Assembly (NCBI RefSeq): GCF_003173615.1
Contig: NZ_QGNA01000001.1
Span: forward strand, 1,612,001-1,676,000
Length of the DNA: 64,000 nt
Reading direction: 5' to 3'
DNA from: Falsiroseomonas bella
GTDB taxonomy: Bacteria > Pseudomonadota > Alphaproteobacteria > Acetobacterales > Acetobacteraceae
Positions 1 to 64,000 of the stretch are shown in pieces. Each line of letters starts with the position of its first letter. Position 1 is the first letter of the stretch. Below the pieces are notes generated by a model that saw only the letters and a program-made list of their open reading frames with translations, was not told the origin of the DNA and ran no database searches. A program made the position numbers and the translations under genes.

Positions 1-204
1 GGCGCCCGCCAGGGTGCCGACGCCGCCTGTCCCCTGCACCTGCACCGGCCGAGAGCCGACGATGGTCCCGAAGGAGACGCTCGCGGCCGAGCCGAGGCCC
101 GCGGCCGAGACCGTGGTGCCGGTATTGGCCGGCGCGCAGGCCGGGACCGTGGCCACCAGCGCCAGGGCGGCGAGAATCGGCAAGACAGTCTTGGGTGTGC
201 GCAT
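1..204 (-). CDS. Glycine-zipper lipoprotein, SlyB-like (3' end outside window)
   Basis: Only the first 68 codons are inside the window. ATG at 204 follows a GGAG ribosome site at a good distance. The N-terminus is a lipoprotein-type signal: MRTPK, a hydrophobic stretch, then a cysteine in VPAC at about residue 23. After it comes a Gly/Ala/Ser/Val-rich stretch with SFGTIVGSRPVQVQG, which resembles the start of SlyB/Pcp-type outer-membrane lipoproteins with a glycine-zipper 2TM domain. The zipper itself would lie past the window edge. The likely role is an envelope-stabilising outer-membrane lipoprotein. It is divergent from the lytic transglycosylase gene. The family call rests on a short segment. 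Confidence 0.65.
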   Translation of the reverse strand, partial: MRTPKTVLPILAALALVATVPACAPANTGTTVSAAGLGSAASVSFGTIVGSRPVQVQGTGGVGTLAGA

Positions 205-576
205 GGTGCTCCGTCCATCTTCGTTAGGGTCGGCCGGGTTGAGCCTGGGCGTCCCGACCTCGCGGTCTGGTTTCGGCCAGTGGAAGCCCGGCCGGTGGCG
301 CCCGCGCGGCGCAGCTTGCCATTCTTCTGCCTTGTTCCAAGCCTTGCGTATACCCGGCCCCCCAGGGTAGGGGTGGCTTCTGGACTTGGCCTGCGGCCTT
401 AACGCTCCGCGTGAACTTCGGAGCGACATTGAGGGTCTGCTGGTCCGGACCAGAGCGTGCTTGAACGACGGGACTGAGTCGGGGTTGGCCCGAGGGTGCC
501 ACCGCCATGGGGCGGCGGAGGCACCAAGGGGGGGCGGGCCTCGGTAACGGCACCCGGCAACCGACGGAGTGCGAGC
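205..576. other. Divergent intergenic region, no gene seen
   Basis: About 370 bases separate two divergently transcribed envelope genes, so promoters for both should be here. I found no convincing -35/-10 pair, RNA gene or strong inverted repeat. Long open frames cross it on both strands, but they have no ribosome site and no recognisable product, as expected for DNA this GC-rich. Confidence 0.5.
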
Positions 577-1884
577 ATGACCCGGTCCCGGCTGGCGCGG
601 CGGATCCGTCCTATTGCCGCCTGCCTGCTGCTTGGCGTGCTTGCGGCATGCGGAACGCAGCAGCAGGCGCGGGCGCCGGTTTCCGACGGCGCCTGGGCGC
701 GGCCCGCGAGCTACGATCCGCCCGGCCCGCCGCACGACCCCTGGGGTCCGTACATCCGCCAGGCCTCGCAGCGCTTCGACGTGCCCGAGCGCTGGATCCG
801 CGAGGTGATGCGCCAGGAATCCGGCGGCCGCGTCAGCGCCACCAGCCGCGTCGGCGCGATGGGGCTGATGCAGGTGATGCCCGGCACCTATCGCGAGCTG
901 ACCCGCCGCTACGGCCTCGGCGGCGATCCCTACCACCCCTGGGACAACCTGATGGCCGGCACGGCCTATCTGCGCGAGATGTACGACCTCTACGGCGCGC
1001 CGGCCTTCCTTGCCGCCTACAATGCCGGCCCCCGCAGGCTCGAGGACTATCTCTGGGGCAATCGCGGCCTGCCGACCGAGACGCGCAACTACGTCGCCCG
1101 CATCGGGCCGCGCATCCAGGGCGTCAGCCCGGGCCGCCGCGCCGCGCCGGAGATCTACGCCGCCGCCGAGATCCCGCTGAACATCCCGCCCGGCCCGCGC
1201 CGTGGCGACACCGCGACGATGCTGGCGCTGCGCGACCAGCGGCAGGCCGCGGAGCCGCGCATCCAGGTGGCGCAGCTGCCGCCCGGCCCCGTGGTGCGGA
1301 TGGACCCGATCCCCGATGGCAGCACCAGCGCCCAGCCGATCCAGCTGGCCTCGGCCGGTCCGGTCGTCGCGATGGCGCCGGTCGCGAGCCTCGGCGACTT
1401 CCAGCGCCGGATGGAGCCGATCGAGAGCCCGGGCGACCGCGCCGTCACGGTGCAGGCGGTCACCCGCATGGAGCCGATCGTCAGCGCCGGCGATCCCGGC
1501 ACGATCCAGGCCGAGCCCCTCGCGCCGCCCGCCGCGGCGCCCGTCGCGCGTGGCTTCTCCCTGATCCCGAGCGCGCATGCCGCGACGATTCCGCGCCCGG
1601 CGGCACCCCGCTCCGCGCCGGCGCCCGCATCCCGCGCCGGCGGCGCCTGGGGCGTGCAGGTCGGCGCCTTCGCCTCGCAGAACCTGGCCCGCGACGCCGC
1701 GACCCAGGCGCAGCAGCGCATCGGCGCCCTCGGCACGCGCGTCGCCGTCGAGCAGGTCTCGCAGGGCCGCAACACGCTCTATCGCGCCCGCGTGGTCGGT
1801 CTCTCCTCCCGCGGCGCCGCCGACCAGGCCTGCGACCGGATGCGCGGCCGCGGCGCCTGCATGATCGTCTCGCCCGGCACCTGA
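577..1884 (+). CDS. Lytic murein transglycosylase lipoprotein with SPOR domain
   Basis: A 435-residue predicted lipoprotein that would cleave peptidoglycan glycan strands in the periplasm. The signal ends in a lipobox, VLAAC, near residue 25. A family-1 SLT domain spans about residues 60-185: the catalytic Glu is in MRQESGG, followed by the GLMQVMPGT and AAYNAGP motifs. A Pro/Ala-rich linker contains repeated MEPI/MDPI motifs. A SPOR domain (WGVQVGAFASQ onward) fills the last 75 or so residues and should bind denuded glycan strands at the septum. ATG 577 was chosen over in-frame 496 because the lipoprotein signal starts there and GGAG precedes it. SLT plus SPOR suggests a role in cell division. 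Confidence 0.85.
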   Translation: MTRSRLARRIRPIAACLLLGVLAACGTQQQARAPVSDGAWARPASYDPPGPPHDPWGPYIRQASQRFDVPERWIREVMRQESGGRVSATSRVGAMGLMQVMPGTYRELTRRYGLGGDPYHPWDNLMAGTAYLREMYDLYGAPAFLAAYNAGPRRLEDYLWGNRGLPTETRNYVARIGPRIQGVSPGRRAAPEIYAAAEIPLNIPPGPRRGDTATMLALRDQRQAAEPRIQVAQLPPGPVVRMDPIPDGSTSAQPIQLASAGPVVAMAPVASLGDFQRRMEPIESPGDRAVTVQAVTRMEPIVSAGDPGTIQAEPLAPPAAAPVARGFSLIPSAHAATIPRPAAPRSAPAPASRAGGAWGVQVGAFASQNLARDAATQAQQRIGALGTRVAVEQVSQGRNTLYRARVVGLSSRGAADQACDRMRGRGACMIVSPGT

Positions 1885-1891
1885 CGCCGCG

Positions 1892-2500
1892 ATGCGCGTC
1901 TTGGTCCTCGGCGCGGGCGGCCACGCCCGGCCGGTGATCGAGGCGCTGCGCGCGACCGGGGCCGAGATCACCGGCCTTCTCGACGATGCCGAGGGCGGGC
2001 CGTTGCTCGGCGTGCCGCGCCTCGGTCCCGTCGCCGCGCTCGCCGCCCATGCGGCGCCGGGACTCGGCGCGGTGGTGGCGATCGGCGACAACGCCACGCG
2101 CGCACGGCTCGGCGCGATGTGCCGCGCGCAGGGGCTGGCGCTGCCGGCCCTGGTGCATCCCGCCGCGCTCGTCTCGCCGAGCGCGCGCATCGAGGAGGGC
2201 GCGCAGGTGATGGCCCGCGCCGTCATCGGGCCGCTCGCCGCGATCGGCCCGCTCGCGCTGGTCAACACCGGCGCCATCGTCGAGCACGACGCGACGGTGG
2301 AGGATGCCGCGCATATCGCGCCGGGCGCCGTGCTCTGCGGCTTCGTGCGCATCGGTGCGCGCGCCCTGGTGGGAGCCGGCGCGGTGCTGCAGCCGGGCGT
2401 GGCGGTGGGTGCCGATGCGCGCATCGCGGGTGGCGCGGCGGTGGCCGCGCCGGTCGCGGCGGGTGCGACGGTGGCCGGGGTGCCCGCGCGGCCGATCTGA
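1892..2500 (+). CDS. NeuD/PglD-like sugar O/N-acyltransferase
   Basis: A 202-residue protein that starts 7 bases after the transglycosylase stop. Residues 1-80 form the small Rossmann-like domain of the NeuD/PglD group (MRVLVLGAGGHARPV, then LLDD and AIGDN). The rest is a left-handed beta-helix of hexapeptide repeats, with VNTGAIVEHDATVEDAAHIAPG and VGAGAVLQPGV visible. Family members transfer an acetyl or acyl group from CoA to an amino- or sialic-acid-like sugar for surface glycans. The expected His is in VEHD. No other sugar gene is adjacent, so the substrate is unknown. Confidence 0.85.
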   Translation: MRVLVLGAGGHARPVIEALRATGAEITGLLDDAEGGPLLGVPRLGPVAALAAHAAPGLGAVVAIGDNATRARLGAMCRAQGLALPALVHPAALVSPSARIEEGAQVMARAVIGPLAAIGPLALVNTGAIVEHDATVEDAAHIAPGAVLCGFVRIGARALVGAGAVLQPGVAVGADARIAGGAAVAAPVAAGATVAGVPARPI

Positions 2501-2575
2501 TCGCGCCGGGCTGGATTTCCGTCGTTGCCTCGCCGATCCTCTCCGCCGGGCGAACGGCCCGGGGAGGAAAAGACC

Positions 2576-3823
2576 TTGCTGACCGACAAGGGGCGCGCGC
2601 GCCTCGCATCCGCAGCGCTGCTCTGCGCCGCAATGGCATTGCCCGGCGCCGCCGCGGCCGATCCGATCTCCATCCTCTTCGTCGGCAACAGCTACACCTT
2701 CGGCCGCGCGGACCCGGTGCTGTCCTACAACGCCGCCAATGTGCGCGACCTGACGGCGCCGACGCAGCCCGGCTTCTCGAATACGCAGGGCTCGAACCTC
2801 TACGAGCCGCATCCCTGGGGCGGCGTGCCGGGCATCTTCAAGATGCTGACGGTGCAGGCCGGGCTCGACTACGACGTCGCGCTCTCCACCCGCAACGCGG
2901 CGTCGCTGCGCGGGCAGTATCTCAACACCAACCCGGTCGGCTGGGACCTGCGCGGCAACATCGCGCTGCAGCGCTGGGACCGCCTGGTCCTGCAGGAGCT
3001 GAGCGACGGTCCCCTGCCCGTCGGCACCACGAGCAATGCGCGCCCCGGCTCCTTCGCGATGTATGCGACGCAGCTTGCCGAATATGCGCGCAGCCAGAGC
3101 ACGGATCGCAGCTTCACGGAGACGCAGCTCTTCGGCTCCACCCAGGCCTGCCGCGGCGCCACCGGCAACTCCGCGAGCACCTGCAACGACACGGTGCGCA
3201 ACGTCACCGGCAACCCGAACACCAACCCGGACACGCAGGTCACCCTCTACCAGACCTGGGCGCGGCCGAACCTGATCGAGGGCGGCTTCCGCACCACCAC
3301 GGACGACATCACCGGCGACGTGACGCGCACCAACACCCCGATCACCGGCCCCTATCCCGCCGCCGACGGTCTCGAGCGGATGACGGAGGATCTGCGCGCC
3401 GCCTATGCCGCCGTGCTCGCCGCGCGGCCCGATCTCTTCGCGGACATCGCACCGGTGGGCGAGGCCTTCCTCGCCGCCGTGCAGCGCGGGCTCGCCACGC
3501 GCAACATGTTCGCCCCCGATGCGCTGACGGACGGCCTGATCGACCTCTGGTTCGATGACGGCACGCATGCCAGCGCGTGGGGCTCCTATCTCAGCGCGCT
3601 GACCATCTTCGGCACCGTCACCGGCCTCGATCCGCGCATGTTCGGCATGGACGAGCAGGCGGCGCGCGACCTCGGCATCACCGGCGAGGAGGCGCTGATG
3701 CTGCAGCGCATCGCCGCGGCGGCGATCGGCGTGCCCGCGCCCGGCGCGGCGCCGCTGATGCTGGTGGGCCTGCTGGCGCTCGGCGCGCTGCGGCGCCGCA
3801 AGGATCGCCGCCCGGCGGCGTGA
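2576..3823 (+). CDS. Secreted SGNH-esterase-like protein with PEP-CTERM-type tail
   Basis: A 415-residue exported protein. TTG 2576 was chosen because GGGGAGGA lies just upstream and the reading starts straight into a signal peptide ending in GAAAADP. The mature part begins ISILFVGNSYTFG, which resembles block I of SGNH/GDSL hydrolases, and later has WFDDGTHASAWGSYL, a plausible Asp/His block V. The C-terminus is a sorting signal: VPAPGA, a hydrophobic helix, then RRRKDRR. This is a PEP-CTERM variant with VPAP in place of VPEP, so the protein is probably processed by an exosortase and anchored or released into the matrix. The enzymatic role is inferred from motifs only. Confidence 0.7.
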   Translation: MLTDKGRARLASAALLCAAMALPGAAAADPISILFVGNSYTFGRADPVLSYNAANVRDLTAPTQPGFSNTQGSNLYEPHPWGGVPGIFKMLTVQAGLDYDVALSTRNAASLRGQYLNTNPVGWDLRGNIALQRWDRLVLQELSDGPLPVGTTSNARPGSFAMYATQLAEYARSQSTDRSFTETQLFGSTQACRGATGNSASTCNDTVRNVTGNPNTNPDTQVTLYQTWARPNLIEGGFRTTTDDITGDVTRTNTPITGPYPAADGLERMTEDLRAAYAAVLAARPDLFADIAPVGEAFLAAVQRGLATRNMFAPDALTDGLIDLWFDDGTHASAWGSYLSALTIFGTVTGLDPRMFGMDEQAARDLGITGEEALMLQRIAAAAIGVPAPGAAPLMLVGLLALGALRRRKDRRPAA

Positions 3824-3910
3824 GGCTGGGCGCGACGCAATGTGCCGGCGCCGGGCTTGCGCCGGGCGCCGCACTCTGCACCCTGCGCGTCCCGGCCAGG
3901 AGGACGCGCC

Positions 3911-5989
3911 CTGCACGACCATCCGCTGGACGCGCTGCTGCGTCCGCGCTCCATCGCCATCATCGGCGCCTCGGACGATCCAACGCGGATCGGCGGGCGG
4001 CCGCTGTCCTACCTGAAGACGCGGGGCTTCGCCGGCGCGATCCTGCCGGTGAACCCCAACCGCGCGACGGTGCAGGGCCTGCCGGCCTTTCGCGACGTGG
4101 CGAGCCTGCCGCAGGCGCCGGACGCCGCGATCATCGCGATCCCCGGCGAAGGCGCGATCGCGGCAGCCGAGTCGCTCGCCGCGCGCGGCTGCAAGGCGGC
4201 GATCACCTTCACCGCCGGCTTCGCCGAAGTCGGCCCCGAAGGCGCCGCGATGCAGGAACGCCTGGTCGCCGCCGGGCGGCGGCACGGCATGCGCATCGTC
4301 GGGCCGAACTGCCTCGGCCTGTTCAACGCGCCGCTCGGCTACTTCCCGATCTTCTCGGCCAGCGTCGAGCAGGGCTGGATCCCCGGCGTGGTCGGCATCG
4401 CCAGCCAGTCCGGCGCCTATGGCAGCCACCTGTTTGCCGCGGCGCGCGCGCGCGGCATCGGCGTGCCCGTGCTGGTGACGACGGGCAACGAGGCCGACCT
4501 GCACCTGGCCGATTTCATCGAGTGGATGGCGGCGGCCGATGAGGTGAAGGTGATCGCCGCCTATGCGGAAGGGATACGCGACGGCGCGCGCTTCGTGCAG
4601 GCGCTGGAAGCGGCCCGACTCGCGCGAAAGCCGGTGGTGATGATGAAGGTCGGCCGCAGCGCGGTGGGCGAGGCCGCGGCGCAGTCCCACACCGCCTCCA
4701 TCGCCGGCGACGACCGCGTGCTGGATGCGGTGCTGGAAGAATTCGGCGTGCACCGCGCCCGCACGACCGAGGAACTGCTCGATGTCTGCTATGTCGCGCA
4801 GAAGCGCATCTATCCCGTCGGCAACACGCTCGGCGTGGTGACGATCTCCGGCGGCGCGGGCGTGCTGATCGCGGACGCCGCCGAGGCCGCGGGGCTGCCG
4901 ATGCCGGAAATGCCTTTGGACGCGCAGGCCAGGCTGAAGGCGCTGGTGCCCTTCTCCTCGCCGCGCAATCCGGTGGACTGTACGGCGCAGGCCTTCAACG
5001 ACATGAAGGTCGTCGGCGCCTTTGCGGAGAGCATGGCGACGGACGGCGGCTACACCAGCCTGATCGCCTTCTTCACCGCCTGGGGCGACAGCCCGAGCAT
5101 GACGCCGCCGCTCCGCGCCGAATTGAAGCAGGTGCTGGACCGGCATCCGGACCGGCTGTTCCTGCTCTCCATCCTCGCCTCGCCCGAGCGCACGCGCGAA
5201 TGGGAGGCGGACGGCTTCCTTGTCATGGAGGATCCCACGCGTGCGGTCGTCGCCTTGTCGGCCATGGGCCGCTTCGGTGAGTCTTTTGAACGGCTGCCGC
5301 GGTCGGGTTGGGAAGTAGGCCACCTGGACCTGCCCGCGCAGGCGCCTGATGAGGCGGAGGCGAAACGCATCCTGGCGGAGGCGGGCGTGCCGAGCGTGCC
5401 GGAACGCGCCTGCCGCAGCGCGGATGAGGCGGTCGCGGCGGCGCTGGAGTTTGGCTTCCCGGTCGTCGCGAAAATCCTCTCGCCGGACATCCTGCACAAG
5501 AACGAGATCGGCGGCGTGCTGCTGAACCTGGCGGACGAAGGCGCGGTGCGCGACGGCTTCGCCACGCTGATGGCGCGCGCCGCCGAACGCGCGCCGGATG
5601 CGCGCATCGAAGGCGTGCTGGTCGCCAAGCAGGTGCGCGATGCCGTGGAGATGGCGATCGGCGTGGTGCGCGACCCCGTCTTCGGCCCCGTCGCCATGGT
5701 CGGCCTCGGCGGCGTCTTCATCGAGGTCTTTCGGGACGTTGCCTTCCGGCGCTGTCCGGTGGACGAAGACGAAGCGCTCGCGATGATCCGCGCGCTGCGT
5801 GGCTTCCCTCTGCTGGACGGCGCGCGCGGACGACCGAAGGCGGATGTGCCCGCGCTCGCCCGAGCGCTCGCCGCGCTGTCGCGCTTCGGCATGCAGAAGC
5901 GCGTCCTCTCCGCCGAGGTGAACCCGCTGATGGTGCTGCCCGAGGGACAGGGCGCGCTGGCCGCGGACGCCGTCATCGAACTGGATTAG
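3911..5989 (+). CDS. ADP-forming acetate/acyl-CoA synthetase (fused alpha-beta)
   Basis: About 692 residues. It forms an acyl-CoA from a carboxylic acid and ATP, releasing ADP and phosphate. The N-terminal CoA-binding domain opens PLDALLRPRSIAIIGASDDP. The middle has succinyl-CoA-synthetase-like flavodoxin folds (GIASQSGAYGSH, SISGGAGVLIAD-like). The C-terminal 220 residues are an ATP-grasp domain (FPVVAKILSPDILHKNEIGGV, ending in AEVNPLMVL). The start is unusual: a perfect AGGAGG at 3898-3903 stands 7 bases before a CTG at 3911, exactly where family similarity begins. The upstream in-frame ATG at 3842 adds 23 residues unlike the family and has a poor ribosome site. It is followed by maoC after 4 bases, so the two form an operon. 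Confidence 0.85.
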   Translation: MHDHPLDALLRPRSIAIIGASDDPTRIGGRPLSYLKTRGFAGAILPVNPNRATVQGLPAFRDVASLPQAPDAAIIAIPGEGAIAAAESLAARGCKAAITFTAGFAEVGPEGAAMQERLVAAGRRHGMRIVGPNCLGLFNAPLGYFPIFSASVEQGWIPGVVGIASQSGAYGSHLFAAARARGIGVPVLVTTGNEADLHLADFIEWMAAADEVKVIAAYAEGIRDGARFVQALEAARLARKPVVMMKVGRSAVGEAAAQSHTASIAGDDRVLDAVLEEFGVHRARTTEELLDVCYVAQKRIYPVGNTLGVVTISGGAGVLIADAAEAAGLPMPEMPLDAQARLKALVPFSSPRNPVDCTAQAFNDMKVVGAFAESMATDGGYTSLIAFFTAWGDSPSMTPPLRAELKQVLDRHPDRLFLLSILASPERTREWEADGFLVMEDPTRAVVALSAMGRFGESFERLPRSGWEVGHLDLPAQAPDEAEAKRILAEAGVPSVPERACRSADEAVAAALEFGFPVVAKILSPDILHKNEIGGVLLNLADEGAVRDGFATLMARAAERAPDARIEGVLVAKQVRDAVEMAIGVVRDPVFGPVAMVGLGGVFIEVFRDVAFRRCPVDEDEALAMIRALRGFPLLDGARGRPKADVPALARALAALSRFGMQKRVLSAEVNPLMVLPEGQGALAADAVIELD

Positions 5990-5993
5990 CGCG

Positions 5994-6854
5994 ATGCCCA
6001 TCACCTACGAGAACCTGCTGAACTTCCCGATCCCGGAAATCCGCCAGCGCCTGCGCTGGCAGGATGCGGCGCTCTACGCGCTCTCCCTCGGCTGCGCGCA
6101 GGATCCGATGGACGAGGCGGAGCTGCGCTTCGTCACCGAGGGCGCCGCGATGCGCGCACTGCCGAGCATGGCCGTCGTGCTCGGCTATCCCGGCTTCTGG
6201 CTGCGCGATCCCGCGACGGGCGTGGACGCGCTGCGCCTGGTGCATGGCGAGCAGGCCGTGACGCTGCACGCGCCCCTGCCGGTGGAAGGCGAGGTGATCG
6301 GCCGTTCCCGCGTGACCGGCATCGTGGACCGCGGCGAGGGCAAGGGCGCGCTGCTCTACTCGGAGCGCGTGATCCTCGATGCGACAACGGGCGAGAAGCT
6401 CGCGACGCTGGAGCAGACCACCTTCCTGCGCGGCGATGGCGGCTTTGGCGGCCCCTCCGGCCCGGTGAAGAAGCCCGCGCCCGAGCCCGAGGGCGCGGCG
6501 GCCATCGCGCTCGACCTGCCGACCCGGCCGGAGATGGCGCTGCTCTATCGCCTGAACGGCGACCACAATCCGCTGCACAGCGATCCCGCCCTGGCGGCGA
6601 AGGCGGGCTTCCCGCGCCCGATCCTGCATGGCCTGGCGACCTTCGGCGTGGTCGGGCGCGCGCTGCTGCGCGCGGTGTGCGGCGGCGATCCCGCGCGCTT
6701 CGGCCGCATGGAATGCCGCTTCTCCGCGCCCGTCTTCCCTGGCGAGACGATCCGCACGGAGATCTGGCCACAGGAGGGCGGCGCCGCCTTCCGCGCCCGC
6801 GCGGTGGAACGCGACGTGGTCGTGGTGGGGAACGGCGCCTTCCGCACGCGCTGA
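5994..6854 (+). CDS. MaoC-like (R)-specific enoyl-CoA hydratase, double hotdog
   Basis: A 286-residue hydratase-2-type enzyme that adds water to trans-2-enoyl-CoA to give (R)-3-hydroxyacyl-CoA. The N-terminal hotdog half is degenerate. The C-terminal half has the catalytic signature YRLNGDHNPLHSDP followed by AGFPRPILHGLATFG, with the conserved Asp and His. This layout matches the hydratase domain of peroxisomal multifunctional enzyme type 2. It lies 4 bases after the acyl-CoA synthetase stop, so the two probably act in turn on the same acyl chain: activation, then hydration. Confidence 0.88.
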   Translation: MPITYENLLNFPIPEIRQRLRWQDAALYALSLGCAQDPMDEAELRFVTEGAAMRALPSMAVVLGYPGFWLRDPATGVDALRLVHGEQAVTLHAPLPVEGEVIGRSRVTGIVDRGEGKGALLYSERVILDATTGEKLATLEQTTFLRGDGGFGGPSGPVKKPAPEPEGAAAIALDLPTRPEMALLYRLNGDHNPLHSDPALAAKAGFPRPILHGLATFGVVGRALLRAVCGGDPARFGRMECRFSAPVFPGETIRTEIWPQEGGAAFRARAVERDVVVVGNGAFRTR

Positions 6855-6884
6855 GGGCGCTTCGCCTCATGAGCGCAGAAGAGG

Positions 6885-6910
6885 TCTTTTTATCAATCAT
6901 AAGTTATTGT
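6885..6910 (+). promoter_or_regulatory. AT-rich island before the RTX gene
   Basis: This stretch of about 26 bases is almost entirely A/T inside DNA that is otherwise very GC-rich. It includes TTTTTATCAATCATAAG and sits about 60 bases upstream of the RTX start. It is the only plausible promoter or nucleoid-protein site in the 114-base gap. I could not fit a clear -35/-10 pair. Confidence 0.3.
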
Positions 6911-6968
6911 GCCCGCTCGCGCGCTGCGCGACCCTCCCACGCAATCCAGCAGGAGATGTCGGACAGCC

Positions 6969-9926
6969 ATGGCCCAGATCACCGGCACCGGCGGCGATGA
7001 CCTGATCCGCACGGCCGTGGCCGGTGGCTCGAGCAACGGCCTGCCGGATGCGAGCGCGGCCGGCGGCGACGTGATCCTGGGCGCCGAGGGCGACGACACC
7101 ATCCTCTCCGGCACCGGCTGGAACCTGGTCCTCGGCGGGGCCGGTGCGGATTCGATCATGCTCGCCGGCGCGGGCTACGTCTTCGGCGAGGCAGGGTCGG
7201 ATGTGCTGGCCGCGGCGGGTGCAGCCGTGCTCGATGGTGGCGCCGGCGACGACACGCTCGGCGCCACCGCCGGTCCCGGCGCGGTGCTGCGCGGCGGCGA
7301 CGGCGCGGATCGCCTGGCCGGCGGCCCCGGCAAGGACCAGCTGGCCGGCGATGGCGGCGCGGACACCCTGCTCGGCTCCGCGGGCAGCGACAGCCTCGAT
7401 GGCGGCGATGGGCCCGACACCGCCGACTATGGAGGGCTCGGCGCCGGCGTGCATCTGCAGGCCGTCGCGCTTGCGGGCTTCCTGCGGGTGGTGAAGATCG
7501 AGACGAGCAGCGGCGCGGTGCTCGGCGTGGACCGGCTCACCGGCATCGAGGCCCTGGTCGGGACCGCGGGCCATGACCGCCTGGTTGGCGGCGCGCTGGA
7601 TGAGAGCTTCGCCGGTGGCGCCGGCAACGACACGATCCTCGGCGGCGCCGGCTTCGACGTGGTGCGCTACGACGCGGCGAAGGGCGATGTCAGCGTGAAC
7701 CTTGCGACCGGCCGCGCGCAGGACGGGCTGGGCGGGACGGACCTGCTGGCCCTCGCCGCGCGCGGGCGCAGCAGCATCGAGATGGTGGTCGCCGGCGCGG
7801 GCGCGGATACGCTGGTCGGCGACGATGGCGACAACTGGCTGCGCGGCGGCGCCGGCGGTGACCTGATCGATGGCGGCGCGGGCTTCGACGTCGCCGATTG
7901 GCGGGATGATTCCGCGACAACCGGCGTGCTGGCCAATCTCGGCGCGGTTGTCATCGGCGGCGTCGCCGGCGGAACCGCGCGCGATCCCTCCGGCGCGACG
8001 GACACGCTCGCCGGCATCGAGTGGTTGCGCGGCACGCTCGCCGCGGACACGCTGATCGGCTCCGCCGACGACAACCGGCTGCGCGGGCTGCGCGGCGCGG
8101 ATTCGCTCGATGGCGGCGCCGGCTTCGACATGGCCGATCACGCCGATGACGAAGATGCGGACGCCGATGGCCTCGGCGTGATCGTCAACCTCTCCGCGGA
8201 CGCCGTGACCGTTCCGGGCTTCGGCGCCGCGAGCACGCTTGTGGTCGCCGCGCAGCGCGCGCGCGACGGCTGGGGCGACACGGACAGCCTGGCCGGCATG
8301 GAGGGCGCGCGCGGCAGCCTCGCCGACGATTTGCTGATCGGCATGCAGCGCGCGCCGGCCTTCGCCTTCGCCGGCCGGGATCTCTTCGCGCAGGAGGCCT
8401 CCATCCTGCGCGGACTGCTCGGCGCCGACACGCTGATGGCTGCCGCGCCGGAGGATGGCGTGATCGCCAGCTATCACGAGGATCCGTCCGGCATCGTCGC
8501 GCGGCTCGATCTCGGCGGCCTGGTGCAGGACGGCTTCGGCACGCAGGACACGCTGGTCAACATCTTCGGCATCGAGGGCAGCGAAGCGGCCGACGTGATC
8601 ATCGCCGGCGACAACGGGTCCTTCCTGCGCGGCGGCGCGGGTGACGACACGCTGGCGGGCGGCCTCGGCTTCGACCGGCTCGGCTTTGCGCGCGCCGCAT
8701 CCGGCGTGGTGGTGGACCTGCCGGCGGGCACCGCCGCGGACGGCGACGGCGGCACGGACAGCCTCTCCGGCAGCTTCGAGCAGGTGACCGGCAGCGCCTT
8801 CGCCGACCGCATCACCGGCGGCGACGGCGGCACCTGGTTCTTCGGGCTCGCCGGCGCGGACACGCTGGCCGGCGGCGCGGGCGAGGATGTCGTCGCTTAT
8901 CATGCGGCGGCTCACCAGGGCGTCTTCGTCAACCTGCAGGCCGGCTGGGCCTGGGACGGCGACGGCTCCTCCGCGCGCGGCTCGCTCGACCGGTTGAGCG
9001 GCATCGAGCATGCGCTGGGCAGCGCCGGCGCCGACACGCTGTTCGGATCGTCCGGCGCGACCAGCCTGCATGGCGCGGAGGGGGATGATTCGCTCTCCGG
9101 CGGTGGCGGCAATGATGGGCTGATCGGGGCGAGCGGCGCCGACACGCTGGATGGCGGCAGCGGCTTCGACACGACGGAGGGCGGCGCGGGCGACGACCTG
9201 CATCTCGTGAATTCCCGCTTCGACCTGGTGGCGGAAGCGGCCGGCGGCGGCAACGACACGGTGCAGTCCGCCGTCTCCTACTGGCTTGATGCGGCGGCGG
9301 AGATCGAGGTGCTGCGGCTGGCCGGCGGCGCTTCCGTCAACGCCGTCGGCAACGGCTTCGACAACGTGCTGGTCGGCAATGGCGGCGGCAACCGGCTGGA
9401 GGGCGGCGTCGGGCAGGACGAGCTCTTCGGGCTCGACGGCGCGGACACGCTGATCGGCGGCAACGGCGCGGACACGCTCACGGGCCATGACGGCGCCGAC
9501 CTTTTCCATTTCGAGAAGGCGGCCGAGAGCTTCCGGGCCTTCGTGGACAGCGTCACGGACATGGAGACCGGCCTGGACCGCATCGGCTTCACGGCCATCC
9601 CGGGCAAGCTCTTTGCCGGCGTCGCCCCCGTCTCCATCGGTTTCAACGGCGCGCTGCAGCTCGTCTTCGCCAATCTCGGCCCCGGCACGAACCGCTACGC
9701 GGAGGTGATGGATGGCGTGAACGCAGCGCTCGGCGGCTCGGCCAATGTCGCCGCCAGCGGTGCCGTCCTGCAGGTCTGGCATGTGGACGTCGCCGGCGGC
9801 AGTGCGGCGGGCACCTATGTCTTCGTCAATGACGGAATGGAGGGCGCGTCGGCATCCTCCGACATGCTGATCGCCGTCACGCTCTCGGGCGGGCCCCTTT
9901 CGGGCGGGGACTTCCTCCTGGCGTGA
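6969..9926 (+). CDS. Large secreted RTX calcium-binding repeat protein
   Basis: A 985-residue acidic protein made almost wholly of hemolysin-type nonapeptide repeats (GGAGNDTILGG, GGSGFDTTEGG, GADTLIGGNGAD and many degenerate copies). Repeat blocks alternate with longer stretches such as GVxVNLxAG...DGxGGTDxL. There is no N-terminal signal peptide. The C-terminal 150 residues (DLFHFEKAAE..., FVDSVTDMETGLDRIGF) look like the secretion end of type I substrates. Such proteins fold outside the cell on binding calcium. No enzymatic domain was recognised, so a surface-layer, adhesin or matrix role is possible. ATG 6969 was chosen because repeats begin directly after it; AGGAG lies 13 bases upstream, rather far. 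No type I exporter gene is nearby. Confidence 0.85.
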   Translation: MAQITGTGGDDLIRTAVAGGSSNGLPDASAAGGDVILGAEGDDTILSGTGWNLVLGGAGADSIMLAGAGYVFGEAGSDVLAAAGAAVLDGGAGDDTLGATAGPGAVLRGGDGADRLAGGPGKDQLAGDGGADTLLGSAGSDSLDGGDGPDTADYGGLGAGVHLQAVALAGFLRVVKIETSSGAVLGVDRLTGIEALVGTAGHDRLVGGALDESFAGGAGNDTILGGAGFDVVRYDAAKGDVSVNLATGRAQDGLGGTDLLALAARGRSSIEMVVAGAGADTLVGDDGDNWLRGGAGGDLIDGGAGFDVADWRDDSATTGVLANLGAVVIGGVAGGTARDPSGATDTLAGIEWLRGTLAADTLIGSADDNRLRGLRGADSLDGGAGFDMADHADDEDADADGLGVIVNLSADAVTVPGFGAASTLVVAAQRARDGWGDTDSLAGMEGARGSLADDLLIGMQRAPAFAFAGRDLFAQEASILRGLLGADTLMAAAPEDGVIASYHEDPSGIVARLDLGGLVQDGFGTQDTLVNIFGIEGSEAADVIIAGDNGSFLRGGAGDDTLAGGLGFDRLGFARAASGVVVDLPAGTAADGDGGTDSLSGSFEQVTGSAFADRITGGDGGTWFFGLAGADTLAGGAGEDVVAYHAAAHQGVFVNLQAGWAWDGDGSSARGSLDRLSGIEHALGSAGADTLFGSSGATSLHGAEGDDSLSGGGGNDGLIGASGADTLDGGSGFDTTEGGAGDDLHLVNSRFDLVAEAAGGGNDTVQSAVSYWLDAAAEIEVLRLAGGASVNAVGNGFDNVLVGNGGGNRLEGGVGQDELFGLDGADTLIGGNGADTLTGHDGADLFHFEKAAESFRAFVDSVTDMETGLDRIGFTAIPGKLFAGVAPVSIGFNGALQLVFANLGPGTNRYAEVMDGVNAALGGSANVAASGAVLQVWHVDVAGGSAAGTYVFVNDGMEGASASSDMLIAVTLSGGPLSGGDFLLA

Positions 9927-9995
9927 CGCTGGACGCGTCGCGCCCGGCCGGGTAACTCCGCCGGAGGCCGGACGGCGGAGGAGCGACAGGCGCGC

Positions 9996-10676
9996 ATGAT
10001 CAACAAGATCGTCCAGTCCATCGCCGAGGCGCTTGCCGGCGTGAAGGACGGCTCCACCGTGCTGATGGGCGGCTTCGGCGCCGTGGGCCAGCCGGACGAG
10101 CTGATCGAGGGCCTGATCGAGCAGGGCGCGAAGGACCTCACCGTCGTCGCGAACAACGCCGGCGCCGGCCGCGTGGGCCTGGCGAAGCTGATGGAGATCG
10201 GGCGCGTCCGCAAGATCATCTGCTCCTTCCCGCGCTCCGCCGGGTCGGTGGTGTTCGAGGAGCTGTATCGCGCCGGCAAGCTGGAGCTGGAGATCGTGCC
10301 GCAGGGCACGCTGGCCGAGCGCATGCGCGCCGCCGGTGCCGGCATCCCCGCCTTCTACACGCCGACCGGCGCGGGAACGAAGCTGGCGCAGGGCAAGGAG
10401 ACGCGCGACTTCAACGGCCGCGCGCATGTGATGGAGATGGCGCTGAAGGGCGATGTCGCGCTGGTGGAAGCCTGGGAAGGCGACCGCTGGGGCAACCTGA
10501 CCTATCGCGAGAGCGGTCGCAACTTCAACCCGGTGATGGCGATGGCCGCGGAACTGACGGTCGCGCAGGTGCACCATCTGCGCGAGCTCGGCGAGATCAC
10601 GCCGGACAACGTCCACACGCCCGGCATCTTCGTGAACCGCGTCGTCCGCGTGCAGCGCGGCGCGCCTTGGGTCTGA
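9996..10676 (+). CDS. 3-oxoacid / 3-oxoadipate CoA-transferase subunit A
   Basis: A 226-residue alpha subunit of a family I CoA-transferase, which moves CoA from an acyl-CoA such as succinyl-CoA to a 3-oxo acid. It shows the DGSTVLMGGFGAVGQP glycine-rich start, NNAGAGRVGLAKL, and the PTGAGTKLAQGKE loop of the ScoA/PcaI group. Subunit B follows after 14 bases. It heads a run of five closely spaced plus-strand genes: scoA, scoB, enoyl-CoA hydratase, amidase and a small membrane protein. The true substrate (acetoacetate, 3-oxoadipate or another acid) cannot be read from sequence. Confidence 0.9.
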   Translation: MINKIVQSIAEALAGVKDGSTVLMGGFGAVGQPDELIEGLIEQGAKDLTVVANNAGAGRVGLAKLMEIGRVRKIICSFPRSAGSVVFEELYRAGKLELEIVPQGTLAERMRAAGAGIPAFYTPTGAGTKLAQGKETRDFNGRAHVMEMALKGDVALVEAWEGDRWGNLTYRESGRNFNPVMAMAAELTVAQVHHLRELGEITPDNVHTPGIFVNRVVRVQRGAPWV

Positions 10677-10690
10677 GGGAGGCGACGATC

Positions 10691-11329
10691 ATGTGGAACC
10701 GTACCCAGATGGCCGCCCGTGTCGCGCAGGACATCCCGGAAGGCTGGTTTGTCAATCTCGGCATCGGCATCCCGACCATGGTCGCGGATCACGTTCCGGC
10801 CGAGCGCGAGGTGATCCTGCACAGCGAGAACGGCATTTTGGGCATGGGCCCGGCGCCCGCGCCGGACAAGGTCAATGCCTGGCTGGTCAATGCCGGCAAG
10901 CAGCCCGTCACGCTGCGCCCGGGCGGCAGCTTCTTCCACCACGCCGACAGCTTCGCGATGATCCGCGGCGGCCATATCGACCTCTGCGTCCTCGGCGCCT
11001 TCGAGGTGGCGGAGAATGGCGACATCGCCAACTGGGCGACCAGCGAGAACGACAGCGCACCGGCGGTCGGCGGCGCGATGGACCTCGCCGCCGGCGCGAA
11101 GCGCCTGTGGGTGGTGATGGAGCACACCACGAAGGACGGCACGCCGAAGCTGGTGGAGCATTGTGGCTATCCGCTGACGGCGATGGGCGCGGTGCAGCGC
11201 GTCTACACGAACCTCGCCGTGGTGGATGTGGTGCCCGGCCGCGGCTTCGTGGTGCGCGACATCGTGCCGGGCCTGTCGCTCGCCGATGTGCAGGCGAAGA
11301 CCAGCGCCAAGCTTCACGCCGATGGGTGA
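10691..11329 (+). CDS. 3-oxoacid / 3-oxoadipate CoA-transferase subunit B
   Basis: A 212-residue beta subunit, the partner of the preceding gene. The catalytic glutamate is in HSENGILGMGP (the conserved ENG motif), which forms the enzyme-CoA thioester. It also has VNLGIGIPTMVADHVP and GGHIDLCVLGAFEVAENGD as in ScoB/PcaJ. ATG 10691 was chosen because GGGAGG lies 8 bases upstream; the in-frame TTG at 10667 lies inside subunit A. It is co-transcribed with scoA, with the enoyl-CoA hydratase immediately downstream. Confidence 0.9.
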   Translation: MWNRTQMAARVAQDIPEGWFVNLGIGIPTMVADHVPAEREVILHSENGILGMGPAPAPDKVNAWLVNAGKQPVTLRPGGSFFHHADSFAMIRGGHIDLCVLGAFEVAENGDIANWATSENDSAPAVGGAMDLAAGAKRLWVVMEHTTKDGTPKLVEHCGYPLTAMGAVQRVYTNLAVVDVVPGRGFVVRDIVPGLSLADVQAKTSAKLHADG

Positions 11330-11393
11330 TCCCACGTCCGATGATCGGAGCGCCGACAGGCGCGGAGATCTGAATCGGCCGCGCAGTGACCCG

Positions 11394-12158
11394 ATGCAGG
11401 TCCGGTCGGCGCACGACGGCGGCGTGCTGACGCTGACGCTCGACTATCCCGCGCGCCGCAATGCGCTGGCCGTGCCGCTGCGCGAGCAGCTGCACGATTT
11501 GCTGGAAGCCGCGCAGGGCGATCGCGCGGTCGGCGCCATCGTCGTCACCGGCGCGGGTGGCACCTTCTGCTCGGGCGGCGACATCTCGGGGATGGATGTG
11601 CAGGACCATGCCAGCGGGCTCGAGCGCATGCGGCGCACGCATCGCATCATCCGCCTCATGGTCGCGGGCCGCCTGCCCATCGTCGCGGCGGTGGAGGGCT
11701 GGTGCGTCGGCGCGGGGCTTTCGCTCGCCTGCGCCTGCGACACCATCGTCGCCGCCGAGGATGCGCGCTTCATGGCGGGCTTCGGCAAGGTCGGGCTGAT
11801 CGCCGATCTCGGCCTGCCCTTCACCCTGCCCGCGCGCATCGGCAACGGCCGCGCGCGCCAGTTTTTTCTGTACGGGACGCAGGCGACGGCGGCCGAGGGC
11901 GAGCGCATCGGCCTGGTGGACCATGTCGTGCCAAAGGGCGCCGCGCTGGGCAAGGCGCAGGAGCTGGCAAAGTTCCTCGCCGCGCAGGCGCCGCTGCCGA
12001 TCGCGCTGACCAAGCGCCTGCTGGCCGAAGGGCTGGAGCGCGCGCTGGAGGACGAACGGCAATTCCAGACCGCCTGCTTCCTCAGCGCCGACCATGCCGA
12101 GGGCAAGGCGGCCTTCCTGGCCAAGCGTGAACCGAATTTCGGCGGAGGACCGCGATGA
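11394..12158 (+). CDS. Enoyl-CoA hydratase/isomerase family protein
   Basis: A 254-residue crotonase-fold protein. The oxyanion-hole signatures are visible: TGAGGTFCSGGDISGMD near residue 60 and AVEGWCVGAGLSLACACD near residue 105. The C-terminal helices AELAKFLAAQAPLPIALTK-type are normal. The position equivalent to the first catalytic Glu of hydratases is not obvious, so hydratase, isomerase or ring hydrolase activity are all possible. ATG 11394 starts at the usual family N-terminus; an upstream in-frame ATG at 11322 overlaps scoB, and neither start has a clear ribosome site. Its stop overlaps the amidase start (ATGA), which indicates translational coupling. Confidence 0.87.
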   Translation: MQVRSAHDGGVLTLTLDYPARRNALAVPLREQLHDLLEAAQGDRAVGAIVVTGAGGTFCSGGDISGMDVQDHASGLERMRRTHRIIRLMVAGRLPIVAAVEGWCVGAGLSLACACDTIVAAEDARFMAGFGKVGLIADLGLPFTLPARIGNGRARQFFLYGTQATAAEGERIGLVDHVVPKGAALGKAQELAKFLAAQAPLPIALTKRLLAEGLERALEDERQFQTACFLSADHAEGKAAFLAKREPNFGGGPR

Positions 12159-13555
12159 CCCAGTTCTGGCGCCTGCCGGCCACCGAGATCGCCGCGCTGG
12201 TGCGCACGAAGCGCGCCAGCGCGACCGAGGTCGCGAAGGATGCGCTGGCGCGGCTCGATGCCGCCAACCCCGCGATCAACGCCGTGGTGGACCACCGGCC
12301 TGAGGACACGCTGGCGGAAGCCGCGCGCGTGGATGCCATGGTCGCGCGCGGCGAGGATGCCGGCCCGATGGCCGGCGTGCCCGTCACCATCAAGGTGAAT
12401 GTGGACCAGGCGGGCTACGCCACCACCAACGGCCTCAAGATCCAGAAGGACCATCGCGCGACAGAGGACAATCCCGTCGTCGCCAACCTGCGGAAGGCGG
12501 GCGCGGTGATCCTCGGCCGCACCAACACGCCGGCCTTCTCGCTGCGCTGGTTCTGCCGCAACGGCCTGCATGGCCACACGAAGAATCCCTGGGATCCCGG
12601 CATCACGCCCGGCGGCTCCTCCGGCGGCGCGGCGTCGGCGACCGCGGCGGGCATCGGCGCCATCGGGCACGGCACCGACATCGGTGGCTCCGTCCGCTAC
12701 CCGGCCTATGCCTGCGGCATCCACGGCCTGCGGCCGACACTCGGCAGAATCCCGGCCTGGAATCCCTCGCTGCCGGATCGCCACATCGGCGGGCAGATCA
12801 TGGCCGTCTCCGGTCCGCTGGCGCGCACCATCGCCGATGTGAAGCTCGGCTTCGAGGCGATGAGCGCGCGCGACGTGCGCGAGCCCTGGTGGGTGGAGGC
12901 GCCGATGCAGGGCCCGCCCGCACCGAAGCGCGTCGCGCTCTGCATCCGTCCCGAGGGCTTGGCCACCGCCGCACCGGTGGAGGCCGCGCTGCGCGATGCG
13001 GCGAAGCGGCTGGAGGCGGCGGGCTGGACGGTGGAGGAAGCAGCGCTGCCGCCGCTGCGCGAGCCCGCGCAGCTGCAGGCGCTGCTCTGGCTCGCGGAGA
13101 CGCGGCGCGGCCTGAACAAGGCGGTCGCGGCCGAGGACGACCCGGACGCCAGCTTCGTCTACGCGCAGATGGAGGCGCTCTGCCCCGCGCCCGACCTGTT
13201 CGGCTTCATGGATGCGCTGCAGAAGCGCGTCGGCTTCGTGCGGCAATGGATGGAGTTCTTCGAGCGCTTCCCCGTTGCGCTCTGCCCCGTCTCCGCCGAG
13301 CTGCCCTTCCGCGACCTGCAGGACGTCGAGAGCGTCGACAGCTTCCGCGCGGTGATGGAGGCGCAGCTCACCCAGGTCGGCCTGCCGCTGATGGGCCTGC
13401 CGGGGCTGACGGTCACCACCGGCCTGGTCGGGCACGTGCCGGTCGGCGTGCAGCTCGTCGCCGGCCGCTACCGCGAGGACCTGCTGCTGGAAGCCGGCGC
13501 CGCGATCGAGGCCGCGGGCGTGCCCGCGACGCCGGTGGAGCCGGCCCGCGCCTGA
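12155..13555 (+). CDS. Amidase (amidase signature family)
   Basis: A 466-residue amidase that hydrolyses a carboxamide to the acid plus ammonia. The Ser-cisSer-Lys triad can be placed: Lys in VPVTIKVNVD, cis-Ser in PGGSSGGAAS, and nucleophile Ser in GTDIGGSVRYPA. Length and order fit the family. It overlaps the upstream hydratase-like gene by 4 bases. The next gene starts on its stop codon (TGATG). Its presence between CoA-transferase/enoyl-CoA hydratase genes and a nitrile hydratase-like gene suggests it releases a carboxylic acid that is then activated to CoA. GatA is a less likely alternative, because gatB and gatC are absent. Confidence 0.9.
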   Translation: MTQFWRLPATEIAALVRTKRASATEVAKDALARLDAANPAINAVVDHRPEDTLAEAARVDAMVARGEDAGPMAGVPVTIKVNVDQAGYATTNGLKIQKDHRATEDNPVVANLRKAGAVILGRTNTPAFSLRWFCRNGLHGHTKNPWDPGITPGGSSGGAASATAAGIGAIGHGTDIGGSVRYPAYACGIHGLRPTLGRIPAWNPSLPDRHIGGQIMAVSGPLARTIADVKLGFEAMSARDVREPWWVEAPMQGPPAPKRVALCIRPEGLATAAPVEAALRDAAKRLEAAGWTVEEAALPPLREPAQLQALLWLAETRRGLNKAVAAEDDPDASFVYAQMEALCPAPDLFGFMDALQKRVGFVRQWMEFFERFPVALCPVSAELPFRDLQDVESVDSFRAVMEAQLTQVGLPLMGLPGLTVTTGLVGHVPVGVQLVAGRYREDLLLEAGAAIEAAGVPATPVEPARA

Positions 13556-13890
13556 TGGGGCTGTCGCCCCGCGAGATCCTGCTGCGCATCGCCCGCACCG
13601 CGGCGATCGTGCTGGCGGGCGCGGCGGTGCTGCTGCTGGTGCTGCACCTGCTCGCCGGGTTGCCGGACGGGCATCTGCTGATCGTGATCGCGCTGTCCGC
13701 GCCGCTGGCGGCGCTGTTCGGCTGGGTGGTGGCCGAGGCGCTGCGCAGCGGAGTCCTGCCGCATCGTTCCGGCGTGGATGACCGCCTCCGGAACCCGCTG
13801 GCCTTCTGGATCGGCGCTGCGATCTACGCCATCGGCGCGGCCGCGCTGGCGATCATGGCGATCTGGGCGCTGGCGCAGGTCCTGGCCTAG
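13555..13890 (+). CDS. Small membrane protein, unknown
   Basis: A 111-residue protein with about three hydrophobic helices: roughly residues 12-33, 37-57 and 82-108. Between helices two and three is a polar stretch, SGVLPHRSGVDDRLRNP. Its ATG shares a base with the amidase stop (TGATG), so it is translated with the amidase operon. No family was recognised. It ends tail-to-tail with the nitrile hydratase-like gene, and the two stop codons share the palindrome CTAG. Confidence 0.7.
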   Translation: MGLSPREILLRIARTAAIVLAGAAVLLLVLHLLAGLPDGHLLIVIALSAPLAALFGWVVAEALRSGVLPHRSGVDDRLRNPLAFWIGAAIYAIGAAALAIMAIWALAQVLA

Positions 13891-14900
13891 CCAGCCTCTC
13901 CCGGTTCCCGCGCGGGCGTCACGCCGATCATGCTGTCGCGCGTGACCAGCGCCTGCAGCCGCGCCTCGTCCCAGCTTTCCGTGCCGGCCGGGCGTTCCGG
14001 CACCACCAGGTAGCGCAGCTCGCCATTGCTGTCGTGCACGCGCAGCTCCGTGCCCTGCGGCAGCACGGTGCCGAATTCCGCCAGCACGCCGCGCGGATCG
14101 CGCACCGCGCGCGCGCGATAGGCGCGGCTCTTGTACCAAGCGGGCGGGCGGCCCAGCACGCTGCGCGGATAGCAGGAGCAGAGCGTGCAGACGACCAGGT
14201 GGTGCAGCCCGGGGCGATTGAACAGCGCGGCCAGCACCGTCTCGCCGCCGCTGAGGCCGAGTTCCTGCACCGCCGATCCCGCATCGGCGGCAAGCCGCGC
14301 GGCGAAACCCGGATCGGTCCAGGCGCGGGCGACGACTCGCGCGCCGTTATGCGTGCCGCGGCTGTCCATGCGCTCGATCTCGGCACGGATCTCCTCGGCG
14401 CTCAGCACGCCCTGCGCGACGAGCAGGTTGCGCACCGCCAGGCCGCGCAGCCGGAGCGGCGACAGCACCGTCACATGCGCGTCGTCATCCTCCTGGTAGG
14501 GATGATGGTCGTGATCATCGTGATCGTGGTCGTGGTCGTGATCATGCTGGTGCGCGCCGGCCGCGGGCCCCTCCACGCGATCCTCTCCGGCTTCGCGCAG
14601 CCTTGCCTCCTCGGCCTCGATCACGGCCAGCGGCAGCACGCCCTTCTCCACCAGCAGGGAGGAGAAGGCATGGATCCAGCGCTCGTAATAGGGCGTGGAC
14701 CAGTAGGTCTCCTCGTCCAGCGCCTCCTGCACGCGACGGCTCTCATCCGTCGTGAAGAAGCGCCGCTTGCGGTCTGCGAGCAGCATGCGGATTGCGTCCG
14801 CCTCCTTCTCCCAATGCGCGGGCTCGTGCTCGTCGCGCGCGATCGGGGCGACGTGGCGGCCGCCGACATCATGCGGCGGCGGGGCGTGCGGCGCGTCCAT
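13887..14900 (-). CDS. Nitrile hydratase fusion: beta-N domain, His/Asp linker, cobalt-type alpha subunit
   Basis: A 337-residue protein. Residues 1-105 resemble the N-terminal helical domain of nitrile hydratase beta subunits (HDVGG, EPAHWEKEADA, YYERWIHAFSSLLVEKGVL). Residues 117-133 are a His/Asp tract with nine His. Residues 143-337 are a full alpha subunit: metal site VVCTLCSC with Cys 238, 241 and 243, then YPRSVLGRPPAWYKSRAYRAR. The Thr in CTLC is typical of cobalt enzymes (SLC is typical of iron enzymes). The beta C-terminal barrel is missing and no separate subunit or activator gene is in the window. Thiocyanate hydrolase-like activity is an alternative. GTG-free ATG 14900 has a GGAG site. 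The His tract may hold metal. It lies beside the amidase operon but is transcribed towards it. Confidence 0.82.
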   Translation of the reverse strand: MDAPHAPPPHDVGGRHVAPIARDEHEPAHWEKEADAIRMLLADRKRRFFTTDESRRVQEALDEETYWSTPYYERWIHAFSSLLVEKGVLPLAVIEAEEARLREAGEDRVEGPAAGAHQHDHDHDHDHDDHDHHPYQEDDDAHVTVLSPLRLRGLAVRNLLVAQGVLSAEEIRAEIERMDSRGTHNGARVVARAWTDPGFAARLAADAGSAVQELGLSGGETVLAALFNRPGLHHLVVCTLCSCYPRSVLGRPPAWYKSRAYRARAVRDPRGVLAEFGTVLPQGTELRVHDSNGELRYLVVPERPAGTESWDEARLQALVTRDSMIGVTPAREPGEAG

Positions 14901-15011
14901 GCGATCCTCCTGGTCGCGCCGAGTTTGGCACGCGGCGGCGCGTGGGCAAGCCATCGGCTCGACACGTCTTCCCGCCATTGGCAATCTGCGCCGACAATCG
15001 GGAGGGAATTC

Positions 15012-16004
15012 ATGACCATGAACGCGACACGTCGTGCCCTGATGGCCGGAGCGGCCACGCTGCTCACAGCCGGCGGCGCGGGCGCCCAGCCGGCCTGGCC
15101 CGCGCGCGACCTGCGGCTGGTCTGCCCCTTCCCGCCTGGCGGCACCACCGATGTCGTGGCGCGCCTTGTTGCCGCGGCGCTCGGTGCGCAGCTCGGCCGC
15201 ACAGTGGTGGTGGAGAACCAGCCCGGCGCCGGCAGCACGCTCGCCGCCGGCCGCTTCGCGCGGGAGGCCGACGACCACGCGCTGTTCCTCTCGCAGATCG
15301 CCTCGCACGGGATCGGACCCGCGCTCTACCGCAACCTCGCCTACAATGCGGAGACGGATTTCCGGCCGGTGAAGCTGCTGGTCACGGTGCCGAACGTGCT
15401 GGTGGCCAACAAGACCAAGGTGCCGCAGGCGGATGTGCGCGCCTTCCTGCGCGATGCGAAGGCCAACCCGAACACGCGCACCTTCGCCTCAGCCGGCAAC
15501 GGCACCTCCACGCATCTGACCGGGGAGCTGATCAACCTGCTCTCCGGCGCGCGCATCACGCATGTGCCCTATCGCGGCGCGGGGCCTGGCATGACGGCGG
15601 TGATCGCCGGCGAGGTGGACAGCTTCATCGACAATCTCCCGACCGCCCTGCCGCAGATCCAGACCGGCACGGTCGCGGCACTCGCCGTCACTTCCCGCCA
15701 GCGCCTGCCGGAACTGCCCAACGTGCCGGCGCTGTCGGAACTCGGCGCCGAGTTCGGCATGCAGGATTTCGAGGCCGAGGCCTGGTTCGGCCTGCATGCC
15801 CACCGCTCCGCATCCGATGCGGTGGTGGCGCGCATGTCGGCGGCGCTCGACGCGGCGCTCGCCGATCCCGAGCTGCGGCGCCAGCTCGCGCAGCGCGGCA
15901 CCAATCCGCGCGGCGGCACGCCGGCGGACTACGGCCAGCTCGTCACCTCGGAGCTGGCGCGCTGGAAGCGCGTGGTTGAGGCGGCGAACATCGTCGTGAA
16001 CTGA
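15012..16004 (+). CDS. Bug/TctC-type tripartite tricarboxylate transporter receptor
   Basis: A 330-residue periplasmic solute-binding protein. The signal peptide has a twin-arginine-like start (NATRRALMAGAA) and a GAGAQP cleavage region. The Bug signatures are present: RLVCPFPPGGTTDVVARL near the mature N-terminus, VVVENQPGAGSTLAA, and HVPYRGAGPGMTAVIAGEVD. These proteins bind small organic acids or similar ligands for TctAB transporters or two-component sensors. No tctA/tctB is nearby, which is usual for this expanded family. GGAGGG precedes ATG 15012. It is divergent from the nitrile hydratase-like gene across 111 bases, so a shared control region and a nitrile- or acid-related ligand are possible. 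Confidence 0.9.
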   Translation: MTMNATRRALMAGAATLLTAGGAGAQPAWPARDLRLVCPFPPGGTTDVVARLVAAALGAQLGRTVVVENQPGAGSTLAAGRFAREADDHALFLSQIASHGIGPALYRNLAYNAETDFRPVKLLVTVPNVLVANKTKVPQADVRAFLRDAKANPNTRTFASAGNGTSTHLTGELINLLSGARITHVPYRGAGPGMTAVIAGEVDSFIDNLPTALPQIQTGTVAALAVTSRQRLPELPNVPALSELGAEFGMQDFEAEAWFGLHAHRSASDAVVARMSAALDAALADPELRRQLAQRGTNPRGGTPADYGQLVTSELARWKRVVEAANIVVN

Positions 16005-16041
16005 CGGTGCGCCTCGGGCCGCACCGCGCGCGGTGCGGTCC

Positions 16042-16959
16042 CTACGCCTGGTGGCGCTCGATCAGGCCGCGACGGATCTTCCGGCCGCGGTTGATGCGGT
16101 CCTCGATGTAGTCCGCCTGGCCCCAGCGCACGGCGCGGCCCAGCGCATGCGCGTCCTCCACGAAGCGGCCCAGCATCTCCAGCAGCGCCTCGCGGTTGTT
16201 GAGGAAGACGTCGCGCCACATCGTGGGATCGCTCGCCGCGATGCGGGTGAAGTCACGGAAGCCGCCCGCGGCGAATTTCAGCACCTGCTCCTTCGTCTCC
16301 TCCGCCAGGTCGTCGGCCGTGGAGCAGATCGTGAAGGCGATCAGGTGCGGCAGGTGCGACACGATCGCGACGATCTTGTCATGCGTCACCGGATCCAGCG
16401 TCTCCACCATGCTGCCGCAGCGGCGCCAGAGCTCGGCGATCTTCTGCACCGCCTGCGGATCGCTGCCGGCCAGCGGCGTCAGCATCGTGTAGCGGCCCTC
16501 GAACAGCTCGGCGAAGCCGGCATCGGGGCCGGAATGCTCGGTGCCGGCCATCGGATGCGCGGGCACGAGATGCACGCCCTTCGGCAGCAGCGGCGTCAGG
16601 TCGCGCACCACGCTTCCTTTCGTGGAGCCGACATCGCTCACGATGGCGCCGGGCGCGAGATGCGGCGCGATGCGGGCCATGACCTCGGCGTAGGCGCCGA
16701 CGGGAATGCAGAAGATCACGCCATCGGCGCCCTCGACCGCTTTCGCCGCATCCTCCTCCACCACGTCGGCGAGGCCGAGCTCGCGCACGCGGTCGAGCGT
16801 GGCCTGGCTGCGCGCGGTCACCACCAGCGTGCGCGCGATGTCGCCGCGCGCGCGGGCGACACGCGCGATGGAACTGCCGATCAGGCCGACGCCGATCAGG
16901 CAGAGCCGCTGGAACAGCGGCTCCGGCGCGCCCTGTGCCGTCGGCGCGTCAGCGGCCAC
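16042..16959 (-). CDS. tyrA: Prephenate/arogenate dehydrogenase
   Basis: A 305-residue NAD(P)-dependent dehydrogenase of tyrosine synthesis. The dinucleotide fold is seen in [20 protein letters not shown]. It is followed by [25 protein letters not shown] (substrate site His) and the C-terminal helical dimer domain ([35 protein letters not shown]). The lack of an ACT domain fits short alphaproteobacterial cyclohexadienyl dehydrogenases. Its start overlaps the end of hisC by 11 bases; with the chorismate mutase gene upstream, the three form one operon for aromatic amino acids. Confidence 0.93.
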
Positions 16960-18037
16960 GCGCGAATTCCGTCAGCGCCTCGACCACCAGCGTGCATTCC
17001 TCGGCGGTACCGATGGTGACGCGCAGCGTCTGCGCCAGCCCATAGCCGCCCATGGCGCGCACGATCAGCCCGCGCGAGCGAAGATGCGCATCGGCCGCCT
17101 TGGCGCGCGCCGCGTCGCCGAAATCCACCAGCACGAAGTTGCCCTCGCTCGGCCACACCTTGAGGCCGGCGGCGGTCAGCGCATCGGTGACCTTGCCGCG
17201 CCATTCGGTGTTGTGCGCGACGGACTTCTCCACCCAGCCGGGCTCGGACAGCGCGGCGATGCCGGCCACCATGGCCGCGGAATTCACGTTGAACGGCCCG
17301 CGCACGCGCCCCAGCACGTCGACGATGGCGGGCGGCGCGTAGCACCAGCCCAGCCGCATGCCCCCCAAGCCGTAGATCTTGGAGAAGGTGCGGGTCATCA
17401 CCGTGTTGCCGCCGCCGGCATCCACCAGCTTCGCCCCCGCATCGTAATCCGGACGGGTGACGTATTCGGCATAGGCGCTGTCCAGCACCAGCAGCACGTC
17501 CTCCCGCAGGTTGCGTCGCAGCCGCTCCATCTCCGACTGCGGCAGGATGGAGCCGGTGGGGTTGTTCGGGTTGGCCAGGAACATCAGCCGGGTGCGCGGC
17601 CCGACGGCCGCGAGCAGCCCGTCCACATCGGCGGTCAGGTTCTTCTCCGGCACCTTGATCACGCGGCAGCCGGCCCAGCGGCCGGTCAGGTCGTACATCA
17701 TGAAGCCGTGGGCCGACATCACGAGCTCCGTGCCCTCTCCGCCATAGGCGAGGATCAGCATGGCGAGGATCTCGTCCGAGCCGTTGCCGCAGACGATGCG
17801 CGCGGGGTCCAGGCCGAAGCGCGCGCCGATCGCCTCGCGCAGCGCCGTCGCGCCGCCATCGGGGTAGCGATGCGCCTCCTTCGCGGCCTCGGCGATGGCC
17901 TGGATCGCGCCGGGCGGCGGGCCGAAGGCGCCCTCGTTGGAGGACAGCTTGATTACCCGGTTGACGCCCGGGACCTTGGACTCCCCGCCGACATAGGGCT
18001 CGACCGAGAGGACGGAGGGGCGCGGCATCACGCTCAT
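16949..18037 (-). CDS. hisC: Histidinol-phosphate / aromatic aminotransferase
   Basis: A 362-residue fold-type I PLP enzyme. It has [15 protein letters not shown] near the N-terminus, [18 protein letters not shown], and the Schiff-base Lys in [17 protein letters not shown]. In this operon, between a chorismate mutase and tyrA, it probably serves as the aromatic aminotransferase for phenylalanine and tyrosine as well as, or instead of, histidine synthesis. The start codon ATG 18037 lies 38 bases after the chorismate mutase stop. The next gene overlaps its stop. Confidence 0.92.
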
Positions 18038-18075
18038 GGCGGGCAGGACCTCGGCGGGCGGTGGTGTGGTGTCGG

Positions 18076-18861
18076 TCAGTCGGCGATGGGGGCGGCGTAG
18101 CCGCCGAGCACCGTGGCCCCGAGCGAGGCGAGGCGCGGATCGCCTGCGGCCAGCAGGCCGGGCACCTCGACCAGGGCCAGATCGTGCTCATGGAGCAGCA
18201 CCGGCCCGCCGAGGCCCGCCGCCTCCAGCCCGGCCTCGCCCCGCCCGGCCGGCACGCGGACCAGGGTGCGATCGTCGCCGGAGGCATCGGGCGGGGTGGT
18301 GGAGAGCAGGAAGACCGTCTCGGCGCCGTGGCCGAAGAAGGGCAGGCGCGCCGTGACGAGCAGGCGCGAGGGGAAATGCGTGCGCCACCATCGCCCGGCG
18401 GCCGGCAGCGCGACGAGGGAGGCCTCGCCCGCCTCGCAGGCCGCGAGCGCCGCGGCGTCGGAGCCGAAGCGCCGGACCGGCGCCGCCATGCCGAGATGCG
18501 CGCGCAGCACCTCGACCCCGGCCTCCGGCAGCCAGGCGGCGACGCTGAGCGGCCCCTGCATGGAGGTGGTGGCGGCCAGCAATTCGCGCCACAGCCGGAC
18601 CAGCGCCGTGCGTGGCAGCGGACCGGCATGGCGCGCCAGCAGCCGGCGCAGGATCGCCGCCTCCCGCCCCGGACGGATCGCGGGGCCGTCGCCCTTCGCG
18701 CGGCTGGCCGCGAGCCGCGCGACCACGGCCGCCCGCCGCATCAGCAGGTCGTGCAGGGCGTCGTCGAGCGTGTCGATCTCGGCCCGCAGCGCGGCGAGAT
18801 CGGCCTCGGAAGCAGCGGCGGCCACGTCGTGCCGCGGGTCGGGCGTGGTTGTGTCGGGCAT
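18076..18861 (-). CDS. Chorismate mutase (AroQ) with degenerate C-terminal domain
   Basis: A 261-residue protein. Residues 20-105 are an all-helical AroQ chorismate mutase: [26 protein letters not shown], then [20 protein letters not shown]. Residues 115-261 resemble part of a prephenate dehydratase-like binding fold ([22 protein letters not shown]), but the usual dehydratase TRF motif is not seen. It probably converts chorismate to prephenate for the tyrA/hisC products downstream. ATG 18861 was taken; a TTG at 18912 would add 17 residues that look non-coding. It is first in the operon and divergent from metX. Confidence 0.78.
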
Positions 18862-18978
18862 GGAAGGTCCGGGTCCGGGAGGTTGAATAGAACCGGCGGC
18901 CCCCGTCGCCAAGGCGGCGGTTGCCCCGGCGCCCGCGCGCGCCTATTCCTGCGGCCCCTTTCAGGCCCGCAGCCGAGG

Positions 18979-20118
18979 ATGACCGAGGCCCTCGCCCCCG
19001 CCCAGCCGCTCGCCCATCAGCGCGTCCTCTTCGAGGACGGGCTCGCGCTCGATTGCGGCGCGGTGGTCGCCCCGCTGGCCGTCGCCTATCGCACCTATGG
19101 CACGCTGAACGCGGCGCGCAGCAACGCCGTGCTGGTCTGCCATGCGCTCACCGGCGACCAGTATGTGGCGGAGCGCCATCCGCTCACCGGCAAGCCGGGC
19201 TGGTGGGAGGCGGTGGTCGGCCCCAGCCTGCCGATCGACACCACCCGCTACTTCGTGATCTGCGCCAATGTGTTGGGCGGCTGCATGGGAAGCTCCGGCC
19301 CGGCCGAGCCGAAGCCGGACGGCAGCGGCCTGTGGGGCACCGATTTCCCCTCCGTCACCATCCGCGACATGGTCCGCGCCCAGAAGCGCCTGGTCGAGCA
19401 TCTGGGCATCGAGCGGCTGCTGGCCGTGGTCGGCGGCAGCATGGGCGGGATGCAGGTGCTGGAATGGGCGGCGACCTACCCCGACATGGTGGTGGCCGCG
19501 GCCCCGATCGCGACGGCCACCTACCATTCCGCCCAGAACATCGCGTTCCACGAGGTCGGCCGTGCCGCGATTCATGGCGATCCGGACTGGCAGGGCGGCC
19601 GCTACTGGGAGGACGGGCGCATCCCCGCCAAGGGGCTGAGCGTCGCCCGCATGGTCGCGCACATCACCTACCTGTCGGAGCAGGCGCTCGGGCGGAAATT
19701 CGGCCGGCGGCTGCGCGGCGCCTCGGCGCTCACCTTCCTCGAGGACGTGTTCGAGGTGGAGAGCTACCTGCGCCACCAGGGCAGCACCTTCGTCCGCCGC
19801 TTCGACGCGAACAGCTACCTCACCATCACCCGCGCGATGGACTTTTTCGACCTTGGTGCCGAGCGTGGGGGTGACGTGGCGGCAGCCTTCCGTGGCACGC
19901 AGACGCGCTTCCTGGTCGCCTCCTTCAGCTCCGACTGGCTGTTCCCGACCGCCGAGAGCCGCGCGATCGTGCGCGCGCTGAACGCGGCGGCGGCCAATGT
20001 CTCCTTCGTGGAGATCGCGACGGACAAGGGCCACGACGCCTTCCTGCTGGACGAGCCGGTGTTCCACCGTGCGCTTGGCGGATTCCTGCGCGGGGCGGCG
20101 GAGCGGGTGGGGGTCTAG
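18979..20118 (+). CDS. metX: Homoserine O-acetyltransferase
   Basis: A 379-residue alpha/beta-hydrolase-fold enzyme that acetylates (or succinylates) homoserine in methionine synthesis. It has the MetX signatures [10 protein letters not shown] and [13 protein letters not shown], nucleophile Ser154 in GGSMGG, Asp319 in SSDWLFP and His352 in KGHDAFL. ATG 18979 begins the usual N-terminus. In most relatives metW follows directly, but here metW lies 2.7 kb away, past three minus-strand genes. Confidence 0.95.
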
Positions 20119-20143
20119 GGAGCGCTTCAGCGCCCGGCGCCGT

Positions 20144-20803
20144 CTAGAAGATCCCCGTCCCACCCATCGCAATTGCCCCGAGAGTTACCAGGGCACAGAC
20201 GAGCAGAACCGCACGGCCAGGCAGCAGATTGCCGCGGCCTTCGGCGCGAAGTTGCAGCCACGACGCGACGGCATGGGTACCGAACGCGAGCGAGATGAAC
20301 ATGGACGGCCCGTAGATGCCCGCCCCGCCCGTCGCTGGGCGGAAAGCAAAGAACAGCGCCGCTAGCACAACGCCGCATAGCAGCGCGCCGAGGAGGTGGA
20401 TTTTTACCCAGGCAGACGCCAAGGGCCGAGCATCAAGATCGTGAAAGATGTAGACAACGGTGCCGACCGCAGCGGCGGCGAAGACCACACCCGGCAAACC
20501 CAGCGCGAAGACCGTGGTGGCGCCGACAATGAAGCCGCCGGCGTAAGCGAGACTCATGATGATCGGCAGGGAGATGACGAACGCCGCCGCAAGCCAGCCG
20601 CGCCGAAAACTGAGCAGCGCCCATCCCGCAAGGTAGGGCATCACCACGTACCAGGGTAGCGCAAACCCAGTTCTGCCGTTGGGCGCAGGAAGAAGCAGGA
20701 ACGCGAGCCATCCCAACATGGCCGAGCCAACCAGAATCGCTGCGTAGAAAGCGCCTTGCATCACGTGAGCGGGCCTCGCTCTGGCTACGGTATCTGCTTG
20801 CAT
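20144..20803 (-). CDS. Multi-pass membrane protein, unknown
   Basis: A 219-residue protein with about six hydrophobic segments (for example AAILVGSAMLGWLAFLLL and ALFFAFRP-flanking helices). No family was recognised. The coding DNA looks less GC-biased than the neighbours, with many A/T-ending codons, which suggests later arrival. Neither possible start has a clear ribosome site. ATG 20803 is inside a palindrome with a TTGCAC -35-like half, so ATG 20761 (MQGAFYAAI) may be the real start. It lies between metX and metW and is convergent with metX. Confidence 0.65.
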   Translation of the reverse strand: MQADTVARARPAHVMQGAFYAAILVGSAMLGWLAFLLLPAPNGRTGFALPWYVVMPYLAGWALLSFRRGWLAAAFVISLPIIMSLAYAGGFIVGATTVFALGLPGVVFAAAAVGTVVYIFHDLDARPLASAWVKIHLLGALLCGVVLAALFFAFRPATGGAGIYGPSMFISLAFGTHAVASWLQLRAEGRGNLLPGRAVLLVCALVTLGAIAMGGTGIF

Positions 20804-20813
20804 TCAGTGCAAG
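20797..20813 (-). promoter_or_regulatory. Palindromic operator candidate, TTGCACTNNNTGCAA type
   Basis: On the minus strand the sequence reads CTTGCACTGAATGCAAG, an inverted repeat with TTGCA arms. It covers the first ATG of the unknown membrane gene. A near-identical palindrome stands at 29044-29060 before another small membrane-protein gene (12 of 15 core bases are the same). The TTGCAC half could also be the -35 element. Confidence 0.45.
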
Positions 20814-20856
20814 TATGACCCGACAGACTCATCCGCAACAGAGTTCCCCGGCGCCC

Positions 20857-22164
20857 TCAGATGTATGATTTCGTTGCTGGTCCAGGATCGCATTTGCCAT
20901 CAACATCCGCCCTCTCGCACGCCGCCGCGCGCTCGGTCAGAAATTCCCGCTCCCGCTCGTTCCGCGTCAGCGTCGCGGCGCGTTCGAAGCAGGCGCGCGC
21001 TTCCGCCACGCGGCCAGCACGCAGCAGGAAATCACCCTTCGCCGCCGGCAGCGGCGCGTAGCCCTGCATCGCCGGCAGATCCTCGATCTGCGCCAGCAGC
21101 GCCAATCCTTGCTGCGGCCCGAAGGCCATGCTGTGCGCCACGGCGCGGTTCAGGGCGACGACCGGCGTCGTCATCACCTCCAGCAGCCTGTCGTAGAGCG
21201 CCGCGATGCGCGGCCAGTCCGTCGCCTCCGCGCGCGGCACACGCGCATGGCAGGCGGCCAGGGCCGCCTGCAGGACATAGGGGCCGCGTGCGCCGCCCAG
21301 CGCCTCGGCACGCGCCAGCGCATCCAGGCCACGGCGGATCAGCAGCCGGTCCCACCGGGAGCGGTCCTGCTCCGGCACCGGCACGAGCGACCCGTCGCGG
21401 CGCGTGCGCGCGGCGAAGCGCGAGGCCTGCAACTCCATCAGCGCCAGCAGGCCGAGCACTTCCGGCTCTTCCGGCAACAGGCCGGCCAGGATGCGGCCCA
21501 GGCGCTGCGCCTCGGCGCAGAGGGCCGGACGGATCAAATCCTCCCCGGCCGTCGCGGCATAGCCCTCGTTGAAAACTAGGTAGATCACCTCGAGCACGGA
21601 GCCGAGGCGCTCGGCGCGCGCCGCGCCGCGCGGCACCTCGAAGCGCAGGCCGGCGCCGCCGAGCGTGCGCTTGGCGCGCACGATGCGCTGCTGGATGGTC
21701 GCCTCCGGCGTCAGGAAGGCGCGGGCGATCTCCTCCGTGGTCAGGCCGCCGAGCAGGCGGAGCGTCAGCGCCACGCGCGCCTCGCGCGAGAGCAGCGGAT
21801 GGCAGGCGGCGAAGATCAGGCCGAGCAGCTCGTCTCCGAGCTCGTCGTCCAGCGCGGCCTCGAGCGCGGCGTGACCGTCATCGGCTTCCTGCGACTCACG
21901 CAGGATCGCGGCATGCTTGCGGTCGCGCATCCTGACGTGGCGCAGCGCGTCCAGCGCGCGGCGCCGCGCCGCCGCCATCAGCCAGGCGCCGGGATTGCGC
22001 GGCACGCCGGATTGCGGCCACTCGGCAAGCGCAATCACCAGCGCATCCTGCGCCAGGTCCTCGGCGCGGCCGACATCGCGCGTCAGCCGGGCGAGGCCGG
22101 CGATCAGCCTCGCCCGCTGGATGCGAAAGACAGCCTCGATCGCGCGGTGCGTCTCATCCGCCAC
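20857..22164 (-). CDS. ECF42-type RNA polymerase sigma factor with TPR-like C-terminus
   Basis: A 435-residue sigma-70 family protein. Region 2 covers residues 10-85 (IEAVFRIQRARLIAGLARL, AEDLAQDALVIALAEWP, NPGAWLMAAARRRALDALR). Region 4 covers about 115-180 (REARVALTLRLLGGLTTEEIARAFL, IQQRIVRAKRTL). A long helical C-terminal domain of about 230 residues follows (GPYVLQAALAACHA, LLRAGRVAEARACFERA), as in ECF42 sigma factors, which have a C-terminal TPR-like extension instead of an anti-sigma partner. It lies 35 bases downstream of a YCII/DGPF gene, the hallmark context of ECF42. Its C-terminal tail KSYI is short and polar. Confidence 0.87.
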   Translation of the reverse strand: MADETHRAIEAVFRIQRARLIAGLARLTRDVGRAEDLAQDALVIALAEWPQSGVPRNPGAWLMAAARRRALDALRHVRMRDRKHAAILRESQEADDGHAALEAALDDELGDELLGLIFAACHPLLSREARVALTLRLLGGLTTEEIARAFLTPEATIQQRIVRAKRTLGGAGLRFEVPRGAARAERLGSVLEVIYLVFNEGYAATAGEDLIRPALCAEAQRLGRILAGLLPEEPEVLGLLALMELQASRFAARTRRDGSLVPVPEQDRSRWDRLLIRRGLDALARAEALGGARGPYVLQAALAACHARVPRAEATDWPRIAALYDRLLEVMTTPVVALNRAVAHSMAFGPQQGLALLAQIEDLPAMQGYAPLPAAKGDFLLRAGRVAEARACFERAATLTRNEREREFLTERAAACERADVDGKCDPGPATKSYI

Positions 22165-22199
22165 GCCCCGTCATCGGACGGGGCGTGGCCGGAGGCAAG

Positions 22200-22619
22200 C
22201 TATCCGCCGAGTTCCTTGCGCAGCCGCGCCTCGCGCTCGATGCTCTCGGGCGTGAGCACGTCCGAGAAATCCTCCATCTCGTAGAGCGGGCGGATGTCGA
22301 TGTCGCTCGGGCCGAACATCGGGTTGGGGCAGCGCTTCACCCAGGCGACTGCCTCCTCCATGTCTTTCACCTGCCAGATCCAATAGCCGGCGACGAGCTC
22401 GCGCGTCTCGGCGAAGGGACCATCGGTCACGGTGCGGCTCGCGCCGTCGAAATGCACCCGCTTCGCCTGGGAACTCGGCTTCAGCCCGTCGCCCGCCAGC
22501 ATGATGCCGGCCTTCGCCAGCTCCTCGTTGTATTTCATCATCGCGTCCATCAGCTCCGGCGTGGGCGGGCGGCCCGCCTCGCTGTCCTCGGTCGCCTTGA
22601 CCATCACCATCACGCGCAT
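22200..22619 (-). CDS. YCII/DGPF-domain protein, partner of ECF42 sigma factor
   Basis: A 139-residue YciI-related protein with the diagnostic TVTDGPFAETRELVAGYWIWQV motif, a start MRVMVMVKATEDSEAG, and DIDIRPLYEMEDF near the end. DGPF proteins are small, of unclear enzymatic function, and recur next to ECF42 sigma factors, of which they are usual targets. A GAGGAG ribosome site precedes ATG 22619. The gene is first in a two-gene operon with the sigma factor, behind an ECF42-like promoter at 22674-22700. Confidence 0.88.
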   Translation of the reverse strand: MRVMVMVKATEDSEAGRPPTPELMDAMMKYNEELAKAGIMLAGDGLKPSSQAKRVHFDGASRTVTDGPFAETRELVAGYWIWQVKDMEEAVAWVKRCPNPMFGPSDIDIRPLYEMEDFSDVLTPESIEREARLRKELGG

Positions 22620-22673
22620 CGGTGTTCATCTCCTCGCTTTCGGGTTGGCCGGTGCGGCCTTCCCTGCCCCTGC

Positions 22674-22700
22674 GACGAACGGGGCCTGGCGGGATCGACA
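22674..22700 (-). promoter_or_regulatory. ECF42-like promoter of the YCII-sigma operon
   Basis: On the minus strand TGTCGA (22700-22695) is followed by a 17-base spacer and CGTC (22677-22674). This matches the -35 TGTCGA / -10 CGA/TC pattern reported for ECF42 promoters. It lies about 55 bases before the YCII start, on the right strand, which suggests autoregulation of the operon by its own sigma factor. Confidence 0.6.
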
Positions 22701-22848
22701 TCGGGCCCGAAGTTTCCCTCGGCGTGAAGGTGCGAAGGCCCGTGGGGCGCGCGCTCGTGAACGGCGTCGCACCCGCCCGGCCGCCCCTGGACCGAGGCGG
22801 CCGCCGCGTCTAGATGACCCGCCTGCAGCACACGGGAACGGAAAGACG

Positions 22849-23490
22849 GTGCCGGACGCCCCGGGCGAGGTGCGCTTCGTCGCGAAGAACATGCGGCTCG
22901 ACCTTCGCCTGATCGCGGAGATGGTCGCGCCCGGCGCGCGCGTGCTCGACATCGGCTGCGGCGACGGCGCGCTGATCGAGCACCTGATCCGCGAGAAGGG
23001 CGCCGATGCGCGCGGCATCGAGATCGACATGGCCGAGGCCACCGAGGCCGTCGCGGCCGGGCTGCCGGTGATCCATGGCGATGCCGACAACGACCTCGCC
23101 TTCTATCCGGACGGCGCCTTCGACTACGTGGTGCTCAGCCGCACGCTGCAGGCGGTGGAGAAGCCGCGCGAGGTGCTGCGCCAGATGCTGCGCATCGGCC
23201 GCTACGCCATCGTCTCCTTCCCGAATTTCGGCCACTGGCAGCTCCGCTGGACACTGCTGACCGCGGGCCGGATGCCCGACAACGAGACCTGGGACCGCCC
23301 CTGGTACGAGACGCCGAACATCCACCCCTGCACCATCCGCGACTTCTTCGCGCTCTGCGCGATGGAGCGCTACGTCGTGGAGCGGTGGCTCGCGGTGGAC
23401 GACAAGGGCCTTCGCTCGCCCTGGAAGCGGTCGCCCTGGCTGGCCAACCTGTTCGGCGAGCAGGCGCTGTTCCTGCTGCGCCGGGGATAG
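22849..23490 (+). CDS. metW: Methionine biosynthesis protein MetW (methyltransferase fold)
   Basis: A 213-residue class I SAM-dependent methyltransferase-like protein. Residues 15 onwards match MetW: MRLDLRLIAEMVAPGARVLDIGCGDG (SAM motif), then VVLSRTLQAVEKPREVLRQMLRIG and VSFPNFGHWQLR, and a WYDTPNIH-like WYETPNIHPCTIRDF. MetW works with MetX in methionine synthesis in many proteobacteria. GTG 22849 was taken because similarity begins shortly after it; ATG 22891 is possible. It is separated from metX by three minus-strand genes, a break in the usual metX-metW pair. Confidence 0.88.
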   Translation: MPDAPGEVRFVAKNMRLDLRLIAEMVAPGARVLDIGCGDGALIEHLIREKGADARGIEIDMAEATEAVAAGLPVIHGDADNDLAFYPDGAFDYVVLSRTLQAVEKPREVLRQMLRIGRYAIVSFPNFGHWQLRWTLLTAGRMPDNETWDRPWYETPNIHPCTIRDFFALCAMERYVVERWLAVDDKGLRSPWKRSPWLANLFGEQALFLLRRG

Positions 23491-23512
23491 GGCGCGCCCC
23501 GCGCCACGCGGC

Positions 23513-23701
23513 TCAGTGCAGCGCCTGCACGGCGCCCGCCCTGGAGAGATCCGGCACGAGCGCAGCCGCCATCGCCGCGTGCTGCGCCGCGGCCTCGGCG
23601 CCCAGGCGCCGGCATTCGGCCTCGACATAGGCCAGCATCAGGACAAGGGCGGAACGATCGTCCGTCGTCACTTCCGCCTTCGCACCCGCGCGAATCTTCA
23701 T
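23513..23701 (-). CDS. Small hypothetical protein
   Basis: A 62-residue protein with no recognised family. It starts MKIRAGAKAEVTTDDRSALV and continues as an amphipathic helix rich in Ala and Glu with a single Cys (AYVEAECRRLGAEAAA). A weak GGAC precedes ATG 23701. It is plausible as a real gene because codon usage is normal and a promoter-like, AT-richer region with inverted repeats lies upstream. It is convergent with metW. Confidence 0.45.
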   Translation of the reverse strand: MKIRAGAKAEVTTDDRSALVLMLAYVEAECRRLGAEAAAQHAAMAAALVPDLSRAGAVQALH

Positions 23702-23757
23702 CGTCCAAGGTCCTGGTGAATACGTCCGAGAGCAGCAGAGCATGCTTTGCATACAAC

Positions 23758-23846
23758 TCACGCCTGCGTGAAGGCACAATCGGTCGCCGCCTTGTTCAAT
23801 TGTTGGTTGGATCCGATCTGCTGCAATATCAATGCGTGAACACGCA
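23758..23846. repeat. Two GCGTG inverted repeats upstream of a small gene
   Basis: TCACGCCTGCGTGA (23758-23771) has perfect 6-base arms around CT. TGCGTGAACACGCA (23833-23846) has perfect 6-base arms around AA. Both use the same GCGTG/CACGC half-site, about 75 bases apart, in a relatively AT-rich non-coding stretch. They look like paired regulator sites for the minus-strand gene at 23513-23701. The regulator is unknown. Confidence 0.4.
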
Positions 23847-23889
23847 ATCACGATGACGGAATGGATGGGCTCCTCCCACGGTGCCGGAA

Positions 23890-23976
23890 CAAAAAGCCCC
23901 GACGGGAATCCGCCGGGGCGAGTTGAGGGAGGAAACGTCCAGGAACGTCCCGTCGGCACCGCAGCGCCTCGGGACG
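23890..23976 (-). ncRNA. Predicted FNR-controlled small RNA with CCUCCC loop
   Basis: No gene has been assigned here, but the minus strand shows a complete small-RNA layout. A 7-base stem CGTCCCG/CGGGACG (23976-23970 with 23952-23946) starts the RNA. A 26-base linker carrying GTTTCCTCCC follows, and an intrinsic terminator ends it. A perfect FNR box centred at 24016.5 would be at -41.5 if transcription starts at about 23975, which is where the first stem begins. CCUCC loops of alphaproteobacterial small RNAs pair with Shine-Dalgarno sites. The predicted length is about 86 nt. The -10 element is weak by eye. Not yet shown to be expressed. Confidence 0.6.
23891..23919 (-). terminator. Intrinsic terminator, minus strand
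   Basis: On the minus strand a 10-base stem GCCCCGGCGG / CCGTCGGGGC (one G-U pair, loop ATTC) is followed directly by TTTTT. No annotated minus-strand gene ends here, so it probably ends the predicted small RNA. Confidence 0.8.
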
Positions 23977-24009
23977 ATTGAAGCCTGACCGATGCCGCGA
24001 CCGGGTGCC

Positions 24010-24023
24010 TTGATGCATATCAA
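24010..24023. promoter_or_regulatory. Perfect FNR/Anr-type binding site
   Basis: TTGATGCATATCAA matches the consensus TTGAT-N4-ATCAA exactly and is a full palindrome. It stands 41.5 bases upstream of the predicted small RNA start on the minus strand (class II activator geometry) and about 130 bases upstream of phaB on the plus strand. Proteins of the FNR/FixK/Anr group bind this motif under low oxygen. Confidence 0.75.
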
Positions 24024-24145
24024 GTCGTTGCCGAATCGGGTGCCGGGGGTGCGTTTGCCCTCCGCCGCGCGGCTTGCGAGTGTATAAGGGAAGCCCGGCG
24101 ACGATCCGCCGGGCCGGGCAGGCACCCAGAAGGGAAACGAACAGC

Positions 24146-24868
24146 ATGGCACGCGTGGCACTCGTCACCGGAGGACAGCGGGGCATCGGCGCCGCGATCA
24201 GCGAGGCGCTGCAGGCCGCCGGCCGCAAGGTCGTCGCGAGCTATGCGGGGAACGACGCCGCCGCGCAGGCCTTCACCGAGCGCACGGGCATTCCCTGCTA
24301 CAAGTTCGACGTGGGCGACTTCGCCGCCTGCCAGGCCGCGGTGCAGAAGATCGAGGCCGAGATCGGCCCTATCGAGGTCCTGGTCAACAACGCCGGCATC
24401 ACCCGCGACGCCATGATGAAGCGCCTGACGCGCGACATGTGGGACCAGGTGATCGATACCAACCTCGGCAGCTGCTACAACATGTGCAAGGCGGTGTGGG
24501 ACGGCATGAACGCCCGCAAGTTCGGCCGCATCGTCAACATCGGCAGCGTCAACGGCCAAGCCGGCCAGATGGGCCAGGTCAACTACGCCGCCGCCAAGTC
24601 CGGCATCCACGGCTTCACCAAGGCGCTCGCCCAGGAAGGCGCGCGCAACCATGTCACGGTGAACGCCGTCGCGCCCGGCTATGTGGACACCGAGATGGTG
24701 CGCGCCGTGCCGGAGGACGTGCTGGCGAAGATCGTCGCGCGCATCCCGATCGGCCGCCTTGGCAAGGCCGAGGACATCGCGCGCGGCGTGGTGTTCCTCA
24801 CCGCCGACGAGGCCGAGTTCATCACCGGCTCCACGCTGTCCATCAACGGCGGGCAACATATGTACTGA
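24146..24868 (+). CDS. phaB: Acetoacetyl-CoA reductase
   Basis: A 240-residue short-chain dehydrogenase. It reduces acetoacetyl-CoA to (R)-3-hydroxybutyryl-CoA for polyhydroxybutyrate. It has the cofactor motif TGGQRGIGAAI, NNAGITRD, and catalytic Ser134, Tyr147 and Lys151 (NIGSVNGQAGQMGQVNYAAAK is split across these). The start MARVALVTGG and the end GSTLSINGGQHMY are exactly those of PhaB proteins. AGAAGGG precedes ATG 24146. Polyhydroxybutyrate synthesis often rises when oxygen is low, so the FNR box upstream may be relevant. A FabG function is a less likely alternative. Confidence 0.93.
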   Translation: MARVALVTGGQRGIGAAISEALQAAGRKVVASYAGNDAAAQAFTERTGIPCYKFDVGDFAACQAAVQKIEAEIGPIEVLVNNAGITRDAMMKRLTRDMWDQVIDTNLGSCYNMCKAVWDGMNARKFGRIVNIGSVNGQAGQMGQVNYAAAKSGIHGFTKALAQEGARNHVTVNAVAPGYVDTEMVRAVPEDVLAKIVARIPIGRLGKAEDIARGVVFLTADEAEFITGSTLSINGGQHMY

Positions 24869-24951
24869 GCCTCAGGCGCCGGCGCGCGCTCCGCGCGCTT
24901 GGCTGCGCGCCTCAGGCATGGTGCGCCGGGGGCGCGGGCTCGAGCCGCGCG

Positions 24952-25012
24952 GGGCCGCTGTTGCGGCCCGTAGGCCGGGCGCGCTGTTCGACAGGGGCCG
25001 CTCTCGCGGCCC
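24952..25012. repeat. Duplicated GGGCCGC-GCGGCCC hairpin
   Basis: Two hairpins with the same perfect 7-base stem GGGCCGC/GCGGCCC lie at 24952-24969 (loop TGTT) and 24995-25012 (loop TCTC), 43 bases apart, in the phaB downstream region. They may help stop or process transcription after phaB, or be a small palindromic repeat. No U-tract follows either. Confidence 0.4.
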
Positions 25013-25042
25013 GGGAGCGGGTCGCCGTTTGGGAGGTCGGGC

Positions 25043-25684
25043 GTGACGTGGCTGGTGCTTGCCTTCGACGGCACGGATGCCGGGGCGCCGATGCGGCGGA
25101 TGGGGGCGCGCGACGCGCATGTCGCCTTCATCACGGCCGAGGCCGAGGCGGGGCGCCTCCTCCTCGGCCTGCCGCTGCATGACGAGCAGGGGCACAGCCT
25201 CGGCTCGATGATGGTGATCGCGGGCGAGCGCGACGCGCTGGACGACTACCTGGCGGCGGAGCCCTTCGCGACGCAGGACGTGTGGCGCCGGGTCGAGACG
25301 CATCCCTTCCGCATCGCGAAGCTGCCCTATGCGCCCTGGCCCTCGCCGGGTAGCGCCATGCCAGGGCCGCGCAGCCACACCATCGTCGTCGCGCGCGACG
25401 GCGACGACCCCGGCGCCGGGGAGCGCCGCCTCGCGGCGCGTCCCGCCCATGTCGCCCGGCTCGCCGGGCCCGCGGCGGACGGCATGGTGCTGTTCGGTGG
25501 CGCCATTCTGGATGCCCCTGACGGCCGCATGACCGGCTCCGTCGCCGTCACCCGCCATGCCGACCACGCCGCCGCGCAGCGCTTCTGGGCGGAGGACCCC
25601 TACGCGACCCAGGACGTCTGGCGGGAGACGGGCTGGTACGGAACGCTGCTGCGGCCGTTGCCCTACCATCCGCTCCCGCGCTGA
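25043..25684 (+). CDS. Tandem YCII-domain protein
   Basis: A 213-residue protein made of two YciI-like domains in one chain. The first (residues 1-100) has RDAHVAFITAEAEAGRLLLGLPLHDEQGHSLGS and FATQDVWRRVETHPF; the second (110-213) repeats the pattern with RPAHVARLAGPA, GAILDAPDGRMTGS and DPYATQDVWRETGWY. Single YCII domains form dimers, so the fusion could be a pseudo-dimer in one chain. The His-Asp pair thought to be active-site residues is present in both halves. GTG 25043 follows GGGAGG with a 6-base spacing. Function unknown. Confidence 0.8.
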   Translation: MTWLVLAFDGTDAGAPMRRMGARDAHVAFITAEAEAGRLLLGLPLHDEQGHSLGSMMVIAGERDALDDYLAAEPFATQDVWRRVETHPFRIAKLPYAPWPSPGSAMPGPRSHTIVVARDGDDPGAGERRLAARPAHVARLAGPAADGMVLFGGAILDAPDGRMTGSVAVTRHADHAAAQRFWAEDPYATQDVWRETGWYGTLLRPLPYHPLPR

Positions 25685-25701
25685 CGCGGCAGAACCGAGC
25701 A

Positions 25702-26814
25702 TCAGAGCAGCTCGAGCTGCCGCGGCGCCGCCTGGGGCGGGCGGAACTGCATGCAGTCCAGCCCGCCCTCGCCCATCCGGTCCCGCCCCTCCAGCCCGAA
25801 GCGTCGCATCGCGAGCTTGAACCGCTGCGCGATCAGCTCGGCATAGGGCCCGGTGCCGGTCTGACGCAGGCCGAAGCGGCTGTCGTAGAACTGCCCGCCA
25901 CGGGTCTCCCGCACCAGCGCCAGCACGCGGGCCGCGCGGTCCGGGTAGTGTTCCTGCAGCCAGGCCTCGAACATGCCGCGGATCTCGAGCGGCAGGCGCA
26001 GCAGCACATAGCCCGCGCGCCCGGCGCCGGCGCGGGCCGACATTTCGAGGATGCGCTCCATCTCCATGTCGTTGAGGCCCGGGATGATCGGCGCCACCAG
26101 CACGCCCGTCCGCACGTCGGCCTTGGCCAGCGCCGCCACCGCCTCCAGCCGCTTCAGCGGCGTCGCCGCACGCGGCTCCATGATGCGCGCCAGCTTGCCG
26201 TCCAGCGTGGTGACGGAAAGGCACACATGCACCAGGTTGCGTTCGGACAAACGCGCGAGGATATCGAGGTCGCGCAGCACCCCCGCGCTCTTCGTCACGA
26301 TGGTCACCGGATGGCCGAAGCGCTCCAGCACTTCCAGCACGCGGCGGGTGATGCCGAGGGTGCGCTCCACCGGCTGGTAGGGGTCGGTGTTGGCGCCGAG
26401 CGCCACCGGCTTCGCGACATAGCCGGGCTTGGACAACTCCTTTTCCAGCAGCTCCGGCAGGTCGGGCTTGAACATCAGCCGCGTCTCGAAATCGAGGCCG
26501 GGCGACATGCCGACATAGGCATGGGCCGGCCGCGCATAGCAGTAGACGCAGCCATGCTCGCAGCCCCGATAGGGGTTCAGCGAGCGGTCGAAGCCGATAT
26601 CCGGGCTGTCGTTCCAGGACAGGGCGGTCTTCGCCTTCTCCCGGATCAGCTCCGTCGGCAGCGGCGGCAGTTCCGCGAATTCGGCGGCCAGCGTGCCCCA
26701 ACCATCGTCGCAGCGCTCGGTGCGCGTGCTTTCGTAGCGCACCGGCGGGTTGGTCACGGCGCCCCGGCCCTTGCGAGCCAGGGAGGGCATGGCGGAGGCG
26801 CCTCCGTCCGGCAT
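25702..26814 (-). CDS. PA0069/Rv2578c-family radical SAM protein
   Basis: A 370-residue radical SAM enzyme with the cluster motif CEHGCVYCYARPAHAY, in which the CxxxCxxC cysteines are clear. It has NPYRGCEHGC and SLNPYRGCEH context, then TNTDPYQPVERTLGITR and IVTKSAGVLRDLDIL, as in the PA0069 group. The C-terminal part is FYDSRFGLRQTGTGPYAELI. The substrate of this family is not established (it resembles spore photoproduct-lyase-like proteins). It is divergent from the glycosyltransferase-like operon. Confidence 0.87.
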   Translation of the reverse strand: MPDGGASAMPSLARKGRGAVTNPPVRYESTRTERCDDGWGTLAAEFAELPPLPTELIREKAKTALSWNDSPDIGFDRSLNPYRGCEHGCVYCYARPAHAYVGMSPGLDFETRLMFKPDLPELLEKELSKPGYVAKPVALGANTDPYQPVERTLGITRRVLEVLERFGHPVTIVTKSAGVLRDLDILARLSERNLVHVCLSVTTLDGKLARIMEPRAATPLKRLEAVAALAKADVRTGVLVAPIIPGLNDMEMERILEMSARAGAGRAGYVLLRLPLEIRGMFEAWLQEHYPDRAARVLALVRETRGGQFYDSRFGLRQTGTGPYAELIAQRFKLAMRRFGLEGRDRMGEGGLDCMQFRPPQAAPRQLELL

Positions 26815-26903
26815 GATCGCTCCTTCGCGGAACAGCCCGCTGTGGTTTCCTGGTTTGTTCGCATCGGAGAGTGCGCAACCCGCCTGAAAGCGTCAAGAAC
26901 AAA

Positions 26904-27611
26904 ATGCGAATAGCGATGCCGACCAGGGAGCCCCTGATCAAGGGCCTCTCCGTGGTGATCCCGGCGCTGAACGCGGCGGCGACGCTGCCCGGCACGCTGG
27001 CCGCGCTCGGCACGGCGCCGGACGAGCTCGTCGTGGTGGATGGCGGAAGTGTGGATGGCACCGCGGCGGTGGCGGCCGAGGGCGGCGCGCGCGTCGTGCG
27101 GGCGCCGCGCGGCCGTGGCGTGCAGATCGCCGCCGGCGTGGCGGCGGCCTCGCGGCCGTGGCTGCTGATCCTGCACGCCGACACGCGTCTCGCGCCGGGC
27201 TGGACCGAGGCGGTGCGGCAGGCGATGCGGGATCCCGGCCGCGCCCGCTACTTCCGCTTCGCGCTGGACGACGACACGCAAGCCGCGCGGCGGCTGGAGC
27301 GCGCCGTGGCCTGGCGCTGCCGCGTGCTGGCGCTGCCCTATGGCGACCAGGGGCTGCTGGTCCATCGCGCCCTGCTGGACGCCGTCGGCAGCATGAGGCC
27401 GCTGCCATTGATGGAGGATGTGGACCTGGTGCGCCGTCTCGGCCGCGCGCGGCTCGCGGCGCTCGACGCCGCCGCCGTGACCAGCGCGGAACGCTGGCAG
27501 CGGGAAGGCTACCTGCGGCGCTCGGCGCGCAACCTGGCCTGCCTCTCGCTCTGGTTCCTGGGCGTTCCGCCGCGCATCATCCAGCGACTCTATTCAGGCA
27601 GGAGAGGATGA
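26904..27611 (+). CDS. TIGR04283-family glycosyltransferase 2
   Basis: A 235-residue GT-A fold glycosyltransferase: LSVVIPALNAAATLPGTLAAL, VVVDGGSVDGTA, LILHADTRLAPGWTEAV (the D-x-D-like site), and RFALDDDTQAARRLE. This is the group called rSAM/selenodomain-associated transferase 2. ATG 26904 was used; the GTG at 26871 is a less convincing start. It overlaps the next gene (TIGR04282) by 4 bases, the usual partner. The pair is thought to act on small-molecule sugars, such as arsenosugar-like or other modified products, but the product is unknown here. Confidence 0.85.
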   Translation: MRIAMPTREPLIKGLSVVIPALNAAATLPGTLAALGTAPDELVVVDGGSVDGTAAVAAEGGARVVRAPRGRGVQIAAGVAAASRPWLLILHADTRLAPGWTEAVRQAMRDPGRARYFRFALDDDTQAARRLERAVAWRCRVLALPYGDQGLLVHRALLDAVGSMRPLPLMEDVDLVRRLGRARLAALDAAAVTSAERWQREGYLRRSARNLACLSLWFLGVPPRIIQRLYSGRRG

Positions 27612-28186
27612 AGGGCGACACCGTCATCGTGTTCGCGCGCGCGCCGCGGCTCGGCGCCGTGAAGCGCCGGCTGGCGCGCGGCATCGGGGCGATGGCGGCG
27701 CTGCGGTTCTACCGCGGCCAGCTTGCCGCGCTGCTGGCCGAGATCGCGCCGGACCGCCGCTGGCGCACGGTGCTGTCGGTCACGCCGGATCGCGCGCCAT
27801 CCCGCTGGCCGCGCCGCCTGCCGCGACTGCCGCAGGGCCATGGCGATCTCGGCACGCGAATGGACCGCGCGCTGCGCCCGCATCGCCGCGCCCTGGTGGT
27901 CGGCAGCGACATCCCCGGCGTCGGCCGCGCCGACATCGCCGCCGCCTTCCGCGCACTCGGCCGCGCCGATGCCGCCTTCGGCCCGTCCGAGGATGGCGGC
28001 TACTGGCTGGTCGCGCTCGGCCCGCGGCGCCCCCCGAAACCCTTTGCGGATGTGCGCTGGTCCACGGAGCATGCGCTGATGGACACCGTCGCCAATTTCC
28101 ATGGTCGGCGCGTCGCGCTGCTGCGCACCCTGCGCGACGTGGACACCGCCGCCGACCTCGCTGCCGTCAGGGAAGCCCGCCGATGA
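27608..28186 (+). CDS. TIGR04282-family nucleotide/glycosyltransferase (DUF2064)
   Basis: A 192-residue DUF2064 protein: TVIVFARAPRLGAVKRRLARGIG at the N-terminus, VVGSDIPGVGRADIAAAF, and DAAFGPSEDGGYWLVALG. Its ATG overlaps the preceding TGA, and its own stop overlaps the following methyltransferase (ATGA), so the three genes are tightly coupled. Proteins of this family have a nucleotidyltransferase-like fold and travel with TIGR04283 transferases. Confidence 0.85.
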   Translation: MKGDTVIVFARAPRLGAVKRRLARGIGAMAALRFYRGQLAALLAEIAPDRRWRTVLSVTPDRAPSRWPRRLPRLPQGHGDLGTRMDRALRPHRRALVVGSDIPGVGRADIAAAFRALGRADAAFGPSEDGGYWLVALGPRRPPKPFADVRWSTEHALMDTVANFHGRRVALLRTLRDVDTAADLAAVREARR

Positions 28187-28953
28187 CCGCGCCTGCCTGG
28201 TCCAACACCAGCGAGGACTACGCGAAGCACCGCCAGGGCTTCCCGCCGCGCTTCTACGCCATGATCGCGGAGCGCGGCCTCTTCGCGCCGGGCATGCAGG
28301 TGCTGGACATCGGCACCGGCACCGGCACGGTGGCGCGCAGCCTGGCGGCGATGGGCGGCGCGGTGCTGGGCCTCGATCCCGCGCCGGGCCAGATCGCCGC
28401 GGCGCGGCGGCTCGCCGCGGAGCAGGGCGTGGCGGCGCGATTCGCGGAAGGGCTGGCGGAGCGCACCGGCCAGCCGGACGCCGCCTTCGACCTCGTCGTG
28501 GCCGCGCAATGCTGGCACTGGTTCGACCGCGGCCTGGCGGCGGCCGAGGCGCGGCGTGTGCTGAAGCCCGGGGGGACGCTGCTGATCTGCCATTTCGACT
28601 GGCTGCCGCTGCCCGGCAGCGTCGCCCATGCCTCGGAATTCCTGATCGAGGCGCATAATCCGCGCTGGCCGATGGCGCGCACCACGGGCTTCTACCCGGC
28701 CTGGGCGGCGGATCTTTCCCTTGCCGGGTTCGAGTCGCTGGAATTCGCCGGCTTCGACCATGCGGCCCTCTACAGTCACGCCGATTGGCGCGGTCGCATC
28801 CGCGCCTCGGCCGGCGTGGGCGGGGCGCTGGCCGGGCCGGCGGTGGAGCGCTTCGACGCCGAGCACGCCACCCTGCTGGCCGCGCGCTTCCCGGCCGAGC
28901 CGCTCAGCGTGCCGCACCGCGTCTTCGCGATATGGGCGAGGCGCCCCGCCTGA
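28183..28953 (+). CDS. Class I SAM-dependent methyltransferase
   Basis: A 256-residue methyltransferase. The SAM site is VLDIGTGTGTVARSL, then GLDPAPGQIAAAR, and AAQCWHWFDR with VLKPGGTLLICHF. It resembles the group of methyltransferases with a WHWFD motif next to the substrate site. It overlaps the preceding DUF2064 gene by 4 bases and is last in the operon. The substrate is unknown; linkage to the two glycosyltransferase-like genes suggests a joint small-molecule or lipid modification. Confidence 0.82.
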   Translation: MTAPAWSNTSEDYAKHRQGFPPRFYAMIAERGLFAPGMQVLDIGTGTGTVARSLAAMGGAVLGLDPAPGQIAAARRLAAEQGVAARFAEGLAERTGQPDAAFDLVVAAQCWHWFDRGLAAAEARRVLKPGGTLLICHFDWLPLPGSVAHASEFLIEAHNPRWPMARTTGFYPAWAADLSLAGFESLEFAGFDHAALYSHADWRGRIRASAGVGGALAGPAVERFDAEHATLLAARFPAEPLSVPHRVFAIWARRPA

Positions 28954-29043
28954 GCCGAGGCGCCACAGCGCCGAAACCTGCGGTTGGGTCGCTACACCGG
29001 AATGCAGACGACGCATCCCAAAACACGATACATCATCTTAGAA

Positions 29044-29073
29044 TTTGCACTCTGTGCAAAAGCGTGCTCTACT
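29044..29073 (+). promoter_or_regulatory. Promoter overlapped by TTGCACTNNNTGCAA operator
   Basis: TTTGCACTCTGTGCAAA is an inverted repeat at 29044-29060. Its left half gives TTGCAC, a possible -35, and exactly 17 bases later stands TCTACT (29068-29073), a possible -10. Regulator binding would block this promoter. The gene served is the small membrane protein at 29156. The same palindrome occurs at 20797-20813. Confidence 0.5.
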
Positions 29074-29155
29074 CTGTCTGTGCCGTGGCGGACAATGTCA
29101 CGGAATGTCAGGCGAGGCAGCGGCGCTCAAGGGCGCCCGGGTCGGGAGACGGGAC

Positions 29156-29344
29156 GTGATCAGCCAGGAGCTTCTGCGGGTTGCCGACGCCTTCTTCACC
29201 GCGGTGCTGCTGATGGCGGCGCTGCTCGGCGTGGTGCTGGCCTGGGCGACGGGCGACCTGCTGAAGCTCAGCCTCGCGCTGCTGCTGGTGGCGCTGGCCG
29301 CGCCCGCCCTCTATCGCCGGCGCATCCCCGCCGAAAGCCGCTAA
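29156..29344 (+). CDS. Small membrane protein
   Basis: A 62-residue protein with two hydrophobic helices (TAVLLMAALLGVVLAWATG and LALLLVALAAPAL) and a basic end YRRRIPAESR. GTG 29156 was chosen for its GGGAG site 7 bases away; an in-frame ATG at 29105 would add 17 residues. No family was recognised. It lies behind a promoter with a palindromic operator. Confidence 0.55.
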   Translation: MISQELLRVADAFFTAVLLMAALLGVVLAWATGDLLKLSLALLLVALAAPALYRRRIPAESR

Positions 29345-29401
29345 CCCCGCGCTAACCCGCGCTGCCCCAGGCTGCCCTCCGGGATGTCCGGGGACGGCGC
29401 C

Positions 29402-29767
29402 ATGACGGACAGCGATTCGGCGCGCGAGGCCAGGCTGGCGATCGCGCGGCACCTGGCGGAACTGCACCGCCTGCATCTGGCGCTCGCCGCGGACAGCCGG
29501 CGGCTGAAGGGCCTGACGCTGGAAGGCCGCAGCCTCGCCGAGATCGAGATCGCAGCCGAGATGCTCGAGCAGTACATGGCTGCGACCGGCGCCTTCCTGG
29601 AAAACATGCGCGGCCGGTTCGAGGCGCGCCTGCCGCTGCTGCGCCGCGCCGAGCCGCATGGCACGGAGATCGCGCCCGGCCAGGGCGCGCAGGGGCATGG
29701 GCCCTTCTGGTACTCCTTCTCTCGCCTCTGCGCCGCGCTGCGGCAGGCGGAGCGGCGGGTGGGGTAG
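29402..29767 (+). CDS. Hypothetical helical protein
   Basis: A 121-residue soluble protein with no signal peptide. Charged helices run through LAIARHLAELHRLHLALAADS and LAEIEIAAEMLEQYMAATGA, and it ends GPFWYSFSRLCAALRQAERR. I do not recognise a family. ATG 29402 was taken (29384 is also possible); a GGGGA lies upstream. It is convergent with the Crp/Fnr regulator gene. Confidence 0.6.
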   Translation: MTDSDSAREARLAIARHLAELHRLHLALAADSRRLKGLTLEGRSLAEIEIAAEMLEQYMAATGAFLENMRGRFEARLPLLRRAEPHGTEIAPGQGAQGHGPFWYSFSRLCAALRQAERRVG

Positions 29768-29773
29768 GGCGCC

Positions 29774-30373
29774 TCAGCCGCGCGGGAAGGGCGGCAGCCG
29801 CACGCGGTCGCGCCCCTCCCGCCGCAGGGCGCCCATCCGCTGCAGGCGGGCCAGGGCGCGATAGGTCGCTTCGTGCGACAGGCCGAGCTCGGCCGCCAGC
29901 GACTTCCAGGGCACGGCCGGGCGCCGCGACCCGTCGGGCTCCGCCGGCAATGCGTGCAGCGCGTCGAGCAGCCGGTCCGCCGCATGCGGCAGGGCGAGCC
30001 GCACGATCCGCGCCCGCGCCGCCACCAGCCGCCCCGCGAGATGGGCGGCGAGGCGCCAGCCCAGCTCGGGGTCGGCCGAAGCGGCGTGCCGCAGATCCAC
30101 GGCGGCATGCACCCGCACCAGGCTGGGCGCGGCGGCGATCGCGTCGCAGTGATGCTGCGGCTCGAACAGCGAGGCCTCGGCGAAGGTCTCGCCGGGGCCG
30201 GCCCGGTGCAGCAGCAGCCGGCGGCCCTCAGGCGAGGTGCGCAGCAGCTCCAGCGCCCCCTCCTCCACCACGACCAGGCCGAGCGCCGCGTCGCCCACGC
30301 GGAACAGCGCCTCGCCGCGGACCAGGCGCCGGAGGCGGCCGGGCGGCAGGATCTGCAGGAAAGCGGTGTCCAT
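29774..30373 (-). CDS. Crp/Fnr-family transcriptional regulator
   Basis: A 199-residue regulator. The N-terminal cNMP-like beta-roll is seen in VRGEALFRVGDAALGLVVVEEG and GPGETFAEASLFEP; the C-terminal winged helix in WKSLAAELGLSHEATYRALARL. It has one Cys (in QHHCDAIA) and so lacks the FNR [4Fe-4S] cysteines; it is not an oxygen sensor of the FNR kind. The recognition helix keeps an E-x3-R pattern (HEATYR) as in Crp/Fnr proteins, but with Tyr at a key place, so it may use a different site. Ligand unknown. It is divergent from the Spy-like gene. Confidence 0.82.
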   Translation of the reverse strand: MDTAFLQILPPGRLRRLVRGEALFRVGDAALGLVVVEEGALELLRTSPEGRRLLLHRAGPGETFAEASLFEPQHHCDAIAAAPSLVRVHAAVDLRHAASADPELGWRLAAHLAGRLVAARARIVRLALPHAADRLLDALHALPAEPDGSRRPAVPWKSLAAELGLSHEATYRALARLQRMGALRREGRDRVRLPPFPRG

Positions 30374-30422
30374 ATGACCGCGATCATAGGGCCGCGGCCC
30401 GCCGGTGGGCTAGCGAGGCGCC

Positions 30423-30983
30423 ATGAGACGGTTCCTGCCGCTAGCCGCCCTCGCCCTGCTCGCCGCGCCCGCCGCAGCGCAGCATGGCGGCCACCGCCAC
30501 CACGGCGCGACGCCCGCTCCCGCCGGCGCGGCGGAGTCGCGCCCCTACGCCGGGCTGCAAGGCCGGGCGATCAAGTCACTGTCGGAGGAGCAGGTCGCCG
30601 ATCTGCTCGCCGGCCGCGGGATGGGGCTGGCGCTCGCCGCCGAGCTGAACGGCTATCCGGGACCGGCGCATGTGCTCGAACACGCCGAGGCCCTGGGTCT
30701 GACGCCGGCGCAGCGCGCGACCGCCGAGGCGCTGCATGCCCGCATGGCGGAGGAAGCGCGCATCCTCGGCGCGCGGATCGTCGCGCTGGAGCAGGAGCTC
30801 GATGCGCTCTTCGCCGGCGGCGCTGCCGATACGGGCCGGCTCGCGGCGCTGACGGCGGAGATCGGCGCGCTGAACGGGCGGCTGCGCGAGGTGCACCTGG
30901 CCACGCATATCGGCATGCGCGAGGCGCTGGATGCAACCCAGCGCGCCGCCTATGCGCGGCTGCGCGGCTACGCGGCGCAATAG
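30423..30983 (+). CDS. Spy/CpxP-like periplasmic metal-binding protein
   Basis: A 186-residue exported protein. The signal peptide ends in LLAAPAAAQ; the mature chain starts HGGHRHHG, a likely metal-binding stretch. The remaining helical part has the LTxxQ motif LTPAQRATAEAL and, near the end, an imperfect repeat ATQRAAYARL, as in Spy/CpxP/ZraP proteins, which buffer envelope stress or metal. A regulator of the Crp/Fnr type is divergent from it. The length is slightly greater than E. coli Spy. Confidence 0.75.
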   Translation: MRRFLPLAALALLAAPAAAQHGGHRHHGATPAPAGAAESRPYAGLQGRAIKSLSEEQVADLLAGRGMGLALAAELNGYPGPAHVLEHAEALGLTPAQRATAEALHARMAEEARILGARIVALEQELDALFAGGAADTGRLAALTAEIGALNGRLREVHLATHIGMREALDATQRAAYARLRGYAAQ

Positions 30984-30986
30984 CCC

Positions 30987-31460
30987 TCAGGAATAGCCCC
31001 GCGCCGTCGGTCCGCTTTGCGTCCGCCGCGCTTCCTCCTGCGCATGCTCGTCCACCTTGCGCATGCGCTCGTGATGCGCCCCAGCTCCGTCCTCGGCCGG
31101 CTCGAAATCGTAGTCGCCGTGATGCGACTGCCAGGATTGCACGGTCAGCACCTTCGCCCCACCGCGGCTTTCGTGCGGGCCGTGCACCTGGCCCGCGGCA
31201 TGGGTGAGGAAGGCGCCGGGGCCGAGTTCGCGGCCGGCATCCACCAGGTCGCCTTCCAGCACGTAGTGCATCTCCGACCCCGCGCCGTGCCTGTGCGCCG
31301 GGATGCGGCCGCCGGGCGGCAGGTGGATGATGGAGGTCACCACCCCGGCGCCGGCATCCTGGTTCAGCAGCTGGATGCGGAATTCGCCTTTCGCGCCAGG
31401 GATGGCGAAGGGCACGGCGGGCACCTCCGCCGCGGCAAGGGCAAGTTTCCGGGCGTCCAT
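30987..31460 (-). CDS. Cupin-domain protein
   Basis: A 157-residue cupin with motif 1 in PPGGRIPAHRHGAGSEMHYVLEG (split here) and motif 2 around GAFLTHAAGQVHGPHESRGG; the metal ligands His-x-His, Glu and His are all there. It has a short, His-rich polar C-terminal tail (GDYDFEPAEDGAGAHHERM). It could be a small metal-dependent enzyme or sensor. It is convergent with the Spy-like gene, the two ends being only 3 bases apart. Confidence 0.75.
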   Translation of the reverse strand: MDARKLALAAAEVPAVPFAIPGAKGEFRIQLLNQDAGAGVVTSIIHLPPGGRIPAHRHGAGSEMHYVLEGDLVDAGRELGPGAFLTHAAGQVHGPHESRGGAKVLTVQSWQSHHGDYDFEPAEDGAGAHHERMRKVDEHAQEEARRTQSGPTARGYS

Positions 31461-31555
31461 GCCGCATCCTCCGATCCGTGTGACCGGCGGCGAACGCGCC
31501 CGGGCGGCGGCGGGTTGCCCTGGCCAGGACTCGCCGCGGCGCGCTATGGCGGGCC

Positions 31556-32188
31556 ATGCCGAGTTTCGCGCTCGAATCGGCGCATGCGGGGCGGGTCGCC
31601 GGGCTGGACGAGGCCGGGCGCGGGCCGCTCGCCGGGCCGGTGCTCGCCGCCGCGGTGGTGTTCCGCCGCCGGCCGCCGCGCGCGCTGGCCGCGCTGATCG
31701 ACGACAGCAAGAAGCTCAACGCCGCGAAGCGTGCCGCCGCCTTCGACGCGCTGGTCCAGGCCGCGCGCGCCGGCCTGCTGGACTATGCGGTGGCGGCGGC
31801 GAGCGTCGCGGAGATCGGCCGCATCAACATCCTCCGCGCGAGCCAGCTTGCCATGGCGCGCGCTTTGGCGCGGCTGGCGGAGCCGCCCGACCTCGCGCTG
31901 GTGGACGGCAACCAGCCGCCCGCGCTGCCCTGCACCGTGCGCTGCGTCGTCGGCGGCGATGCGCAATGCCTCTCCATCGCCGCGGCCTCGATACTGGCGA
32001 AGGTCGTGCGGGACCGGGCGATGGCCAGGCTCGACCGGCGCTGGCCGGGCTACGGCTTCGCCAGCCACCAGGGCTATGCGACGGAGCAGCACCGCAGCGC
32101 GCTCGCCCGTCTCGGTCCCACGCCGCATCACCGCCGCGGCTTCGCCCCGGTGGACCAGGCGAGCCTCTTCGCGCTGCTGGACGATTGA
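31556..32188 (+). CDS. rnhB: Ribonuclease HII
   Basis: A 210-residue RNase HII that removes misincorporated ribonucleotides and RNA-DNA hybrids. The first catalytic pair is Asp18-Glu19 in [22 protein letters not shown] (LVDGNQPP) and the C-terminal [11 protein letters not shown] follow. The usual tyrosine of the GRG/Y patch is conserved in context. It is directly upstream of the ccrM gene, an arrangement found across alphaproteobacteria. Confidence 0.95.
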
Positions 32189-32194
32189 CGCCGC

Positions 32195-32227
32195 GACTCC
32201 GCGCAACGCATGGTGCCCGGCCGATTC
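32195..32227 (+). promoter_or_regulatory. Pair of GANTC methylation sites upstream of ccrM
   Basis: GACTC (32195-32199) and GATTC (32223-32227) lie in the 61-base gap between rnhB and ccrM, 28 bases apart. CcrM methylates exactly GANTC. In Caulobacter two GANTC sites in the ccrM leader help switch the gene off after methylation, so the same feedback is likely here. Confidence 0.5.
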
Positions 32228-32249
32228 GCGCGGGGGTGCAGGCGGAACG

Positions 32250-33338
32250 ATGGGAACGGGTCTCGACCTGCCGCTCGACCAGGTGTTGGTCGGCGACTGC
32301 ATCGAGACGCTGCGGCGCCTGCCGCCCGCCTCGGTCCATGCCGTCTTCGCGGACCCGCCGTACAACCTTCAGTTGAAGGGCGAATTGCGGCGCCCCGACA
32401 CCTCCGTCGTGGATGCGGTGGACGACGACTGGGACCGCTTCACCGACTTCGCCGCCTACGACGCCTTCACCCGCGACTGGCTGGCCGAATGCCGCCGCGT
32501 GCTGCGCAAGGACGGCACGATCTGGGTGATCGGCAGCTACCACAACGTCTTTCGCCTGGGCGCGGCGATGCAGGACTTGGGCTTCTGGATCCTGAACGAC
32601 GTGATCTGGCGGAAGGCCAACCCGATGCCGAACTTCCGGGGCCGCCGCTTCACCAACGCGCATGAGACGCTGATCTGGGCGGCGCGCGGCCCGGAATCCC
32701 GCTACCGCTTCAACTACCAGGCCATGAAGGCGCTGAACGAGGAGCTGCAGATGCGCAGCGACTGGTTCATCCCGCTCTGCACCGGGTCGGAGCGCCTGCG
32801 CGACGGCGCCGGCGGCAAGCTGCATCCCACGCAGAAGCCAGAGGCGCTGCTGCATCGCGTGATCCTCTCCTGCACCACGCCCGGCGAGGTCGTGCTCGAT
32901 CCCTTCCTCGGCACCGGCACGACGGCGGCGGTGGCGAAGCGACTCGGCCGCCGCTTCCTCGGGATCGAGCGCGATCCGGGATACGCGGCAGCGGCCGCGT
33001 CACGGCTGGCGGCGGTGGAGCCGGTGCCGGAAGCGGCGGCGCTCGCGCTGCCCTCGAAGCGGGAACAGCCGCGCATCGCCTTCGGCGTGCTGGTGGAACG
33101 AGGCCTGGTGCCGCCCGGCGCGACGCTGACCGATCGCCACCGACGCTGGAAGGCTGTGGTGGGCGCGGACGGCACGCTGCGCTGCGGCGCGGCGGCGGGC
33201 TCGATCCACAAGGTGGGTGCCGAGCTGCAGGCCGCGCCCTCCTGCAACGGCTGGACCTTCTGGTTCCTGGAGACGCGCGACGGGCGCCTGCGCCTGCTGG
33301 ACGAACTGCGGCAGGAGGTGGTGGCGCAAGGTGGCTGA
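32250..33338 (+). CDS. ccrM: Cell-cycle DNA adenine methyltransferase CcrM (GANTC)
   Basis: A 362-residue beta-class N6-adenine methyltransferase. DPPY is at residues 35-38 (VFADPPYNLQLKGEL), and the SAM motif is near DPFLGTGTTAAVAK, the beta-class order. The target-recognition parts LHPTQKPEALLHRV and the C-terminal CcrM extension of about 80 residues (GATLTDRHRRWKAVVGADG, AGSIHKVGAELQ) are present. It methylates adenine in GANTC and drives cell-cycle transcription in alphaproteobacteria. Start ATG 32250 has GGCGG nearby. Next to it, and overlapping by 8 bases, comes a zeta-toxin-like gene. Confidence 0.94.
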   Translation: MGTGLDLPLDQVLVGDCIETLRRLPPASVHAVFADPPYNLQLKGELRRPDTSVVDAVDDDWDRFTDFAAYDAFTRDWLAECRRVLRKDGTIWVIGSYHNVFRLGAAMQDLGFWILNDVIWRKANPMPNFRGRRFTNAHETLIWAARGPESRYRFNYQAMKALNEELQMRSDWFIPLCTGSERLRDGAGGKLHPTQKPEALLHRVILSCTTPGEVVLDPFLGTGTTAAVAKRLGRRFLGIERDPGYAAAAASRLAAVEPVPEAAALALPSKREQPRIAFGVLVERGLVPPGATLTDRHRRWKAVVGADGTLRCGAAAGSIHKVGAELQAAPSCNGWTFWFLETRDGRLRLLDELRQEVVAQGG

Positions 33339-33930
33339 GGCCGCGCCGATCCTCTGGCTCATCGCGGGGCCGAACGGCGTCGGCAAGACGACCTATGCGC
33401 GGCGCTACCTGCGCACGGCGGCAGGAACGGAACGCTTCGTCAATCTGGACGAGTTGGCGCGTGGCTTGTCGCCGCTCACGCAGACGCCCGACGCGCAGAC
33501 CGCGACACGAGCGGCGCGTCTTGTGCTGACGCTGGTCGAGGAGGGAATCGCCGCACGCCGCAGCTTCGCGCTGGAGACCACCCTCGCCGGCCTCACGCAT
33601 CTGCGCACCGTCCAAAGCGCGAAATCCGCCGGCTTCGGCGTGAACCTGCTGTTCTGCATCCTGCCTGATGTCGGCCTCGCGCTGCGCCGCATCGCCGATC
33701 GCGTGGCCGCCGGCGGCCATGCCGTGCCGGAGGCCGATGCGCGGCGCCGCTTCCCGCGCGCCTGCGCCAATTTCGCGCGCTACGCCGCCGCCTGCGACCT
33801 TTGGCGCATCCTCGACACGCAGCTTGCAGAGCCGCGGCTGGTCGCCTCCGGCCCGCCTTCCGCCATCGCCGATCCCGCGCTGCTCGCCGGGCTGCCGGCA
33901 CCGCTGAAGCAGGCCGTCACGCCGGGCTGA
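33331..33930 (+). CDS. Zeta-toxin-like P-loop kinase, no antitoxin seen
   Basis: A 199-residue P-loop protein: LWLIAGPNGVGKTTYARRYL (Walker A at residues 13-21), VNLDELARGLSP, SFALETTLAG, and IADRVAAGGHAVPEADARRRF, as in zeta-toxin-like COG4185 kinases. Such kinases phosphorylate UDP-N-acetylglucosamine or related targets, and normally sit next to an epsilon-like antitoxin. None is visible here. GTG 33331 lies inside the end of ccrM, after AGGAGG 12 bases upstream. The gene is convergent with mutY and overlaps its end by 14 bases. Confidence 0.75.
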   Translation: MAEAAPILWLIAGPNGVGKTTYARRYLRTAAGTERFVNLDELARGLSPLTQTPDAQTATRAARLVLTLVEEGIAARRSFALETTLAGLTHLRTVQSAKSAGFGVNLLFCILPDVGLALRRIADRVAAGGHAVPEADARRRFPRACANFARYAAACDLWRILDTQLAEPRLVASGPPSAIADPALLAGLPAPLKQAVTPG

Positions 33931-34969
33931 CAGCGCCCTCCAGCAGCGCGAGAAGCTTGCGCATCACCGTCGGCATCGCCGCGCGCGCCGCGTCCGGCGC
34001 CATCCAGGCGAAACCCTCCGGCGCGGCGCCGTCATGCCGCGCGGCCAGCAGCGTCATGCGCAGCTCGAAATGCGTGAAGCCGTGCCGCGCCTCCCCGGGC
34101 AGGTGGCGCCAGCGCAGGTCGGGCAGGGGGGCAAGGGCCAGCGCCTCGGTGCTGTGCCAGGCCGCCTCTCGCCAGGGCGTGCCGGGAAGTTCCAACATGC
34201 CCCCCAAAAGCCCCTCGGCCGGGCGGCGGCGCACCAGCAGGCGGCCGGCGGCGTCGGTTACCGCGAAGTGCACGCCGGACCGCACCGGCCGCGCCTTCTT
34301 CGGCGCCTTCCGCGGCAGCGCCTCCGCAATGCCCTGCGCCTGCGCCGCGCAGGCGCCGCGCCAGGGACAGAGCGCGCAGGCCGGGCGCCTTGGCGTGCAG
34401 ATCGTCGCGCCAAGGTCGAACAGCGCCTGGGCGAAGTCGCCCGGCCTGGCGCGGGCGGCCGCCTGCTCCATCCAGCGATTCGCCAGCGAATCCAGCGCCT
34501 TCTTGGCACCGGGCAGCGGCGTCTCCACCGCGTGGATGCGCGCCGCCACGCGCTCCACATTGCCGTCGGTCGGCACCACCGGCACGCCGAAGGCGATCGC
34601 CGCGACCGCCGCCGCGGTATAGGCGCCGATCCCGGGAATCCCGCGCAATCCCAAGACGTCCCGTGGGAACCCGCCGGCCGCCAGGGCCTTCGCCCCGGCA
34701 TGCAGGTTGCGCGCCCGCGCGTAGTAGCCGAGGCCGGCCCATTCCTCCGCCACCGCCTCCCACGGCGCCGCCGCCAGAGCAGCCACATCGGGGAAGCGGG
34801 CCAGGAAGCGGGCATAGCGCGGCCCCACCGCGGCGACCGTGGTCTGCTGGAGCATGACCTCCGACAGCCAGACGCGGTATGGGTCGGGACGGCCGGACAC
34901 GTTCCGCCACGGCAGGTCGCGCCGGTGGCGGTCGTACCAGTCGAAAAGGTCTTGGGCAGGAGGGCTCAC
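33917..34969 (-). CDS. mutY: A/G-specific adenine glycosylase
   Basis: A 350-residue base-excision repair enzyme that removes adenine paired with 8-oxoguanine. It has SEVMLQQTTVAAV, the helix-hairpin-helix LRGIPGIGAYTAAAV with catalytic region VPTDGNVERV, the [4Fe-4S] cysteines CTPRRPACALCPWRGAC, and a C-terminal NUDIX-like recognition domain. GTG 34969 was used because family similarity begins there (SPPAQDLFDWYDRH); an in-frame TTG at 34993 would overlap dciA. It is divergent from dciA. Confidence 0.93.
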   Translation of the reverse strand: MSPPAQDLFDWYDRHRRDLPWRNVSGRPDPYRVWLSEVMLQQTTVAAVGPRYARFLARFPDVAALAAAPWEAVAEEWAGLGYYARARNLHAGAKALAAGGFPRDVLGLRGIPGIGAYTAAAVAAIAFGVPVVPTDGNVERVAARIHAVETPLPGAKKALDSLANRWMEQAAARARPGDFAQALFDLGATICTPRRPACALCPWRGACAAQAQGIAEALPRKAPKKARPVRSGVHFAVTDAAGRLLVRRRPAEGLLGGMLELPGTPWREAAWHSTEALALAPLPDLRWRHLPGEARHGFTHFELRMTLLAARHDGAAPEGFAWMAPDAARAAMPTVMRKLLALLEGAVSPA

Positions 34970-34971
34970 GC

Positions 34972-35442
34972 GTGGCGAAGGATGGCGACGCAAGGCGATT
35001 CCCGGGAGCCCCCCTGCCGCTTGCCAACCTGATCCCGGCCGTCACGCGCCCCGCCTTCCGCAAGCGCTCCCCGGCCGGGGCGCAGCTTCTGGCCGACTGG
35101 GCGCAGGTGGTGGGACCCGCGCTCGCCGCCGTCACCAGCCCGCTGCGCCTCTCGGCCGGGACGCTCACCATCGCCTGCGCCGGGCCGGTCGCGATGGAGC
35201 TGCAGCACCTGGCGCCGGAGCTCATCGCCCGGATCAACGGCCATCTCGGGCGGGTGACGGTGGAGCGGCTGCGCTTCGTGCAGCAGGCCCGGCCCGGCCC
35301 CTCCGGCCCGGCCGGGGCGCCCCGCCACGCCCCCGCCGCCCCGCTGCCGGCCCCCGTCGCGGAGCGGCTTTCGGCCCTGCCGGCGGGCGAGCTGCGGGAA
35401 GCCCTGGAAAAGCTGGGCCGCGGCGTCTATCGGAACCGGTAG
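34972..35442 (+). CDS. dciA: DciA/DUF721 protein (helicase loader)
   Basis: A 156-residue DUF721 protein. The core FRKRSPAGAQLLADWAQVVGPALAAVTSPLRL and LTIACAGPVAMELQHLAPELIARIN is typical. DciA proteins load the replicative helicase DnaB where DnaC is absent. AGGAGG stands 8 bases before GTG 34972. It is followed by dsbA and smc in an order common to alphaproteobacteria, and is divergent from mutY with only 2 bases between the starts. Confidence 0.85.
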   Translation: MAKDGDARRFPGAPLPLANLIPAVTRPAFRKRSPAGAQLLADWAQVVGPALAAVTSPLRLSAGTLTIACAGPVAMELQHLAPELIARINGHLGRVTVERLRFVQQARPGPSGPAGAPRHAPAAPLPAPVAERLSALPAGELREALEKLGRGVYRNR

Positions 35443-35488
35443 GGAACCCACCCCGAGTCCCAGACCCCGCCTTGCCGGAGGCTGCCCG

Positions 35489-36091
35489 ATGACCCCTCGC
35501 CGTTCCTTCCTCACGCTCGCCGCCGGCGCGCTCGTCCTGCCCACCACGGCGGCCCTCGCCCAGGAGGACCCCCGCCTGGCGGAACGGGCCATCGGCAAGC
35601 CCGATGCGCCCGTCACCGTGCTGGAGTTCTTCTCCCTCACCTGCGGCCATTGCGCCGCCTTCTCCCGCGAAACCTTCCCGCGCGTGAAGCAGGAGCTGGT
35701 GGACACCGGCCGCATCCGGCTGGTGTATCGCGACTTCCCGCTGGACCAACTGGCGCTGGCCGTCGCGGGGCTGGCGCGCAGCGTGCCGGCGGACCGCTAC
35801 AGCGCCTTCGTCTCCACCCTCTTCGCCACGCAGGACCGCTGGGCCTTCAACCGCAATGCCGATGTGAAGGCGGAGCTGTGGAAGCTTGCGGCCGTTGCCG
35901 GCATGGATCGCGAGACCTTCGAGAAGGCGATCGTGGACGCGCCGCTGCAGCGCGCGATCCTGGAGCAGCGCGCCGCCGGCCAGCGCGAGTTCAACGTCAG
36001 CTCCACCCCCACCTTCGTCTTCGGCAGCCGCGTCGTGCCGGGCAATATCGGCTTCGACCGCTTCGCCGCGCTGGTCGCCGAGACGCGCTGA
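35489..36091 (+). CDS. DsbA-family thiol:disulfide oxidoreductase
   Basis: A 200-residue periplasmic protein with a twin-arginine-like signal (TPRRSFLTLAAGALVLP) and a thioredoxin-fold CGHC active site in FFSLTCGHCAAFSRETFP. A helical insert and SSTPTFVFGSRVVPG (cis-Pro TPTF) complete the DsbA fold. It would oxidise or shuffle disulfides of exported proteins. Its TGA abuts the smc ATG with no gap, as in many relatives, in which this gene precedes smc. Confidence 0.9.
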   Translation: MTPRRSFLTLAAGALVLPTTAALAQEDPRLAERAIGKPDAPVTVLEFFSLTCGHCAAFSRETFPRVKQELVDTGRIRLVYRDFPLDQLALAVAGLARSVPADRYSAFVSTLFATQDRWAFNRNADVKAELWKLAAVAGMDRETFEKAIVDAPLQRAILEQRAAGQREFNVSSTPTFVFGSRVVPGNIGFDRFAALVAETR

Positions 36092-39000
36092 ATGGAGGCG
36101 GTGCCGCCGCCGGCCGAGGACCCGGCCGCGCCGGAGGAAGAGGCCGGTCGCTCCGCCGCGCAGGTCGAGGCCGCGCGCACCGCGCGCCTCACCCGCCTGC
36201 GCATCGCCGGCTTCAAGTCCTTCGCGGAGCCGACGCTGGTCGAGGTGATGCCGGGCCTCACCGGCATCGTCGGCCCGAATGGCTGCGGCAAGTCCAACAT
36301 CGTGGAAGCCCTGCGCTGGGCGATGGGCGAGACCAACGCCCGGACCATGCGCGGCGGCGAGATGGAGGACGTGATATTCGCCGGCACGGCCAGCCGCGCC
36401 AGCCGCAATTTCTGCGAGGTCACGCTGACGCTCGAGGAGGCGATGGGCCTCGCGCCGCCGCCGAATGCCGAGACGCCCGACCTCGAGATCGTCCGCAAGA
36501 TCGAGCGCGGCTCCGGCTCCTCCTTCCGCGTCAACGGCAAGGAGCTGCGCGCGCGCGACGTGCAGACCATGTTCGCCGACATCGGCTCCGGCGCGCGCTC
36601 CTCCGCCATGGTCAGCCAGGGCCGCGTCGCCGCGCTGATCCAGGCGAAGCCCGAGGATCGCCGCGCCGTGCTGGAGGAGGCCGCCGGCATCGCGGGCCTC
36701 CGCGCCCGCCGGCACGAGGCCGAGCTCAAGCTGCGCCAGGCGGAGAACAACCTCGCCCGCGCCGAGGACCTGCTGAACGAGATGGAGGGCGCGCGGCAGG
36801 GGCTGCAGCGCCAGGCGCGCCAGGCGGCGCGCTACCGCAACCTGAGCGGGCTGGTGCGCGGCGCCGAGGTGGAGTGGCTCGCGATCCTGCGCGCCCGCGC
36901 CCAGGCGACGCTCGCCGCCGCCAAGGAGGCCTTCCACCGCGCCCGCACCGTCACCGGCGAGGCCGAGTTCGAGGCCGAGGGCGCCGCGAAACGTGCCTTC
37001 GCCGCCGAGCAGGACCTGCCCGGCCCACGCGAGGCAGAGGCGCTGGCCCGCACCGCGCTGGAACGCCGCCGCGTCGAATCCGAGACGCTCGACGCCGAGG
37101 AGCTTGACGCGCGGGAGGCGCTGGCGGCCGCTACCGGCCGGCGCGACGCGCTGGCGCGCGACCTGGATCACGCCGCCCGGCTGCAGGCCGATGCCGAGGC
37201 CGCCGGGTCGCGCCTCGCCGCCGAGGCGGAGGCGCTCGACGCCGCCGCCGCCAGCCTGCCCGGCCGCACCACCGAGGCCGAATCCGCCGAGGTCGAGGCC
37301 GCCGAGGCGGTGCGCGAGGCCGCGCGCGCCGCCGACCGCGCCACGGAACTCGCCGCCGAGGCCGCGGCCCAGGCCGCCGCGCTGGCCGGCGCCGAGAGCG
37401 ACGCCGCGAACCGCGCGCGGCGCCTGGCCGAGCAGGGCAACCGCCTCGCCGCCGAGCAGGGCGCCGCCGAGGCGGCGCGCGTGCCGCAGGACGCGCTGAA
37501 TGCCGCCGCGGCCGCGGTCACCGAGGCCGAGACGGCGTTGGCCGCTGCCGAGTCCGCGGTTGTGGTGATGGAAACCCAACGTGGCGCGGCGCAAGCCGGC
37601 CACGAGGCCGCCCGCCGCGCCGCCGCCGAGGCCGAGGAGGCCGAAGGCCGCGCCCGCGCCGCGCTCGAAGCCGCCGAACTCGCGCTGCGCCGGCTCGGCC
37701 AGCAGCACCAGCGCCTCGTCGCCGAGCGCGACGCCGCGCGCGCCGCCCTGGTGCCGGAGGCCGAGCGCGAGGCCGCGCAGCAGGCCGCCGAGGCCAGCGC
37801 CGCCGAGCTCGCCGCCGCGCAGCAGGCCCTCGCCGCGGCCGAGGCGGCGCATGCCGGGGCCGTGGCGCGCCTGCAAACGGCGCGTGCCGCCGCCGCAGAG
37901 GCCGAAGGGGCCGCGACGCGCGCGACCGCTGCGCTGGACGGCGCCGAGGGGACGCTGCGGCGCCTGACGGAGCAGCGCAGCCGCCTTGCCGGCGAGCGTG
38001 ACGCCGCCACCGCCGCCCTGGTGCCGGAAGCCGAGCGCGAAGCCGCCCTGGCAGAGGCCGAGGCCGCCGAAGCCGCGCTGCGCGACAGCCGCGCCGCGCT
38101 GGACGGTGCCGAGGCCGCCCGCGCCGCCGCGCAGGCGCGCCACGAGGCCGCGCGCAGCGCTGCCGTGGCGGCAGATGGCGCCCGCGCCCGTGCCCAGGCC
38201 GAGGTCGCGGCGCTGACGGAAGTGGCCGCCGCCGCCGCGGTCAGCGCCGGCCTCGCGCCGGTGCTCGACTCCGTCTCGGTCCCGCCCGGCCTGGAAGCGG
38301 CGCTCGGCGCCGCGCTGGGCGAGGCGCTGGACAGCCCGCTCGACGACCACGCGCCCCGCCATTGGCGCAGCCTGCCGCCCTTCGCCCCGCCGCCCGCCCT
38401 GCCGGATGGCGCGACCCCGCTTTCCCGCCTGGTGGAGGCGCCGGCGGCACTCGCCCGCGCGCTGTCGCAGATCGGCCTGCTGCCGCGCGGCCAGGACGGC
38501 GCCGCGCTGCAGGCCGCGCTGCTGCCCGGCCAGGCCCTGGTGAACGAGGATGGCGCGCTCTGGCGCTGGGACGGGCATTGCGCCCGCGCCGGCACGCCGA
38601 GCCCCGGCGCCGTCCGCCTCGCCCAGCGCAACAAGCTGCGCGCCGCGCAGGTCGTGCTCGACCAGGCCGAGGCCGCCTCCGCCGCCGCGCAATCCGCCCG
38701 CGCCGAGGCCGAGGCCGAGGAGCAGGCCGCACGGCAGGAGGAAGCCCGCCGCCGCGACATCCGCGCCGAGGCCGAGCGCCGCGCCGGCGCCGCCATCGCC
38801 GCCGCCGAGCGCATCGCCGCCCGCGCCGCGGAGGCCGAGAGCCGGCTCGCCGCCCTGGCGCCAGAACTGGCGCGGCTCGATGACGATCTCGGCGCCGCCG
38901 AGGCCGCGCTCGCTGCCGCCCGCGCCGCGCGCGCGGCGGTGCCGGACCTCGCCGCCGCGCAGCAGGATGCGCGCGAGGCCGCGGAGGCCGAGCGCCAGGC

Positions 39001-40735
39001 CCGCGAGGCCGAGACCAGGCAGCGCGAGGCGCGCGCCGAGGCCGAGCGCCGCGCCGGTGCCGCCGCCACGACCGCCGAGCGCGTCGCCGCCCGCGCCACC
39101 CAGGCCGAGCAGCGGCTGGCCGCCGTGGAACCGGAGCTGGCGCGGCTCGACGCCGAGCTGCAGGCCACCGCCCAGGCGCTGGAACAGGCCCGCGCGGCAC
39201 GCGCCGCCGCGCCCGACACGCTCGCCGCCCGCGCCGCGCGCGACGCAGCGTCCCGCGCCGAGCAGCAGGCCGTGCAGCAGGAAGCCGCCGCGCGCGAATC
39301 CCGCCGCAGCGCCGAGGCGACGCTCGCGCGCCTCCGCCAGGAGGCCCAGGCGCTGACGGCGCGCGCCGCCGAGGCCGAGGCGCGGCTGGCCGCGCTGGCT
39401 CCGGAAGTCGAGCGCCTCGCCGCCGAGCGGCAGGCGGCCGAGGCCGCGCTGGCCGAGGCGCAGGCCGCGCGCGCGGCCGCGCCCGACCTCGCCGCGCTGC
39501 GCGCGGAGGTGGAGCAGGCCCGCGCCGCCCTCGTCGCAGCCCGCGCCGCCGAGGCCGCCGCGCGCGACGCCCGCGCCGCGCTCGCCGCCGAGGCCACGCG
39601 CATCGCCGCACGGCAGGAGACGATCGGGCCGGAGCGCGCCGAATGGGCGCAGCGCCGCGAGGAAGCCGCCACCCGCCGCGAGGAGCTTTCGGCGCGTCGC
39701 GAGGAGGCCGAGGCGGAGGTCACGCGCCTCGCCGAGGCGCCGGAAGCCGCCGCGACCCGCCGCGCCGCCGCCGCCCGCCTGCTGGCCGAGGCCGAGGCCG
39801 CGCATGCCGAGGCCGCGCGCGTGCTGGCCGAGGCCGAAGCCGAGCTCCGCGCCGCCACGGCCCATCGCCGCGAGGTCGATGCCCGCTTCGTCGCTGCGCG
39901 CGAAGGCCAGGTGCGCGCCGAGGGCGCGATGGAGACCGCCGAGGCTGCGGCACTCTCGGTCGAGGAACGCATCGCCGAACGCCTGGGCGAGGCGCATCCC
40001 GACCTGCCGACCGACGTCGCCGACCTCACCGAGCAGGCGGAGGAAAAGGCGCGAAAAAAACTCGATCGCCTGACGCGCGAGCGGGAGGAGATGGGCCCGG
40101 TCAACCTGCGCGCCGAGCAGGAGCTGAACGATCTCGACGAGCGCCGCAACGCGATCGATTCCGAGCGCGCCGAGGTCGCCACCGCCATCGCCAAGCTGCG
40201 CGGCCAGATCGGCCACCTCAACCGCGAGGGGCGCGAGCGGCTGCGCGTCGTCTTCGACAAGGTGGATGCCGAGTTCCGCAGCCTGTTCACCCGCCTGTTC
40301 GGCGGCGGCCGCGCGCATCTGGCCCTCGTCGGCTCGGACGATCCGCTGGAAGCGGGTCTCGAGATCTATGCCGAGCCGCCGGGCAAGAAGCTCGCCTCGC
40401 TCAACCTGCTCTCGGGCGGCGAGCAGGCGCTGACCGCGCTCTCGCTGATCTTCGCGGTGTTCCGCTGCAACCCCGCGCCGGTCTGCGTGCTGGACGAGGT
40501 GGACGCGCCGCTGGACGACGCGAATGTGGAGCGGCTCTGCGACCTGCTGGAGGTGATGGCGGCCGAGGAGGATGGGCGCAGCGGCACCCGCTTCCTGATC
40601 GTCACGCACCACCCGCTGACCATGGCGCGCATGCACCGCCTCTATGGCGTGACGATGCAGGAGCGCGGCGTGTCGCGGCTGCTGAGCGTGGACCTGCAGC
40701 GCGCGGTGGAACTGGCGGAGACGCCGGTCGCCTGA
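36092..40735 (+). CDS. smc: Chromosome segregation protein SMC, extended arms
   Basis: A 1547-residue SMC ATPase, about 380 longer than typical bacterial SMC. Walker A is at residues 61-68 (GPNGCGKS), the ABC signature near the C-terminus in LNLLSGGEQALTALSLIF, and Walker B in PVCVLDEVDAPLDDAN. The start is immediately after dsbA. The coiled-coil arms are extremely Ala/Glu/Arg-rich. Residues 443-712 are three copies of a 90-residue repeat just before the hinge; residues 891-1160 are three copies of another 90-residue unit just after it. The hinge (about 713-860) is short and divergent. It would load with ScpAB, not encoded here, to organise and segregate chromosomes. Confidence 0.93.
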   Translation: MEAVPPPAEDPAAPEEEAGRSAAQVEAARTARLTRLRIAGFKSFAEPTLVEVMPGLTGIVGPNGCGKSNIVEALRWAMGETNARTMRGGEMEDVIFAGTASRASRNFCEVTLTLEEAMGLAPPPNAETPDLEIVRKIERGSGSSFRVNGKELRARDVQTMFADIGSGARSSAMVSQGRVAALIQAKPEDRRAVLEEAAGIAGLRARRHEAELKLRQAENNLARAEDLLNEMEGARQGLQRQARQAARYRNLSGLVRGAEVEWLAILRARAQATLAAAKEAFHRARTVTGEAEFEAEGAAKRAFAAEQDLPGPREAEALARTALERRRVESETLDAEELDAREALAAATGRRDALARDLDHAARLQADAEAAGSRLAAEAEALDAAAASLPGRTTEAESAEVEAAEAVREAARAADRATELAAEAAAQAAALAGAESDAANRARRLAEQGNRLAAEQGAAEAARVPQDALNAAAAAVTEAETALAAAESAVVVMETQRGAAQAGHEAARRAAAEAEEAEGRARAALEAAELALRRLGQQHQRLVAERDAARAALVPEAEREAAQQAAEASAAELAAAQQALAAAEAAHAGAVARLQTARAAAAEAEGAATRATAALDGAEGTLRRLTEQRSRLAGERDAATAALVPEAEREAALAEAEAAEAALRDSRAALDGAEAARAAAQARHEAARSAAVAADGARARAQAEVAALTEVAAAAAVSAGLAPVLDSVSVPPGLEAALGAALGEALDSPLDDHAPRHWRSLPPFAPPPALPDGATPLSRLVEAPAALARALSQIGLLPRGQDGAALQAALLPGQALVNEDGALWRWDGHCARAGTPSPGAVRLAQRNKLRAAQVVLDQAEAASAAAQSARAEAEAEEQAARQEEARRRDIRAEAERRAGAAIAAAERIAARAAEAESRLAALAPELARLDDDLGAAEAALAAARAARAAVPDLAAAQQDAREAAEAERQAREAETRQREARAEAERRAGAAATTAERVAARATQAEQRLAAVEPELARLDAELQATAQALEQARAARAAAPDTLAARAARDAASRAEQQAVQQEAAARESRRSAEATLARLRQEAQALTARAAEAEARLAALAPEVERLAAERQAAEAALAEAQAARAAAPDLAALRAEVEQARAALVAARAAEAAARDARAALAAEATRIAARQETIGPERAEWAQRREEAATRREELSARREEAEAEVTRLAEAPEAAATRRAAAARLLAEAEAAHAEAARVLAEAEAELRAATAHRREVDARFVAAREGQVRAEGAMETAEAAALSVEERIAERLGEAHPDLPTDVADLTEQAEEKARKKLDRLTREREEMGPVNLRAEQELNDLDERRNAIDSERAEVATAIAKLRGQIGHLNREGRERLRVVFDKVDAEFRSLFTRLFGGGRAHLALVGSDDPLEAGLEIYAEPPGKKLASLNLLSGGEQALTALSLIFAVFRCNPAPVCVLDEVDAPLDDANVERLCDLLEVMAAEEDGRSGTRFLIVTHHPLTMARMHRLYGVTMQERGVSRLLSVDLQRAVELAETPVA
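37418..38227 (+). repeat. Three 270-bp tandem repeats in N-terminal SMC arm
   Basis: Units start at 37418, 37688 and 37958, each exactly 270 bp (90 codons). Each begins RRL and shares RLxxExxAAxAALVPEAERE-like residues (the first unit has RVPQ in place of LVPE). The last unit leads into the hinge. Coding repeats, not a mobile element. Confidence 0.75.
38762..39571 (+). repeat. Three 270-bp tandem repeats in C-terminal SMC arm
   Basis: Units start at 38762, 39032 and 39302, each exactly 270 bp (90 codons). The first two begin RAEAERRAGAA, and all share RLAALxPExxRL and ARAAxPDLA-like stretches. Half a further unit precedes the first. They mirror the repeats of the other arm in unit length and number. 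Confidence 0.75.
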
Positions 40736-40832
40736 CGGCGGCAGGATAGGCTCCGATCACGTTCTTGATATGTTCTTGCATTGGGGTGCGGCACCGGCGC
40801 ATCCTTCGGCCTTCCAATCGGAGGAAGCCGAG

Positions 40833-41285
40833 ATGCCCGTCCCGCCCATCCCGCCCGGCTATGGTCGCGTGACCCCCTACCTGATCGCGCAGGACGTGAA
40901 GCGCGCCCTCGCCTGGTATGCGGAGGCCTTCGGCGCCGAGGAGACCATGCGCATCCCCGGCCCGAACGACACGGTGATGCATGCGGAATTCCGCATCGGC
41001 GACAGCGTGGTGATGATCGGCGAGCAGTCGCCCGAATACGGCGCCTATGCGCCGCCGCATTACGGCGGCACCGCGGTCTCCTTCGTGCACTATGTCGAGG
41101 ATGCGGACATCGCCTTCTCCCGCGCCGTCGCCGCCGGCGCGAAGGCGGAGCGCCCGGTGGCCGACCAGCCCTATGGCGACCGCATGGGCACGGTGACCGA
41201 TCCCTTCGGCCATCGCTGGCACATCGCGACCCATGTCGAGGATGTCAGCCCGGAGGAGATGATACGCCGCATGTCCGGCGGATGA
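40833..41285 (+). CDS. VOC-family (PhnB/glyoxalase-like) protein
   Basis: A 150-residue VOC protein of the PhnB-like kind. It has RVTPYLIAQDVKRALAWYAEAFGAEETMRIPG and VMHAEFRIGDSVVMIGEQSP, then PYGDRMGTVTDPFGHRWHIATHVEDVSPEEM at the end. These proteins bind a small metal or ligand and their substrates are mostly unknown. GGAGG stands 8 bases before ATG 40833. The next gene overlaps it by 4 bases (ATGA). Two copies of GTTCTTG lie in its upstream region. Confidence 0.87.
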   Translation: MPVPPIPPGYGRVTPYLIAQDVKRALAWYAEAFGAEETMRIPGPNDTVMHAEFRIGDSVVMIGEQSPEYGAYAPPHYGGTAVSFVHYVEDADIAFSRAVAAGAKAERPVADQPYGDRMGTVTDPFGHRWHIATHVEDVSPEEMIRRMSGG

Positions 41286-41818
41286 CGATCGAGGCCCGCA
41301 TCGCCCGCGCCCACCGGATGGACGACGCCGCCTGGGCGCGGCATGCGAACCCGTGGTCCGTCTGGACCCGCGTGCCGATCCTGCCGCTGCTGGCGCTCGC
41401 CATCTGGAGCCGCGCCTGGATCGGCTGGTGGGCGCTGCTGCCGGTTGCGCTGCTGCTCGCCTGGACCTGGGTGAACCCCCGCATCTTCCCGCCGCCGCGC
41501 AGCCTCGATGGCTGGGGCTCCCGCGCGGTTCTGGGGGAGCGGCTGTGGCTGGCGCGGAACGAGGTGCCGGTGCCGCCGCAGCACCGGCGCATGCCGCTGC
41601 TGCTGAATGCGCTGTCGGCCCTGGGCGGGCTGCTGCTGCTGTATGGCCTGGGCTTGCTGGTCCCATGGGCGGCGCTGACGGGGCTGGCGGTGGCGCTTCT
41701 CGCGAAGATGTGGTTCCTCGACCGCATGGTGTGGCTGGTGGCCGACATGGCAGGGGACCATCGGCTCGCCGCCTGGCGGGGTCCCACCCTTCCGGGCGCC
41801 CCGCCCGACGCCACCTGA
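41282..41818 (+). CDS. DUF6653-family membrane protein
   Basis: A 178-residue membrane protein with an N-terminal soluble part (MDDAAWARHANPWSVWTRVP) and about four hydrophobic segments (ILPLLALAIWSRAWIGWWALLPVALLLA, then LLLLYGLGLLVPWAALTGLAVALLA). The HANPWSVWTR motif and FLDRMVWLVADM near the end are typical of DUF6653. Function unknown. It starts on the stop of the VOC gene, so the two are co-translated. Confidence 0.75.
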   Translation: MTIEARIARAHRMDDAAWARHANPWSVWTRVPILPLLALAIWSRAWIGWWALLPVALLLAWTWVNPRIFPPPRSLDGWGSRAVLGERLWLARNEVPVPPQHRRMPLLLNALSALGGLLLLYGLGLLVPWAALTGLAVALLAKMWFLDRMVWLVADMAGDHRLAAWRGPTLPGAPPDAT

Positions 41819-41863
41819 CGCCCAGCGGGAGCCCGTCTCCCGGCAGCCGGAGACCTCCCCCGC

Positions 41864-43087
41864 ATGGCCAAGCCTGCACCATCGCGCCGCCCGCCCTCGG
41901 CGCTGCGCGCCTTCCTCGACAACGAGGCGGCGGGCGGGCTGGTGCTCATGGGCGCGGCGGCGCTGGCGCTGGTGGTCGCCAACTCGCCCCTGGCGCCGGC
42001 CTATTTCGGTGCGCTGAAGACCTATCTCGGCCCGCTCAGCCTGGGGCACTGGATCAATGACGGGCTGATGGCGGTGTTCTTCCTGTTCGTCGGCCTCGAG
42101 ATCAAGCGCGAGGTGCTGGACGGCCAGCTCTCCTCCGGGCCGCGCCGCATCCTGCCCGGGCTTGCCGCCGTCGGCGGCATGGTGGTGCCGGCCGGGATCT
42201 ATGCCGCGCTCAACCGCGGCAATATGGAGGCGCTGGCCGGCTGGGCGATCCCGAGCGCCACCGACATCGCCTTCGCCCTTGGCGTGCTCTCGCTGCTCGG
42301 CTCGCGCGTGCCGGTCTCGCTCAAGGTGTTCCTGACCGCGCTCGCGATCATCGACGATCTCGGCGCGGTGCTGATCATCGCGGCGTTCTACACCGCCAAT
42401 GTCTCGCTGCTGGATCTCGGCCTGGCGGCGGCGGTGCTGGCGGCGCTGATCGCGATGAACCGCTTCGGCGTCGCGCGGCTGCTGCCCTATCTGCTGCTCG
42501 GCGCCCTGCTGTGGGTGCTGGTGCTGCGGTCCGGCATCCATGCGACCATCGCCGGCGTGGCGCTGGCGCTGATCATCCCGCTGCGTCCCTCGCCCGGTGC
42601 GGTGGAGCATGAGGAATCGCCGCTGCACCGGCTGGAGCATGCGCTGGCCAGGCCCGTCGCCTTCCTCGTGGTGCCGGTCTTCGGCTTCGCCAATGCCGGC
42701 GTGCCGCTGCTCGGCCTGAGCTGGGAGGTGCTGGCCCAGCCGGTCACGCTCGGCATCGCGCTCGGGCTTTCGGTGGGCAAGCTTGTCGGCGTCTTCGGCG
42801 CGGCGGCCTTCGCCATCCGGTTCGGGCTCGCCGATGTGCCGATGGGCGCGGGATGGGGGCAGCTGGTCGGCGTATCCCTGCTCTGCGGCATCGGCTTCAC
42901 GATGAGCCTCTTCATCGGCCTGCTCGCCTTCCCGGACAGCGAGGCGCTGCAGAACCAGGCGAAGATCGGCATCCTGGCCGGGTCGCTGGTCTCCGGCCTC
43001 GCGGGCTACCTGGTGCTGCGCGTCGCGCCGCGCGACGTGCCGGCGCCCGACGATCCCGCACGGCGCGCCGCCCGCCAGCATGGTTGA
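41864..43087 (+). CDS. nhaA: Na+/H+ antiporter NhaA
   Basis: A 407-residue antiporter with about 12 membrane helices, exchanging Na+ or Li+ for H+ to hold pH and sodium. The paired Asp ([21 protein letters not shown]) of the ion site and [24 protein letters not shown] (the N-terminal signature) are clear; [15 protein letters not shown] follows. Its stop overlaps the start of the ABC exporter by 8 bases. Confidence 0.94.
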
Positions 43088-45014
43088 CCCGGGCGGAGAC
43101 GCGCCGCGTCCTGCCGGCGTGCTGCCCATCCGCCTGTTCGAGCGTGCGATGGACCCGGTGGCCCCGCCGGGTTCGCCTGCCGCGCGCCTGCTCGGCGTGC
43201 CGGTGCCGGAGGCCGCGCCGCCGCGCTCGCTGATCGGCTTCTACTGGCACTTCGCGCGCCAGGCGCGGGCGCTGTTCCTCGCGCTCTTCGCCGCCGGCTT
43301 CGTCGTCGCGCTGCTCGACCTCGCGATCCCGGTCTTCATCGGCCAGGTGGTCGGCCTGCTGGAGCGCTACGGGCCGGAGGGGATCTGGGCGCAGGCCGGC
43401 TGGACGCTGGCCGGCATGGCGGCGCTGCTGCTGGTCGCGCGGCCTCTCGCGATCCTCTGCCAGAACCTGGTGACGCAGCAGGGCATCATCCCCGGCGTCA
43501 CCAGCATGATCCGCTGGCAGAGCCACTGGCACGTGGTGCGCCAGGGCCTGCCCTTCTTCCAGGAGGATTTCGCCGGCCGCATCGCCAACCGCGTGATGCA
43601 GTCCGGCCCGGCGCTGCGCGAGAGCGTGGTGCAGTCGGTCAACGCCGTCTGGTATATCCTGGTCTACGGCACGGGCGCGGTGCTGACGCTGGCGGCGACC
43701 GATGCGCGGCTCGCGCTGCCGATCCTCTGCTGGTTCGTGCTCTACGCCACGCTGCTGCGGCTGATCGTGCCGCGCATGCGCGACCGCGCGCGCAAGGCGT
43801 CGGAGGCGCGCAGCGCGCTGACCGGGCGCGTGGTGGACAGCTACACCAACATCACCACCGTCAAGCTCTTCGCCCGCGCCGAGCAGGAGGATGCGCATGT
43901 GCGCGAGGCGCTGGAGCGGCTGAACCGCGACTTCGGCAGCCAGACGCGGCTGGTCACGCTGAACGGGCTGCTGCTCTCCACGCTGAACGCCGCGCTGCTG
44001 GTCAGCACCGGCGCGCTCGCCATCTGGCTGTGGTCACGCGGGGAAATCCCGCTCGCCGTCGTCGCGGCGGCGCTGCCGATGGCCTGGCAGATCGCCAACA
44101 TCTCCGGCTGGGTGGCGATGAACGTCGCCGGCATCTTCGAGAATATCGGCGTGGTGCAGGAGGCGATGGGCTCCATCGCCGTCCCCCCCACCGCACCCGA
44201 CCCGCCGGGCGCCGTGCCGCTGGCCGTGACGCAGGGCGCGATCCACTTCGATCATGTGCGCTTCGGCTACGGCCAGCCGCCGGAGGACGTGCTGCACGGC
44301 AGGCGCGGCGCGGTGCTGGACGGCTTCGACCTGGCGATCGCGCCGGGCGAACGCGTCGGCCTCGTCGGCCATTCCGGGGCGGGCAAGACCACCGCGATCA
44401 ACCTGCTGCTGCGCTTCTTCGCGCCCGAGGCCGGGCGCATCCTGGTGGACGGGCAGGACATCGGCGGCGTCACGCAGGAATCGCTGCGCGCGGCGATCGG
44501 CGTGGTGACGCAGGACACGGCGCTGCTGCACCGCTCGATCCGCGACAACATCCGCTACGGCCGCCCCGATGCGACCGAGGCCGAGGTCGAGGCCGCCGCG
44601 CGCGGCGCGGAGGCGCATGGCTTCATCGCACAGCTCTCCGACTGGCGCGGGCGCACCGGCTACGACGCGCATGTCGGCGAGCGCGGCGTGAAGCTCTCGG
44701 GCGGGCAGCGCCAGCGCATCGCCATCGCGCGCGTGCTGCTGAAGGACGCGCCGATCCTGGTGCTGGACGAGGCGACGAGCGCGCTCGATTCCGAAGTGGA
44801 GGCGGCGATCCAGGAGAGCCTCGATCGGCTGATGGCGGGCAAGACGGTGATCGCCATCGCGCACCGCCTCTCCACCCTGCAGCGGATGGACCGGCTGGTG
44901 GTGCTGGATCATGGCCGCGTGGCGGAGCAGGGCACGCATGCGCAGCTGCTGGCGCTGGGCGGCGTCTATGCGAAGCTCTGGCAGCGGCAGTCGGGCGGCT
45001 TCATCGGCGCGTAG
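43080..45014 (+). CDS. ABC exporter, fused membrane and ATPase domains
   Basis: A 644-residue half-transporter of the MsbA/multidrug type that works as a homodimer. About six helices lie within residues 50-330. The ATPase has Walker [10 protein letters not shown], signature [16 protein letters not shown], Walker [15 protein letters not shown], and switch-His IAHRLSTL. An unusual poly-basic stretch around residue 250 ([14 protein letters not shown]) is a coupling helix. Substrate unknown. The start is inside the nhaA stop, which suggests translational coupling. Confidence 0.88.
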
Positions 45015-45068
45015 GTAGGCCCGCCGGCGGGCTGGACGCGGGGCGGCGAGCGGTGCTGCCATCCCGCC

Positions 45069-46346
45069 ATGGCAGACCCCGCGCCCGCGACGCTTCCGCT
45101 GTGGCGCCAGCCGCCCTTCCTGCTGTTCCTCTCCTCCCGCGTGCTGTCCGCCTTCGCGCTGCAGATGCAGGTCGTCGCGGTCGGCTGGCAGGTCTATGCG
45201 CTGACCGACAGCGCCTTCGCCCTCGGCCTGATCGGGCTGGTGCAGTTCGTGCCGATGCTGCTGCTGACGCCGGTCACCGGGCTGGCCGCCGACCGGCTCG
45301 ACCGCCGCGCCGTGACCGCCGCCTGCCGCGCCGCGAACGGCCTCGCAGCAGCAGCGCTGGCGGCCGGCAGCCTCGCGGGCTGGCTCGATGCCGGCTGGAT
45401 CTTCGCCATCGTCGCGCTGTTCGGCGCCACCCGCGCCTTCGAGATGCCGGCCTCCCAGGCGCTGCTTGCCAGCGTGGTGGCGACGAAGGACTTGGCGCGG
45501 GCGAATGCGCTCGCGGCCTCGACGGGGCAGGCGGCGACCATCGCCGGGCCGGCCGCGGGCGGGCTGCTCTATGCGGCGGGCGGGCCGGCCGCGCCCTATG
45601 CCGGCGTCGCCGCCCTCGCTTTGCTGTCCGCCGTTCTGGTGCTGCTGATCCGCATGGCGGCGCAGCCGCGGCCGCGGGGCCGCGTCACGCTGGAGGTGCT
45701 GCTGTCCGGCCTCGTGTTCCTGCGCGCGCGGCCGGCGCTGATGGGGGCGGTGACGCTCGACATGGTGGCGGTGCTGATCGGCGGCGCGGCGGCGCTACTG
45801 CCGGTCTATGCGCGCGACATCCTGGATGCCGGGCCATGGGGGCTCGGCATCCTGCGCTCGGCGCTCGCGGTGGGCGGGCTGGCGGCCTCGCTCTGGCTCG
45901 CCTGGCGGCCGCTCGGGCGGCGGGCGGGGCGCAGCATGCTGCGGGCGGTGGCGCTGTTCGGCGCCGGCACGGTCGTGTTCGGCCTGTCCGAATCGCTGGC
46001 CCTGTCCGTGCTCGCCCTGGCGCTGGTGGGGGCGGCCGACGTGGTCAGCGTGGTGGTGCGGCAATCGCTGGTGCAGCTCGGCACGCCGGACGAGATGCGC
46101 GGCCGGGTCGCGGCGGTCAATTCGCTGTTCATCGGCACCTCCAACCAGCTCGGCGAGTTCTATGCCGGCAGCATGGCGGCGCTGCTCGGGCCCGTGGCGG
46201 CGGTCGTACTGGGCGGCTTCGGCACGATGACGGTGGTGCTGCTGTGGATGCGCTGGTTCCCGGCGTTGCGGGCAGTGGACCGGCTGGAGGACGTGACGCC
46301 GCATCAATCCCCGGGTCATGCTGCAATGCGGCACACGTTGCCTTGA
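45069..46346 (+). CDS. MFS transporter (MFS_3, EntS-like)
   Basis: A 425-residue major-facilitator protein with about 12 hydrophobic segments. The signatures LSSRVLSAFALQMQVVAVGWQVY and VTGLAADRLDRRAVTAACR (the loop 2-3 motif) are seen, and the group match is to MFS_3 proteins related to enterobactin exporters. It probably exports a small molecule. It lies 54 bases after the ABC exporter, on the same strand, perhaps in one operon with nhaA. Confidence 0.85.
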   Translation: MADPAPATLPLWRQPPFLLFLSSRVLSAFALQMQVVAVGWQVYALTDSAFALGLIGLVQFVPMLLLTPVTGLAADRLDRRAVTAACRAANGLAAAALAAGSLAGWLDAGWIFAIVALFGATRAFEMPASQALLASVVATKDLARANALAASTGQAATIAGPAAGGLLYAAGGPAAPYAGVAALALLSAVLVLLIRMAAQPRPRGRVTLEVLLSGLVFLRARPALMGAVTLDMVAVLIGGAAALLPVYARDILDAGPWGLGILRSALAVGGLAASLWLAWRPLGRRAGRSMLRAVALFGAGTVVFGLSESLALSVLALALVGAADVVSVVVRQSLVQLGTPDEMRGRVAAVNSLFIGTSNQLGEFYAGSMAALLGPVAAVVLGGFGTMTVVLLWMRWFPALRAVDRLEDVTPHQSPGHAAMRHTLP

Positions 46347-46412
46347 CATGACTGCCCCCGCGCCGTAGGGACGGCCCGCCTTCCGGGCGGGGGACCGCAA
46401 GGAGGAGCGCGC

Positions 46413-46706
46413 GTGCCGGAGAACAAGGACTTCGAGGATCGGCTGCGGAAGGCTCGGGAACGGCACGGGACGAAGTCCGGTGCGTCAGGGTCCGGGCAGC
46501 TACCGCAGGGCGGCACTTGGGGTGTCGGTTTCCGGGCCGGTGTCGAGGTCGTCTCGGCGCTGATCGCGGGTGTGGGCCTCGGGTGGTTGCTCGACCGCTG
46601 GCTCGGCACCTGGCCGTGGCTCTTCCTCCTGTTCTTCGTGTTCGGCGGCGTCGCCGGGGTTCTGAACGTCTATCGGCTGTTCAACCCGCGCAACGCCGGA
46701 AAATAG
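46413..46706 (+). CDS. atpI: ATP synthase assembly protein AtpI/AtpZ type
   Basis: A 97-residue small membrane protein at the head of the F0 operon. A polar N-terminus (ENKDFEDRLRKARERHG) is followed by GVGFRAGVEVVSALIAGVGLGWLLDRWLG and a second helix FLLFFVFGGVAGVLNVYRLF, a double-hairpin typical of AtpI. It helps assemble the c-ring and handles Mg2+ or Ca2+. GTG 46413 follows GGAGGA. It is upstream of atpB. Confidence 0.9.
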   Translation: MPENKDFEDRLRKARERHGTKSGASGSGQLPQGGTWGVGFRAGVEVVSALIAGVGLGWLLDRWLGTWPWLFLLFFVFGGVAGVLNVYRLFNPRNAGK

Positions 46707-46752
46707 GCAGCCGCGGGCGATGCCCGCACAGGGTTGGGCGGGAGAGCGGGAC

Positions 46753-47508
46753 TTGGCTGCCGAAGGCAAGACGATCGACGCGCTGGGCCAGTTCGAGCTC
46801 AAGACGGTGCTCGGCCCGATCGGGCATTCCGTGGGCTTCACCCAGTCCTCGGCGCACATGCTGCTGGCGGTGGGGCTCATCACGCTGCTGGTGATGTATG
46901 GCATCTCGCGCCAGGCGGTGGTGCCGGGGCGGCTGCAGTCGCTGACCGAAAGCGCCTACGAGTTCATCCAGGGCCTGGTGATCGGGCAGGTCGGGCCGGA
47001 GGGGAAGCGCTTCTTCCCCTTCGTCTTCAGCCTGTTCATGTTCATCCTGTTCGGCAACCTGCTGGGCCTGCTGCCCTTCGCCTTCACCTTCACCAGCCAC
47101 ATCGTGGTGACCTTCGCGCTCGCCGCGATCGTCTTCGTGCTGATCACCGTGGTCGCGCTGATGCTGCACGGGAAGAAGTTCTTCGGCTACTTCTTCCCCG
47201 AAGGCGCGCCGATCTGGCTCGCGCCGATCATCATCCCGGTCGAGATCGTCTCCTACCTCTCCCGGCCGATCAGCCTTTCCATCCGTCTCTTCGCCAACAT
47301 GGTCGCGGGCCACGTCATGCTGAAGGTGTTCGCCACCTTCATCGTGCTGCTCGGCGGCCTCGGCGTGGCCGGCCCCTTCATCGCGGTGCTGCCGCTGACG
47401 GTGAACGTTGCCCTGGTCGGGTTCGAGATCCTGGTGGCCTTCCTGCAGGCCTATGTGTTCGCGATCCTGACCAGCATCTACCTGCACGACGCGGTGCACC
47501 TGCACTGA
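46753..47508 (+). CDS. atpB: ATP synthase F0 subunit a
   Basis: A 251-residue membrane protein that forms the proton channel with the c-ring. The essential Arg is in SLSIRLFANMVAGH, and IEIVSYLSRPISLS-like sequence precedes it. TTG 46753 was chosen since the family N-terminus begins with AAEGKTIDALGQFEL, and a GGGAG lies about 9 bases upstream; an ATG at 46720 is in frame and would add 11 residues. Downstream comes atpE. Confidence 0.95.
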   Translation: MAAEGKTIDALGQFELKTVLGPIGHSVGFTQSSAHMLLAVGLITLLVMYGISRQAVVPGRLQSLTESAYEFIQGLVIGQVGPEGKRFFPFVFSLFMFILFGNLLGLLPFAFTFTSHIVVTFALAAIVFVLITVVALMLHGKKFFGYFFPEGAPIWLAPIIIPVEIVSYLSRPISLSIRLFANMVAGHVMLKVFATFIVLLGGLGVAGPFIAVLPLTVNVALVGFEILVAFLQAYVFAILTSIYLHDAVHLH

Positions 47509-47580
47509 CCCGCCATGTGACCGGGGTGCCGGAAGCAGTCGCGTTCGGACAGAAACCACTCGACAGAGGAATGTAGGACA

Positions 47581-47805
47581 ATGGAAGTCGCCGCCGCCAA
47601 GGCTCTCGGGGCCGGTATCGCCGTGATCGCGCTGTTCGGCGTGGGTCTCGGCATCGGCAACATCTTCTCCGCGCTGATCAACAGCGTGGCCCGCAACCCC
47701 TCGGCGCGCGATGCGGTCTTCCCGATCGGCATCCTGGGCTTCGCCCTGACCGAGGCGGTGGCGCTCTTCGCCCTGCTGATCGCCTTCCTCATCCTGTTCA
47801 CCTGA
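47581..47805 (+). CDS. atpE: ATP synthase F0 subunit c
   Basis: A 74-residue hairpin of two helices that forms the rotating c-ring. The ion-binding carboxylate is Glu58 in [14 protein letters not shown]; the polar loop is ARNPSARD; helix one has GVGLGIGN. A Glu at this place and the absence of a Na+-type motif suggest proton coupling. A strong hairpin follows at 47814. Confidence 0.96.
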
Positions 47806-47813
47806 GCGACCTG

Positions 47814-47835
47814 GGGCCGGCCCACGGGCCGGCCC
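47814..47835 (+). terminator. Hairpin just after atpE
   Basis: Two copies of GGGCCGGCCC, separated only by AC, form a long GC stem 8 bases after the atpE stop, followed by TTTCC. It may be a partial terminator or a stop for RNA decay, which would let atpE be made in excess over atpF'/atpF, as the c-ring needs. It does not look strong enough to end the operon. Confidence 0.5.
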
Positions 47836-47924
47836 TTTCCGCGCGCCGCCGCTAGCCCGAAAGGCACCGGCGCGCGGGTGGCATGGGTGCCTTCGTGCCC
47901 ATGCGACGCAGGACAGGGGGTTCC

Positions 47925-48425
47925 ATGCCGCAGCTCGAATTCGGCAATCCGCTGCTGATCGCCCAGATCGTCTGGCTGCTGATCATCTTCGGGCTGCTGT
48001 ACTACGTGATGGCGAACTACGCGCTGCCGCGCGTGGAACGCGTGCTCGAGGACCGGCGCGCGCGCATCGCCGCCGACCTGCACGCCGCCCAGCAGGCGAA
48101 GGCGGAAGCCGACGCCGCCATGGCCGCGCATCGCGAATCCACCGCCAAGGCGCGGGCCGAGGCGCAGGCCGCCATCGCCGCCGCCATGCAGCAGGCCCAG
48201 GCCGAGGCATCCGCCCGCGCCGAGGAGCTGAACGCGCGCCTCGCGCGCCAGATCGATGAAGCCGAGAAGCGGATCGGCGCGGCGCGCGACGCCGCGATGG
48301 GCGCGCTGCGGCAGGTTTCGCTCTCCACGGCTGAGACGCTGGTCGGCAAGGTCGGTGGCCGGGCGGACCGCGGTGCGCTCGAGGCCGCGGTCGATCGCGC
48401 CCTGGCCGCCCGCGCCGCGGGCTGA
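47925..48425 (+). CDS. atpF': ATP synthase F0 subunit b'
   Basis: A 166-residue stator subunit. One N-terminal helix (LLIAQIVWLLIIFGLLYYVMANYALPRVERVL) is followed by a long charged helix rich in Ala/Glu/Arg, the b' design of alphaproteobacteria and phototrophs. ATG 47925 was chosen for its AGGGGG site; the ATG at 47883 would add 14 residues that look non-coding. It pairs with AtpF and ties F1 to F0. Confidence 0.9.
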   Translation: MPQLEFGNPLLIAQIVWLLIIFGLLYYVMANYALPRVERVLEDRRARIAADLHAAQQAKAEADAAMAAHRESTAKARAEAQAAIAAAMQQAQAEASARAEELNARLARQIDEAEKRIGAARDAAMGALRQVSLSTAETLVGKVGGRADRGALEAAVDRALAARAAG

Positions 48426-48437
48426 GGGAGCTTCGCC

Positions 48438-48947
48438 ATGGAACACCACTACGAATATTTCTGGCTGGACCCGAAATTCTGGGTCGCGGTCTCCTTCGTC
48501 GTCTTCGTCCTGCTGGTCGGCAAGACCGCCTGGGCGCGGGTGACCGCCATGCTGGACGAGCGCGGCGCGCGCATCCGCGCCGAACTCGACGAGGCCCAGC
48601 GCCTGCGGTCCGAGGCCGAGGCGATGCTTCGCCAGGCCGAGGCCGAGCGCAAGGCGGCCCAGCAGGAGGCCGAGGCCATGCTGGCCCGCGCGCGTGAGGA
48701 AGCCGAGCGCGTGGCCCAGGCCACCGCCGCCGAGGCCGAGGCCGGCGCCAAGCGTCGGGAGCGCATGGCGATGGACCGCATCGCGGCCGCCGAGGCCAGC
48801 GCGGTCGCCGAGGTCCGCAACGCCGCCGCGGAGATCGCGACCGTCGCCGCGCGCGACGTGCTCTCCGCGAGCGTGGACGCGGCTGCCGATGCGGCGCTGA
48901 TCGACGCCTCCGTGGCCGATCTGCCGCGGGCGCTTCGCGCGGCCTGA
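48438..48947 (+). CDS. atpF: ATP synthase F0 subunit b
   Basis: A 169-residue stator subunit with an N-terminal hydrophobic helix (WVAVSFVVFVLLVGKTAW) and a long helical part (MLDERGARIRAELDEAQRLR, and AEAMLARAREEAERVAQ). It follows atpF' after 12 bases and is the last gene of the operon, with a strong terminator behind it. The F1 genes are not here, in keeping with the split ATP synthase operons of alphaproteobacteria. Confidence 0.93.
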   Translation: MEHHYEYFWLDPKFWVAVSFVVFVLLVGKTAWARVTAMLDERGARIRAELDEAQRLRSEAEAMLRQAEAERKAAQQEAEAMLARAREEAERVAQATAAEAEAGAKRRERMAMDRIAAAEASAVAEVRNAAAEIATVAARDVLSASVDAAADAALIDASVADLPRALRAA

Positions 48948-48967
48948 TAGTCACGCAGAACCTGGGA

Positions 48968-49027
48968 GCGCCGCCCTTACGGGCGGCGCCGAGGCGAACG
49001 GGGACCGAAAGGTCCCCGTTCGCTTTT
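48968..49027 (+). terminator. Terminator of the F0 operon, double hairpin
   Basis: Two hairpins follow atpF. The first (48968-48989) has a perfect 9-base stem GCGCCGCCC/GGGCGGCGC with loop TTAC. The second (48994-49023) has a perfect 13-base stem GCGAACGGGGACC/GGTCCCCGTTCGC closed by a GAAA tetraloop and followed by TTTT. This is a clear Rho-independent terminator. Confidence 0.93.
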
Positions 49028-49178
49028 GTGCGTCCGGATGTCCGGTGCTTGGCGCCCTACGTCGGGCGGCATTGTCGGGGAATGTGCGACCTGTGCGCGA
49101 AAGACCGAAGATACGTATTGATTTGTAGGCAAGTTTCATACATTCTGTGATCCTGATTTCAGGGGCGGGAATCGCAGA

Positions 49179-49412
49179 ATGAGACGATTTCCAGTTTGCG
49201 AGGCTGTGCTACGCGGCCGCTCACGCGGATCCGTCAGCCTCGAATATGCCTTCCTCGCGGCGGCGGCGGTGTTCGGTCTCATGATCGGCGCGGCGGCCCT
49301 GGCCGAAGGCGGCAACGGCGCGGTCGAGCGCACGATCAAGCGCGCCGCGGCGGCCGTCCAGGCCGCCGACGGGCCCGGCTTCTCCGCGCGCGGCGGCGGC
49401 GACGACCGCTGA
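49179..49412 (+). CDS. Flp-type small pilin-like protein, orphan
   Basis: A 77-residue protein. Residues 17-23 read G-SVSLEY: a prepilin site with Gly, then Glu at position +5 of the mature chain and Tyr at +6, as in Flp pilins. A hydrophobic helix (AFLAAAAVFGLMIGAAAL) follows, and the C-terminal part is small and polar. No tad/cpa assembly genes are near. ATG 49179 is preceded by a weak GGGCGGGA, with an AT-rich likely promoter region (TTGATT, TACATT) at about 49110-49145. Confidence 0.6.
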   Translation: MRRFPVCEAVLRGRSRGSVSLEYAFLAAAAVFGLMIGAAALAEGGNGAVERTIKRAAAAVQAADGPGFSARGGGDDR

Positions 49413-49428
49413 CGGTCCCCGTCGGCTC

Positions 49429-50385
49429 TCAGAACCCGCTCGTCTCAAGCCGGTCGTCCGGCTCCAGCAGTGCCGGGGCACCGGCCGCAAGCCGGGCCCG
49501 CGCGGCGGCCTCGCCCGCCAGCATCGCTCGCAGGAACAGCACGGAGACCGCCGCCACCCGGGCGTGATAGGTCGGATCAGACCAGCGCGGGCCGGCCGCC
49601 TGCTCGTCGGCGAAGGCGGCGTGGCGCGCGCCCTCCAGCACCACCAGCACCTGCGGCGCCCCGCTGATCACGCGGAAGGGCACTTCCCGGTCCGCCGGCG
49701 TCGCTCCCTCCACCCAGCCATGGTCGGCGGTCCCGGTCACGTGCAGCATCGGCGTCGTCACGCGCGCGAAGGCGAGGCGGGGCGGCAACCCGCGCGGCGG
49801 CGATGGGGAGAGCAGTATGCCAGCCTTCAGTCGCCGCTCCGGCAGCCGCAAGCCGCGATCCCCGCCGGGCAGGCGCTGGCCCAGCAGATGCTGCACCAGC
49901 CAGGCGCCATAGGAATGCCCGGCCGCGGCCAGCCGCCCGGCATCCACCCGCCCCTCGAGCGGATCGCCCGGCAGGTCGCCTCGGCGAACCACCTCCTCCA
50001 CCGCGAAGATCCCGTCCTGCAGCCGCGCCACGGCATTGGCGACATCCAGCGCGGCGGCGGCCAGCGCCGGTGCGCGCTCCGGCACGCCCTGCCAGACGGC
50101 GGCATCGGTCCCCGGATGCTGCAGATGCACGGCCACGAACCCCGCCCCCGCCAGGGCGCGGCCCAGATAGGCCAGCCCCTCGCGCGAGCCGCCCAGTCCA
50201 TGGCTCAGCAGCACCAGCGGCCGCGGCCCGGGCGTCTCCGGCAGCCGGATCAGCACCGGCAGGTCGCGGTCGCGCGTGGCGTCGTGCCAGGCGCTCCGCA
50301 CCGCCGCAGCCCGGCCGCTCCGGGCGGCAAGCAGCGCCGGCAGCGCGAGCAGCAGCCCGCGCCGCAAGACCCGCTGCGCTGTCAC
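49429..50385 (-). CDS. Alpha/beta hydrolase (dienelactone-hydrolase-like)
   Basis: A 318-residue exported alpha/beta hydrolase. The signal peptide VTAQRVLRRGLLLALPALL is followed by the hydrolase core: LVLLSHGLGGSREGLAYL (oxyanion hole), the nucleophile AAGHSYGAWL, and near the C-terminus an Asp/His pair (TADHGWVEG; GARHAAFADE). It resembles platelet-activating-factor-hydrolase/dienelactone-like carboxylesterases of unknown substrate. GTG 50385 overlaps the stop of the NUDIX gene (GTGA), which shows translational coupling. Confidence 0.8.
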   Translation of the reverse strand: MTAQRVLRRGLLLALPALLAARSGRAAAVRSAWHDATRDRDLPVLIRLPETPGPRPLVLLSHGLGGSREGLAYLGRALAGAGFVAVHLQHPGTDAAVWQGVPERAPALAAAALDVANAVARLQDGIFAVEEVVRRGDLPGDPLEGRVDAGRLAAAGHSYGAWLVQHLLGQRLPGGDRGLRLPERRLKAGILLSPSPPRGLPPRLAFARVTTPMLHVTGTADHGWVEGATPADREVPFRVISGAPQVLVVLEGARHAAFADEQAAGPRWSDPTYHARVAAVSVLFLRAMLAGEAAARARLAAGAPALLEPDDRLETSGF

Positions 50386-50942
50386 AGCCGGATCCGGCCC
50401 ACCGCGGCCAGGCCCGCCAGCAGGGCGCCGGCATGCATCGCCTGGTGCAGAAGCCCGTTGCCGAGGCCGGCCAGCACCTCCGCCACGGGCAGGCATTCCA
50501 CCCGGATCGTCTCGCCCTCGTCATGCGCGACGGCGCCGGCGGGGGCGGCACCCTGCGCCAGGACGAAGTGGATGCGGTTGTTCTGGATCGCGGGGTTGGG
50601 GAAGGCGGCGTAGAGGCTGCGCCATTCCCGCGCGTCATGCCCTGTCTCCTCCCGCAATTCGCGCCGGCAGGTCGCGACGGGATCGGTATCGCCCGGGTCC
50701 ATCACCCCGCCCGGCAGTTCCAGGCACCAGGCCTGCGCGGCATGTCGCCACTGGCGCACCAGCACGAGGCGATCATCGTCCGTCAGCGCGACGACCGCCG
50801 CCCAGTCCGGATACTCCAGCACATACCAGGGCGAGAGCTCGACGCCGTCCGGCTTGCGGAGGCTGTCGGCGCGGAGGCTGATCCAGCGGTCCCGGATCAG
50901 CGGCGTGCTTTGCAGCAGTGTCCATGGCGGCGCATCGGTCAT
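50382..50942 (-). CDS. NUDIX hydrolase, ADP-ribose-pyrophosphatase-like
   Basis: A 186-residue NUDIX enzyme that hydrolyses a nucleoside diphosphate linked to another group, most likely ADP-ribose. The NUDIX box is ELPGGVMDPGDTDPVATCRRELREETG (split here for length), with Asp in place of the first Glu, as occurs in the ADP-ribose group. ATG 50942 follows GGAAG at 8 bases; an in-frame ATG at 50972 would add 10 residues. It overlaps the hydrolase gene downstream by 4 bases. Confidence 0.87.
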   Translation of the reverse strand: MTDAPPWTLLQSTPLIRDRWISLRADSLRKPDGVELSPWYVLEYPDWAAVVALTDDDRLVLVRQWRHAAQAWCLELPGGVMDPGDTDPVATCRRELREETGHDAREWRSLYAAFPNPAIQNNRIHFVLAQGAAPAGAVAHDEGETIRVECLPVAEVLAGLGNGLLHQAMHAGALLAGLAAVGRIRL

Positions 50943-51017
50943 GCGCCAGACTTCCGGCTTTCCCGCCTGCATCGCAAGCGCGGCGCGGCCGGAGCCGCGC
51001 GCGCCCCGATGGGCGGC

Positions 51018-51722
51018 TCAGGCGGCCCGACGCTCCCGGCGCCGCGCGAGGCCGAGCCCGACGAGGCCGGCGCCCAGCAGCACCAGGCTCGCGGGCTCGG
51101 GGACCGGGTTCACCGGGTCGGGACCGCCCGCCGTCGAGACGACGCGCAGCTCCGCGATGTCGAAGCCGTCCCGCCCGGGCGCGGCCGGGGAGCTGTCCAG
51201 GAAGCGGATCAGGTTGAAGGGGCCGCCGGTGATGGTGACGATGTAGCTCGTCAGGTCGTTGCTGAAGGTCCCCGCCAGCGTCGCCTCGGTCAGGCCCGGC
51301 GCGGGCGTGACCGGCGGCAGCGCCGGATCCCTCCACTCGTCGTTGCGCACCACGCCGATATCGGTCCAGCCCGCATCCGGGCTGCCGTTCCCGTCCGTGT
51401 CGAGGCCGAGCGAGATGGTCATCTGCTCGCGGTGGTTGCTGAAGATGCCGAAGGTCAGCTCGATCAGCGTCAGCTCGGAGATGGCGCGATCGGTCGGGAT
51501 GCCCGCGATCAGCTGGCCGCCGATGCCGAGGGAGCGCATCGTCCGGGTGTCGCCGTCGAACATCGCGTTCGCGTCGGACCGCGACGGGGCAACGGGGCCG
51601 CCGCCGCTGAAGCTGAGGATGGTGAAGTCGGCCACGCTGTCATGCGTGATGGTGCTGGCCTCGGCGACGGCCGGGCCGACAAGGGCGAGGCCAAGGACAC
51701 CGGCTGCGATATGGCGGAGCAC
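51018..51722 (-). CDS. PEP-CTERM sorting-domain secreted protein
   Basis: A 234-residue exported protein. The signal peptide (LRHIAAGVLGLALVGPAVAEA) starts at GTG 51722 behind GGGAG. The mature part is a beta-rich domain of unknown function. The C-terminus is a textbook PEP-CTERM: VPEPASLVLLGAGLVGLGLARRRERR, i.e. VPEP, a hydrophobic helix and a basic tail. It should be cut and anchored by an exosortase, which is not in this window. A second such protein, with a VPAP variant, is at 2576-3823. Confidence 0.85.
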   Translation of the reverse strand: MLRHIAAGVLGLALVGPAVAEASTITHDSVADFTILSFSGGGPVAPSRSDANAMFDGDTRTMRSLGIGGQLIAGIPTDRAISELTLIELTFGIFSNHREQMTISLGLDTDGNGSPDAGWTDIGVVRNDEWRDPALPPVTPAPGLTEATLAGTFSNDLTSYIVTITGGPFNLIRFLDSSPAAPGRDGFDIAELRVVSTAGGPDPVNPVPEPASLVLLGAGLVGLGLARRRERRAA

Positions 51723-51876
51723 GACGCAACTCCCGGACGGATGAGGGGTGGGGATCTTCCCCGAGTAGCTCGCTCGACAATGTGCCGATCCGTCAACGAA
51801 GAGTCAACATGCAGCCGACGCGTCGTTACAATGTGCGTCCGCCCAAAGGCTTGAATCGCCAACCGTAAATGGCGGC

Positions 51877-51905
51877 ATGCGGAAGGGCGCGCCGCCCTTC
51901 CGCAT
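51877..51905 (-). terminator. Perfect hairpin downstream of gcvP
   Basis: ATGCGGAAGGGCG and CGCCCTTCCGCAT form a perfect 13-base stem around CGC. It starts 38 bases after the gcvP stop on the minus strand. No U-tract follows, so it may end transcription with Rho, protect the 3' end, or be a protein site. Confidence 0.5.
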
Positions 51906-51942
51906 ACCCGTCCCGGCTGCAGGAAGCCTGCGCCTTTCGCGT

Positions 51943-54842
<2,900 letters not shown>

Positions 54843-54846
<4 letters not shown>

Positions 54847-55220
54847 GCCGCGCTCTCCACGAAGGCGGCGTAGCCGGCCTCGTCCATCAGCCCCGCGACG
54901 GCGGCGGCATCCACGCCCTCGAGCTTGAAGAACCAGCCCTGGCCGGTCGGGTCGGAGTTGATCAGGCCCGGATTCTCGCTGAGCGCCGCATTGGATTCCG
55001 CCACCTTGCCCGCGACCGGCGCATAGACGTCGGAGGCCGCCTTCACGCTCTCCACCACCGCGACGGATTCGCCTTCCGTCACCTCGCGCCCGGCCTCGGG
55101 CAGGTCAACGAACACCACGTCGCCCAGCGCGTTCTGCGCATGGTCGGTGATGCCGACGGTGGCGATGTCGCCCTCCAGCCGGATCCATTCATGGTCCTTG
55201 GTGAAGCGCAGTTCGGCCAT
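54843..55220 (-). CDS. gcvH: Glycine cleavage system H protein
   Basis: A 125-residue lipoyl carrier that shuttles the aminomethyl group between P, T and L proteins. Lipoyl Lys60 is in [28 protein letters not shown] near the start and [15 protein letters not shown] near the end are typical. The stop overlaps the gcvP start (ATGA), and gcvT is 12 bases upstream. Confidence 0.96.
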
Positions 55221-55232
55221 CGGATCGGCTCC

Positions 55233-56339
55233 TCAGCGGGCGTAGCGGTGGGGGGTGAAGGGCAGGGGGGCGACGCGGGCCGCAAGCGGCTTGCCGCGCA
55301 CCATGAGATCGAGCGGCGTGCCGTCCGCGGCGTGCTCGCGCGCGACATAGCCCATGGCGACGGGGCCGTTCACGGAAGGCCCGAAGCCGCCGGAGGTGAC
55401 CTCGCCGACCTTCTGGCCGCCGGCATGCACCTCGGTATGTCCGCGCGCCGGCTGGCGCCCCTCGGGCCGGATGCCGACGCGCAGGCGCCTGGCGCCGGTG
55501 TCGAGTTCCTGGCGCACGCGTTCGGCGCCCGCAAAATTCCATTCGGTGCGGCGGCGCTTGCCGATGGTCCAGACCAGGTTGGCCTCGACCGGGCTCGTCG
55601 TCTCGTCGATGTCGTTGCCGTATAGGCAGAGCCCGGCCTCCAGCCGCAGCGAATCCCGCGCGCCGAGCCCCGCCGGCTGCACGCCCGGCAGCGCCAGCAG
55701 CGCGCGCGCGAATTTCTCGGCCGATTCCGCCGGCACCGAGATCTCCACGCCGTCCTCGCCGGTGTAGCCGGAGCGGCTGACGATGGCGGGCACGCCCGCG
55801 ATCTCGAAGGCGCCGATGCCCATGAAGGAGAGATCGGCAATGCCGGGTGCGAGCGTCGCGATGGAAGCGACCGCCTGCGGCCCCTGCAGAGCGATCAGCG
55901 CGCGGTCGGGCAGCGGGCGCAGCGACACGCCGGCGGGCAACGCCGCGCCGATCAGCGCCAGGTCCTGCTCCTTGCGGCTGGCATTCACCACGAGGAACAG
56001 CCGGTCCCCGAGATTCGCCACCATGAAGTCGTCGAAGATGCCGCCCGCCATGGTCATCAGCAGGCCGTAGCGCTGCCGGCCGGGCTTGAGGCCCTGCACA
56101 TCGGCCGGCGTCAGCGCCTCCAGCGCCTTCGCCGCGCCCTCGCCGACGAGTTCCGCCTGGCCCATGTGGGAGACGTCGAACAGTGAGGCGGCGGCGCGGC
56201 AATGCAGGTGTTCCTGCATGATGCCGGCCGGGTACTGCACCGGCATCGCATAGCCCGCGAAGGGCACCATGCGCCCGCCAAGCTCGCGATGCAGCGACGC
56301 CAGGGGCGTTTCGAGAAGCGCGGAATCCGACTCGGCCAC
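55233..56339 (-). CDS. gcvT: Aminomethyltransferase, T-protein
   Basis: A 368-residue tetrahydrofolate-dependent aminomethyltransferase that releases ammonia from GcvH and makes methylene-THF. It has MVPFAGYAMPVQYPAGIMQEHLHCR, FDVSHMGQAEL, and GSRSGYTGEDGVEI-like sequence (SRSGYTGEDGVEIS). GTG 56339 follows GGAGG with a short 4-base gap. It is first in the operon, behind a tandem glycine riboswitch. Confidence 0.95.
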   Translation of the reverse strand: MAESDSALLETPLASLHRELGGRMVPFAGYAMPVQYPAGIMQEHLHCRAAASLFDVSHMGQAELVGEGAAKALEALTPADVQGLKPGRQRYGLLMTMAGGIFDDFMVANLGDRLFLVVNASRKEQDLALIGAALPAGVSLRPLPDRALIALQGPQAVASIATLAPGIADLSFMGIGAFEIAGVPAIVSRSGYTGEDGVEISVPAESAEKFARALLALPGVQPAGLGARDSLRLEAGLCLYGNDIDETTSPVEANLVWTIGKRRRTEWNFAGAERVRQELDTGARRLRVGIRPEGRQPARGHTEVHAGGQKVGEVTSGGFGPSVNGPVAMGYVAREHAADGTPLDLMVRGKPLAARVAPLPFTPHRYAR

Positions 56340-56387
56340 GGTGCCTCCATGGGCTCCCGCCGCCGGAATGGCGTCGGGTCTTCCGTG

Positions 56388-56597
56388 GCCCCCCTCTGTC
56401 CCGTGACCTGAGAGATTCGGCGGCGGTCCCGTGGAGGAACCGTGGCGCCTTACTCCGTCGGTGCCGCGCCCCGTTCGGAGCGCGTCTTTCCAGAGGTCCC
56501 TACCCGCGCGGCCCTTCTGCCTGAGCGTTTCCGGGGGCCGGTTGCGCCTTCGGCGGAAGCCCGGGCCTCACGGCCCGTGCCTCTCTCTCCCGCGCGG
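56388..56597 (-). promoter_or_regulatory. Tandem glycine riboswitch
   Basis: Two aptamers lie on the minus strand just before gcvT. The first (about 56595-56508) has GGGAGAGAGG, GCCGAAGGCGCAACC and ACGCTCAGG; the second (about 56499-56388) begins GGACCTCTGG, then CACCGACGGAGTAAG, and AATCTCTCAGGTCAC. These are the conserved glycine-aptamer elements. Glycine binding turns on the gcv operon. A CCATAT-like -10 lies just upstream at about 56616. Confidence 0.9.
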
Positions 56598-56645
56598 GAT
56601 CTGCGGGATGCGCGGATATGGCGCAGTGCGCCGCCCGAGGCAAGC

Positions 56646-57218
56646 TCAGGCCAGCGCCCGCCACTCCGGCGTCAGCAGGCGCCACTCGGGCAGCGCCACG
56701 GCGAACCAGCACCCCGCCGAGGGCTGGTCCAGCGCGCGGGAGATCGGCGCGCCCAGCAGATGCCCGCGCAGCAGCGCGCCCACCCCGCCATGCGCCGCGA
56801 CCAGGATGTCGCCCGTATCGGGCGAGTCCGCCATCACCGCCCGCACCGCCGCGACGATGCGAGCCTGCGCGTCCACCGCGCGTTCCCAGCCGCGCACGCT
56901 CTCCTCCGGCCGCGCGAAGAAGGCATCCGCCATGCGCTGGAACTCGGGCGGCGGCAGGTAGCCGGTCGCGCTGCGGTCGTTCTCGCCGAGGTCCTCCCGC
57001 ACCCGCACGCCGAGACCCTTCGCCGCCGCGAGGATCCCCGCCGTCTCGATCGCCTTGCATTCGGTGCTGGCCCAGACGGTGCCGACGCCCGCCATCCCGC
57101 CCGAGGCGGCGAAGCGGCGGAGCTTCGCGATGCCCTCCGGCGCCAGGTGCCATTCCGGCACCGGCACCGCCGGATCGATCACCACCTCGGGATGGGTGAG
57201 GAAGACCAGCCGCCTCAC
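56646..57218 (-). CDS. Histidine-phosphatase-fold protein with altered RHG motif
   Basis: A 190-residue phosphoglycerate-mutase-like protein. The usual RHG start is changed: [16 protein letters not shown] keeps the His but has no preceding Arg. The second site (LVAAHGGVGALLRGHLLG) with its His is intact, as is the acid region ENDRSATGYLPP. It may be a weak phosphatase or a non-catalytic relative. It overlaps the lipoprotein gene upstream by 4 bases (ATGA). Confidence 0.75.
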   Translation of the reverse strand: MRRLVFLTHPEVVIDPAVPVPEWHLAPEGIAKLRRFAASGGMAGVGTVWASTECKAIETAGILAAAKGLGVRVREDLGENDRSATGYLPPPEFQRMADAFFARPEESVRGWERAVDAQARIVAAVRAVMADSPDTGDILVAAHGGVGALLRGHLLGAPISRALDQPSAGCWFAVALPEWRLLTPEWRALA

Positions 57219-57781
57219 CGCGGCCCGCGCTGGCGGTTGAGGGCCAACTGGTCGGGGGTGAGCTGGAAGGCGATGCGCACCGGGTATTCCTGGATGCGCG
57301 TGCCTTCCTCCGCCCGCACCGTCAGCCGGACCTGCCGCCCGGTGGCCAGCGCGCGGGCGACATTGGCCGGGAAGCTGACCTGCGTGCTGGCGGGGATGCG
57401 TTCCAGCGTCACGCTGTCCGCCGGGTCGCTGACCGCCACGAACCAGGGCAGGTCCACGCTGCGGCTATCGGCGGCGGGGCCGCGCTCGGCCTCGAAGCGC
57501 GGCGTGATGCGCACCTCCACGGCATTGCGCTCGCGCCCGGCATAGTCGCAGGTGGCGTCGAAGCCGATGATGCGGGCGTCCACCACCATCGCCGTCAGGT
57601 CGCGCGGCGCGCCCTCCCGGAAGCGGGTGAGGTCCGCCCCCTCGGCCAGGATGGCGATGCGCGGGCAGGGCGCGAGCCCGGCCACGGCCGTGTCGCCGCC
57701 GCCACAGCCCGCCAGCAGCAGCGGCAGGGCGACGATCCCCGCGAACCCGAAGCCCCGCATCCGCCTTTTCCCTTGCCGCAT
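57215..57781 (-). CDS. Predicted lipoprotein, unknown
   Basis: A 188-residue exported lipoprotein. ATG 57781 follows AGGAAG and starts [17 protein letters not shown]; the lipobox is LLAGC at about residue 26. The rest is a beta-rich domain ([34 protein letters not shown]) that resembles nothing I can name. Its stop overlaps the histidine phosphatase start, so the two are translated together. It is divergent from ispH. Confidence 0.72.
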
Positions 57782-57926
57782 CCCATCTTCCTTCTCGGGC
57801 CCGCGGATCCGCGCAGATCCGCGCCGCCGGGTCTGGCCTTCCGCCATCCCCTCCGGTATCGCATCGCCGCCCGGCCGGGGCCAACCCCGCCGCCCGCATC
57901 CGAGACCGAGCCGAACCGCCCTGCGC

Positions 57927-58919
57927 ATGACCCCGCCCGCCGCCCGGCCGCCGCTTCGCCTGCTGCTTGCTGCCCCGCGCGGCTTCTGCGCGGGCGTGGA
58001 CCGTGCGGTGAAGATCGTGGAGGAGGCGCTGACCCGCTTCGGCGCGCCCGTCTATGTCCGGCACGAGATCGTGCACAACCGGCATGTGGTGGACGGGCTG
58101 CGCGCCCGCGGCGCGGTCTTCGTCGAGGAACTGTCGGAGGTCCCGGACGACGGAAGGCCGGTGATCTTCAGCGCGCATGGCGTGGCGAAGGGCGTGGTGA
58201 CGGAGGCGATGCGCCGCCGCCTGTTCACCCTCGACGCCACCTGCCCGCTGGTGACGAAGGTGCATCGCGAGGCCGAGCGCCACCACGCCCGCGGCCGCCA
58301 CCTGCTGCTGATCGGCCATGCCGGCCATCCCGAGGTGGTGGGCACCATGGGCCAGTTGCCCGAGGGCGCGGTCACCCTGGTGCAGGACGTGGCGGAGGCC
58401 CGCCGCGTCACCCCGCCCGCGGGCGCCGAGCTCGCCTGGAGCAGCCAGACCACGCTGTCCGTGGACGACACGGCCGAGATCGTCGCGGCGCTCACGGAAC
58501 GCTTCCCTGGCATCGCGGGCCCCGCCAAGGACGACATCTGCTACGCCACCTCCAACCGCCAGGCCGCGGCCAAGGCGCTGGTCGCGCAGGGGGCGGAGGC
58601 GGTGATCGTGGTCGGCGCGCGGAATTCCTCCAATTCGCGCCGCCTCGCGGAGGTCGCGGAGCGCGCCGGGGCGCGGCGTGCGATGCTGGTGGAGGGCCCC
58701 GCCGCGCTCGACCTCGACAGCCTGCAGGGCTGCGCCACGATCGGCCTGACCGCGGGCGCCAGCGCGCCGGAAGCGCTGGTGCAGGCGGTGATCGCGGCAC
58801 TCGGCGCGCGCTTCGCCCTCGCGGTCGAGGAGGTGCGCGTGGCCGAGGAGACCATCGCCTTCCGCCTGCCGCCGGAACTCGCCCGTCCCGCTGCGCGCGA
58901 CACGCTCGCGGCGGACTGA
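57927..58919 (+). CDS. ispH: 4-hydroxy-3-methylbut-2-enyl diphosphate reductase
   Basis: A 330-residue iron-sulfur enzyme, the last step of the MEP isoprenoid pathway, making IPP and DMAPP. The three cluster Cys are Cys21 ([12 protein letters not shown]), one in [12 protein letters not shown] and one in [28 protein letters not shown] and [10 protein letters not shown] are typical. It is first of ispH-thrB-rnhA, a common alphaproteobacterial order. Confidence 0.95.
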
Positions 58920-58925
58920 GGCGTC

Positions 58926-59906
58926 ATGGCGGTCTACACCGAGGTCTCGGACGAGGCGCTGCGCGCCTTCCTGGCCGAATACGAGCTGGGCGATTTGCTG
59001 GCGTTCCGCGGCATCGCCGAGGGCGTGGAGAATTCCAACTACGCGCTGCGCACCGCGAAGGGCGATTTCATCCTCACGCTCTACGAGAAGCGCGTGGACC
59101 CGAAGGAACTGCCCTATTTCCTCGGGCTGATGGACTACCTCGCCTTCCGCGGCGTGCCCTGCCCGACGCCGGTGGAAGGCCGCGACGGCGAGACGCTGCG
59201 CAGCCTCTGCGGCCGCCCGGCGGCGATCTGCACCTTCCTCGAGGGCGTCTGGCCGCGGCGCGTGCGGCCGGAACACCTGGCCCCGCTGGGCGCCGCGCTG
59301 GCGAAGCTGCACGCGGCCGGCGCCGGCTTCCCGGAATTCCGCCCGAACGCGCTGGGCCCGAAGGGCTGGGCGCCATTGCTGGATGGCTGCCGCGCCGGCG
59401 GCGACGAGGTCGCACCGGGCCTGATCGCGGAGCTCGACATGCATCTGGCCGCGATCCTCGCCGCCTGGCCGCCGGCCAGCGCGCTGCCGGACGGGCAGAT
59501 CCATGCCGACCTGTTCCCCGACAACGTGTTCTTCCTGCCCGACGCCGCGGGGAGGCCGCAGGTCTCGGGGCTGATCGACTTCTATTTCGCCTGCACCGAC
59601 CTGCTGGCCTACGACGTTGCGGTATGCCTGAACGCCTGGTGCTTCGAGCCGGACGGGTCGTTCAACGTGACAAAGGCGCGGGCGCTGATCGGCGCCTACA
59701 CCGCCGTCCGCCCGCTCTGGCCGGCGGAGCGCGCGGCACTGCCGGTGCTGTGCCGCGGTGCCGCGATCCGCTTCCTGCTGACGCGCCTTTATGACTGGAC
59801 GCACACGCCGCCCGGCGCGCTGGTGACGCGCAAGGACCCGCTGGAATACCTGCGCAAGCTGCGCTTCTTCGCCCGCGCGACCGGACCGGGTGACCTCGGT
59901 GCGTAG
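58926..59906 (+). CDS. thrB: Homoserine kinase (APH-fold type)
   Basis: A 326-residue kinase of the aminoglycoside-phosphotransferase fold that phosphorylates homoserine for threonine synthesis. It has [26 protein letters not shown], the catalytic [13 protein letters not shown], and [25 protein letters not shown]. This is the ThrB form used by alphaproteobacteria, unlike the GHMP-type ThrB of E. coli. It starts 6 bases after ispH. Confidence 0.93.
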
Positions 59907-59938
59907 TTCCTCGTGCCCTCGAACGGCCGGTGGGGCGC

Positions 59939-60382
59939 ATGACTGATCCTGCCGTCGAGATCTGGACCGATGGCGGTTGCCGGCCCAACCCCGGGCCGGG
60001 CGGCTGGGCGGCCATCCTGCGCTATGGCGCGACGGAGAAGGAGCTTTCGGGCGCCGATCCCGCCACCACCAACAACCGCATGGAGCTGACGGCCGCGATC
60101 AGCGCGCTGGAGGCGCTGAAGCGTCCCTGCAAGGTGGTGCTGCACACCGACAGCGAATACGTGCGCAACGGCATGGAGCGCTGGGTGAAGGGCTGGGTGC
60201 GCAACAACTGGCGCAACAGCGCGCGCGACCCGGTGGCGAATTACGAGCTGTGGCAGCGCCTGCTGGCGGCCGCCGCGCCGCATGACGTGGACTGGCGCTG
60301 GGTGCGCGGCCATGCCGGCGATCCGATGAACGAACGCGCCGACGCGCTGGCCACCGCCGCGCGGCAATCGCTCGCGCCCTGA
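59939..60382 (+). CDS. rnhA: Ribonuclease HI
   Basis: A 147-residue RNase HI that cuts RNA in RNA-DNA hybrids. The catalytic acids are Asp11 in [15 protein letters not shown], Glu in NRMELTAAI, Asp in [10 protein letters not shown], and a C-terminal Asp in [11 protein letters not shown] 59939 was used; the GTG at 59930 adds 3 residues. It ends the ispH-thrB-rnhA run. Confidence 0.95.
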
Positions 60383-60519
60383 CCCCCCGTGCCGCGGCGC
60401 CGCCCGTGGCCGCGCGCAACAAGAGCACCTCCCGGTGTGGTCACGAAGAGGATGCTGTGCTCCGCTGCCCCGCTCCGCGTAGGATGTCCTGCCGGAACCC
60501 TGCGTGAGGGAGGCAGGCC

Positions 60520-61071
60520 ATGCTCGATCTCGACCGCTTCGTCGCCGATTGCCGCGAGGCGCTTGCCGCGGATGCCGGCGGACACCGCCATGTGCGGGAG
60601 GTGGTCTCCCGCGCCGTCGCCGATCCCGACGGGGTGATGGCGGCCATCGGCACGCCGCAACGCGCCGGGCTCAACGTGGTGTATCGCGCGCCGGACCTGA
60701 CCGTGCTGAACCTGGTCTGGGGCCCGAACATGGTGCTGATGCCGCATGACCATCGGATGTGGGCGGTGATCGGCATCTATACGGGGCGCGAGGACAATAT
60801 CTTCTGGCGCCGGCTGGAGGGCGGGCGCGTCGAGGCCGCGGGCGCGAAGGCGCTCGGCGTGCGGGACTGCACCGTGCTCGGCAAGGACATCGTGCATTCC
60901 GTGGTGAATCCGATCCCCCGCCTGACCGGCGCGCTGCACGTCTATGGCGGCGACTTCTTCGGCGTCGAGCGCAGCGAGTGGGACCCGGAGACGCTGAACG
61001 AGCGCCCCTATGACGGGCAGAAGGTCGTGCGCCTGTTCGAGGAGTCCAACGCCGCGCTGGCGGGCCGGTAG
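60520..61071 (+). CDS. Cupin-fold metal-dependent enzyme, COG5553-like
   Basis: A 183-residue double-stranded-beta-helix protein. Metal ligands are in LMPHDHRMWAVIGIYTGRED (His-x-His and Glu) and KDIVHSVVNPIPRLTGALHVYGGDFF (His). It resembles the predicted metal-dependent enzyme group related to cysteine dioxygenases. GAGGGAGG lies just before ATG 60520. Its last 64 bases overlap the end of the convergent MBL gene. Confidence 0.8.
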   Translation: MLDLDRFVADCREALAADAGGHRHVREVVSRAVADPDGVMAAIGTPQRAGLNVVYRAPDLTVLNLVWGPNMVLMPHDHRMWAVIGIYTGREDNIFWRRLEGGRVEAAGAKALGVRDCTVLGKDIVHSVVNPIPRLTGALHVYGGDFFGVERSEWDPETLNERPYDGQKVVRLFEESNAALAGR

Positions 61072-62732
61072 CCGCAGCCTTCCGCCGCCAGCGGCAGGCG
61101 GAGGGTGAAGGCGCCCTCCGCGAAGCCGATCGCGTCCGCGCCGGCGCCGAGCAGCCGGGCGAGCAGCGCGCGGCGACGCGGCGGCAAGTCTCCCGGCTGC
61201 ATCGGCGGCGTGCCGCAGAGCCGCAGCACCACGCCGCCGGCCTCCGCCGCGGCGGTGAGGCGAAGCGCGCGATGGCCGCCGCGCGCCGCCGTCTCCAGCA
61301 GCGTCACCAGCGCGTCGGCCAGGCGCTCCGGCGCCACGCGCACCGCGGGCAGGCCGGCCGGGATCTCCGCCGCGACGTCGCGCGGGGTTCCCTCCGCGCC
61401 GATCCGGCCGATCAGGTGGCGTGCGAAGGCGTGCGGGTCGTCGGCCGCGGCCAGCAGCGCCTCGGGATCGAAGTCGGCGGCGGCGGCGATCTCGCTCAGG
61501 ATCGCGCCGACCAGCGCCGCCGGGTCGGCCGGCTCGGCCGGCGCCTGCAGGTCCAGCCCGCGCACCATGCCGAGGAAGAGCTGCAGCAGCGCGTCCGCCC
61601 GCCGCGCCAGGGTGGGCCGCACCGCGCCGAGCTCGCGCCCGCCGCGCAGCAGCCGCTCCGGCCGCGGCAGGGCTGCGGCGGCCTTCAGCACCAGGGCGAG
61701 GTCCGGGTCCTGCCCGTCGCGGAAGCGCAGCCGCGCCGTCTCCAGGTCGGCCAGCGTCCGGTCCAGCGCCTCCTCGTCCACCGCGCGGGCGAGCAGCGAA
61801 GCCGCCTCCTGGTCCTCCAGCAGGTCCAGCCGATGGCGCACCGCCTCGATCCGGGCGGCGATCGCGGCGAAGAGGATGCCGCTCTCCTCCAGCATGTCCA
61901 GTGCGAAGCCCCGCAGCGCGGCGAGGCGGGCATCGTCGAGGTCGGCGATGTCGCCGAGCTCCGCCGCGGCGCGCCGGGCGCGCAGCAGCGCCTCCCGCAT
62001 CGTCGCCGGGTCGGTCACCGCGCCGTGGCCGACGCCGCAGAGCGCGATGCCGCCGCCCTCGATCAGCCGCGCCACGGCATCCAGGCTGTGCACCAGATCG
62101 GGCTGGTTCCACCCGGCGAGCCCGGCCAGGCCCGGCGTCGCGCCGGCCGGCAGGTCGGCCAGCAGCAGCAGCCCGCCCACGCGCAGGCAGAGGCTGCAGG
62201 GGCTGTGCCCCGGCGTGTGCAGCAGTTCGAGCGCCGCGCCGCCGGCGAGCGGGATGGTGGTGCGCGGCAGGGCCAGCCCCTCATCCAGCTCCAGCCGGTC
62301 CAGCCGCGCGGCGAAGGGCAGCGTCGCCGTGCCGAACAGATGCGCGTCGAAGCGCTGGCGGGGCAGGGTCGCGCCCGGATAGGCATAGGCGAGGGTCAGC
62401 CGCGTGTCGCCGCGCTCGACCGCCGCCGCGCCCACCGCGGCCATGCAGCGATGCACCGTGACGCCGGGCGGCAGCGGCAGCGCATCGAGCCCGGCGATGT
62501 GGTCGTAGTGGCAATGGGTCAGCACCAGCAGGATGCGCCGCCGCGTCCCCAGCCCCTCGGCGATCATCGCGCCGAGCCGCGCCACCTGTGCCGGGTCGCT
62601 GCCGACATCCACCACGACCAGCTCCTCGGGGCTGCGCAGCAGATAGGCATTGGCGTTGACGACGTTCGGCCGGTTCAGCAGCGCCGTCCACTCGACCCCG
62701 GCGGCGCCCGGGACCGCCTGCCACGCTGACAC
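61008..62732 (-). CDS. MBL-fold hydrolase with histidine-kinase-like C-terminal region
   Basis: A 574-residue protein. Residues 1-260 are a metallo-beta-lactamase fold: VLTHCHYDHIAGLDALP (HxHxDH metal site), a TPGHSPCSLCLRVGG His, and the final GVGHGAVTDP. Residues 290-440 are helical (MLEESGILFAAIAARIEAVRHRL, ARLRFRDGQDPD). Residues 460-550 resemble a histidine-kinase ATPase core without a clear phospho-acceptor His or G-boxes (VRVAPERLADALVTLLETAARGG, GVVLRLCG). It starts at GTG 62732. Possibly a signalling protein with an MBL input; the tail assignment is tentative. Confidence 0.68.
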   Translation of the reverse strand: MSAWQAVPGAAGVEWTALLNRPNVVNANAYLLRSPEELVVVDVGSDPAQVARLGAMIAEGLGTRRRILLVLTHCHYDHIAGLDALPLPPGVTVHRCMAAVGAAAVERGDTRLTLAYAYPGATLPRQRFDAHLFGTATLPFAARLDRLELDEGLALPRTTIPLAGGAALELLHTPGHSPCSLCLRVGGLLLLADLPAGATPGLAGLAGWNQPDLVHSLDAVARLIEGGGIALCGVGHGAVTDPATMREALLRARRAAAELGDIADLDDARLAALRGFALDMLEESGILFAAIAARIEAVRHRLDLLEDQEAASLLARAVDEEALDRTLADLETARLRFRDGQDPDLALVLKAAAALPRPERLLRGGRELGAVRPTLARRADALLQLFLGMVRGLDLQAPAEPADPAALVGAILSEIAAAADFDPEALLAAADDPHAFARHLIGRIGAEGTPRDVAAEIPAGLPAVRVAPERLADALVTLLETAARGGHRALRLTAAAEAGGVVLRLCGTPPMQPGDLPPRRRALLARLLGAGADAIGFAEGAFTLRLPLAAEGCGYRPASAALDSSNRRTTFCPS

Positions 62733-62839
62733 CCGACGACTCTCCTCTGTCCCCGGTGCGGCGCGCGGGGGCGCGTGCGGAGGCGACCGTTACGGCTGCG
62801 GGTTAGCACCGCGCCCGGCCGCCCACCAAGCCCAGGCGG

Positions 62840-63379
62840 TCAGGCGGCCTTCAGGTGCTCCTGCAGGCGGGGCATCAGCTCGACCAGGTTGCAGGGGCGG
62901 TGGCGGCTGTCGAGCTGGAACAGCAGGATGTCGTCCCAGGCGTCCTTGCAGGCGCCGGTGCTGCCCGGCAGCGCGAACAGGTAGGTCCCGCCCGCCACGC
63001 CCCCGATCGCGCGGGACTGGATCGTGGAGGTGCCGATCTTGGCGTAGCTGAGCATGCGGAACAGCTCGCCGAAGCCGGTGATCTCCTTCTCCAGCACGCG
63101 GGCGAAGGCCTCGGGCGTCACGTCGCGGCCGGTGATGCCGGTGCCGCCGGTGGTGATCACGCAATCCACCTCGGGGTCGGCGATCCAGCGGCGCAGGATG
63201 CCCTCGATGATCGGCGCCTCGTCGCGGCAGATCTCGCGCGCGGCGAGCCGGTGGCCGGCGGCCACGATGCGCTCCGCCAGCGTGTCGCCGCTGCGGTCGG
63301 TTGCGAGGTCGCGGGTGTCCGACACGGTCAGCACCGCGATGTTCACCGGCAGGAAGGTGCGGCTTTCGTCGATCGGCAT
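62840..63379 (-). CDS. moaB: Molybdenum cofactor biosynthesis protein MoaB
   Basis: A 179-residue MoaB/Mog-type protein that adenylates molybdopterin. It has NIAVLTVSDTRDLATDRSGD, VITTGGTGITGRDVTPEA and LFALPGSTGACKDAWDDIL, all diagnostic. ATG 63379 has GGGAG just upstream. The lytic transglycosylase gene lies upstream on the same strand, 70 bases away; other molybdopterin genes are not near. Confidence 0.93.
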   Translation of the reverse strand: MPIDESRTFLPVNIAVLTVSDTRDLATDRSGDTLAERIVAAGHRLAAREICRDEAPIIEGILRRWIADPEVDCVITTGGTGITGRDVTPEAFARVLEKEITGFGELFRMLSYAKIGTSTIQSRAIGGVAGGTYLFALPGSTGACKDAWDDILLFQLDSRHRPCNLVELMPRLQEHLKAA

Positions 63380-63449
63380 GGCGGAACTCCCTGCCGGGAA
63401 GATAGGCGCCCCGCGCACCGCGCCAAAGAGGTGCGCGGCGCGCGGCGGC

Positions 63450-64000
63450 TCAGTTGCTCCGCCGCAGCATCGCCGCCACCTCGGCGCCGTCGGAGAAGCG
63501 CGGGAACTCGCCCGCGGCCAGCGCATCCAGGCTCGGCGCCGGCAGGCCGAGGCGGGCGGCGTAGATCCAGGAATAGGCCAGCACGCGCTGCACGAAGCTG
63601 CGCGTCTCCGTCACCGGGATGCTCTCGATGAACAGGAAGGGGTCCGTGCGGTGGCGCACCGCCGGCAGCCAGCGCGCGAGGTTTCCAGGCCCGTTGTTGT
63701 AGGCCGCCAGCACGCGGATCAGGTCGCCCTCCACCTGGTCGTGCCGGGCGAGATAGGCGACGTAGCGCTGCCCGACCTCGAGCGAGAAGGCCGGGTCGTG
63801 CAGCCGCCGGATGCCGGCGCCGCGCAGCGAGGCATCGCCCGTCACGTAGCTGGCGGTGGCGGGCATGATCTGCATCAGCCCGCGCGCCCCGGCCGGGGAG
63901 ACCGCATTCGCGTTGAAGTTCGATTCCTGCCGCGCCAGCGCATAGACCAGCGCCGGATCCATGCGGAAGCCGTTGAGCGGACGCAGCTGCGGCAGCGGGA
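63450..64000 (-). CDS. Soluble lytic murein transglycosylase, 5' end outside window
   Basis: The visible 183 residues are the C-terminal SLT domain of a Slt70-like enzyme. The catalytic Glu is in DPALVYALARQESNF, followed by GARGLMQIMPATASYV, VLAAYNNGPGNLARWLP and the FIESIPVTETRSFVQRVLA helix. Sequence upstream (LRPLNGFRMDPALVY) runs open to position 64000, so the gene starts outside the window. It cleaves peptidoglycan glycan strands. Confidence 0.9.
   Translation of the reverse strand, partial: PLPQLRPLNGFRMDPALVYALARQESNFNANAVSPAGARGLMQIMPATASYVTGDASLRGAGIRRLHDPAFSLEVGQRYVAYLARHDQVEGDLIRVLAAYNNGPGNLARWLPAVRHRTDPFLFIESIPVTETRSFVQRVLAYSWIYAARLGLPAPSLDALAAGEFPRFSDGAEVAAMLRRSN

Follow-up and report, generated by a model that had tools for sequence, protein, structure and literature searches.

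The phaB upstream region

The window analysed here is a stretch of 64,000 nucleotides (64 kb) of the Falsiroseomonas bella genome. Within it, phaB, the gene for acetoacetyl-CoA reductase (24146..24868, plus strand; TIGR01829, 341.9 bits against a cut-off of 302.1), is the divergent neighbour of a predicted small RNA (sRNA) gene of about 85-86 nt (23891..23975, minus strand). The phaB product also passes the FabG-type subfamily model PRK12824 (309.8 over 269) and stands under the PhaB equivalog cut-off (215.8 against 436). Between the two divergent promoters lies a palindrome, the FNR/FixK-type box TTGATNNNNATCAA (24010..24023), an exact match. Downstream of the sRNA, on the minus strand and outside the conserved cassette, is a gene for a 62-aa protein of unknown function (23513..23701), which has no Pfam match and was traced in relatives by its VEAEC motif. 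Upstream of this small gene, a TGC-N3-GCA at 23743-23751 resembles the PhaR/AniA sites described in the available text of PMC12542648. Elsewhere in the window, the minus strand carries a tandem pair of adjoining glycine riboswitch aptamers at 56393-56602 (RF00504, 55.6 and 45.8 bits).

The segment 23975-23891 of the minus strand looks like a small RNA gene. A 5' hairpin (23947..23975, from folding and a 10-genome alignment) opens with GTCCCG, its 5' arm, at the predicted start site. At the other end, folding, the alignment and an independent terminator scan all recover an intrinsic terminator with a T tract (23891..23919), whose stem at 23919-23896 has 10 pairs, 9 of them G-C, and is followed by TTTTT at 23895-23891; an earlier note on this DNA had claimed just such a strong terminator. 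The 86-nt RNA folds to -46.3 kcal/mol against a mean of -32.4 for shuffled sequences (z -4.4; none of 200 shuffles as good); the 169 nt of the region read from the other strand show no notable fold (z -1.3). Between the two hairpins is the 10-mer UUUCCUCCCU (23926..23935, minus strand), the putative anti-Shine-Dalgarno seed, and with it CCTCCC at 23932-23927. Minimum-free-energy folding gives a weak helix alone around UUUCCUCCCU/CCTCCC, so this is a linker and not a true loop: the single-stranded linker with CCUCCC of the earlier note stands, its description as a loop does not. The proposal of an sRNA gene of about 86 nt on the minus strand is supported by the fold, by conservation of the cassette and by a family relationship that the earlier note had missed.

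A probable extra sibling of the alphaR8 family

That relationship is with RF00519 (alphaR8; suhB, MmgR). An Rfam cmscan of the sRNA gives this family 35.1 bits (E 1.2e-5), below its cut-off of 41 bits, with a match spanning 23953-23881 of the minus strand that covers the linker and terminator and leaves the 5' hairpin outside. Among the matches listed for orthologs of the sRNA, two reach the cut-off (45.9 bits in G013 and 43.1 in G011) and six fall under it (G014 and G012 at 40.7, G006 at 40.3, G005 and G007 at 39.5, G010 at 36.8). The other cmscan matches, among them ncS037, Betaproteobacteria toxic sRNA and Spot 42, score far under their cut-offs and are, judged by eye, mainly terminator-based. 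Two further features of the family are present: the 10-mer lies 3' of a hairpin, at 23935-23926, with only a weak helix around the seed, the same 10-mer being described for the SisA-D RNAs in the sections of PMC12559287 that were available; and a Rho-independent terminator follows, as it does in all 10 aligned copies.

Of 99 genomes searched, 71 match RF00519 at E <= 0.001; the source genome does so three times, the two matches listed for it scoring 58.4 and 41.8 bits. The 58.4-bit copy (C7:617051) adjoins a gene for N-formylglutamate amidohydrolase (FGase; PF05013), the usual location of alphaR8 according to the same sections of PMC12559287. Since that copy occupies the customary place, the sRNA beside phaB is to be read as an extra sibling. 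The copy at 23891-23975 has no FGase linkage, its neighbour being phaB; further alphaR8 siblings sit elsewhere in the Caulobacter genome (PMC12559287, in part), so the missing FGase link does not decide membership. By these comparisons the sRNA looks like a sibling of alphaR8 (suhB/MmgR), present as an extra copy, and this identity makes its phaB neighbourhood more meaningful.

The closest points of reference are MmgR of Sinorhizobium meliloti and SisA-D of Caulobacter crescentus. With MmgR, itself of the alphaR8 family (RF00519), the sRNA shares the family match, the 10-mer seed and the terminator. MmgR limits PHB and phasins in S. meliloti (PMC8401924 and PMC7143759, both in part), is controlled positively by NtrC and negatively by AniA/PhaR through a dyad between the -35 and -10 elements (PMC8401924, in part), and is the only alphaR8 copy in that species (PMC12559287, in part). 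Unlike MmgR, the sRNA described here has phaB for a neighbour, a 5' hairpin that is stronger, an FNR box centred at -41.5 and two further copies in its genome. SisA-D are alphaR8 siblings that are sponged by CrfA; they have separate promoters, one of them lies beside FGase, and their 10-mer seed represses many mRNAs, acting with Hfq on a broad set (PMC12559287, in part). That arrangement of several siblings, one FGase-linked, with a common 10-mer seed resembles the one in the source genome. In contrast, the available sections of PMC12559287 report no conserved motif upstream of sisA-D and do not mention an FNR box or a phaB neighbour there.

The FNR-type box and the geometry of the predicted sRNA promoter

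The box TTGATGCATATCAA at 24010-24023 is the sole match in the 64-kb window at one mismatch or fewer, where 0.18 are expected; the pattern matched is what we take to be the FNR-box consensus. The perfect FNR box of the earlier note is thus upheld as exact and as unique in the window. In the 5.9-Mb genome there are 8 perfect boxes and no match to the reversed control pattern. Among the 8 are boxes upstream of genes assigned by Pfam to a COX1-type oxidase subunit and a PLP-dependent enzyme, which we read from their sequences as ccoN and hemA. Both ccoN and hemA are classical FNR/FixK targets. About 76 kb before the window (G000, C1 about 1534100-1537100; L142), a perfect FNR box has photosynthesis-cluster-like genes (by eye, AcsF- and PuhE-like) on one side and a hemA-like gene on the other, and in view of those genes the organism may be an anoxygenic phototroph.

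A sigma70 consensus scan of 23500-24200 finds no promoter-like site, and the -10 hexamer position of the sRNA promoter in the source genome is degenerate (CAGGCT, 23982..23987, minus strand); the evidence for a -10 element comes from the orthologs. All nine congeners that carry the cassette have TANNNT here, so that in 9 of the 10 cassettes this hexamer stands exactly 22 bases from the box, and no other offset between 8 and 54 gives a match. In 20,000 shuffles of the spacer the best offset attains at most 3 of 10 and none reaches 9 of 10, by a statistic that ignores kinship. The +1 position deduced from the hexamer falls on GTCC, the first bases of the hairpin, or one base earlier. The spacing from box to TANNNT is that of class II (-41.5) geometry: position 23975 lies 41.5 bases from the centre of the box and opens the hairpin arm, and the predicted RNA start is where the earlier note had put the beginning of a stem.

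Conservation of the cassette within the genus

A phaB ortholog is present in all 15 genomes of the genus (Roseomonas/Falsiroseomonas). Ten have the box together with the sRNA core within 450 bases upstream of phaB (G000, the source genome, and G004, G005, G006, G007, G010, G011, G012, G013 and G014); in the remaining five (G001, G002, G003, G008 and G009) both are absent from those 450 bases. Nine of the ten boxes are perfect, that of G005 having one mismatch. The check in relatives suggested by the earlier note, that box and hairpins be conserved, comes out in favour of its proposal: the box, the -10 spacing, the 5' hairpin, the anti-Shine-Dalgarno linker and the terminator occur together in the source genome and in 9 of its 14 congeners. 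The 10-mer UUUCCUCCCU is invariant across the 10-row alignment, partly by construction, since the rows were selected by a fixed core. How often the cassette arose is left unsettled by the phaB tree: a single origin was considered, the best tree requires 2 changes, and 1 change suffices in 48% of 200 bootstrap trees.

The GTCC/GGAC pairs and five inner pairs of the 5' hairpin are kept in all ten genomes, 3 pairs having changes on both sides; of its six outer pairs the first four are kept in all ten, and the fifth and sixth pairs of the source copy are unpaired in 7 and 9 of the ten, respectively. The first terminator pair of the source copy is likewise not generally kept. Over the 10-row RNA alignment, 4 pairs are changed on both sides, against 0-1 with slid partners, a result reached in 2 of 500 shuffles, and 6 of 500 attain the covariation score. 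Of the five measures, two are weak, paired cells standing at 89.5% against 88.1% (40 of 500 shuffles) and further pair types being matched in 185 of 500. RNAalifold, applied to the alignment, finds only 2 pairs with both sides changed.

The genomic surroundings bear on whether the RNA is independent. The region ends in a terminator about 190 bases ahead of the small protein gene at 23513-23701, which it shares a strand with, and might be the 5' leader or attenuator of that gene and not an sRNA of its own. In 8 of the 10 cassette genomes the VEAEC motif of the 62-aa protein does occur upstream of phaB, at a distance of up to 1500 bases. However, it occurs there also in 4 of the 5 cassette-free genomes (12 of 15 overall), and in G010 and G004, 2 of the 10, a different gene lies directly downstream while the sRNA is still beside phaB. 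Since the RNA moreover matches a family of trans-acting sRNAs, we consider a leader very improbable and an independent sRNA the preferred reading.

Distribution beyond the genus

The arrangement box-N50-80-GTTTCCTCCCT is found in 13 of 397 sampled genomes of the family (Acetobacteraceae), and the reversed control in none of the 397. The 13 comprise 8 of the 13 sampled genomes of the source genus and, from a second genus, 5 of 6. In this latter genus the box and alphaR8 lie away from phaB, with differing neighbours (a peptide-ABC substrate-binding protein in several, by eye); the gap between box and core is 62-65 and the hairpin again begins near +35 from the box. Its five copies lack TANNNT throughout the offsets tested. 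Across 84,980 named genomes, a set that may leave out the source genome, a scan returns 32 stretches: 9 from the source genus, 5 identical to second-genus sequences and 18 others. The 18 outside both genera are treated as chance matches, 13 of them on inspection by eye. The other five (L066, L071, L072, L084 and L086) were searched against Rfam, and only that from Martelella (L072, gap 54) is RF00519 at cut-off. Its FNR-like match is taken to be fortuitous, since by eye it overlaps a normal -35 element, TTGACA, which is followed at 17 bases by TAAGGT.

Chance could also be invoked at the locus itself, as a palindrome that happens to lie next to a decayed, functionless alphaR8 copy. The poor -10 element and the RF00519 score under cut-off in the source genome would fit such a history. 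Set against them are the pattern of identity over the ten genomes, where the half-sites of the box average 98% pairwise and the 22-base spacer and the central 4 bases of the box each 42%, the covarying hairpins, and the control without a match in 397 genomes. A fortuitous juxtaposition is hardly credible.

Which promoter does the box serve?

On the phaB side, a candidate promoter, TTGC-N19-GAGTGT (24055..24083, plus strand), rests on a motif conserved in congeners, and the centre of the box lies about 72 bases or more upstream of the candidate phaB start. Use of the box by phaB is possible. In its strongest form this would mean that the box serves phaB, from a class I position, and that the adjoining alphaR8 copy has its own, unrelated promoter. 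The box is indeed upstream of phaB in all ten cassette genomes. Of the 9 congeners with the GAGGAT hexamer, 8 have the box centred 60.5-62.5 bases from the phaB -10, near a class I position, and other bacteria do have FNR-type regulators acting on their PHB genes (PMC9049629, in part). Yet the spacing to the phaB -10 takes four values in the congeners, 60.5 (4 genomes), 61.5 (1), 62.5 (3) and 69.5 (1), and in the source genome measures 66.5 to TATAAG or, by subtraction, 61.5 to GAGTGT, whereas the offset of 22 to the sRNA -10 is the same in 9 of 10. A constant distance on one side and a variable one on the other argue that the box is tuned to the sRNA. The second genus, furthermore, has the box and alphaR8 with no phaB in the stretches examined. 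That the box belongs to phaB and not to the sRNA is quite improbable.

A palindrome with workable spacing on both sides could drive the sRNA as class II and phaB as class I at once, a divergent FNR switch that is compatible with the explanation preferred here. Besides the inconstant phaB spacing, what speaks against it is that TTGC-N19-(G/A)AGGAT is kept on the phaB side in all nine cassette congeners and equally in all five cassette-free ones: the motif is independent of the box, and phaB does not need the box. Sharing of the box is possible, if doubtful. A fuller version, put forward tentatively and in our estimate rather unlikely, makes the one palindrome an oxygen switch: in low oxygen, synthesis of the storage polymer would start while the alphaR8 RNA trims the translation of phasins or other anti-Shine-Dalgarno targets. 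This would be a feed-forward loop of the incoherent type, and the second genus, whose box-bearing alphaR8 copies lie apart from phaB, would offer a related case of oxygen wiring.

A candidate regulator

A PF13545 profile search of the genome gives 20 matches, 8 of them over cut-off and two of these GntR-type by eye; a PF00325 search gives none. The recognition helix of FNR is ExxSR, and FNR has its own cysteine pattern. None of the six Crp-type proteins examined combines ExxSR with what we take to be the E. coli FNR cysteine pattern. The best candidate regulator, on sequence, is a protein that resembles FixK and FnrL most (63.8 and 58.2 bits, well short of the equivalog cut-offs of 300). It has a CxxC near the N-terminus in place of the FNR cysteine pattern, two further cysteines conserved in all 8 orthologs examined, and EHANR as its recognition helix. 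Orthologs of at least 77% identity are present in 14 of the 15 genomes of the genus; the sole exception, G009, is also the only genome without any perfect box, a single coincidence that is suggestive only. A second, more distant homolog (30-34% identity), found in 8 congeners, could bind the box instead.

An FtrB/DNR-like Crp protein (C9:669542) was also considered. Its helix, PETLSR, fits, yet orthologs of at least 67% identity occur in only 5 of the 15 genomes (G000, G005, G006, G007 and G014), which rules it out as the regulator of every cassette. G014 (C159:8700-8807) and G007 (C5:743667-743774) each have two perfect FNR boxes, 94 bases apart, immediately upstream of the FtrB/DNR-like gene, as if the gene were autoregulated. 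Within the window, 29774-30373 of the minus strand encodes a further Crp-type regulator (cNMP_binding over cut-off, HTH_Crp_2 under it).

Proposed mechanism and targets

The best explanation, and in our judgment a probable one, is that a duplicated alphaR8 sibling stands beside phaB under a class II FNR/FixK-type promoter and acts as a broad repressor induced by low oxygen. The family relationship, the conservation of the cassette, the promoter geometry and the companion boxes at oxygen-type genes, all results of sequence comparison, are what it builds on. In the spacer upstream of phaB, a duplicated gene of the alphaR8 (MmgR/SisA) family would have acquired such a promoter. On a fall in oxygen, or in a related redox signal, the FixK/FnrL-like regulator would bind the box at -41.5 and switch on the RNA of about 86 nt, in which the 5' hairpin and the terminator hairpin would flank and expose UUUCCUCCCU. 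The exposed seed would pair with the Shine-Dalgarno regions of many mRNAs, probably with Hfq, and lower their translation; the repressed set would include functions of carbon storage or aerobic growth. Transcription and the oxygen response, like the identity of the regulator, the dependence on Hfq and the targets, are what we infer from these comparisons.

That phaB should be a special target of its neighbour is an attractive notion, and its ribosome site does look complementary to the sRNA (CGUUUCC with GGAAACG). It is not borne out: the pairing energy of -15.9 kcal/mol is equalled or bettered by 19 of 54 window genes, a background from a crude GC-position gene caller in which some starts are wrong, and in all five cassette-free congeners phaB pairs more strongly with the sRNA (-16.2 to -25.2 against -15.9 kcal/mol). 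With phaB not singled out, a broad anti-Shine-Dalgarno repressor, induced by low oxygen, becomes the reading to prefer. Among the 54, the ribosome site of the gene for an ATP synthase b-type subunit (48410-48450) ranks second, at -24.3 kcal/mol with the sRNA seed, and is a possible target. A PHB synthase gene is present in the genome (PF07167, 272.2 bits), and PHB physiology is a plausible theme of the sRNA; among PHB-gene mRNAs the pairing comparison covered phaB alone.

A further parallel is FnrS of Escherichia coli, whose sequence and seed differ from those of the alphaR8 sRNA. FnrS, an sRNA induced by FNR, represses many mRNAs that the cell can do without when oxygen is lacking (PMC8139620, in part), and it belongs to a gammaproteobacterial system. 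Anr, CydR, Fnr and FixK2 are oxygen-responsive Crp/Fnr proteins that affect PHB metabolism; there a protein controls the pha/phb genes, and the available text of PMC9049629 has no alphaR8 sibling under such a box. Both parts of the present arrangement, the alphaR8 sibling and the FNR-type class II promoter, would be of known kinds; their combination was not seen in the open literature surveyed, and among the matches listed from the open-licence literature none describes an alphaR8 sRNA controlled by FNR.

A 2025 study left open whether alphaR8 siblings are redundant or act independently of one another, and whether each has a role in carbon metabolism (PMC12559287, in part). This locus is a clear case in which one alphaR8 sibling has gained both a carbon-storage neighbour and a defined signal, in the form of an FNR-type box placed at class II distance, and with it the question of redundancy among siblings becomes testable within one strain. 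The sRNA cassette would tie oxygen shortage to control of carbon storage by RNA.
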